Below the pieces are notes generated by a model that was given only the letters and a program-made list of their open reading frames with translations, searched no databases and was not told the origin of the DNA. Below, piece after piece: positions 1 through 42,835 of a stretch of 42,835 nucleotides of DNA. The position numbers were made by a program, and so were the translations under genes. This stretch comes from Bacteroidales bacterium (GTDB lineage Bacteria; Bacteroidota; Bacteroidia; Bacteroidales; JAOZQN01): NCBI GenBank assembly GCA_029932195.1, contig JAOZQN010000004.1, positions 1-42,835 on the forward strand. Reading direction: 5' to 3'. The stretch's first letter is position 1, and each line of letters begins with the position of its first letter.

Positions 1-20
1 ACTTTTAAACTTAAATTAAA

Positions 21-755
21 ATGAAAAATTCAAAATTATCAGTATTAGTAATCGCAATATTCCTTTTAGCAGGATTTAATGCAAACGCACAAGATGCAAA
101 AACTATTTTAAAGAAAATGGACGATGTAATGTATTCAGCCAAAGACATGTCTGGAACAACAAAAATTATTTTAACAGACAAGTCAGGAAAACAAACCACA
201 CGAGAAGCAGATATTATTCAGAAAGGAACGGATAAAAGAATTTTCCGATTTACAGCACCGTCATCACAAGCAGGAATTGCCGTTTTGTCATTGCCAAACG
301 ATGTTATGTATTTATATATGCCAGCTTTTGGAAAAGAACGCAGAATTTCATCATCTGTAAAAAGTCAAAACTTTGCAGGAACAGATTTTTCTTACGATGA
401 TATGGAGTCTAAACCAAATTCTGAAAAATACACGCCTAAATTAATAAAAACAGAGGCAACTGCTTATGTTTTGGAATTAACTCCTAAATCAAAAAAATCG
501 TCTTATTCAAAAGTTGTTATGAAAGTGCATAAAACTCATTATTATCCTATGTCGGCAGAATTTTACGATAAAGGAAATAAAAAAGTAAAAGAAGGAACTT
601 CTGTTTACAAAAAAGTAGGTAAATATTGGAACGCAGAAGAAATGACAATGACAGATTTAAAGAAAAAACACACTACAAAAATGATTATGTCAAATGTAAA
701 ATATGACCAAAATATTTCCGACGACGAATTTACTGTAAGAAAATTAAAACAATAA
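21..755 (+). CDS. Outer membrane lipoprotein-sorting protein (LolA-like fold), exported
   Basis: ORF with signal peptide (MKNSKLSVLVIAIFLLAGFNANAQ) and typical LolA-like region 'KGTDKRIFRFTAPSSQAGIAVLSLPNDVMYLYMPAFGKERRI'. Confidence 0.75.
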   Translation: MKNSKLSVLVIAIFLLAGFNANAQDAKTILKKMDDVMYSAKDMSGTTKIILTDKSGKQTTREADIIQKGTDKRIFRFTAPSSQAGIAVLSLPNDVMYLYMPAFGKERRISSSVKSQNFAGTDFSYDDMESKPNSEKYTPKLIKTEATAYVLELTPKSKKSSYSKVVMKVHKTHYYPMSAEFYDKGNKKVKEGTSVYKKVGKYWNAEEMTMTDLKKKHTTKMIMSNVKYDQNISDDEFTVRKLKQ

Positions 756-777
756 ATTTTGCATCATTCTCCTATTT

Positions 778-810
778 ATTCGGGGTGCGACTTTGAGTTG
801 CACTCCGAAT
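778..810. terminator. Hairpin between LolA-like gene and patatin gene
   Basis: ATTCGGGGTGC..gactttgag..GCACTCCGAAT imperfect inverted repeat in the intergenic region. Confidence 0.5.
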
Positions 811-836
811 ATACGAGATATTAAAATTATAAAATT

Positions 837-1913
837 ATGAAACAACCAATATCATTAGTATTATCAGGAGGTGCTGCGAGAGGAATTGCACACATTGGAG
901 TTATTGAAGAGCTTGAAAAACAGGGTTTTGAAATAAAATCTATTGCAGGAAATTCAATGGGAGCATTTATTGGAGCAATGTATGCAATGGGAAACTTGGA
1001 GGAATATAAAGAATGGATTGTAAAATTAGATAAAATAGATGTTTTTAAACTCCTTGATTTTACTCTAAGTTCGCAAGGCTTAATAAAAGGAGACCGTATT
1101 TTTAATAAAATGAAAACATTTTTTCCCGACAAAAATATTGAAGATTTAGAAATTCCTTATGTCGCAGTTGCAACTGATATTACAAATATGAAAGAAATAA
1201 TTTTTGACAGCGGAAGCATATACGATGCCGTAAGAGCTTCTGTTTCAATACCTACAATTTTTACTCCTGTCAAAAAAAATGATATAATATTGGTTGATGG
1301 AGGGGTTGTTAATCAGTTACCATTAAATCGTGTTAAACGAACTGAAAACGATATTTTAATTGCCTCTTACGTAAATGCTGATATTTCTTATGAAAAACCA
1401 AAACAGTCAAAAAAAGAAGAAATAGTAAAAAAGACTATTTACGAACAAAAAGTTTCTGATTTTAGAAATAAATTTAACGAAATTTTGCCGAAAAAAGATA
1501 AGGATAAGGATAACGATAAATTAAATTACATCTCATTATTAACAAAATCAACAAGTATGCTCACTCACCAACTATCATTAATGAGTATTGAAAAATATAA
1601 ACCAGATATTTTGATTAATACTTCACGACATTCAGCCGGAACATTTGACTTTTTTAAAGCCGAAGAACTAATTGAAGCAGGTAGAATATCTGCAAAAAAA
1701 ACTATTGAACAATATGATAAAACATTACTTCAAAAAGATGGCTACCCACGTAAGGTTGGACAGCTTAACTATCAAGGCAACACGTTTCCAAGTCCCATTT
1801 TTATTGCCTTTGGCAATAAAAACAGCACGTTGGAAAGAGTTGAATATTTAAAATTTGTCCAACTTTACGTGGGTAGCCAAAAAGATAAAAGTATTTTATT
1901 TAGCAACAATTAA
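837..1913 (+). CDS. Patatin-like phospholipase family protein; C-terminus altered by in-frame palindromic element
   Basis: Oxyanion motif GGAARGIAHIGV, nucleophile elbow GNSMG, DGG motif 'VDGGVVNQLP'. Confidence 0.85.
   Translation: MKQPISLVLSGGAARGIAHIGVIEELEKQGFEIKSIAGNSMGAFIGAMYAMGNLEEYKEWIVKLDKIDVFKLLDFTLSSQGLIKGDRIFNKMKTFFPDKNIEDLEIPYVAVATDITNMKEIIFDSGSIYDAVRASVSIPTIFTPVKKNDIILVDGGVVNQLPLNRVKRTENDILIASYVNADISYEKPKQSKKEEIVKKTIYEQKVSDFRNKFNEILPKKDKDKDNDKLNYISLLTKSTSMLTHQLSLMSIEKYKPDILINTSRHSAGTFDFFKAEELIEAGRISAKKTIEQYDKTLLQKDGYPRKVGQLNYQGNTFPSPIFIAFGNKNSTLERVEYLKFVQLYVGSQKDKSILFSNN
1740..1878. mobile_element. 139-bp MITE-like palindromic element inserted in frame in the patatin CDS
   Basis: Terminal inverted repeats GGCTACCCACGTAAGGTTGGACA / TGTCCAACTTTACGTGGGTAGCC (22/23), inner hairpin TTTTTATTGCC-TTT-GGCAATAAAAA, flanking exact 8-bp direct repeat AAAAAGAT (1732-1739 and 1879-1886). 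Confidence 0.9.
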
Positions 1914-1925
1914 AAAACAACTAAA

Positions 1926-3491
1926 ATGAATATTTTTAAAAAAATAAATTTACTGATAGCTGGCAGTCCGAACGAATTTTCATTACAACACAGAATATTT
2001 ACGACTTCTTGTTTTTGGACATCATTAATAGGTGTCTTATTTGCAGTTTTTTCAATAATTGAAAATCAGCCAATACAAATATTGTTGTCCCTTATCGGGA
2101 TAGCAAGTTTTTTGTTAATGTATTATTTTTCGAGAAAAAAACATAAATACAACAAATGGATTTTTATGTTGGTTATGTTATTTTACATTTCGTTTAACTG
2201 GTTCTTTTTTAATGGGTTAAGTGGCTCTTCATTATTTATTTTTATTCTTGGGATACTTACTTTTTATGGCATTTTTGAAAAAAAGCATTATTTGATTGTT
2301 TTTATTATAGTAAGTTTAAATGTTATAATTGCTTGGCTTACAGAACTCCAATTTCCTAATTTAATAATTTCTAATATTGATTACAAACCTATATATACAA
2401 TTTTAAGTTTTATTGTTACTTCATTTTTTGCTGGACTTATAATTTCACAACTAAAATTTAATTATGCAATAGAACATCAAAAAACAGAATTTGAAAAAAC
2501 TGAACTCGAATATTTACACAATAATATACTCGGAAGCATAAGATATGCCGAAAATATTCAAAACGCATTACTTCCCAGTTCCGACATGCTTTCTGCAAGT
2601 TTACACGAATATTTTATTTTATATAAGCCAAAAAAAATAGTAAGCGGTGATTTTTATTGGGTAAAGAAAAACGAAAATAAAACAATATTTGCAGTTGCTG
2701 ATTGCACGGGACATGGTGTGCCTGGGGCGTTTATGAGCATGCTCGGAATTTCATACCTAAATGAAATAGTATTAAATAATAACACTTTGAGAAGCGATGA
2801 AATTTTGAATAGATTACGAAGTAAAGTAAAAAAAACATTCAATAAAAATGATGGAATATTAGTGCAAGACGGTATGGATATCGCTTTGTGTATTATTGAT
2901 TTTGAAAAAATGCAAGTTCAATTTTCGGGAGCATACAATCCGTTGTGCTTAATTAGAGATAACCAACTTGTTGCATATAAGGCAGATAAACAACCAATTG
3001 GTGCCTATCCAAAAGAAAAAGATTTTTCTTACACAGAAATTGATTTGCAAAAAAATGATATGCTCTATATGTTCTCGGACGGTTATAAAGACCAAATTGG
3101 TGGAGAAGACGGCAAAAAATTTATGGCAAAAAATTTTAAAGAACTTTTATTAACAATTCATACAAAAGAATTAAACAAACAACAACAAACTCTTGATGAA
3201 ACATTTGAGAATTGGAAAAATGAATATTCCGACAGAAAATTTGATTCTTTTAATGAATTAGAAATTGCTTTATCTTCAATAAATAAAGAATTAATTGAAA
3301 ATAAAATAAATGAAGCTAATTCAATAATAACAAAATTAAAAGAAAAAGCTTACGCAGAAAAAGAACTATCTACATCTAATATTAAAGAAATAATAAACAC
3401 ATTAAAAATAAACAGAAAAGTAAAACAACAAATTATTAAGGACGTAAATACACAAATAGACGATGTAATTGTTGCTGGTATAAAAATTTAA
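1926..3491 (+). CDS. Membrane-anchored SpoIIE-type PP2C serine phosphatase
   Basis: N-terminal TM helices; SpoIIE motifs 'SGDFYWVKKNENKTIFAVADCTGHGVPGAFMSMLG', 'GMDIALCIID', 'YMFSDGYKDQIGG', terminal 'TQIDDVIVAGIKI'. Confidence 0.85.
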   Translation: MNIFKKINLLIAGSPNEFSLQHRIFTTSCFWTSLIGVLFAVFSIIENQPIQILLSLIGIASFLLMYYFSRKKHKYNKWIFMLVMLFYISFNWFFFNGLSGSSLFIFILGILTFYGIFEKKHYLIVFIIVSLNVIIAWLTELQFPNLIISNIDYKPIYTILSFIVTSFFAGLIISQLKFNYAIEHQKTEFEKTELEYLHNNILGSIRYAENIQNALLPSSDMLSASLHEYFILYKPKKIVSGDFYWVKKNENKTIFAVADCTGHGVPGAFMSMLGISYLNEIVLNNNTLRSDEILNRLRSKVKKTFNKNDGILVQDGMDIALCIIDFEKMQVQFSGAYNPLCLIRDNQLVAYKADKQPIGAYPKEKDFSYTEIDLQKNDMLYMFSDGYKDQIGGEDGKKFMAKNFKELLLTIHTKELNKQQQTLDETFENWKNEYSDRKFDSFNELEIALSSINKELIENKINEANSIITKLKEKAYAEKELSTSNIKEIINTLKINRKVKQQIIKDVNTQIDDVIVAGIKI

Positions 3492-3533
3492 TAAAAACTT
3501 CAAAATTTAATCTAAAATTTAAAATTTAAAAAA

Positions 3534-4920
3534 ATGAAAAGAATTAATTTAATTTTCGCAATGTTGATAATGCTCATAATCAGCACCAACACAGTAAATG
3601 CACAAGACGACAACAAAGTAAAATTATCAGGAGAGTTACTAAGTAGCCAACGATTTTTACTTGAATCTCCAAACGATTGGGCTTGGAACGAAAATCGTTT
3701 AACACTAAAATTTGATAAAAAAATAACAGGTAATTCTAAATTTCACAGCGAAGTTTGGCTACGAAATTTTGGTTTGCCAAATATTAATTCATCTGCCAAC
3801 CTTTATAATAAAGGAATTATAGACCCTTATAATTTAGAAGTGCGAGAGGCTTATGTTCAACTATTTGGGTTTTTGAATAAAAATCTGGATATAAAAATAG
3901 GTCGCCAACGAATAGTTTGGGGAACTGCCGACAAATTAAATCCAACCGATAATTTAAACCCTTATGACTTAGAAGATATTTTAGATTTTGGAAGACACAG
4001 AGGTTCAGATGCAATAAGTTTTGATTATTATTTTAACTCGGAATTTTCATTGCAGGGAGCATTTATTCCATTTTTTCAGCCAGCAAATATGCCTGCCGGT
4101 ATATTTTGCAAATGCTTTAAATCCAACGATGGTGCTTCCCGAAGGAATGACATTAATGGCATTTTCTGACCAAATAAATATACCAGCTTATAATATTGAA
4201 GAAAGCTCAACTGCCGGAATGAAATTCAAAGGATTTGTCAAAGGTTTTGATTTTTCGTTAAGCTATCTTTGGGGCAGAGACGGTATGCCTGTTGCAAATT
4301 ACAACACATTTACTCCCGTTGATGCAGTTGGTGGAATAGCAATAAACACCGATTTATCATTTTACAGAACACATATTTTTGGTGCAGACATGGCTGGTAG
4401 CATTGGAGGACTTGGAGTTTGGGCAGAAGCCGCCGCATTTTTACCCGAAAATGAGGTTCATATGACAACTGATTTATCCGCACTTTTTCCCGTAGGAACA
4501 CCTCCCGAAATGACAATTATTGACACAACTATTCTTAAAAAGGAGGTTTATGTAAAATTTACTCTTGGTGCAGATTACAATTTTTCTGATGGTTCGTATT
4601 TGAATTTTCAATACATGCACGGATTTATGACCGAACGAGGAACAGACAATTTGAACGATTATTTCTTTATTAGTTTTCAAAAGAAATTTTTTGATGAAAA
4701 ATTAAAAATCTCACCTATTGGCGGCGGATTTATAGTTTCCGATTGGAGCGATGTTGAGAATAATTATGCATTAATTTTTATCCCTGAAATTTCCTACATG
4801 GCAACCGATAACGCCGAAATATCATTATCAACAGCAATTTTTGAAGGTAATGGACAAAATATGTTTGCAAATTTATCAGAATACAATATGTTTATGTTCA
4901 AATTTAAGTATAGTTTTTAA
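3534..4920 (+). pseudogene. Outer-membrane beta-barrel protein (DUF1302/porin-like), interrupted by +1 frameshift near 4106-4109
   Basis: ORFs 3534-4169 and 4021-4920 join as '...FQPANMPAGIF|ANALNPTMVLPEGMT...' if one T is removed from TTTT in 'ggtatattttgcaaatgc'; signal peptide at N-terminus; 'NMFMFKFKYSF' C-terminal beta strand. Confidence 0.75.
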
Positions 4921-4964
4921 CTATTATAATAAACAGACCTTAACTCTGTTACCATAGCCATAAC

Positions 4965-5020
4965 GTTTTTATCAACCTTAATATTTTGTAAATAGCTAAT
5001 TTCTTAAGGTTGATAAAAAC
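4965..5020. terminator. Bidirectional hairpin between convergent genes
   Basis: Perfect 17-bp arms GTTTTTATCAACCTTAA / TTAAGGTTGATAAAAAC with 22-nt loop. Confidence 0.65.
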
Positions 5021-5030
5021 ATGTTAAATT

Positions 5031-5633
5031 TTACTTTTTGATTCTACTTATTACAAAATCAAATAATTTTTGTGCTGACTCTTCTATGGTTTGGTTTTCT
5101 GTAAAAATTTCTACATCAAGGTTTTTAGGTCGTTCAAAAGGAGAATCTATTCCTGTAAAATTCTTTATTTTTCCATCTCTTGCTTTCTGATACAGTCCCT
5201 TAACATCTCTTTCTTCACAAACCTCTATAGGTGTATTTATATATACTTCTATCAAATTTTTTTCGCCAATTATTTTTCTTGCCATATCTCTTATTTCATC
5301 GGTAGGACTTATAAAACAATTGATTGCAATAACTCCACAATTGATAAAAAGTTTTGTAACTTCCGATATTCGTCTAATATTTTCAAGTCTATCGCTTTCT
5401 GTGAAATTGAGATTTTTATTTATACCAGAGCGTATATTATCTCCATCTAAAATTTGAGTAAGATAACCTTTTTCAAAAAGTTTTTGTTCTAAAGCAACAC
5501 CAAGAGTCGTTTTTCCAGAGCCTGAAAGTCCTGTAAGCCACACAGCTACTGCATTTTGGTTTAAGAATTTTTCTTTGTCTGTTCTTTTTATTATTTTATC
5601 AAAAACGGTGTGTATGTTTTTTTGTGGTTTCAT
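5031..5633 (-). CDS. cysC: Adenylyl-sulfate kinase
   Basis: Walker A GLSGSGKTT, 'LDGDNIRSGINKNLNF', 'FISPTDEIRDMAR', 'KGLYQKARDGKIKNFTGIDSPFE'. Confidence 0.93.
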   Translation of the reverse strand: MKPQKNIHTVFDKIIKRTDKEKFLNQNAVAVWLTGLSGSGKTTLGVALEQKLFEKGYLTQILDGDNIRSGINKNLNFTESDRLENIRRISEVTKLFINCGVIAINCFISPTDEIRDMARKIIGEKNLIEVYINTPIEVCEERDVKGLYQKARDGKIKNFTGIDSPFERPKNLDVEIFTENQTIEESAQKLFDFVISRIKK

Positions 5634-5677
5634 TTTTTTATGATAAAAATTTATATTTTTTGAGTTCGTGAGATTAG

Positions 5678-6001
5678 TAAGTAGCTGTATAAAATCATCA
5701 CTTTTTAAAGAGGCTATTTTGTATTAGGCAAGGCAAAAAATATTTGGGCATTTTTCCTATCTACTTTACACTTTCTGTTTTTTTTATTAGCGTAGGGTTT
5801 TAAACCCTACGCTAATGAGTTGAAATTTAGATTGTTATTATGTTTTTAATTTTATAAACAAATAAAAAAAGTGTAAATTACTTTTGGTTAATATGAAAAA
5901 TGCCAAATATTTACATATTGCTTATATGGTAATCTTTTTTAACGAAGCATAATGCTAAAATAGATCTTTATAAGTGACGATTTTATATAGCTAACTACTT
6001 A
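5678..6001. repeat. ~324-bp imperfect palindromic element filling the cysC-gpsA intergenic region
   Basis: Left TAAGTAG-CTGTATAAAATCATCACTT..AAAG..CTATTTT matches the reverse complement of the right end (TAAGTAGttagCTATATAAAATCGTCACTT..AAAG..CTATTTT); central palindrome ATTAGCGTAGGGTTT-T-AAACCCTACGCTAAT. Confidence 0.75.
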
Positions 6002-6002
6002 T

Positions 6003-7010
6003 TTACCTCAATTTATCTGTTAGAAGTTTTATTTCAAAAGCAGGTGGTTTATTCATATATAAAATATTGTAAACTGCTTGTAGAATAGGCATATTTATAT
6101 TATATTTTTGATTAATCTCAAAGATGCTTTTGGTGGCATAATATCCTTCGGCAATCATACTCATTTCTAATTTCGTAGATTTCACAGAATAAGATTTGCC
6201 AATCATTAGTCCAAAAGTTCTATTTCTACTAAATTTAGAATATGCAGTAACCAGTAAATCACCAAGATAGGCATTGCTTTTTATATCTCGTTTTATAGGG
6301 TGGATTGTATTTACAAATCGTTTTGTTTCCTGAATAGCATTTGAAACAAGAACTGCCTGAAAATTATCTCCATAACCAAGTCCCTGACAGATACCAGCAG
6401 CAATAGCATAAATGTTTTTTAAAACAGCAGAATACTCTGTTCCATAAATATCATCAGATATATTTGTTTTTAAATATGGAGTCTCTAACAAATTTGCAAT
6501 AATTTCAGCATTAAGTAAATTAGGAGAAGCAATAGTTAGATAAGATAATCGTTCAAGAGCAATTTCTTCTGCATGTGATGGACCTGCAATAATTGAGATG
6601 TTATTTTCATCAATGTCAAAGTTTTTTTTAAAGAAATCAGCAATAATAACATTTTCGTCAGGAATAAGTCCTTTTATTCCTGATACAATACTTTTTCCTT
6701 TTAGGTCTTCTGTTAAATCTTTAATATAATTTTTCAGAAAAGCAGAAGGAACAACAAAAAAAATTATATCTGACAAACGAATAAGCTCATTTATATCGTT
6801 ATAAATTTCTATTTTATTTGTGTCAAAAATAACAGAACTTAAATATTTTTCATTTCTTTTATTTTCAATAATAAAATCAGAATCATTTTTATTTAGGAAA
6901 AACCAATTAATTTTAGCCTCTTTTGAATTGTAACTCAATAATTTAACTAAGGCTGTTGCCCAACTACCATTTCCAATAACTGCTATTTTTTTATTTGTGA
7001 AAATTTCCAT
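6003..7010 (-). CDS. gpsA: NAD(P)H-dependent glycerol-3-phosphate dehydrogenase
   Basis: 'IAVIGNGSWATALVKLL', 'GIKGL', 'AGPSHAEEIA', 'EYSAVLKNIYAIAAGICQGLGYGDNFQA', 'AYLGDLLVTAYSKFSRNRTFG'. Confidence 0.95.
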   Translation of the reverse strand: MEIFTNKKIAVIGNGSWATALVKLLSYNSKEAKINWFFLNKNDSDFIIENKRNEKYLSSVIFDTNKIEIYNDINELIRLSDIIFFVVPSAFLKNYIKDLTEDLKGKSIVSGIKGLIPDENVIIADFFKKNFDIDENNISIIAGPSHAEEIALERLSYLTIASPNLLNAEIIANLLETPYLKTNISDDIYGTEYSAVLKNIYAIAAGICQGLGYGDNFQAVLVSNAIQETKRFVNTIHPIKRDIKSNAYLGDLLVTAYSKFSRNRTFGLMIGKSYSVKSTKLEMSMIAEGYYATKSIFEINQKYNINMPILQAVYNILYMNKPPAFEIKLLTDKLR

Positions 7011-7026
7011 AAAAGGTTTTTAAGTA

Positions 7027-7059
7027 AAAAGAGGAATAATAAATTATTATCCCTCTTTT
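7027..7059 (-). terminator. Terminator hairpin after rplQ
   Basis: AAAAGAGGAATAATAA / TTATTATCCCTCTTTT, followed on the minus strand by a T-rich run. Confidence 0.65.
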
Positions 7060-7092
7060 CTTATGATTAACTTAATAGAACAATGAAATTAT

Positions 7093-7605
7093 TTATTCTT
7101 TATCACCTTTGTTCTCTTCTACTTCCTTAACTTCTTCTTTTTTGGTTTCATTGTTTTCTACTATTTTTGTCTCTGGAGTGTTATCGCTTTTGGATCTTCT
7201 TGTTCTTCGTTTTTTAGTTTTTGTTTGTTTATCTACGCTGTAAGTATCGTTGTAGTCAACAAGCTCTATGTAACACATTTCTGCATTATCACCAAGTCTT
7301 TTTCCTATTTTAAGTATTCTTGTGTATCCTCCTGGACGGTCTTGAATTTTTTGTGCAATATCTCTAAATAATTCACTTACAGCATCTTTATCCCGTAATC
7401 TACTAAAAACAATACGTCTAGAATGAGTAGTATCATTTTTTGATTTTGTGATAAGTGGCTCAATAAATGGTCTTAATGCTTTTGCTTTGGCAAGTGTTGT
7501 TTTAATTCGTTTGTGCATGATAAGAGAAGTAGCCATATTAGCAAACATCGCTTTTCTATGTGCAGTTTTTCTGCCAAGGTGATTGAATTTTTTTCTGTGT
7601 CTCAT
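7093..7605 (-). CDS. rplQ: 50S ribosomal protein L17, acidic/basic C-terminal extension
   Basis: '[53 protein letters not shown]'. Confidence 0.98.
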
Positions 7606-7615
7606 CTGAGTATAA

Positions 7616-7693
7616 TAAATTTTGAAGTTTTAATATTTTGAAATTCTAAATTTTGAAGTTCTAAATTTTGAAGTTCTAAATTTTGAAGTTTTG
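7616..7693. repeat. Short tandem repeat, ~15-bp unit AAATTTTGAAGTTCT, about 4-5 copies
   Basis: Direct reading between rplQ and rpoA. Confidence 0.85.
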
Positions 7694-7757
7694 ACTTAGT
7701 GTAAGCTAAATATTAATTCAAAAAGGTAAAAAATTCAAAATTTACTATAAACTTCTT

Positions 7758-8750
7758 TTAATCGTCTGTTAAATTGTATCTGGCAACGTCCATTCCAAAG
7801 TCTAAATCTATTGTTTCCAATAATTCCTCCAACTCTGCAAGAGATTTTTTACCAAAGTTTCTGAACTTTAATAAATCATCTTTATTAAATGTAACAAGTT
7901 CTCCAAGAGTTGCTACTTCTGCTGCTTTTAAGCAATTTAATGCTCTAACAGACAAGTCCATATCTACAAGTTTTTTCTTAAGAAGTTGTCTCATGTGCAA
8001 TACTTCTTCGTCAAATTCTTTGTTTTTATTTTGTTCTTCTGTTTCTAAAGTTATTTTTTCGTCGGAGAACAACATAAAATGATGAATTAATATTTTAGCA
8101 GTCTCTTTTAAAGCATCTTTAGGATTAACAGAACCGTCTGTTGCTATTTCTATAACAAGTTTTTCGTAGTCAGTTTTTTGCCCTACACGAAAATTCTCAG
8201 TATAATATTTAACATTTTTTATTGGAGTGTAGATTGCATCAACTGGAATAGAACCAAAAGGCATATCTTCCACATGATTTTCCTCTGCAGGAACATAACC
8301 TCTACCTTTTTCTACCGATATTTCTATCTGAACTTTTACAGAAGAGTCAAATTTACAAATAAGCAAGTCTTTGTTGAGAACTTCAAAATTATTTAGAAAA
8401 TTATTAAAATCACCCGCTCTCATTTCTTCTTTTCCTGTTATTGTTATAACAGCTTTTTCGAAGTCTTCGTCTTCTATAATTTGTTTAAACCTTACTTGTT
8501 TTATATTTAAAACAATTTCAGTAACATCTTCAACAACCCCTGGTATTGTAGAAAATTCATGATCAACTCCTTCTATTTTGATACGAGTAATAGCAAATCC
8601 TTCGAGAGAAGAGAGTAGTATTCTTCGAATAGCATTTCCTACTGTATGCCCGTATCCTGGCTCTAATGGACGAAACTCAAACTTACCAAAGTAATCGTCC
8701 GATTGTATCATGTGCACCTTGTCAGGTTTTTGAAAATCTAAAATCGCCAT
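7758..8750 (-). CDS. rpoA: DNA-directed RNA polymerase subunit alpha
   Basis: '[24 protein letters not shown]', C-terminal '[38 protein letters not shown]'. Confidence 0.98.
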
Positions 8751-8787
8751 ATTGTGTTTTAATTTTAAAAATTGTTTAATTGTTGTA

Positions 8788-8838
8788 TTGCTAAATCGTT
8801 AAATAATAGCAACTTAACAATTTAGCAACGTTGCTATT
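8788..8838 (-). promoter_or_regulatory. Two overlapping, mutually exclusive hairpins in the rpsD-rpoA spacer
   Basis: Hairpin 1 TTGCTAAAT-c-GTTAA / TTAAC-a-ATTTAGCAA (8788-8828); hairpin 2 AATAGCAAC (8805-8813) / GTTGCTATT (8830-8838). Confidence 0.5.
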
Positions 8839-8894
8839 TAGGAACAATAATAATTTTATATTTATTATTCCTGTTTCCAAACCGTATCAAAATA

Positions 8895-9503
8895 TTATTT
8901 AGAATATAGCTCTACAATAAGTTGTTCGTTTATATTTTCAGGAATATCTTCTCTTTCTGGAGTATTTAAGAATTTTCCAGCCATCAAATTACCATCCCAT
9001 TCTAACCATGCAGATTTAGTGTATCTTGCGGTCGAAAGAGCCTCAGTTATAACAACCAACGATTTTGATTTTTCTCTAACAGAAATAACATTACCTTCTT
9101 TCATTGTTGCAGAAGGAATATTACATACTTTTCCGTCTACAAGTATGTGTTTGTGAGAAACTAATTGTCTTGCTCCTTGTCTTGTAGAAGCTAAACCAAG
9201 TCTATAAACAACATTGTCTAATCTTGATTCTAACAATTGTAAAAATACTTCACCAGTAACACCTTTTACTCTTGTAGCTTTTTTAAATAAATTACGAAAT
9301 TGTTTTTCAAGTAAACCGTAAGTATATTTAGCTTTTTGTTTTTCGCTTAGCTGAATACCATAAGTAGAAGGTTTTTTCCTTCTCTTATTGTTTCCGTGTT
9401 GTCCTGGTGGATAATTCTTTTTTTCAAAGTATTTGTCTGTTCCGTAAATTGCTTCACCAAATTTTCTTGCAATTCTGGTTCTTGGTCCTCTATATCTTGC
9501 CAT
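8895..9503 (-). CDS. rpsD: 30S ribosomal protein S4
   Basis: '[17 protein letters not shown]', S4 domain '[33 protein letters not shown]'. Confidence 0.98.
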
Positions 9504-9540
9504 TAGTATATAGTTTTTTTTTAATTAATGATTTTATAAA

Positions 9541-9936
9541 TTAAACTCTTCTTCTTTTAGGAGGTCTGCATCCGTTGTGAGGAAGTGGTGTTACATCAAC
9601 AATTTCTGCAACAGAAATTCCAGCTGTAGTTAAAGCTCTGATTGCTGCTTCTCTACCATTTCCAGGTCCTTTTACATAAACCTTAACTTTTCTAAGTCCA
9701 TAATTGAAAGCCTCTTTGGCACAATCATTTGATGCTGTTTGTGCAGCATAAGGAGTATTTTTCTTAGAACCTCTAAACCCCATTTTACCAGCAGACGACC
9801 AACTTATTGTTTGTCCTGTGCCATTAGTTAGAGTTATTATTATGTTGTTGAAAGACGAGTGAATATGTGCTTCACCAATTCCGTCAACTTTTACTTTTTT
9901 CTTCTTTTTGGAAGAAGTTTTTGCTTTTTTTGCCAT
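9541..9936 (-). CDS. rpsK: 30S ribosomal protein S11
   Basis: '[46 protein letters not shown]', '[13 protein letters not shown]'. Confidence 0.98.
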
Positions 9937-9967
9937 TATATATGCAGTATTATTCTAAATTAAGTTA

Positions 9968-10345
9968 TTATTTAACAGCTTTCTTTTTGTTTGCTATCGT
10001 TTTTTTCTTACCCTTTCTTGTTCTTGCATTTGTGCTTGTTCTTTGTCCACGAACAGGAAGACCTATTCTGTGTCTAATTCCTCTGTAAGCACCTATATCA
10101 ATAAGTCTTTTGATATTCATTTGAGTTTCAGTCCGTAAAGCTCCCTCTACATCATAATCATCATTGATAATTTTTCTTATCTGAGCTACTTGTGCATCAG
10201 ACCAATCTTTAACTTTCATACTTAAATCAACATTAGCTTTTGTTAGAACTTCTTTTGCAGAAGTTCTTCCAATGCCATATATGTATGTTAAAGCTATTTC
10301 GCCTCGTTTATTTTTGGGTAAATCTATACCTATAATTCTTGCCAT
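9968..10345 (-). CDS. rpsM: 30S ribosomal protein S13
   Basis: '[34 protein letters not shown]', '[26 protein letters not shown]'. Confidence 0.98.
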
Positions 10346-10435
10346 TTGTTTGTATATTAATTTTTTAAGCTACTGATATTTACGGTTTAACAACCTAAAT
10401 TTAAAGATTATCATCTTATTTTCAAAATCGGGTTG

Positions 10436-10466
10436 CAAAAGTAATATTATTTTTTTAATTAACAAA
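10436..10466 (-). promoter_or_regulatory. Predicted internal Bacteroidetes-type promoter upstream of rpsM
   Basis: Minus strand TTTG-N19-TACTTTTG, matching -33 TTTG / -7 TAnnTTTG with 19-nt spacing. Confidence 0.7.
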
Positions 10467-10473
10467 ATAAATT

Positions 10474-10590
10474 TTATCCTTGTCTTTGTTTAAACTTAGG
10501 ATTTTTTTTATTGATAACATATAATCTCCCTTTCCTTCTGACTATCTTGCAGTCAGAACTCCTTTTTTTTACTGAAGCTCTTACTTTCAT
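10474..10590 (-). CDS. rpmJ: 50S ribosomal protein L36 (absent from the supplied ORF track because of its length)
   Basis: Hand translation: [38 protein letters not shown]. Confidence 0.97.
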
Positions 10591-10610
10591 TTTTTATTTT
10601 TTATTTAAGT

Positions 10611-10829
10611 TTATTTGTATCTATAAGTTATGCGTCCTTTAGAAAGGTCGTATGGAGACATTTCTACTTTTACTTTATCGCCAGCAAGTATTCTAATATA
10701 ATTCATTCTCATTTTACCCGAAATATGTGCAAGAATTTTATGCCCGTTTTCAAGTTCAACTGTAAATTTTGCATTAGAAAGTGCTTCCAATATTAATCCG
10801 TCTTTTTCTATTGAGGGTTGTTTAGCCAT
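10611..10829 (-). CDS. infA: Translation initiation factor IF-1
   Basis: '[72 protein letters not shown]'. Confidence 0.98.
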
Positions 10830-10849
10830 TTTTCTTTATTTTAACTGTT

Positions 10850-11653
10850 TTAAGGACTACTAATATAATCATTTTTTTTAATCGCCTCTTCTATGTATTT
10901 AAAGGTAGATAAGATATCTGCCTTACCATTTTTTACGGCTATCGAAAGTTCGTAATGTGCAGAAGGTTTTCCGTCAGTAGTTCTAGCTGTCCAGCCGTCA
11001 TCACTATCAATATAAATATCTTCTACACCCATATTAATCATAGGCTCGATGGCAATAGTTAGTCCATTTCTTAATTTTTTTCCACGTCCTCGCTTTCCGT
11101 AGTTATTTACAGTAGGAGATTCGTGTAGTTCTAAACCAACTCCATGCCCTGTCATTCGTCTAACAACAGTATATCCTCTTTGTTTTACATGATTTTCTAC
11201 TGCGAAGCCAATATCTCCAAGTCTATTTCCGTGAATTGCAACTTCAATAGCCTTGTATAACGATTCTCTTGTGGCTTTCATTAAGTTCCAAGTTTCTTGC
11301 TCTACTTTACCAATGGCATAAGTAAAAGCAGAATCTCCATGAAATCCATTAAGTTCAACTCCACAATCAACTGAAACAATATCTCCTTCTTTTATTTCAT
11401 AATCCGAAGGGATACCATGAACAACAACATCATTTACAGAAATACAAAGAGTATTTGGAAAACCATGATAGTCTAAAAATGAAGGAATACCACCATTATC
11501 TTGAATATATTCTTTTGCAATTTTATCTAAATCTATAGTTTTTACTCCCGGTTTCATTGCCATTGCAACTTGTTCATGAGCTTTGGCAACCATAAGATTA
11601 CTTTCTCTAATAGATTCTATTTGCTGGTCTGTTTTATAAATTATTTTTTTCAT
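10850..11653 (-). CDS. map: Type I methionyl aminopeptidase
   Basis: 'PSFLDYHGFPNTLCISVNDVVVHGIP', 'DIVSVDCGVELNGFHGDSAFT', 'TGHGVGLELHESPTV', 'LTIAIEPM'. Confidence 0.97.
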   Translation of the reverse strand: MKKIIYKTDQQIESIRESNLMVAKAHEQVAMAMKPGVKTIDLDKIAKEYIQDNGGIPSFLDYHGFPNTLCISVNDVVVHGIPSDYEIKEGDIVSVDCGVELNGFHGDSAFTYAIGKVEQETWNLMKATRESLYKAIEVAIHGNRLGDIGFAVENHVKQRGYTVVRRMTGHGVGLELHESPTVNNYGKRGRGKKLRNGLTIAIEPMINMGVEDIYIDSDDGWTARTTDGKPSAHYELSIAVKNGKADILSTFKYIEEAIKKNDYISSP

Positions 11654-12996
11654 TACATTCCTGATGGTGCTCCAACTCTACCTTTTAGTTTTCCTGATTT
11701 CATTAACCCGTCATAATGTCTCATCATTAAATGACTTTCAATTTGCTGTAAAGTATCAAGAACTACACCTACCAAAATAAGTAACGATGTTCCTCCATAA
11801 AATTGAGCAAACTGTCCATTAATTCCTGCTATCATTGCAAAAGCCGGTAAAATAGCAACTATTGCGAGAAAGATAGAACCAGGTAATGTAATTTTAGACA
11901 TTATATTATCAAGGTGTTCTACTGTTTTCTTTCCTGGCTTAACTCCTGGAATAAAACCACCATTCTTTTTCATATCTTCTGCCATTTGTGTAGGATTTAC
12001 AGTTATAGCAGTATAAAAATATGTGAAAATAATAATCATTATTGCAAATGTGAAGTTATACCAAAAGCCAGTGTAATCTGAAAAAGCAGCACCAACTCCG
12101 CTCAAAAGTTTAGAGTCTAATCTTACTAACATAAGAGGTAAAAACATTAAAGCTTGTGCGAAAATGATGGGCATTACACCCGCAGCATTTACTTTTAGTG
12201 GAATATATTGTCTAACACCACCGTATTGCTTGTTACCAACAATTCTTTTTGCATATTGAACAGGAATTCTTCTTGTGCCTTGCACGAGCATTATTGAAGC
12301 TACAAATACTAAGAAAAGAACAATCATTTCTACAAGAAATAATATTAAACCACCACCTTCTGCTTCTAATCTTGAGAAGAATTCAGCAAATAATGAGAAC
12401 GGTAATCTTGCGATAATACCTATCATTATTAGTAATGATATTCCATTTCCTATTCCTTTATCTGTAATTTTTTCACCTAACCACATTACAAAAATAGTTC
12501 CCGCAGTAAGAGTAATAATAGATGGTAAAACAAAATCTAATATACCATAACCTGCAACAAAAGCAGATTCAGGAAGTTGGTAACGTAAATTAGCAAGATA
12601 ACTTGGTGCTTGGAACAATAGAATAGCTACTGTTAAATACCTTGTTATTTGTGTTATTTTTTTACGTCCACTTTCTCCCTCTCTTTGTAGTTTTTGGAAA
12701 TAAGGCACAGCCATTCCGAGCAATTGGATTACAATTGAAGCAGAAATATATGGCATAATACCAAGTGCAAATACCGAAGCATTAGCAAATGCTCCACCAG
12801 AGAACATATTGAGAATTGAAAGCAAACCTGTATCTGTTTGACTTTGCAAATTAGCTAACTGTGTTGGGTCTATTCCCGGTAGCACTACATGAGCACCAAA
12901 CCTATATACAAGAATAAAGCCCAAAGTTACCAAGATTTTGGTTCTCAAGTCTTCAATTTTGTAAATATTTTTTATCGTTTCTATGAACCTTTTCAT
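11653..12996 (-). CDS. secY: Preprotein translocase subunit SecY
   Basis: 10-TM protein; 'TLGFILVYRFGAHVVLPGID', 'MPYISASIVIQLL', 'YIPLKVNAAGVMPIIFAQALM'. Confidence 0.98.
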   Translation of the reverse strand: MKRFIETIKNIYKIEDLRTKILVTLGFILVYRFGAHVVLPGIDPTQLANLQSQTDTGLLSILNMFSGGAFANASVFALGIMPYISASIVIQLLGMAVPYFQKLQREGESGRKKITQITRYLTVAILLFQAPSYLANLRYQLPESAFVAGYGILDFVLPSIITLTAGTIFVMWLGEKITDKGIGNGISLLIMIGIIARLPFSLFAEFFSRLEAEGGGLILFLVEMIVLFLVFVASIMLVQGTRRIPVQYAKRIVGNKQYGGVRQYIPLKVNAAGVMPIIFAQALMFLPLMLVRLDSKLLSGVGAAFSDYTGFWYNFTFAIMIIIFTYFYTAITVNPTQMAEDMKKNGGFIPGVKPGKKTVEHLDNIMSKITLPGSIFLAIVAILPAFAMIAGINGQFAQFYGGTSLLILVGVVLDTLQQIESHLMMRHYDGLMKSGKLKGRVGAPSGM

Positions 12997-13037
12997 TCTA
13001 ACTTTTATTGATTATTAGTTATTTTACTTTCGACAGT

Positions 13038-13100
13038 CTCTAAAAATTTGAATTTAATTTTTCTTAGAATAGAAAGTTTTAAGTATCTAAATTTTTAGAG
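13038..13100. repeat. Inverted repeat in the rplO-secY spacer
   Basis: Perfect 12-bp arms CTCTAAAAATTT / AAATTTTTAGAG. Confidence 0.7.
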
Positions 13101-13110
13101 CTTATCTTTT

Positions 13111-13557
13111 TTAAAGGACAACAGCTTTTCCTTCTACTGCTTCTATTGATTTTATTGCTGATTTAGAAAATGCGTCAACTGTTACTTCTATTTTTTTAGT
13201 AAGAGTTCCATTTCCCAAAACTTTGATTAAATCTTTTTTAGAAGCTAAACCTGTATTTACTAAAACTTCTTTGTCTATCACAGATAAATTTTTATCTGTA
13301 GCAAGTTTTTCTAAGTCAAATAAATTAACAGCTTTATACTCTACTCTGTTTATGTTTGTAAAACCAAATTTAGGCACACGTCTGATAAGTGGCATTTGTC
13401 CACCCTCGAAACCAATTTTACGGCTATATCCTGAACGAGACTTAGCACCCTTATGCCCTCTTGTGGCTGTGCGTCCTTTTCCGCTACCGATACCTCTACC
13501 GATTCGCTTTCTTGTTTTTGTTGAACCTTCTGCAGGTTTTAAATTACTTAAATCCAT
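13111..13557 (-). CDS. rplO: 50S ribosomal protein L15
   Basis: 'MDLSNLKPAEGSTKTRKRIGRGIGSGKGRTATRGHKGAKSRSG'. Confidence 0.98.
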   Translation of the reverse strand: MDLSNLKPAEGSTKTRKRIGRGIGSGKGRTATRGHKGAKSRSGYSRKIGFEGGQMPLIRRVPKFGFTNINRVEYKAVNLFDLEKLATDKNLSVIDKEVLVNTGLASKKDLIKVLGNGTLTKKIEVTVDAFSKSAIKSIEAVEGKAVVL

Positions 13558-13562
13558 TGTAT

Positions 13563-13742
13563 TTATATTTTTTCTACTTCGATTAGATGACTAACTTTAC
13601 TTACCATTCCCAATATTTGTGGAGTAGCATTATGTTCTACTGTAGCACGTATTTTTCTTAAACCTAATGCTTTAACAGTGTTTTTTTGCCTTTTAGTAGC
13701 ACCAATGATGCTCTTTTTTTGCGTAATTTTAATTTTATCCAT
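13563..13742 (-). CDS. rpmD: 50S ribosomal protein L30 (start trimmed from ORF 13563-13802)
   Basis: 'MDKIKITQKKSIIGATKRQKNTVKALGLRKIRATVEHNATPQILGMVSKVSHLIEVEKI'. Confidence 0.97.
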   Translation of the reverse strand: MDKIKITQKKSIIGATKRQKNTVKALGLRKIRATVEHNATPQILGMVSKVSHLIEVEKI

Positions 13743-13755
13743 TTTAGAAAATAAA

Positions 13756-14268
13756 TTATCCGTTAAAAACTTTTTGCACTGAAATTCCTCTATGTTCTGC
13801 AATTGTTTTAGGGTCTCTAAGTTCGGTAAGAGCTTTAAATGTAGCTTTTACTAAGTTGTGCGAATTTGCCGAGCCTTTTGATTTTGCAAGAACATCTTTT
13901 ATACCTACGCTTTCCAAAACAGGTCTCATTGCTCCACCAGCTTTCACACCTGTTCCGTGTGATGCAGGTTTGATAAATACGTGAGCTCCACCATATTTTG
14001 CTATTTGTTCGTGAGGTATTGTTCCTTTGTGAATAGGAATTCTAACCAAGTTTTTCTTTGCTTGGTCTAAACCTTTAGCTATTGCAGTAGTAACCTCATT
14101 AGCTTTTCCTAATCCGTATCCTACAATTCCGTTTTCGTCTCCTACAACAACCATTGCCGAGAAGCTAAATGTTCGTCCACCTTTGGTAACCTTTGTTACT
14201 CTGTTGATAGCAACAAGTCTATCTTTTAATTCAAGGTCTCCTATTTTTACTTTTTTATTACTTGTCAT
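13756..14268 (-). CDS. rpsE: 30S ribosomal protein S5
   Basis: '[43 protein letters not shown]'. Confidence 0.98.
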
Positions 14269-14293
14269 ATTGTAAATGTCCTAATAATTTGAT

Positions 14294-14653
14294 TTAAAAA
14301 ATAATGCCCCCTTCTCTTACAGCGTCAGCAAGAGCTTTAACTCTACCATGATAGATATATCCATTTCTATCAAAAACTACAGATTTAATGTCAGAGTTTA
14401 ACGCTTTTTCAGAAAGTAATTTGCCAACAAGTTTTGCTTGTTCTGCTTTCGTTACCTCTTTTTTGTCCACAATTTCTTTGTTTAAAGAAGAAGCAGCAAC
14501 AAGAGTTTTTCCATCTGAATCATTAATTATTTGAGCATAAATATGTTTGTTACTTCTGAAAACAGATAAACGAGGTCTATCATTTGTTCCAGAAATCTTT
14601 TTTCTTATACGATATTTAATCGTTTGTCTTCTTTTGTTTTTATCAAAAGCCAT
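14294..14653 (-). CDS. rplR: 50S ribosomal protein L18
   Basis: '[31 protein letters not shown]', '[24 protein letters not shown]'. Confidence 0.98.
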
Positions 14654-14693
14654 TTTCTTATTTTTTTATTGATTTTTAACCATAAAAGTTCAT

Positions 14694-14782
14694 AAAGTTA
14701 AAAGTTATAAAGCAAGAATAATTTTTACTTACAAGTATTTTAAGTAAAAATACTATTTCAATATTTTACAACTTTTAACTTT
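14694..14782. repeat. Nested inverted repeats in the rplF-rplR spacer
   Basis: AAAGTTAAAAGTT (14694-14706) / AACTTTTAACTTT (14770-14782), enclosing ATTTTTACTTA (14721-14731) / TAAGTAAAAAT (14741-14751). Confidence 0.8.
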
Positions 14783-14792
14783 CTACTTTTAA

Positions 14793-15347
14793 CTACTTAG
14801 CAGCAGCCATTTTACCTTGTTTCCTTCTAAGTTCTTCTCCAACAAACTTGATACCTTTCCCTTTGTAAGGTTCTGGCTTACGGAAAGAACGAATTTTAGC
14901 AATTACATGTCCCAATAATTGTTTATCTACTGAAGTTAAAGTTAGTATTGGGTTTGCTCTTTTTTGAGTATCTGCCGAAATTTTCACTTCAGCAGGAATT
15001 TCCATCAAAATATTGTGCGAAAATCCTAAGTGCATATCTAAAAGTTGCCCTGTGGAGGTTACTTTATAACCAACACCTACAAATTCTAATTTTGCGGTAA
15101 ATCCTGTTGATACTCCAATAACCATATTATTGATTAAGGCTCTTGACAACCCGTGTAAAGATTTGTGTCTTTTTTGGTCGGTTGGTCTTCCAAGAATTAC
15201 TTCGTTGTCTTTAACTTCTACACTAATACTAGAGTCTAATTTTTGCGTTATTTCGCCAAGTTTTCCTTTTACAGTAACAGTGTTCTTGTCCATCTTAACC
15301 TGAACACCTGCAGGAATACTTACTGGTAGTTTACCTATTCTTGACAT
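14793..15347 (-). CDS. rplF: 50S ribosomal protein L6
   Basis: 'MSRIGKLPVSIPAGVQVKMDKNTVTVKGKLGE', 'PEPYKGKGIKFVGEELRRKQGK'. Confidence 0.98.
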   Translation of the reverse strand: MSRIGKLPVSIPAGVQVKMDKNTVTVKGKLGEITQKLDSSISVEVKDNEVILGRPTDQKRHKSLHGLSRALINNMVIGVSTGFTAKLEFVGVGYKVTSTGQLLDMHLGFSHNILMEIPAEVKISADTQKRANPILTLTSVDKQLLGHVIAKIRSFRKPEPYKGKGIKFVGEELRRKQGKMAAAK

Positions 15348-15377
15348 TTTTATAAATCTTTTCGTTGTTGTTATTTT

Positions 15378-15776
15378 TTAATATACGTAACAAAGAACTT
15401 CTCCTCCAACTTTGTTGGCACGTGCGTCTTTGTCACTCATTACACCTTTTGATGTAGATATAATTGCTATACCAAGTCCGTTTAAAACTCTTGGTAAGTT
15501 TCTGTTATCTGCATATTTTCTTAAACCAGGTTTGCTGATTTTTTGAATTTTCTTTATTGCAGGAACTTTAGAAACCGGATGATATTTTAAAGCAATTTTT
15601 ATATTGCCTTGATATCCTTTATCTTCAAATTTGTAACTAAGAATATATCCTTTATCGTATAATATTTTTGTGATTTCCTTTTTCAAGTTTGAAGCTGGAA
15701 TTTCTACCACTTTGTGGTTAGCCATTATACCATTTCTTATTCTTGTTAAATAATCTGCTATTGGGTCTGTAAACAT
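15378..15776 (-). CDS. rpsH: 30S ribosomal protein S8
   Basis: '[27 protein letters not shown]', '[33 protein letters not shown]'. Confidence 0.98.
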
Positions 15777-15808
15777 TTTAAAGTCTATTTAAGTTATTTA
15801 TTTTATTT

Positions 15809-16096
15809 CTACCAGCTTGCTTTCCTAATTCCAGGTATTAAACCGTTTGAAGCCATTTCTCTGAAGTTAATTCTGCTTATACCAAATTGTCTCATGTAAC
15901 CTCTTGGTCTTCCTGTAATTCTACATCTATTTCTGTATCTAATTGGTGAAGAGTTCTTTGGTAAAAGTTGCAACAAATCTGCTGCTTCTTTATCGCCTTC
16001 TTTCACTCTTTTTTTTAGTTCAGCTCTTCTTTCTGCGTATTTTTCTATAAGTTTTTTTCTTTTAGCTTCACGAGCTATCATTGATTGCTTAGCCAT
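15809..16096 (-). CDS. rpsN: 30S ribosomal protein S14 (zinc-independent form)
   Basis: '[41 protein letters not shown]'; no CXXC zinc ligands. Confidence 0.97.
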
Positions 16097-16113
16097 ATTT
16101 TTTTTATTTAAAA

Positions 16114-16665
16114 TTAGTTCTTTTTAAAAGGGAAGCCAAACTCTTTTAGAAGAGCAAAACCTTCTTCATCTGTTTGAGCAGTAGTAACAAATGTTATGTT
16201 AAGCCCGTTTAATTTTTTAATTTTTTCGTATTCTATTTCAGGAAAAATAATTTGTTCTTTAATTCCTAAAGTATAATTTCCTCTACCGTCGAACTTAGTT
16301 GAGATGCCGTTAAAGTCTTTTACAGCAGGAAGAGATGCAGATACCAATCTTTCTAAAAATTCGTACATTGTTCCTCTTCTTAAAGTTACTCGAACTCCAA
16401 TTTCGTTTCCTTTTCTAAGTTTAAAGTTTGAGATGTCCTTCTTAGACAAAGTAGTAACAGCTTTTTGTCCAGCTATAGCAGTCATTTCTGCTTGTGCTGC
16501 GTCTATTAATTTTTTGTCTATTAATGCACCTCCAACGCCTTGATTTAAAACAATCTTTTCTAATCTTGGTACTTGCATATTTGATGTGTAGTCAAACTTT
16601 TTCATCAAAGCAGGTACTATTTCGTTATAAAATTTTGTTTTATAATTTGGAATGTATTTACCCAT
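16114..16665 (-). CDS. rplE: 50S ribosomal protein L5
   Basis: '[18 protein letters not shown]', '[22 protein letters not shown]'. Confidence 0.98.
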
Positions 16666-16991
16666 TATTTTATTTCTACTTTATTCTTTGATTTTTTAGA
16701 AAATCTTACAAGATTTCCTTCTTTATTTTTTTTACGTCCTATTTTAGTAGGTTCACCTGTTTCGGGACAGATTGGCTGTAAATTAGATAAATGTATTGGA
16801 GCTTCTACTTCAACAATATTACCTTCAGCATTTTCAGATGTAGGCTTTTTATGTTTGTGAACAATATTCACACCTTCTACTATTGCTTTATAGTCATCTA
16901 TAATAACTTTTAGCACCCTACCTTTTGTCCCTTTGTAATTGCCGGCATTAACATATACGTTATCGCCTTTTTTTATATGAAATTTTTTCAT
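16665..16991 (-). CDS. rplX: 50S ribosomal protein L24
   Basis: '[23 protein letters not shown]', '[12 protein letters not shown]'. Confidence 0.98.
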
Positions 16992-17012
16992 AATTCTCAG
17001 AATATTAATTTA

Positions 17013-17378
17013 TTATAAAACTTCTGGAGCGAGAGAAACAATTTTCATATAATTTTTTCTCAATTCTCTTGGAATAGGTCCAAAAATACGGGTTCCTTTT
17101 ATCTCTCCTGCTGTATCTAACAATACTACCGCATTATCGTCGAATCTAATATAAGACCCGTCTGTTCTGCGTACCTCTTTTCTTGTTCTAACAACTACTG
17201 CTTTTATTACAGTTCCTTTTTTTACCTCTCCAGAAGGAATTGCACTTTTTACAGTAACTACTATTTTGTCGCCTACAGTAGCATATTTTTGTTGAGAACC
17301 TCCTAAAATATTAATACATAGTACTTCTTTTGCACCTGTATTATCTGCGACTGTAAGTCTTGATTCTTTTTGTATCAT
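17013..17378 (-). CDS. rplN: 50S ribosomal protein L14
   Basis: '[22 protein letters not shown]', '[27 protein letters not shown]'. Confidence 0.98.
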
Positions 17379-17380
17379 AA

Positions 17381-17641
17381 TTATTTAGCTCTTTCAAGTA
17401 TTTCTACTAATCGCCATCTTTTGTTTTTACTTAATGGGCGAGTTTCCATTATTTTTACTTTATCTCCAATGTTGCAGTCGTTTTCTGCATCATGTGCAAA
17501 AAAATTACTTTTTTTGCTAATAAATTTTCCGTATTTTGGGTGTTTCATGTTACGAGTAACTTCCACAGAAATAGTTTTTTCCATTTTGTCACTAGTAACA
17601 AGCCCTATACGAACCTTTCTTAAATTTCTTTTTGTTTCCAT
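17381..17641 (-). CDS. rpsQ: 30S ribosomal protein S17
   Basis: '[31 protein letters not shown]', '[24 protein letters not shown]'. Confidence 0.98.
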
Positions 17642-17679
17642 TGTATTTATTTAATTCGTAGTATTTTTAAGACAATAAA

Positions 17680-17880
17680 TTACTTGACATCTTCAATTTG
17701 TCTTCGTCTTAGCTCTGTTTTTAAACGAGCAATAAATCTTTTAGAGTTTTTTAATTGAAGGTGATTTTCTAATGGAGAAACAGCATGATTAAGTCTTAGT
17801 GTCAATAAACGAGCTTTTTCATCTTCAATATTTTCGATAACCTCGTTTGTTGCGAGTTCTCTTATTTCAGAATTTTTCAT
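17680..17880 (-). CDS. rpmC: 50S ribosomal protein L29
   Basis: Position between rplP and rpsQ; 'MKNSEIRELATNEVIENIEDEKARLLTLRLNHAVSPLENHLQLKNSKRFIARLKTELRRR'. Confidence 0.97.
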   Translation of the reverse strand: MKNSEIRELATNEVIENIEDEKARLLTLRLNHAVSPLENHLQLKNSKRFIARLKTELRRRQIEDVK

Positions 17881-17932
17881 CAGTAAATTTCTTTAAATGA
17901 TTTGATATTAATTTAGTATAATTTTGCCTTTT

Positions 17933-18355
17933 TTATTCTTCAGTATAGTCTCTTCTTATGACAAACTTAGTTTTAATAGGCAATTTTTGTGCAGCAAGTC
18001 TAAGTGCTTCTTTTGCTGTTGCTAAATCAACGCCTTCGGCTTCAAAAATAATTCTTCCTGGTGAAATTCTTGCAACGTAATGTTCAATATCTCCCTTACC
18101 TTTACCCATTCTAACCTCAGCAGGTTTTTTGGTTACAGGTTTTGTAGGAAAAACTCTAATCCATATTTGTCCCTGTCTTTTCATACGTCTTGTAACTGCC
18201 TGTCTGGCAGCCTCTAACTGTCGTCCTGTCATCCAACAAGTTTCTAAGGCTTTTATTCCAAAAGAACCAAATGATAGCTGATTACCTCTGTTGGCATTGC
18301 CTTTCATTCTCCCCTTTTGGAGCTTTCTATATTTTGTTTTCTTTGGTTGTAACAT
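17933..18355 (-). CDS. rplP: 50S ribosomal protein L16
   Basis: '[38 protein letters not shown]', '[23 protein letters not shown]'. Confidence 0.98.
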
Positions 18356-18384
18356 TATTTGTGGTAATAATTATTTGTTAGAAT

Positions 18385-19089
18385 TTATCTTGTATTTCTT
18401 CGGCGTTTTACCTTTGATTTTTTTTGCTTTATTTTTTTATCTACATTAGGAGACAAGTCTCTTTTTCCGTAAACTTCACCTTTAAAAATCCAAACTTTAA
18501 TACCGAGTAAACCAACTTTAGTTAAAGCTTCTGCTGCTGCATAATCAATGTCTGCTCTAAGTGTATGTAGAGGAGTTCTTCCTTCTTTATACATCTCATT
18601 ACGAGCCATTTCAGCACCATTTAATCTACCAGCTATTAATATTTTTACTCCTTTAGCACCCATTCTCATGGTTGAAGCAATTGCCATTTTTATAGCTCTA
18701 CGATATGCAATTTTACCTTCAAGCTGTTTGGCTACAGTATTTGCAACAATAAGAGCGTCCAATTCTGGTCTTTTAACTTCAAAAATATTAACTTGAACTT
18801 CTTTATTCGTAATTTTTTTCAGCTCTTCTCTAAGTCTATCAACTTCTTTACCACCTTTACCTATAATAATTCCAGGTCTTGCAGTATTAACAGTTATAGT
18901 TATTAATTTTAGAGTTCTTTCAATAATTATTCTTGAAATATTAGCTTTGGCTAATCTTACGTTAAGATATTTTCTTATTTTATCGTCTTCGTAGATATTA
19001 TCTGCATAATTATCTCCTCCGAACCAGTTTGAATCCCATCCTCTGATGTATCCAAGCCTACTACTTATTGGATTTACCTTTTGTCCCAT
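18385..19089 (-). CDS. rpsC: 30S ribosomal protein S3
   Basis: '[23 protein letters not shown]', KH domain '[20 protein letters not shown]'. Confidence 0.98.
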
Positions 19090-19090
19090 T

Positions 19091-19498
19091 CTATATATTT
19101 GGTTTTTGTTTTGTGTCTATAAATAAAGTTACATGATTAGAACGCTTTCTTATTCTATAAGCTCTACCTTGTGCTCTTGGCTGAATTCTTTTGAGCATTC
19201 TTGCAGAATCTACAAATATTGTTTTTATGTATAAGTCAGCTTCTTCTATTCTTACACCTTCGTTTTTTTGTTCCCAGTTTGCAATTGCAGATTTAAGTAA
19301 AACTTTTAATCTACCTGATGCTTCTTTTGGCGAAAACGTTAGTATATCAAGAGCAGTATTTATATCTTTTCCTCTGATAACATCAGCAAGTAGCCTCATT
19401 TTCCGAGGAGATGTAGGACAATTTTTAAGAATAGCATAATATTGTTTCTTTTTTTGTTCCTTTATCTTTTCAGCTCTTATTTTTTTTCTTTTTCCCAT
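19091..19498 (-). CDS. rplV: 50S ribosomal protein L22
   Basis: '[29 protein letters not shown]', '[24 protein letters not shown]'. Confidence 0.97.
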
Positions 19499-19570
19499 CT
19501 CAAATTGAAATTATTTAATTTTTATTCAATGTTTAATTTGTTCAAAGTTTCTTGAATTTTAGAAACTTTA

Positions 19571-19837
19571 TTATTTTCTGTTACCAGAATGTCCTCTGAA
19601 AGTTCTTGTTGGTGCGAACTCTCCAAGTTTATGTCCAACCATATTCTCCGTAATATAAACTGGTATAAACTTATTACCATTGTGAACAGCTAAAGTGTAT
19701 CCTACAAAGTCTGGGGAAATCATAGATCTCCTTGCCCAAGTTTTGATAACTTTCTTCTTTCCTGTTTCTTGCATTTTTAAAACCTTGCGTTCTAATTTAA
19801 CGTCTATAAAAGGTCCCTTCTTTAGTGAGCGGCTCAT
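19571..19837 (-). CDS. rpsS: 30S ribosomal protein S19
   Basis: '[19 protein letters not shown]', '[20 protein letters not shown]'. Confidence 0.98.
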
Positions 19838-19859
19838 GTTATTGTTTTTTAGTTATTTT

Positions 19860-20693
19860 TTATCTCTTTTTAGTTTTTCTACGTTCTACAATATATCTGT
19901 CTGAACGTTTCTTTTTGTCTCTTGTTTTAAATCCTTTTGCAAGAATACCGTTTCGTGAACGAGGGTGTCCACCAGACGAGCGTCCTTCACCACCACCCAT
20001 TGGGTGATCTACTGGATTCATAACAACACCACGAACTCTTGGTCTTCGTCCTTGCCATCTTGTTCGTCCAGCTTTTCCTGAGCGTTCTAATTGATGGTCT
20101 GAATTTGAAACATGTCCGATTGTTGCTCTACAAGTTGCAAGAATTTTTCTTACCTCACCAGAAGGTAATTTTATTAAGGCATATTTACCATCTCTTGATA
20201 CTAATTGTGCATAAGAACCTGCACTTCTTACCATTGAAGCCCCTTGTCTGGGATATAATTCTACGTTATGAATAACTGCTCCCAAAGGTATTTCTGATAA
20301 ATATAAAGTGTTTCCAATTTCTGGTGCTACTCCTTTTCCTGATAATATTTCTTGCCCTACTTCAATTCCTCTTGGGGCAATTATATATCTTTTTACACCA
20401 TCTTTATATATCACAAGTGCGATTCTTGCACTTCTATTCGGATCATACTCAATAGATGCTATTTTAGCAGGAATTCCTTCTTTGTCTCTTTTGAAGTCAA
20501 TTACTCTATATTTCTTTTTGTGTCCACCTCCAATATATCTGGAAGTCATACGTCCTTGACTATTTCTTCCTCCAGTTCTTTTTAAACCTTTAACAAGAGA
20601 TTTTTCTGGACTTGATTTTGTTATTTCCGAAAAAGTTGTTACAATTTTTCGTCTTTGTCCAGGCGTTGTCGGTTTTATTTTGCGTAGTGCCAT
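19860..20693 (-). CDS. rplB: 50S ribosomal protein L2
   Basis: '[29 protein letters not shown]', '[26 protein letters not shown]'. Confidence 0.98.
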
Positions 20694-20756
20694 TTCTTTT
20701 AAAAATTTTTAGATTTTAGATTTTAGATTTTTTTATTAAAATAAGAAAAATCTTAT

Positions 20757-21047
20757 CTAAATATTACTGTAAAAATCAATAGTGTCGCCATCTACTAAGG
20801 AAACTATAGCTTTTTTAGTAGTGTTTGTTCTGCCTTTTACAACTCCCGACTTAGTATGTCTTTGTCTGCTTTTTCCTGCATAAACCATTGTGTTTACAGA
20901 CTCTACAGTAACATTATACAAACTTTCTATTGCTTTTTTAATTTCTATTTTATTTGCTTTTTTATCTACAAGAAAACCGTATTGATTAAGAGTTTCTTGT
21001 TTTTCTGTCATTTTTTCGGTGACAATTGGTTTTATTAAAATGCTCAT
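20757..21047 (-). CDS. rplW: 50S ribosomal protein L23
   Basis: 'IKPIVTEKMTEKQETLNQYGFLVDKKANKIEIKKAIESLYNVTVESVNTM'. Confidence 0.97.
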   Translation of the reverse strand: MSILIKPIVTEKMTEKQETLNQYGFLVDKKANKIEIKKAIESLYNVTVESVNTMVYAGKSRQRHTKSGVVKGRTNTTKKAIVSLVDGDTIDFYSNI

Positions 21048-21076
21048 CTTGATTGTAATTTAAAATTTTCTTAACG

Positions 21077-21706
21077 TTAGTTGTCTAAAATACTGTTAAC
21101 TACTTCTATAGAGCTTTCAAAGAATACGAGATTCTTATATTTCAAAATATCATAAGTACTTAACTCATTTGCAGTTATCACCTTAGCATTTTTCAAATTT
21201 CGGGACGACAAATATAGATTAATATTTTCGTTTTTTAAAATTAAAAGCGATTTTTTATCATTTATTTTTAAATTATTTTCAAATTTAACAAATTCGCTTG
21301 TTTTTACATGCTCAAAAGTGAAGTCTTCTACTACAATTATTTCGTTATTTTTAGCTTTATATGTTAGGGCAGATTTACGAGCCAGTTTTTTTAATTTTTT
21401 ATTTAATTTAAAACTATAGTCTCTTGGTTTTGGACCAAAAATTCTACCTCCACCTCTAAAAATAGGCGATTTAATGCTACCAGCTCTTGCTGTTCCTGTT
21501 CCTTTTTGTTTTTTTATCTTTCTGGTGCTACCTTTTATTTCGCCTCTTTCTTTTGCTTTGTGCGTTCCTTGCCTGTTGTTTGCCATATATTGCTTAACAT
21601 CAAGGTATATCGCATGGTCGTTTGGTTCTACATTAAAAATTGAATCTTTCAATTCTATACTTTTACCAACGTCCTGTCCTTCTTTGTTGATTACTTTAAT
21701 TTCCAT
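21077..21706 (-). CDS. rplD: 50S ribosomal protein L4
   Basis: '[60 protein letters not shown]'. Confidence 0.98.
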
Positions 21707-22320
21707 TATTTTTCAATTATTAAGTATGAACCTTTAGCACCTGGAACGGCACCTTTTACTAAGATTAAATTGTGTTCTGAGATAATTTTAACCACTTTTA
21801 GGTTAAGGACTTTAACTGTTTTTGCTCCCATGTGTCCACCCATTCTCATTCCTTTGAAAACTCGTGAAGGATATGAAGAAGCTCCAATAGAACCTGGTGC
21901 TCTATTTCTGTCTTGCTGTCCGTGAGTTTGTCCACCAACTCCGTGAAAATTGTATCTTTTTACTACACCTTGAAATCCTTTTCCTTTGGAAACACCTGTA
22001 ACATCTACCCATGTATCATCTTTAAAAATATCTACGGTTAGTTTGTCTCCAAGTTTTTGGTCGGTAGAACCAATAAATTCTACAACTTTCTTTTTAGGTG
22101 TTGTGTTTGCTTTTTTATAATGACCAATTTCTGCTTTTGTTGCGTTTTTCTCTTTTTTCTCCTCGTAAGCTAACTGAACTGAATTGTATCCGTCTGTCTC
22201 CTCTTTTTTGATTTGAGTAATAACGCATGGACCTACCTCTATCACAGTGCATGGAATATTTTTACCATCTGCATCGAAAACTGAGGTCATTCCTACTTTT
22301 TTTCCTATTAGTCCTGGCAT
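21706..22320 (-). CDS. rplC: 50S ribosomal protein L3
   Basis: '[28 protein letters not shown]', '[53 protein letters not shown]'. Confidence 0.98.
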
Positions 22321-22382
22321 TTTTCTATATTTATTTTATTAATACTTTGTTAAATTTATTGTTTACTAAGTTAAAAAACTCA

Positions 22383-22688
22383 TCAAACTTTTATTTCTAC
22401 ATCTACTCCGCTTGGAAGTTCTAACTTCATAAGTGCATCAACTGTTTTTGGCGAAGAATTGAAAATATCAATAAGTCTTTTGAATGTAGATAACTGAAAT
22501 TGTTCTCTTGCTTCTTTGTTTACAAAAGTTGATTTGTTTACTGTAAAAATCCTCTTGTGCGTTGGCAAAGGTATTGGACCTTTTACCGTTGCTCCCGTAT
22601 TCAATACCGATTTTACAATTTTTTCGGCTGAGCTATCTACCAAACTGTGGTCGTATGATTTTAGCTTTATTCTAATTTTTTGGCTCAT
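22383..22688 (-). CDS. rpsJ: 30S ribosomal protein S10
   Basis: '[50 protein letters not shown]'. Confidence 0.98.
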
Positions 22689-22734
22689 AGAGTTTTAAAA
22701 TTATAAGATTATTTTCAGACTTTTGGTCTGATTT

Positions 22735-24837
22735 TTATTGAAAATATATTTTTCCTGTTATTGTGTCTATTATTTTTTTTGATATATCTTTTGGAACTTC
22801 ATCATATTTTGAAAACTCCATTGACGATGTTGCTCTTCCAGAAGAGAGTGTTCTTAAATCTGTTACATATCCAAAAGTTTCGGATAGTGGAACAATTGCA
22901 GATATTATTCTTAAATTTAATTTCATATCTGAATTAAGAATTTGTCCACGTCTTTTTGTTATGTCGGACATAATATCTCCCATGTATTGGTCGGGAGTTA
23001 ATACTTCTAATTTCATTATTGGTTCTAAAAGTATTGGACTTGCTTTTTTTGTAGCTTTTCTAAATGCTATCCTTGCTGCAGACTCAAATGCAAGACTATC
23101 AGAATCTACATTATGATGCTCGCCGTCTAAAAGTTCTATTTTTATGGCATTCATTTTATAACCTGCAAGAGGTCCATTGAACATTGCCGCTTTAAAGCCT
23201 TTTTCTACTGCTGGAATATATTCTTTTGGAATTGCTCCTTGCTTAATATTATCTATAAATTCTAAACCTACTTTATCTTTATTTGCAGGTGAAATTTTTA
23301 TAGTAATATCAGCAAATTTGCCTTTTCCTCCTGTTTGCTTTTTGAAAGTTTCACGATGTTTTACAACATCAGTAATCGCTTCTTTATAAGTAACTTGAGG
23401 TTTTCCTTGACTACAAAATACATTAAATTCCGTTTTTAATCTATTTACCAAAACATCTAAATGCAATTCGCCCATTCCACTCATAATTGTTTGCCCTGTT
23501 TCCTCGTTTTGAGTTACTTGGAAAGTTGGATCTTCCTCTTCTAATTTTCGTAAAGAAGCATGTAATTTATCTGTATCTGCCTGAGTTTTTGCTTCAACAG
23601 CTACACCAATTACTGGTTCGGGAAATTCTATTTGTCCAAGAATAAGTGGACTATCTACAAGTGTTATTGTATCACCAGTTTTTAGGTTTTTGGCTACAAT
23701 AGCTCCAATATCTCCAGCAGAAATAGAATCGATTTTATTTTGTTTGTTGGCGTGCATTCTATACAATCCAGCAACACGCTCTTTGCGTTCTGTTCTTGGA
23801 TTGTAAATTTGTGTTCCGTTGATTAGTTTGCCAGAATAAACTCTAACATAAGCTAATCGTCCAACATAAGGGTCGGTTGCAATTTTGAAAACAAAAGCTG
23901 TTAATGAATCACTATCATCAGTTTCTCTTGTTTCTTCTTTATTGGTAAGTGGATTTATTCCTTTAACTTTTTCAGTATCTAAAGGAGTTGGTAGGTAGGC
24001 AGTTAATCCATTTAAGAGTGTTTGAACTCCTTTATTTTTCAATGATGAGCCACAAAAAACGGGGATTAACTTTAATTCTAATGTTGTTTTTCTTATTAAA
24101 CTATTAACTTCGTCTTCGGTAATTTTGTCTGGTGTTTCTAAATATTTTTCCATGAAATCCATATCATATTCTGATAGTTTTTCATATAAATTTTCTCTCC
24201 ACTCTTCTGCTTCCTCTTTATAATCTTCAGGAATATCTTTATAAAAATATTCTACTCCTTCATTATCTTCTTTCCAGTAAACTGCTTTATTCTTAACTAA
24301 ATCTATTAGTCCTTCAAACTCGTCTTCTGCTCCTATCGGTATTTGAACAGGAATTGGATTTGCATACAATTTCTCCTCAATTTCGCTAACAACTCTAAAA
24401 AAGTCAGCACCAACTCTATCCATCTTATTTACAAACGCAATTTTTGGAACACTATATTTATCAGCCTGTCTCCAAACCGTTTCCGATTGTGGTTCTACTC
24501 CACCAACGGCACAGAAAACAGCAACAGCACCATCTAACACTCTTAAAGACCGCTCAACTTCTACGGTGAAATCAACGTGTCCTGGTGTGTCAATGATATT
24601 AATTTTGTAATCTTGATTATTGAAATTCCAGTAGGTGGTAGTGGCGGCAGATGTGATTGTAATTCCTCTTTCTTGCTCTTGTTTCATCCAATCCATAGTA
24701 GCAGCACCGTCATGGACTTCACCAATTTTATGTATCACACCCGTGTAAAACAATATACGTTCTGTTGTAGTTGTTTTACCGGCATCTATGTGAGCCATAA
24801 TTCCGATATTGCGTGTATGTATAAGATTTTCAATCAT
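22735..24837 (-). CDS. fusA: Elongation factor G
   Basis: '[25 protein letters not shown]', '[26 protein letters not shown]', '[10 protein letters not shown]'. Confidence 0.98.
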
Positions 24838-24993
24838 AGCACTTTGACTAGAGGATTGTCTTTTTGATATTGCTGTAATATAATAAAAGACCTGCCCTTT
24901 TTGGCGTTATAGTTAGTTTAAATTTTTAAAGTATAAAGTTAAAAGTTTTAATAATTAATTATAAAACTTAACATTATGTAAAGTAATATTGTT

Positions 24994-25470
24994 TTAGAAA
25001 CGGAAGTGAGCAAATGCTTTATTTGCTTCTGCCATTCTTAGAGTTTCCTCTTTTCTTTTGAAGGCTGCACCTTCTTCTTTGTATGCTGCAATAATTTCGT
25101 CAGCAAGTTTTGTTGCCATCGTTTTACCTTTTCTCTTGCGAGCAGCAGCTATAAGATGTTTTACACCGATAGCAACTTTTCTTCCAGGTCTAACTTCCAT
25201 TGGAACTTGGAAAGTAGCTCCACCAATTCTGCGACTTTTTACTTCTACAGCTGGTGTTATGTTAAGCATTGCTTGTTTCCAAATATCTATTGGACTTTTT
25301 TCCTCTTTTTTAAGCTTGTTTTCTACTACTTCTAATGCGTCGTAAAAAATTTTAAGAGCTTTTGTTTTTTTGCCGTGATACATCAAGTCGTTTACAAACC
25401 GTGTAACTAATTGGTCTTGATATTTTGGGTCTGGAAGAATTAATCTCTTTTTTGGTTTTGACTTTCTCAT
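24994..25470 (-). CDS. rpsG: 30S ribosomal protein S7
   Basis: '[39 protein letters not shown]', '[29 protein letters not shown]'. Confidence 0.98.
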
Positions 25471-25560
25471 TTAGTATAAAGTTTTTAAAGTATAAAGTTT
25501 TTAAAGTGTAAAGTATAAAGTTTTTTCAACTTGATAACTTTCAACTTGATAACTTTTTAA
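25471..25560. repeat. Short tandem repeats in the rpsL-rpsG spacer
   Basis: TATAAAGTTTTTAAAG-type units followed by two copies of CAACTTGATAACTTT. Confidence 0.85.
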
Positions 25561-25947
25561 CTATTTTTTTTTAGCTGTTTTAGGTCGTTTAGTTCCATAT
25601 TTAGAACGTCTTTGCATTCTTCCATCAACACCGTCAGTGTCGAGGTTTCCTCTAACTACGTGGTATCTAACACCAGGTAGATCTTTAATCCTACCACCTC
25701 TAACAAGAACTATAGAGTGTTCCTGTAAGTTGTGTCCTTCACCAGGGATATATGCGTTTACTTCTTTTCCGTTTGTAAGCCTTACTCTGGCAACTTTTCT
25801 CATTGCTGAATTAGGTTTTTTAGGCGTTGTTGTGTAAACTCTAACACATACTCCTCTTCTTTGTGGACAATTTTCAAGTGCAGGAGATTTACTTTTTTCC
25901 TTTTGAACCTTACGTCCTTTTCTTATTAATTGCTGTATTGTTGGCAT
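25561..25947 (-). CDS. rpsL: 30S ribosomal protein S12 (start trimmed from ORF 25561-26085)
   Basis: '[13 protein letters not shown]', '[33 protein letters not shown]', '[24 protein letters not shown]'. Confidence 0.98.
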
Positions 25948-26055
25948 AAAATTTTCTAATATTTTGTTATAATCACTTAATAGCCTGTTTTTTATAAAAG
26001 TAGTAGAATTAACCCTACTCTCCAAAACATTACTATTTTCCCGATTTTCAGTTTG

Positions 26056-26085
26056 CAAATGTAATATTAATTTTATTAATAACAA
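26056..26085 (-). promoter_or_regulatory. Predicted Bacteroidetes-type promoter of the str/S10 super-operon
   Basis: Minus strand TTG-N19-TACATTTG (-7 TAnnTTTG) upstream of rpsL. Confidence 0.65.
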
Positions 26086-26176
26086 TTTTTTCTCACTTTT
26101 TTTTATTTTTTATTTGAAGTTTAAAATATACTTAATATTTACAAATGTTTTTTTTGATAATTGATAACTGAAAAAG

Positions 26177-29100
26177 CTATTTCAATTCTTTCATAAGCAC
26201 TTCTACGGCTTTTTCAAGTTGTTGGTCTCTGTTTTTTACCATTACATCATATTGATTTATTACTTTATGATCTGGTTCAAATTGTTTGTTCTCCAAAATA
26301 TTGCCTTCCATATCTGTAACAGCAATTTGTGGAATACCAAAATATAAGCTCTTATCTACCAGTGTTTCCCACCATACGGCAGTCATTGTTCCAGGAATTG
26401 GCATACCAACAGTTTTGCCTATTTCTAATTCTCTATAAGCATATGGAAATGCGTGAGCATCAGAATAATTAGCCTCATTGATGAGCAGGATTGAAGGTTT
26501 TACCCATTTTGTTTTTGGTTCGTGTCCCATGTTTATTCCTCTTGGTGCAAAATTGATATATTTTTCTCCAGATAAAAAAGTAACTAACTGGTCGTGTAAC
26601 CAGCCGCCGGTATTGAAACGAGTGTCAATAATAATTGCCTCTTTTTCGTAGTTTTCACCAAGAATTTCGGAATAAATATCTCTAAAGCTTTGGTCGTTCA
26701 TACCTTTAATATGTATGTATCCAATTTTTCCATCGGATAGTCTTTCGGTTTCTTTTTTGCGATTTTCTATCCATCTGTCATAAAGAAGATTTTTTTCTGT
26801 TTTTATGGAAATTGGTTTGATTATTTCTTGCCACTTTTCGCCACTTTCGGGGTTCTGTAATGATAAAAGAACATTTTTTCCTGCTTTATGGTTTAAGTAT
26901 TGATAATAATCTTCATCTTTTTTTATTAAAATTCCATCAATTTTTTCAATAATTACACCTTCTTTTATTTTTGTATTTGCTTTTGTTAAAGGACCTTTTT
27001 TTATTATTTCAATAATTTTTAAGCCATCGTTTTCAAAATTCTGGTCGAAAAAAGCACCAAGTTTTGCTGTTTCGTCTCCGTAGGGTATTTTGTGGATATA
27101 TCCAGAGCCTGTGTGTGAGGAGTTTAATTCTCCTAACATTTCGCTAAGCATTTCGGCAAAATCGTAATTATTATTTATATGTGGTAAAAATTGTTCGTAT
27201 TCTTTTTTATAAAATTCCCAATCTGTTCCGTGTAAATCTTTATCTAAATGTTTGACTTTTATTAAATTCCAAACATGATAAAACATATAGTTCCGTTCTT
27301 TTGATTTATTGAGATACATTTCTGCCTTGTAAGAGATAGTTGTTTTTTTGTAATCTTTGGTAGATATTTTTACTATTTTCCCTCCCGATAGCAGAAATAA
27401 ATTTTTGCCATCTTTGTCCATTTTCAAAGATTTTCCGTATCCCGAAAGATTCGCAATAAGTTTAGTATTATTTTCTCTAAATTCGTGAACCCACAAGTCA
27501 TAGTCTTTTTCAAATTTAGTGAGATAAAATAATTTTTCGCCATCGGCAGACATCACTGCGTCCGACATACTGGACGAATTTATTGTAAGTCTGACATTAC
27601 GGTCTCTAATTCCTTCAAATTCTATTTTAATATCTTTATTTTCATTAGTTTCCTCGTCTTCTACATTTTCATATTTTGTTGCAAACTCTTCTTCTGTAAG
27701 GTTAAAATCGTCGTAAGCTTCTTTTGTTAGAAATAGTCCAAAAACGTCCCATTGTTTACCTGTTGAGCCAAGATTATTTAAACCATCTCTATCCGAAAAC
27801 CATATTAGCATTTCTCCTCCGAGCATCCATTTTGGAGTTCGGTCTTTAAATCCACTTTTTGTTAGGTTTGTAATATTCTGATTTCCTTGTGCATCTACAA
27901 GTGCGATGTCTGACATAAATAAATGGTGTGGTGAATATTGAACCAAAAACCACTGACCATCAGGCGAATATTCATATTTTATATCACCATCTTTGTAAGA
28001 ATAATTATATTTTCCGTCGAGAATTGTTTTGGTTTCTTTTGTTTCTGTGTCAAAAACTTTTAATGTTGTGCGGTTTTCTAAGAATGCTATTTTTTTGCCA
28101 GAAGGCGAATATTCTGGTTGAAATTCATTATTTTCTGTATTAATAATGATTTTTTCTTCCAATAAAGTAGAATTTATAAAGTTTTTTTCGGTTTCACTAA
28201 CAATTGTAGTTTCGTAAATATTCCAACTTCCATTTCTTTCGGAGGCGTATAAAATTGTTCTGCCATCGGGTGAAAAAGAGGGACTTCGCTCTGCTTCTGC
28301 GGTATTGGTAATTTTTTTGGTGGTGGAATATTCGGTGGAAGTTACAAAAATTTCGCCTCGCACAACAAACACAACTTCTTTGCCGTTTGGCGACACATTA
28401 ATTTGACTTGCTCCCGAAGTCATTTTTTTAAATTCTTTGGTATCATAAATTAAATCCATAGAAATTGATATTTTTAATTTCTGTGAATCCATATCATTTT
28501 TTTTTGTGTAAATGTCTCCGTTGTAGCTGTAACAGAGCGTATTATTATTTGAACTTGATAGAAAACGAACTGGGTGTTTCTCGTGTTTTGTAATTTGTGA
28601 AACTTCTTTTGGATTGCTTAATGGAAATTTATAAACATTAAAACTACCATTTATTTCTTCTCGTAAAAATAAAATTTCTGTCTCATCATTATTAAAAATA
28701 GGATTTCTATCTTCACCTTTAAAATAGGTAAGTTTTGTGTGCATTTTTGTTGTTAAATTATACACCCAAATATCTTTTGCAACTGACGATATATGGTGTT
28801 TTCTCCAATAATTTTCTGTTCCTTTAACATCTTGATATACAATATTTTCTTGCATTTTGTCGTAAGTTGCAAGTTGTGCGGGTGTAGATAAAATTTGTAT
28901 TATTCTACCACCATCTTTTGGCACAGAGTAGAGTTCGTCAAAAACTCTTTTATTTGGAAATAAAACATTAGTAGTAAGGTCGATAATTTCTGCGGTGAAC
29001 AAAATATTTTCACCGTCTGGTGAAAAACTTGTAGGAATTTCGTTTGAAGAGTAATATGTCAATCGTTCCGCTTTACCACCTTCTGCATTCATTACAAAAA

Positions 29101-29374
29101 TATCAAAACTTCCAAATCTATTTGAAGCAAAGGCAATGTATTTGCCATCTGGCGACCAAATAGGTTTGTAGTCATAAGAAGGATTGATTGTTAGTGGTGT
29201 GGCACTTCCTCCTTCGGCAGGAGCTTTGTAAATATCTCCTTTGTAGCAAAAAACAATTGTGCTACCATCAGGCGAAATACTCGGATAACGAAGCCAGCGT
29301 GGTGTGTTATTTGCGTAGCTGTTAAAAATAAATATTAATAAAAAAGCGATTAAGGAATATTTTTTGTTTATCAT
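26177..29374 (-). CDS. Secreted tricorn-type protease (beta-propeller repeats, PDZ, S41 catalytic core)
   Basis: Signal peptide; repeated 'SPDG' propeller blades; 'LNSSHTGSGY' and 'NEANYSDAHAFPYAYRELEIGKTVGMPIPG' matching tricorn/S41 catalytic motifs. Confidence 0.88.
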   Translation of the reverse strand: MINKKYSLIAFLLIFIFNSYANNTPRWLRYPSISPDGSTIVFCYKGDIYKAPAEGGSATPLTINPSYDYKPIWSPDGKYIAFASNRFGSFDIFVMNAEGGKAERLTYYSSNEIPTSFSPDGENILFTAEIIDLTTNVLFPNKRVFDELYSVPKDGGRIIQILSTPAQLATYDKMQENIVYQDVKGTENYWRKHHISSVAKDIWVYNLTTKMHTKLTYFKGEDRNPIFNNDETEILFLREEINGSFNVYKFPLSNPKEVSQITKHEKHPVRFLSSSNNNTLCYSYNGDIYTKKNDMDSQKLKISISMDLIYDTKEFKKMTSGASQINVSPNGKEVVFVVRGEIFVTSTEYSTTKKITNTAEAERSPSFSPDGRTILYASERNGSWNIYETTIVSETEKNFINSTLLEEKIIINTENNEFQPEYSPSGKKIAFLENRTTLKVFDTETKETKTILDGKYNYSYKDGDIKYEYSPDGQWFLVQYSPHHLFMSDIALVDAQGNQNITNLTKSGFKDRTPKWMLGGEMLIWFSDRDGLNNLGSTGKQWDVFGLFLTKEAYDDFNLTEEEFATKYENVEDEETNENKDIKIEFEGIRDRNVRLTINSSSMSDAVMSADGEKLFYLTKFEKDYDLWVHEFRENNTKLIANLSGYGKSLKMDKDGKNLFLLSGGKIVKISTKDYKKTTISYKAEMYLNKSKERNYMFYHVWNLIKVKHLDKDLHGTDWEFYKKEYEQFLPHINNNYDFAEMLSEMLGELNSSHTGSGYIHKIPYGDETAKLGAFFDQNFENDGLKIIEIIKKGPLTKANTKIKEGVIIEKIDGILIKKDEDYYQYLNHKAGKNVLLSLQNPESGEKWQEIIKPISIKTEKNLLYDRWIENRKKETERLSDGKIGYIHIKGMNDQSFRDIYSEILGENYEKEAIIIDTRFNTGGWLHDQLVTFLSGEKYINFAPRGINMGHEPKTKWVKPSILLINEANYSDAHAFPYAYRELEIGKTVGMPIPGTMTAVWWETLVDKSLYFGIPQIAVTDMEGNILENKQFEPDHKVINQYDVMVKNRDQQLEKAVEVLMKELK

Positions 29375-29541
29375 TTAATTTTAGTTTTAAAATTACTAAG
29401 TAAAGATTAAAATAATAACTTCGGTTTTTAACTTGTTCTTTTATTCATTTTCTTCACTTTTAAAAAGTTCTAAAATAAATAAAATAACTGTGTCAAAAAT
29501 CCGAATTTATTTTTTAAACTTTACTAAATTATTCTTTTTTT

Positions 29542-29571
29542 CAAAAGTATAAAATTTTTTTTTATTACAAA
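29542..29571 (-). promoter_or_regulatory. Predicted promoter for the tricorn-type protease gene
   Basis: Minus strand TTTG-N18-TACTTTTG. Confidence 0.5.
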
Positions 29572-29619
29572 AATAATATTCAATTAATGTCATTTTTTAT
29601 AAAGTTTAAGAAATATATA

Positions 29620-29627
29620 TATATTTG
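29620..29627 (+). promoter_or_regulatory. Predicted -7 element for the response regulator-phosphatase gene
   Basis: TATATTTG (TAnnTTTG) ~35 bp upstream of the ATG; -33 element not clear. Confidence 0.4.
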
Positions 29628-29662
29628 CAAAAAAATAAACTTGTATCTAAACAAAAATAAAT

Positions 29663-30925
29663 ATGAAGCCAATAATTTTATGTGTAGATGATGAACAAAT
29701 TGTTCTTACCAGTCTTAAAGCTCAGTTACGACGTATATTTAATACCGAGTTTGATATTGAAGTTGCTGAAAGTGGCGACGAGGCTATAGAAATAATAGAA
29801 GAGTTATTAGAAGAAGGGGTTGAATTTCCTTTAATTATTTCTGATCAAATAATGCCAGGAATGTCTGGTGATGAGCTTCTCGTTTACGCTCATGAGAACT
29901 CTTCTGAAACGTTTTCAATAATGCTCACTGGACAGGCAGATGCGAATGCTATTGGAAGAGCTGTAAACAACGCTAATCTATATAGATATATTAGCAAACC
30001 ATGGAACGAAACAGACCTTCAAATGACTGTAAAAGAGGCTGTTAAGGGGTTTTGGCAGGCAAAAAAAATTAAAGAACAAAATTTAGAGCTAAAAAAATAC
30101 AACGAACACCTTGAAGAGCTTGTAACAGAGCGAACTCACGAGGTTATAAAACAAAAAGAAATTATAGAAAAAAAGAATAATGATATTCTTGCAAGTATAA
30201 ATTATGCGACAAGAATACAAAAAGCTATATTACCTCAAAAAAAATATTTTAAAAAGATTGTTGATAACTTTGTGCTTTATTTACCAAAAGACATTGTTAG
30301 TGGCGATTTTTTTTGGCTCAAAGAAAAAGAAGATAAAATATACATAGTTGCAGCAGATTGCACTGGACATGGTGTTCCAGGAGCTTTTATGAGTATGCTT
30401 GGAATTTCTTTTTTAAATGAAATTATAAAAACTAGCGATAAACCTGATAGCATTCTTAACTTACTGCGTGATAGAGTTATAACAACCTTAAATGCAACAA
30501 ATGAAGATATGCAGGTGCAAGATGGAATGGATATAGCATTATCTGTTTATGATAAAAAGAATAAGACGTTGGAATTTTCGGGGGCATACAATCCGCTACT
30601 AATTGTTAGAGATAATGAAATGACTGTAATTAAAGCAGATAGAATGCCAATTGGTGTTCATATTAAAGATAAAAATGAATTTACATCTCAAAAAATTGAT
30701 GTAAAGCCGAATGATAAATTTTATATGTTTTCTGATGGATATATAGACCAGTTTGGAGGGGAAAAAGATAAACGTTTCAAGATGAAAAATTTTAGAAATC
30801 TGATTTTAAAAATACATAAAGAAAATTTTGATAAACAAAAAGAACTATTAATAAGACATTTTGAAGATTGGAGAGGAGATAAAAATCAATTAGATGATAT
30901 TGTAATAATTGGATTTAGTTTTTAA
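29663..30925 (+). CDS. Response regulator receiver domain fused to SpoIIE-type PP2C phosphatase
   Basis: REC 'ILCVDDEQIVLTSL...LIISDQIMPGMSGDELL...YISKPWNETDL', coiled-coil linker, SpoIIE 'VSGDFFWLKEKEDKIYIVAADCTGHGVPGAFMSMLG'. Confidence 0.92.
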   Translation: MKPIILCVDDEQIVLTSLKAQLRRIFNTEFDIEVAESGDEAIEIIEELLEEGVEFPLIISDQIMPGMSGDELLVYAHENSSETFSIMLTGQADANAIGRAVNNANLYRYISKPWNETDLQMTVKEAVKGFWQAKKIKEQNLELKKYNEHLEELVTERTHEVIKQKEIIEKKNNDILASINYATRIQKAILPQKKYFKKIVDNFVLYLPKDIVSGDFFWLKEKEDKIYIVAADCTGHGVPGAFMSMLGISFLNEIIKTSDKPDSILNLLRDRVITTLNATNEDMQVQDGMDIALSVYDKKNKTLEFSGAYNPLLIVRDNEMTVIKADRMPIGVHIKDKNEFTSQKIDVKPNDKFYMFSDGYIDQFGGEKDKRFKMKNFRNLILKIHKENFDKQKELLIRHFEDWRGDKNQLDDIVIIGFSF

Positions 30926-30934
30926 ATAAAACAA

Positions 30935-32980
30935 ATGATGAATAATAAAAAAATAATTCTTTTTATAAGCATACTGTTATTTGCTTTTAATTTTTCTTTT
31001 GCACAAAAAAAGTTATCTAAAAAGAATAAAAAATTAGTAGATGATTGGCAAAATGATATAAAAAAGTTTGAGCAAGAGTCAGGTAAAAAAGATGATATAG
31101 CAGTAACATATCAATTTATTGCTGGTGCTTATAAGAAAGATAATATGATAAGTGAGTCTTTAAAATATATCAATATTTCGATAGAATCTACAAATAACCC
31201 AGGTATTTTACAAGTAAACAATTCGTTTATAGCAGAAATTTATTTAGAATCTGAAAAATATAATAATGCACAAACATATAATTTAAAAGCACTTGACAAT
31301 GCGAAAAAAACAGGAAGTGATAAAATGATTTACAAAGTGCAAATACAAGTTGCCAAAACTTATATGATAATAAATGAATATACAAATGCAATAAAATATT
31401 ACGAAGCTGCTCTAAAAAATGCACAAAATAGAGAAAGTTCTACAGATGTTCGAAAAACATTAAAAGCTCTATCTCCAGCTTATTCAAAAGGAAATGAACA
31501 TTCTAAATCTATTATTGTAAAAAAACTATTAACCCAAGAAACAATAACTTCAGAAGAATTAGCAGATATATTCAAACCTGAAGTAGATGAAGATACAATT
31601 AAAAATCCTACAAAATATGAAGAAGTTATAAAAGAAATGTTTAATAGTAAGGAGTTTAAAGACTCTATTTATCTTCTTTTTAGTGAAAAACAAAAAAAGA
31701 CTTTAGACAGTATTAGAGGGATAGATAGTATTATGAACGAAAAATTAGAACTAAAAGAAATAGAATTGGCAAACAAACAAAACGCAGTAACAAAACTTGC
31801 AGAAACAGTAAAACTCCAAAAAAACGGCTTAATTATTTTTAGTTCACTACTTTTGATAATTATTATCTTATCTATTATTATTTTTATTGATCTTAAAAAT
31901 AAGCGGAAACAAAATAAAATTCTTGCCAAACAAAAAGAAGAGATACAAATGCAAGCTGTAGATTTGGATGAAAAAAATCAGGAATTACAAACTATTTTAG
32001 AGGATTTGCAATCTACTCAAAATCAATTAATTCAATCGGAAAAAATGGCTTCGCTTGGTAAACTTGTTGCAAGTATTGCTCACGAATTAAATACACCACT
32101 TGGTGCTATAAATTCTTCAATATCAACACTTGATGCAAGTTCAGAAACTCTTTTTGAATTGTTACCAAAATACATTAAAAATGCCAGTCCACAGGAATAC
32201 AAATTGTTTAAACAGATGCTTGCAATATCCATAAAAAATAATGAATATATTAGTTCCAGAGAAATAAGAAAAATAAAAAGGATTCTAAAAAAAGAATTGG
32301 AAAGTTTTGGTATCGAAGATAGTGCCTACATTGCAGGAATTTTAGCGGAAATCGGTGTCCACGATAATGTGGAAAGATTTGTTCCACTTTTCAAGAAAAA
32401 TGTTGAGCCAACGATGGAAACAATTTATAATTTGTCCATCAATAATAAAATTAGGCAAAATATAAAAACAGCAATAGAAAAAGCCTCCAAAGTTATTTAT
32501 GCACTAAAAAATTATTCTCGCACATCAAATACCGAAAATAAAATAAAAGGTGATGTAAGAAAAAGTCTTGATAGTGTATTAACAATTTATCAGAATCAAC
32601 TAAAGCAAGGTGTTGTTGTTACAAAAAAATATTCTGAGATACCTGAAATAATGTGTTTTCCCGATGATTTAGGGCAGGTTTGGACAAATATTATTCACAA
32701 CGCAATACATGCAATGTCGGGAAAAGGTGAGCTTGGTATTGAGGTAGAAAAATTAGAAGATAATATAAAAGTATCATTTTCCGATTCAGGAATAGGAATT
32801 CCAGATTCTATTAAGGATAAGGTGTTTATGCCATTTTTTACGACAAAACCCGAAGGCGAAGGAACTGGTTTGGGATTGGATATTGTAAAACAAATAATAG
32901 ACAAACATAGTGGACAAATAACTTTTGAAACAGAAATTGGAAAAGGAACAACTTTTATCGTTCTTCTACCAATCCAGTGA
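30935..32980 (+). CDS. TPR-containing membrane sensor histidine kinase
   Basis: Signal peptide, TPR-like helices, TM segment 'GLIIFSSLLLIIIILSIIIFIDL', H-box 'IAHELNTPLGAINSS', HATPase 'VWTNIIHNAIHAM...DSGIGIPDSIKDKVFMPFFTTKPEGEGTGLGLDIVKQII'. Confidence 0.92.
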   Translation: MMNNKKIILFISILLFAFNFSFAQKKLSKKNKKLVDDWQNDIKKFEQESGKKDDIAVTYQFIAGAYKKDNMISESLKYINISIESTNNPGILQVNNSFIAEIYLESEKYNNAQTYNLKALDNAKKTGSDKMIYKVQIQVAKTYMIINEYTNAIKYYEAALKNAQNRESSTDVRKTLKALSPAYSKGNEHSKSIIVKKLLTQETITSEELADIFKPEVDEDTIKNPTKYEEVIKEMFNSKEFKDSIYLLFSEKQKKTLDSIRGIDSIMNEKLELKEIELANKQNAVTKLAETVKLQKNGLIIFSSLLLIIIILSIIIFIDLKNKRKQNKILAKQKEEIQMQAVDLDEKNQELQTILEDLQSTQNQLIQSEKMASLGKLVASIAHELNTPLGAINSSISTLDASSETLFELLPKYIKNASPQEYKLFKQMLAISIKNNEYISSREIRKIKRILKKELESFGIEDSAYIAGILAEIGVHDNVERFVPLFKKNVEPTMETIYNLSINNKIRQNIKTAIEKASKVIYALKNYSRTSNTENKIKGDVRKSLDSVLTIYQNQLKQGVVVTKKYSEIPEIMCFPDDLGQVWTNIIHNAIHAMSGKGELGIEVEKLEDNIKVSFSDSGIGIPDSIKDKVFMPFFTTKPEGEGTGLGLDIVKQIIDKHSGQITFETEIGKGTTFIVLLPIQ

Positions 32981-33000
32981 ACAAAATAATTTTTGAGGTT

Positions 33001-33060
33001 TTGAAATTTTGAAGTTGTGAAATTTCAAAACTTCAAAACTTCGCAACTTCAAAACTTAGT
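33001..33060. repeat. A/T-rich palindromic repeat (AAATTTTGAAGTT motif) upstream of rimO
   Basis: TTTTGAAATTTTGAAGTTGTGAAATTTCAAAACTTCAAAACTTCGCAACTTCAAAAC. Confidence 0.75.
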
Positions 33061-33066
33061 TACAAA

Positions 33067-34350
33067 ATGCAAAAAATAAATTTAATTACTCTTGGTTGTT
33101 CAAAAAATTTGGTAGATACCGAAAATCTTGCTACACAGTTAAATACTAATTATAAAATAGTTTTTGACGGCAAAGTTTCCGACTCCAAAATAGCAATAAT
33201 AAATACTTGTGGATTTATTAATGATGCCAAACAAGAATCCATCGACACAATTTTAGATTATGTAAATGCTAAAGAACAAAATAAAATTGATAAGTTATTT
33301 GTAACAGGTTGTTTGTCCGAAAGATACAAAGATTCTTTACGTAAAGAAATTCCAGAAGTGGATAAATATTTTGGTTCGGATAGCTTAACAAACATTCTTT
33401 CTTCGTTAAAAATAGATTTCAAAAAAGAACTACTTGGAGAACGCAAAATTTCTACTCCCTCACATTACGCATATCTCAAAATATCAGAAGGTTGCAACCG
33501 AAAATGCTCTTTTTGTGCAATTCCTCTGATTAGAGGTAAACACATCTCTGTGCCAATGGAAGTGCTTGTTAGTCAGGCAAAAAACTTGGCAGAAAAAGGT
33601 GTTAGAGAACTAATTTTAATTGCACAAGACTCTTCTATTTACGGATACGATTTATATGAAAAATATGCACTTGCCGAATTATTAGAAAAATTATCAGAAA
33701 TATCTGGAATAGAATGGATTAGACTGCATTATACTTATCCAGTAAATTTTCCGACAGATGCTTTAAAGGTTATTAGTAGCAAGGAAAATATTTGTAATTA
33801 TATAGATATTCCGTTTCAACATATTAGTTCTGAGGTTTTAAAGAATATGAGACGTGGACACGATGGCAAAAAAATATACGAACTAATTGATTTGTTCAAA
33901 AAAGAAATTCCAAATCTTTCGCTACGCACGACTTTGATTGTTGGGCATCCGGGAGAAACTGAGCAAGATTTTGAGGAGCTAAAAAACTTTGTTAGAGAAA
34001 CTAAATTTGACCGACTTGGTGTTTTTACGTATTCACACGAGGAAGATACTTTTGCCGGTGCTACAATGGAAGATGTTATAACAGAGGAAGTTAAAATGCA
34101 AAGAGCAGAAGAGATTATGAGTATTCAGCAAGAAATTTCATTAGAAAATAATACTAAAAAAATAGGACAAACTCTTAAGATTTTAATAGACCGTTTTGAA
34201 GATGATAAATATATTGGCAGAACGGAATTTGACTCTCCAGAGGTTGACAACGAAGTAATCATAGAAACAAAACAAAAGTTAGAAATTGGTAAATTTTATT
34301 TTGGAAAAATAACCGATGCCTTAGAATTTGATTTGTTTGCAGAAATATAA
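33067..34350 (+). CDS. rimO: Ribosomal protein S12 methylthiotransferase RimO
   Basis: 'INLITLGCSKNLVDTENLATQL', radical SAM 'KISEGCNRKCSFCAIPLIRGKHIS', C-terminal TRAM-like domain. Confidence 0.95.
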   Translation: MQKINLITLGCSKNLVDTENLATQLNTNYKIVFDGKVSDSKIAIINTCGFINDAKQESIDTILDYVNAKEQNKIDKLFVTGCLSERYKDSLRKEIPEVDKYFGSDSLTNILSSLKIDFKKELLGERKISTPSHYAYLKISEGCNRKCSFCAIPLIRGKHISVPMEVLVSQAKNLAEKGVRELILIAQDSSIYGYDLYEKYALAELLEKLSEISGIEWIRLHYTYPVNFPTDALKVISSKENICNYIDIPFQHISSEVLKNMRRGHDGKKIYELIDLFKKEIPNLSLRTTLIVGHPGETEQDFEELKNFVRETKFDRLGVFTYSHEEDTFAGATMEDVITEEVKMQRAEEIMSIQQEISLENNTKKIGQTLKILIDRFEDDKYIGRTEFDSPEVDNEVIIETKQKLEIGKFYFGKITDALEFDLFAEI

Positions 34351-34354
34351 TATT

Positions 34355-34534
34355 TAACCTGATTAATTCATGAACTTTCTATTACAATGCCAAAACGCAC
34401 ATCATTATTGACAATCCTCAATTTTTATTTTTTCTAAATAGCTCGCTATTTTTTCAAATATAAAACTTTGCGGTTGTCAATACTGACACACCTTTTGTCT
34501 TTTCATAACTAAAGTTCATGAATTAATCAGGTTA
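34355..34534. repeat. 180-bp palindromic element, perfect 24-bp terminal inverted repeats
   Basis: TAACCTGATTAATTCATGAACTTT (34355-34378) / AAAGTTCATGAATTAATCAGGTTA (34511-34534); inner ATTGACAA..TTGTCAAT and central AAATAGC-tc-GCTATTT. Confidence 0.9.
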
Positions 34535-34545
34535 GTTTTGAGTGC

Positions 34546-34586
34546 TTAGTTTTAAGTTTTTAACTTCTATAAAAACTTAAAACTAA
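34546..34586. terminator. Hairpin, likely bidirectional terminator
   Basis: Perfect 16-bp arms TTAGTTTTAAGTTTTT / AAAAACTTAAAACTAA, 9-nt loop, between convergent rimO and pdxJ. Confidence 0.7.
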
Positions 34587-34588
34587 AC

Positions 34589-34711
34589 GGCGTTTTTCAC
34601 GAGTGCCAATTTCGACGTTACTTTTGAAATTTTAAAATGCTCATTTACAAAGGTAAATTTCAATTTTAAAATTACAAAAAAGCCTTGAAATTGACACCCG
34701 TGAAAAACGCC
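34589..34711. mobile_element. 123-bp MITE-like palindromic element
   Basis: GGCGTTTTTCACGAGTGCCAATTTC (34589-34613) / GAAATTGACACCCGTGAAAAACGCC (34687-34711), 23/25; flanks AACTAAAC (34581-34588) and AATTAAAC (34712-34719) look like a 7/8 target duplication. Confidence 0.75.
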
Positions 34712-34722
34712 AATTAAACTCA

Positions 34723-35436
34723 TTATTTTAACAGCCTCAAATACATTTGAATAGTATTTTCTAACCCAAAATATAAAGCGTCAGAAATTAGTGCATGACC
34801 AATTGAAACTTCTGAAAGTTTTGGAATATTTTGAGAAAAATATTTTAGATTTTCTAAATTCAAATCATGTCCTGCGTTAATTTCCAAACCTTCTTTTATT
34901 GCCAGATTTGCTGCAAAAACAAAATCTGCAATTGCTTTTTTTCTATCATTAAAATATTCATTAGCATAAGGTTCGGTATAAAGTTCTACTCTGTTAGTTC
35001 CTGTTTTTGGGGCGTTTATTATATTCTCTTTTTTTGTATCAATAAAAATGGAAGTTCTTATACCTGCTTTTTGAAAATCGGAAATAATTTCGGTTAAAAA
35101 GCCTTTGTTTTTTATCGTATCCCAGCCAGCATTGGAGGTTATGGCATCAGGAGGATCGGGGACGAGTGTAACTTGGTCTGGTTTTACCTCCAAAACTAGG
35201 TCTATAAATTTTGGATTTGGGTAGCCTTCTATGTTGAACTCCGTTTTTACAATTGGTCTAATTTCACGAACATCGGAATATCGTATATGCCGCTCATCTG
35301 GTCTTGGGTGAACAGTAACTCCCATTGCACCAAAACGTTCGCAGTCTTTTGCTACTTGCAAAACATTTGGATAATCGCCTCCTCTTGCATTTCGCAGAGT
35401 TGCTATTTTATTTATGTTTACGCTTAAACGTGTCAT
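34723..35436 (-). CDS. pdxJ: Pyridoxine 5'-phosphate synthase
   Basis: '[48 protein letters not shown]', '[10 protein letters not shown]', '[17 protein letters not shown]'. Confidence 0.96.
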
Positions 35437-35501
35437 TTTTTTAGTTTTTAGTTCTTCTTTTTTAGTTTTTAATGTTTTTTACTCCTGATAATTTAATATT
35501 A

Positions 35502-35683
35502 CAGAACTCACAAAAACAGCTTTTTTTTTAATTTTAAATCGCAAACTGGAGGTTAATTAATTCAAGATTTTATCATAAGCAAAATCTTGAAATTTAGCTA
35601 TAAACACAATTTCACCATACATAAAAATTGACATTCAATTTGCCGATTCTTTTTTGAGAAATATGCCGTTCTTGTGAGTTCTG
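35502..35683. repeat. 182-bp palindromic element
   Basis: CAGAACTCACAA(A/G)AAC(A/G)GC ends in inverted orientation; central AATTCAAGATTTT..AAAATCTTGAA. Confidence 0.7.
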
Positions 35684-35707
35684 AGTTTATTTTTACTTAA
35701 TATTTAT

Positions 35708-35827
35708 AATGGTTCGTGTTGTCTTCGTAAGAGGCTGATTTTTAGCGTATTGAAGACTGGCGATCTTTTTCAGTAAGTGCCTTAAAATCAATGAATTAAT
35801 CTTTAATCCATAATTGCACGAACTATT
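35708..35827. repeat. 120-bp inverted-repeat element
   Basis: AATGGTTCGTG (35708-35718) / CACGAACTATT (35817-35827), 10/11; inner GTCTTC..GAAGAC. Confidence 0.55.
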
Positions 35828-35833
35828 CGTTAT

Positions 35834-38186
35834 TTAAAAGTTCATTCTTATTCCGCCGATAAAAGTTCGCCCTGGTTGTGGCAATCGTGAAGAATACCAG
35901 CCATTACTTGGAGTGCTAATATCTTCTCCTGCATTGGCAGCATCTATACCTGGGTGATAATATTCGGTATCAAAAACATTATTTACATTTATGAAAAATA
36001 TTAATTTATTTTTAAATAGGTTAATTAGCTGAAAATCAAGGTTTGTTACAAAAAAAGCATCTATATTTTCTACAGGATTAGAAATTGTTGTGGGACGTTG
36101 GTGTATATAATTATTTCTAATGTTTAAATGAAAATATTTAAAAGCATCGGCACTAAAAATAATGTTTAATTTGTGAGGAGCAATATCGCCAACCAAATTA
36201 GAAGTTCTGCCTGTTATTGTATTGGTTCTTGCGGTTTCATATTTTGCATTTACATAGCTATAGTTGATATGAATTAATGCGTTTTCAATATATTTTGAAG
36301 ATGCTACTAAAATAAAATTCATTTTTAGCTCTGTTCCAAAAATAGTTTTTTTTGGTAGGTTTTCGCCTTGGAGTATGCTGTTTGTAATTTCATGACCAAA
36401 AAATGTTGCAACCAAACCAACATTTGAAAATTTAGTAGATATTCCCAAGTCTATTGCCTTTATTTTATCTGGTTTTAAATTTTCATTTATATTGAGACCT
36501 CCCCATCCTCCGTATAAATTTCTTGGTGCAGGAGATTGAAAACCAGTTCCATAACTTGTTTTAAAACTTAAATAGTTTGTTGCCTTGAAAGTCGCTCCAA
36601 CACGTGGGCTAAAAATTTCGCCATAAATTTTATTTTTATCATACCTTGTTCCTAAAACTATTGAGAGTTTGTTTTTAAACAAAAGTAGTTTGCTTTGCAA
36701 AAAAGTTCCCCATTCGGTGTCTGTATATGTGTTTCCTGGCGTAACACTATTATTTACTGGGTAAGGAAATAATATTTGTGGTTCTTTCCACTGTTGTCCG
36801 GGTAGCCAAGTTGTTTGGCTGGAATTACCAAATTCATAAGATTTTTGGAATTCTGCCGAAGATAATTTTACTCCACCGTTTATTATCCAGTTTTCGTAAG
36901 GACGATATTCAAAATCTTGAAAAATGCCACATTTCTTGGATATATATTTCCATGTAAGAAATTCTACTGTTCTTGTAGAGTCCCAATTATCTGCACTATG
37001 CCAGCCTTGTGCCCAAGTGTTGTCTGGCGAGGATCCGCTGTTCTGATAATTTGCCAAAAAAGTATAATTTATTTTTTCGTTAAATACTTTTTTATATTTC
37101 AAAAAGAATATATCTCTATTAAATTTCCAGTTATTAGTTGGTAATGTTTTATCGTAAGGATATTCTGAACCGTTCCCATGTTTTGTAAGTAAATGATTAT
37201 AACCGAGTTCAATATTTTTAATTTTAACTCTAGCTAGTAAAGCATTATCATTTAGTATATGGTCCCCAAAGTGCTTCGTTACCAAATAGTTCTTTGTTAA
37301 AATATCCAGGACGATCTACTAAATCAAACATATCACTTTTGTATCTTCGGAAAGCTACCATTAGCTCAACTGGCTCATAATTAGCAAGGTATGTAATCTC
37401 TCCGTATTGAGTATTATTATTTCCTACTCCACTATTTATAAAGACTTTACTTGTTTCTTTTTCTAAATTAGAAGCAGATTTTGTAATAATATTTATGATA
37501 CCCGAAAAAACATTAGGACCGTATATTGCCGAAGCCGGACCGTAAACTATTTCTATTCGTTCTATTGCTGAAATCGGAAAATCGGAAGATATATTCATAT
37601 TTTGAGCATAAAGAATATTTGCTTCAATACCGTCGATCATAAGCATAGTGCGTTCATTGAACGAGCCAGTTCGGTTTCCTCGTGCGTATGAAAGTTGCGT
37701 TAAATCGCCGTATGAAGCAGAAACATCGAATCCGGGAATATCATTTAAGACTTCTGATAGGCTTGTGTATCCTCTACTCTCAAATTCTTTTTGTGTTAAA
37801 ACGACTACTGTTGCAGGAGTTTCGCTTATCTTCTCGGAGAATTTAGAAGCCGTTTGAACTTCAAGCCCCATAAGTTCTTCTAAGGTTAAATCAAAAATAT
37901 CCGCAGTTAAAGTAATGTTTATTACCGCTTTGTTATTTGCATCTATCTCTTGCAAAAGATAACCAGTTTTTCTGAAAACAATTATTTTATCTTCACTCGC
38001 TATGCGAATAGAGTATTCTCCATTTGTATTTGTTGTATCTGTTATTTTTGAATTTTTTACAGACACAATTACCTTGTCTAAAGGCTTCCCCTCAAAATTT
38101 GTTACAATGCCAGAAACTAAATTTTGTGCAATACCAGAGCTTGCTAAGGCAAGCAATAATAATAATGTAGTTACAATGTTTTTCAT
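35834..38186 (-). pseudogene. TonB-dependent outer membrane receptor, interrupted by +1 frameshift at GGGG near 37262
   Basis: N-terminal half 37248-38186 (CarboxypepD_reg-like, plug domain 'VVVLTQKEFESRGYTSLSEVLNDIPGFDVSASYGD...YGPASAIYGPNVFSGIINIITKSA') and C-terminal barrel 35834-37285 ('TPGRTFIGGIRMNF'); dropping one G joins them as '..NEALWDHILNDNALL..'. Confidence 0.85.
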
Positions 38187-38206
38187 AGTTTTTATTATTT
38201 AGTTAG

Positions 38207-38537
38207 AGGAATGGCTACGAAATAACTTTAACAGTTATGCTTGTTCTTTTGCCTTTTATCAATCTTAAAAAATTCTTAAATAGCTTGATATTCGCATATT
38301 TTGTAAGATTGTTAAAAAACAAAATAACATCGCCTAAGTAAAGATTAAGGCAAATTAAAATTAATAATTAGCCAATTTAAACGAAGTTATTTTTTTCTTT
38401 AACAATTCAAAAGAATATGAGAATATCGGGAATATTTAATCTTTTTTTGAAGCAATTAAAAGGAAAAAGAACAAGTTTAAAGGCTAATTATTAATTTTAA
38501 TTTGCCTAACCATATAACTTATTTCGTATCCATTCCT
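38207..38537. repeat. 331-bp composite palindromic element
   Basis: Outer arms AGGAATGGCTACGAAATAA (38207-38225) / TTATTTCGTATCCATTCCT (38519-38537), 18/19; inner perfect 26-bp arms AGGCAAATTAAAATTAATAATTAGCC (38348-38373) / GGCTAATTATTAATTTTAATTTGCCT (38482-38507). Confidence 0.85.
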
Positions 38538-38567
38538 TAGTAAAGATGTTTTTCGGAGTGGACTCAC

Positions 38568-40415
38568 CTATTGTTTTATGAATTTTTTTGTAATTATTTC
38601 TCTATCCGATGAAATAATATTTATTAGATAAATACCACTGTCAAAATTACCTACATCAATATCTCCACTGGAATTATGATTGTTTTGATATAATTTTTGT
38701 CCGTAAATATTATAAATTATTATTTCAAAATCCTCTCCAAAATTTTGATTTTCAATATTAAAATTTAAAACATTTGATACTGGATTTGGAAAAATATTAA
38801 AGGAAATTTTGTTTTTTATTTCATCAATTCCAATATGATTTGCTTTTCCAAAAACCGGTTGCACAAGTAATTCGCCTTCGTAGGCAGAGCTTACCCAGTT
38901 CCCATTAAGATTATAAAATTTATGATTTTCACCTGTTGTATTTAAGTCAAGTCCTACATTCATAAACTGTTCGTCTGTTTTTTTCCAGCCTACAAAAAAA
39001 GTATCCACCACTGCAAAGGACGAATCCATTTCATAAGTTTGAAATTGATTAGCTTTCAGAAAATCAATGTAAGCTCCTTGTTGTTCGTGAATTAGGCGAC
39101 CAGGCAAACCTGTTTCTGGGTCGTTATCCCAAACCATCAGATAGAAATATTGAGGCTGTGCATCTTTAAAAGTGCTGTTGAACAACATCTGAATTGCTGT
39201 TAAAGTATCTTCTTTATAGGTGTAAAATTTATTGGCAACAAAAGCATGAATACTTCCACCACCAATTAAGTCATAGCCCGCTTCGGAGGTGCAGTCGTCA
39301 TAAGAATAATTGCCTCCAAAAGTTTTATTTTGATAGACAATATTGTTAAAAGTAGCATCATCGCCATCTGTAACTAAATAAGTTTTTAGCTCGTAATTTA
39401 ATTTGTCTTCGTCAATTATAGGAAATTGAATTTCAATATTTTCTGCATCTCTTGTATAGTTGCTACTTTGAGGAAAACTTGAAGAGCCAAGTTTATGTTT
39501 GTAATCTTCTACATAACCATTTAACTCTTTAAAAATAATATTCATACTATCAATATCTCGTTTTTCATTATCATTATTTCTGAATTTAACTTCATAATTA
39601 ATATTAAAAGATGAGCCTATATTTATATAATGTTTATAATGTCCGTAAGGAATAGTTTGATAGTTATCAATTTTCAGAACTAATGGGTGCTGAAAAGCTA
39701 ATTCTTTGAGTATAACATCATTAGCATCTCTGCTTTTATTTAAATACACATAATCTAAATGCCAATGGTCGCAGTTTCCTACAAGACTTGGGATGTTGCT
39801 TGCTGTAAGGCTTGCCTTATTATAAAATCTAAATTGAAATCCTTTTTTTAGGTATTTCTCTTCTGTTATGTGAATCATAACTTGATTAAAATCAGGTTCT
39901 TCTGTGTATGTATCTGTGCCTTCGGTTGCCCATACGGTTTCCCAAATTTCATTTTCTACATCGTAGAACTGCAAAACAAGAGAGTCTTGTGTTTGAGGAA
40001 AATCAACAATTCCTTGTGCTTGATAATAAAAGCTGATATACAGTGAGTCGTAGCCAGGAAAAAACAAGTCAATGGGTTTGGAGGTTAAAATATCAGCCCT
40101 ATGTGCGGAGGAGTAAGAAGTTGAATAATAATTTTGCTCATTATCAATTGCATCAAAAGTTACAGTTCCAATTGATGGAGGTCTGTATGCCATTGTTCTA
40201 CTTATGTTTACATTGTTATCTATCCAAATAGAATTATCAATATTAGGAAAAGTAGTAGAAAAATCGTCGAGGAATGGAAGTTCCAAAGTATCATTTTCTT
40301 TACTTAGCTCTATTTTTTCTATACTTGGACTATAACCAGCCTTTACAACCATTTCTTGCGACATTGCTACCGTAGCAAAAAGAAATGCGATAATTATTAA
40401 AGATGTTTTTTTCAT
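38568..40415 (-). CDS. Secreted protein with type IX secretion system C-terminal sorting domain
   Basis: Signal peptide 'MKKTSLIIIAFLFATVAMSQ'; C-terminal 'FNIFPNPVSNVLNFNIENQNF...IIYNIYGQKLYQ...GDIDVGNFDSGIYLINIISSDREIITKKFIKQ'. Confidence 0.85.
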   Translation of the reverse strand: MKKTSLIIIAFLFATVAMSQEMVVKAGYSPSIEKIELSKENDTLELPFLDDFSTTFPNIDNSIWIDNNVNISRTMAYRPPSIGTVTFDAIDNEQNYYSTSYSSAHRADILTSKPIDLFFPGYDSLYISFYYQAQGIVDFPQTQDSLVLQFYDVENEIWETVWATEGTDTYTEEPDFNQVMIHITEEKYLKKGFQFRFYNKASLTASNIPSLVGNCDHWHLDYVYLNKSRDANDVILKELAFQHPLVLKIDNYQTIPYGHYKHYINIGSSFNINYEVKFRNNDNEKRDIDSMNIIFKELNGYVEDYKHKLGSSSFPQSSNYTRDAENIEIQFPIIDEDKLNYELKTYLVTDGDDATFNNIVYQNKTFGGNYSYDDCTSEAGYDLIGGGSIHAFVANKFYTYKEDTLTAIQMLFNSTFKDAQPQYFYLMVWDNDPETGLPGRLIHEQQGAYIDFLKANQFQTYEMDSSFAVVDTFFVGWKKTDEQFMNVGLDLNTTGENHKFYNLNGNWVSSAYEGELLVQPVFGKANHIGIDEIKNKISFNIFPNPVSNVLNFNIENQNFGEDFEIIIYNIYGQKLYQNNHNSSGDIDVGNFDSGIYLINIISSDREIITKKFIKQ

Positions 40416-40990
40416 TTTTTTTCAAATTTAGTTTGTAATTTTTTGAGCATTTTTAAAAATGCCTTTGCACTGTGGCATTGTTTATGTTCTGTTGCATTTT
40501 TTATTGTAAAACCATTTTTAAGAAATAATTTTGCTATATCTGGTTTGCTTAAATCTTTGTATTTTTGTCCTAATCTATTTTTTAATGTTCTATGTGGATT
40601 TGTTTCACCTTCTGGATTATTAAAAGGTCTCAAATTTCTCGTTCTTAGTATTTTTTTTAGAGTATCAGTATCTGAAAGAAACCATGCTTCTGTCATCTTT
40701 TTTACTATAAATATTTCATTTTTATCTGTTATCGTTTCCTTCTTTTTCAATTGAGTTATTAATGTTTCCTCGGTAGCAAGTTGTTCTAAGTCTTTGATTA
40801 TAATTACTTTTTTTGCTTTATTTCTATTGATTAATAAATTAGTGTCTCGTTCTATTTTTCCTCCTGAATATTTAATTGCACCTGCAAGTTCAAAATTATG
40901 TTCTTCCAATAATTCTTTAAATTTTTTATTTTTAGAAGAGAAAATAACTTGTTCTGTTTCGCCGTCGTAAATAATTCCAATTTTTACCAT
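40412..40990 (-). CDS. DUF4276-like protein, possible TOPRIM-type effector partner of the upstream ATPase
   Basis: 'IGIIYDGETEQVIF' N-terminus; 'KKMTEAWFLSD...NPEGETNPHRTLKNRLGQKYKDLSKPDIAKLF...' resembles DUF4276 C-terminal pattern; overlaps ATPase stop by 7 nt (ATGGTAA). Confidence 0.6.
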   Translation of the reverse strand: MVKIGIIYDGETEQVIFSSKNKKFKELLEEHNFELAGAIKYSGGKIERDTNLLINRNKAKKVIIIKDLEQLATEETLITQLKKKETITDKNEIFIVKKMTEAWFLSDTDTLKKILRTRNLRPFNNPEGETNPHRTLKNRLGQKYKDLSKPDIAKLFLKNGFTIKNATEHKQCHSAKAFLKMLKKLQTKFEKK

Positions 40991-42384
40991 GGCAATCCTC
41001 CCAACATATTATTTAGCCATGCTTCGTCCATTGGGAGTTCTCCTTTTTCATTCTCTTTTATAAGATACTCATCTTTATTGAATTGCGTAACTTTTGTTTT
41101 AGCATTTTCTTTTTCTACAATAATTATTTCTTGTGGTTTTAAAGCCGACACCAATGTTTGAGAATGTGTAGTAATCCAAATATAATGTCCTTTATTTTCA
41201 CAAAAATATCTAAATAGTTTTACAAATTGAGTTATTATTTTAGGATTTAAGCCGTTTTCTGGTTCTTCTATACATAAAAATTGTGGTTCATTTGATTGAT
41301 ACAACAGAGACAAAAGTGCTATAACAGAGTAAGTTCCATCAGAAATTAACTGTCCTGTAAAAGGAGAATTTGTTTCTTTTTCAAAAATTTGTAATTCTTC
41401 TTTACTATCAAGGCTGTCTATTTTTACTTTTATCTTATCAAAACCAGGTATAAATGTATCTAATTTTATTTCAAATAGTTCTCTCTTATCTTCGTCTTTT
41501 AATATTTTACTCAAAATTTTAGTTAAATTTCCAGTATCAAACCACAATTTATCCTGAAATTTAAGTTTATTATTATTCTGGTTTGTTTTATTTATAAAAA
41601 CTCTTGTAAATGATTTTATAAATTTATCATTAAATTTTTCGCTTTCTGTTTTTGTCTCAATAATTTTATTATCCTTATATTTTATTCCAAACTCTATTTT
41701 ATCTTTAAATTTTAGTTCAATATTCAACGACTCTGATAGCATATTACGATTAAGCACATTTTTTTCTCCTCCAAACATTTCCACAACAGTCGCATTATTT
41801 ATTATCATTGCATGAAACATAAATTCCAATGCTTCTAAAATATTCGATTTCCCACTCGCATTTGCTCCTACAAAAGCAGAAAAACGAGAAGGTTGTTTTA
41901 TATTTATATCAACTAATGACTTATAATTTTTCATAACAACTTCATCAATATTAATTTTATAATCTGAACTTTCAATAAAATTAATATAATTATCAAAAGT
42001 ATCGTCTTCAATTGCTTTTTTCAATTTTGCATTAGACCATTTTTCTTTTATTGACTCTTTTAAATAATATTCAGTTTCTTTTATATCATAAGTTTTAAGA
42101 AGAGTAATTATTTTATTCCAACTTATTTTTTTTGATAATTCATATAAATTTGGATAATTTCTAAATCGCTTATGAAAATTTTGCATGTGCCGAAGACTTG
42201 ATACCGAGTATCCTTTTTTATTCAAGTCTGCAGATAAATTTGTTATTAAACTTTCTCCATCAAAATTACTTTTATTTTCTTTTAAAATTTCACCGATAAA
42301 ATTATATTTTTCTATATCATTATCTTCGTTTTTAATAATACCTTTGACTTTATCAAAAATAGATTTATAATTTTTTTTATCCAT
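40984..42384 (-). CDS. AAA/ABC-type ATPase (AAA_21-like) with N-terminal DUF1016_N (YhcG N-terminal)-like domain
   Basis: N-term 'GESLITNLSADLNKKGYSVSSLRHMQNFHKRF..LSKKISWNKIITLLKTYDIKETEYYLKESIKEKWSNAKLKKAI' matches YhcG N-domain pattern; Walker A 'FVGANASGKSN', Walker B 'FLCIEEPENGLNP', 'ITTHSQTLV'. Confidence 0.8.
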   Translation of the reverse strand: MDKKNYKSIFDKVKGIIKNEDNDIEKYNFIGEILKENKSNFDGESLITNLSADLNKKGYSVSSLRHMQNFHKRFRNYPNLYELSKKISWNKIITLLKTYDIKETEYYLKESIKEKWSNAKLKKAIEDDTFDNYINFIESSDYKINIDEVVMKNYKSLVDINIKQPSRFSAFVGANASGKSNILEALEFMFHAMIINNATVVEMFGGEKNVLNRNMLSESLNIELKFKDKIEFGIKYKDNKIIETKTESEKFNDKFIKSFTRVFINKTNQNNNKLKFQDKLWFDTGNLTKILSKILKDEDKRELFEIKLDTFIPGFDKIKVKIDSLDSKEELQIFEKETNSPFTGQLISDGTYSVIALLSLLYQSNEPQFLCIEEPENGLNPKIITQFVKLFRYFCENKGHYIWITTHSQTLVSALKPQEIIIVEKENAKTKVTQFNKDEYLIKENEKGELPMDEAWLNNMLGGLPW

Positions 42385-42405
42385 ATTATTTTTTGTTTTT
42401 ATCTA

Positions 42406-42784
42406 TTTGAGTATCGAACAATTCTATGACTTTAGAATCGATACTTATTCGAGTTTCGAACAGTTCTATGACTTTAGAATCAGAATATGTTCGAGTTTCG
42501 AACAGTTCTATGACTTTAGAATCAGAATCTATTCGAGTCTCGAACAGTTTTATGACTTTAGAATCGATATCTGTTCGAGTTTCGAACAGTTCTATGACTT
42601 TAGAATCAGAATCTATTCGAGTCTCGAACAGTTCTATGACTTTAGAATCAGAATCTATTCGAGTCTCGAACAGTTCTATGACTTTAAGAATCAGAATCTG
42701 TTCGAGTTTCTAACAGTTCTATGACTTTAGAATCGATATTTGTTCAAGTTAAGAACAGTTAGATGATTTTATCTTCTAATATTG
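42406..42784. repeat. 42-bp tandem repeat array, about 8.5 copies, directly upstream of the DUF1016_N-ATPase operon
   Basis: Unit TTCGAGTYTCGAACAGTTCTATGACTTTAGAATCAGAATCTR; unit starts at 42406, 42448, 42490, 42532, 42574, 42616, 42658, 42701 (after a 43-bp copy), 42743 (degenerate). Confidence 0.95.
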
Positions 42785-42835
42785 AGTCCACTCCGACAAG
42801 TGTATTTTTGTCAAAATCAAGGCGGATACAAATTT

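Follow-up and report, generated by a model that had tools for sequence, protein, structure and literature searches.

An in-frame palindromic MITE in a patatin gene of a Bacteroidales bacterium and its probable mobilisation by an insertion sequence encoding a DUF6399 protein

How a palindromic element came to lie in frame within a protein-coding gene, and which transposase moved it there, are the questions raised by a patatin-like phospholipase gene (PF01734; positions 837-1913, plus strand) in a stretch of 42,835 nucleotides of the Bacteroidales bacterium contig JAOZQN010000004.1, hereafter the window. The open reading frame (ORF) comprises 358 codons, of which 49 derive from an insertion, and its product matches the Pfam Patatin model over residues 7-163 (E = 1.1e-30). 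The inserted element, a 139-bp MITE (positions 1740-1878), enters the ORF after codon 301, near the 3' end.

The MITE is bounded by 23-bp terminal inverted repeats (TIRs), GGCTACCCACGTAAGGTTGGACA on the left (1740-1762, plus strand) and GGCTACCCACGTAAAGTTGGACA, as read on the minus strand, on the right (1856-1878), which pair at 22 of 23 positions, or are complementary at 23 of 24 if counted from position 1739. Exact copies of the 8-bp target site duplication AAAAAGAT flank the element on the left (1732-1739) and on the right (1879-1886), while an imperfect inner hairpin (1778-1842), with arms at 1778-1808 and 1812-1842 that are 74 % complementary, occupies its centre. The folding energy of the MITE strand is -64.9 kcal/mol (z = -10.9), and none of 200 shuffles was equally stable. 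All coordinates of the element, its TIRs (22/23) and its exact 8-bp repeats that were given in the preliminary description are borne out, and the presence of a palindromic MITE within the patatin gene is confirmed.

Together, the 139-bp MITE and one copy of the 8-bp duplication contribute 147 nt, or 49 codons (1740-1886, plus strand; GYPRKVGQLNYQGNTFPSPIFIAFGNKNSTLERVEYLKFVQLYVGS followed by QKD), through which the ORF continues uninterrupted, as had been proposed from the sequence of this locus. Among the six frames of the MITE, the +0 frame alone is stop-free. The original C-terminal codons (KSILFSNN and the stop codon), recognised from the ORF and from a nucleotide alignment to the related genome G017, are displaced by the insertion to positions 1887-1913 (plus strand). 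Because 147 bp is divisible by three and the stop-free frame is in register, a 49-residue tail outside the catalytic domain is predicted, in agreement with the element-derived tail previously described for the patatin product. The Patatin domain match lies entirely upstream of the insert and the enzyme core is thus intact. To judge from these features, the insertion is probably near-neutral and tolerated, rather than selected.

The empty site expected from the earlier proposal is found in the closest patatin orthologue (G017:C429), a protein of 308 amino acids which shares 77 % identity over residues 1-301 and ends without the 49-codon insert. Less closely related orthologues, such as L155 (54 %), terminate at the same place. 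The nucleotide alignment to G017 breaks at window position 1722 and restarts at 1922, where the following gene begins, and both flanks of the insert therefore belong together.

Further copies, which the preliminary description had suggested should exist in the same genome, are indeed present. The genome from which the window derives (G000; 6.73 Mb in 944 contigs) contains fourteen exact full copies of the 139-bp MITE, that of the patatin gene among them, as well as a near-exact one (L015), and all fifteen have perfect flanking repeats of their own, 8 or 9 bp long. This copy number shows that positions 1740-1878 do not represent a chance palindrome, while the identity of the copies indicates that their amplification was recent. 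Furthermore, the 14-nt terminal motif has 262 matches in this genome (at most one mismatch), as against none for the reversed control pattern, and elements with these ends fall into length classes of about 90, 114, 136-141, 169 and 205 bp. When 59 TIR-bounded elements of any length from this and related genomes were examined, exact duplications of 8 bp (45/59) and 9 bp (2/59) were observed, none had a duplication of 5, 6, 7 or 10 bp, and twelve lacked a duplication. The orthologue without the insert, the multiple copies with their own duplications and the 262 terminal matches together point to a recently active MITE, the mobility of which we infer from identical copies with differing duplications. 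Features expected of a MITE that are found here comprise TIRs, a duplication of constant length, short multicopy elements without a transposase gene, a matching insertion sequence (IS) end and an empty site. A search of plasmids with the MITE sequence returned no match. Elsewhere in the genome (L016:1501-1862; G000:C764), a 141-bp copy that has diverged and has a duplication of its own adjoins a decayed second element with similar ends, and this pair suggests older rounds of activity.

A scan of the GTDB collection with the 22-nt end located it in Bacteroidales, Saprospiraceae, Desulfobacterales and Thioploca MAGs. The same ends bound an element of 1.6-2.2 kb encoding a protein with a helix-turn-helix (HTH) region and conserved D, D and E residues, the C-terminus of which corresponds to the Pfam family DUF6399. 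For example, a 1642-bp element in a Desulfobacterales MAG (L132) has the same ends as the MITE on both sides, and its only large ORFs encode the HTH protein and, as the second part, a match to DUF6399 (6e-37). G053:C286 contains an element of 2235 bp that has the same ends and carries a DUF6399 gene. In the window's own genome (G000:C57), a DUF6399 C-terminus that is 83 % identical to that of L132 stops about 20 nt short of the identical end, an arrangement also found in G037:C357. The left TIR of the patatin MITE matches the ends of the DUF6399-encoding element at 22 of 23 positions, and the outer 28 nt on the right of the MITE show full identity (28/28) to the element's 3' end in G000:C57, this being the only end of the IS assembled in the genome. 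A 39-nt stretch of the IS end occurs there in fifteen identical copies, nearly always right at a contig terminus, as is expected for a collapsed multicopy IS. An autonomous IS with the same TIRs, as had been sought, is probably represented by these ends, and the ISL3 type that had been envisaged for it is not supported. Derivation of the MITE from the IS by simple internal deletion was rejected, as no similarity extends beyond the outer 23-28 bp of the IS sequence compared.

The proteins encoded between the ends match PF19936 (DUF6399) with E values of 9e-37 to 3e-66, and intact representatives comprise 522-558 amino acids with an N-terminal HTH-like region. Three motifs are invariant in four divergent proteins (relative to the first, identities of the other three are 39, 38 and 22 %), namely DET (D144), SD (D198) and SSxxEGRNG (E449). 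An invariant D, D, E set accompanied by a DNA-binding N-terminus, the HTH matches of which are weak and mostly below the Pfam cut-offs, is consistent with a DDE transposase. DUF6399 genes lie within GGC-type inverted ends in members of the Bacteroidota, Desulfobacterota, Cyanobacteriota and Gammaproteobacteria. These include genes on a plasmid of the cyanobacterium Crinalium (20/20 TIR GGCTACCAATCTAAGGCGGG, with an 8-bp duplication) and on a Thiodictyon plasmid (GGCCTTGATCAT ends, 17/20 TIR, with a duplication), a gene in two frames within GGCTAC-type ends (18/20) in a Saprospiraceae MAG, where the 3' end recurs in four contigs, and an intact gene inside GGCTAC-type ends (17/20) in the Desulfobacterales MAG. 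In Acaryochloris, the homology of two copies begins at a GGCT(A/C)CC-type end. The family appears to be rare and patchy, as DUF6399 was found only in the window's own genome among 396 genomes sampled from its phylum, and in two of 396 sampled from the phylum of the Desulfobacterales MAG. No NCBIfam transposase model exceeded its cut-off for any DUF6399 protein, PHROGs and phage records yielded no match or relative, a four-sequence profile retrieved no transposase from the PDB sequences (hmmsearch), and DUF6399 is mentioned by no paper in the literature searched. Considering that related GGCTAC ends surround such proteins in other phyla as well, DUF6399 probably serves as the transposase of an IS group that lacks a family model in the libraries searched, its catalysis and fold being predicted.

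Several of these elements have additional features. At a run of eight A residues (ATTAAAAAAAACTC or ATAAAAAAAACTTT), the DUF6399 gene is divided between two frames in L132 (1248-1300) and L194 (1510-1570, minus strand; a -1 shift), which come from different phyla, while the gene of L147 has no A run and is read through in a single frame; programmed frameshifting is possible. A second small ORF in the opposite orientation is located between the ends of two larger elements (L194:2235-2666 and, in Crinalium, L190:1101-1550), one with an IS630-like HTH and the other of no known family, and these are possibly separate passengers. In a Thioploca MAG, a contig encoding a 453-amino acid transposase-like protein (L124:106-1467) with no Pfam match above threshold terminates in the same 22-nt repeat.

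On the basis of the shared TIRs, the 8-bp duplication, the empty site, the identical multicopy elements and the approximately fifteen IS ends in the genome, we consider it highly probable that the patatin insertion is a recently amplified MITE mobilised in trans by an autonomous IS, the transposase of which is the HTH and DDE-like DUF6399 protein. This protein would bind the 23-bp ends, cut them by means of its D-D-E active site and join the ends to a target with an 8-bp stagger; at the patatin locus, the resulting gain of 147 bp in register would give the gene its 49-residue tail, which is probably tolerated. Counted against this explanation are the absence of a complete autonomous copy from the assembly of the window's genome, the twelve TIR-bounded pairs without a duplication, the lack of an exact target duplication and the frameshifted transposase in both L132 and G053:C286, and the failure to find a DUF6399 match in G017, another genome with many of these ends.

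Other sources of mobility for elements with GGCTACCCACGTAARGTTGGACA ends were also considered. ISL3 elements generate 8-bp duplications and have GGC or GGCT-type ends and a D-D-E transposase, and an ISL3-type parent had been suggested for the patatin insertion on the strength of the 8-bp duplication and the GGCT ends. The genome does encode ISL3 transposases, one with an intact catalytic domain (C361) and one remnant (C640). However, PF01610 (ISL3) was not found in the related genomes G001, G017 and G037, where the terminal motif has 106, 96 and 36 matches, respectively, the C361 gene is followed by a GGCTCACTTG end that differs from GGCTACCCACG (read by eye), and the ends occur around DUF6399 genes instead. 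With no ISL3 transposase between matching ends in its own genome and these three relatives, the suggestion is not upheld, and mobilisation by this family is very improbable. Alignment of the DUF6399 profile with the ISL3 protein of this genome gave a probability of 0.1 %, and with the L124 protein no similarity (hhalign), each being a weak test based on single sequences. Candidate genes of a further family, IS1595 (PF12762), are present in G000, G001 and G037. DUF6399 could alternatively be a passenger or accessory gene of elements moved by another, unassembled transposase. The autonomous copies in the window's genome are themselves unassembled, the G053:C286 element has a second HTH ORF between its ends (143 amino acids, with an IS630-like N-terminus below the family cut-off) and that of Crinalium likewise holds a 149-amino acid ORF of no known family. 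These second ORFs nevertheless differ in family from element to element and are missing from L132, where 1642 bp leave no space for another gene, while the HTH-like region, the invariant D, D and E, and the occurrence inside GGC-type inverted ends in four groups pertain to the DUF6399 proteins themselves. A passenger role is thus regarded as unlikely. Beside the ISL3 gene of C361 (L060), a copy of the DUF6399 IS starts at position 2213 within a 295-amino acid ORF, to which it adds GYPRKVGQI and then a stop codon, and the autonomous IS is thus likewise predicted to create C-terminal tails.

The in-frame insertion also raises the possibility of a domesticated cassette, selected to enter coding sequences and diversify proteins, as has been proposed for the Rickettsia palindromic elements (RPEs). 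Three of the fifteen copies are in frame: that of the patatin gene, one between the Eco57I and TaqI_C domains of a 648-amino acid Eco57I-type DNA methyltransferase, and, as read by eye, one close to the beginning of an ORF for a putative lipoprotein. Against this, at least one stop-free frame occurs by chance in 34 % of dinucleotide shuffles of the MITE, and no fewer than three sister copies interrupt ORFs out of frame, including one that splits an AAA ATPase gene (L003:419-2320; G000:C895), the halves of which lie on both sides with AAA_21/AAA_15 matches in the second, while most of the remaining copies are intergenic. Frequent in-frame insertion is not observed across the family as a whole: a frame shift results from insertions of the 138-, 114-, 137- and 140-bp classes, and nearly all classes other than that of 139 bp either cause one or contain stops in every frame. 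Leaving aside a 136-bp and a 145-bp pair, both without a duplication, only the 139-bp class combines a preserved frame with a fully open one. The identical copies are also recent, which leaves little time for selection. A selected cassette was rejected on the chance rate of open frames and the broken sister genes, and we give it little credence; the in-frame insertion looks biologically ordinary, a product of neutral survivorship rather than of adaptation. The parallel with RPEs drawn in the preliminary description thus holds as regards mechanism, and does not extend to a special fit to coding sequence. Least probable of all is an artefactual joining of two unrelated flanks through the repeat. 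The assembly is fragmented and broken at such repeats, but the same 8-bp duplication is present on both flanks, which align to a single contiguous region of G017 containing the patatin gene followed by the beginning of its neighbour.

The MITE in the patatin gene belongs to a known kind of event, in-frame MITE insertion, with a probable parent IS group whose transposase is unrecognised in the libraries searched. A family of unknown function, DUF6399, thereby gains a testable role, with the 23-bp ends as the putative substrate and the 8-bp duplication as the product signature, both read from sequence. Without this family, annotation pipelines would overlook these insertion sequences and assign element-derived peptides (such as GYPRKVGQ...YVGS) to the host proteins. 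The patatin tail, the methyltransferase interdomain segment and the putative lipoprotein N-terminus furthermore form a natural series of in-frame insertions, in which one can ask how proteins tolerate sudden 49-residue additions. More broadly, and with more reserve than for the mobilisation of the MITE, we favour the view that an undescribed IS family with GGCTAC...GGACA ends and an 8-bp duplication has DUF6399 as its catalytic transposase. This IS family would occur in the Bacteroidota, Desulfobacterota, Cyanobacteriota and Gammaproteobacteria, possibly employ -1 frameshifting in some members, and drive MITE swarms (such as the 262 terminal-motif matches here), the members of which occasionally become protein segments. 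Undescribed is used here in the sense of unnamed in Pfam, NCBIfam and the literature searched.

Comparison with known systems places these elements as follows. ISL3 and the DUF6399 elements have the 8-bp duplication, GGCT-type ends and a D-D-E transposase, predicted for the latter, in common, yet three genomes with these ends have no ISL3 gene. PF19936 is listed in Pfam as a family of unknown function; in the present elements, it makes up the C-terminal part of a transposase-like protein encoded between TIRs, a part that contains the last of the conserved acidic residues. With other bacterial MITEs, the 139-bp element shares its short, palindromic, TIR-bounded and multicopy nature, the target duplication, the absence of a transposase and the existence of several length classes per set of ends. 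It differs from them in that neither Pfam nor NCBIfam identifies the family of its proposed source transposase as such and in that its likeness to the source is restricted to the outer 23-28 bp. In-frame fusions caused by intragenic MITEs are considered 'not unusual', with RPEs as the extreme case, in a 2024 review (PMC10969869). As described there via Ogata 2000 and 2002, RPEs resemble the patatin MITE in being palindromic elements of about 150 bp which lie in frame in unrelated genes; unlike the RPEs of that description, the elements reported here have mostly frame-incompatible length classes, several of their copies break genes, and a source transposase, the DUF6399 protein, is proposed for them.
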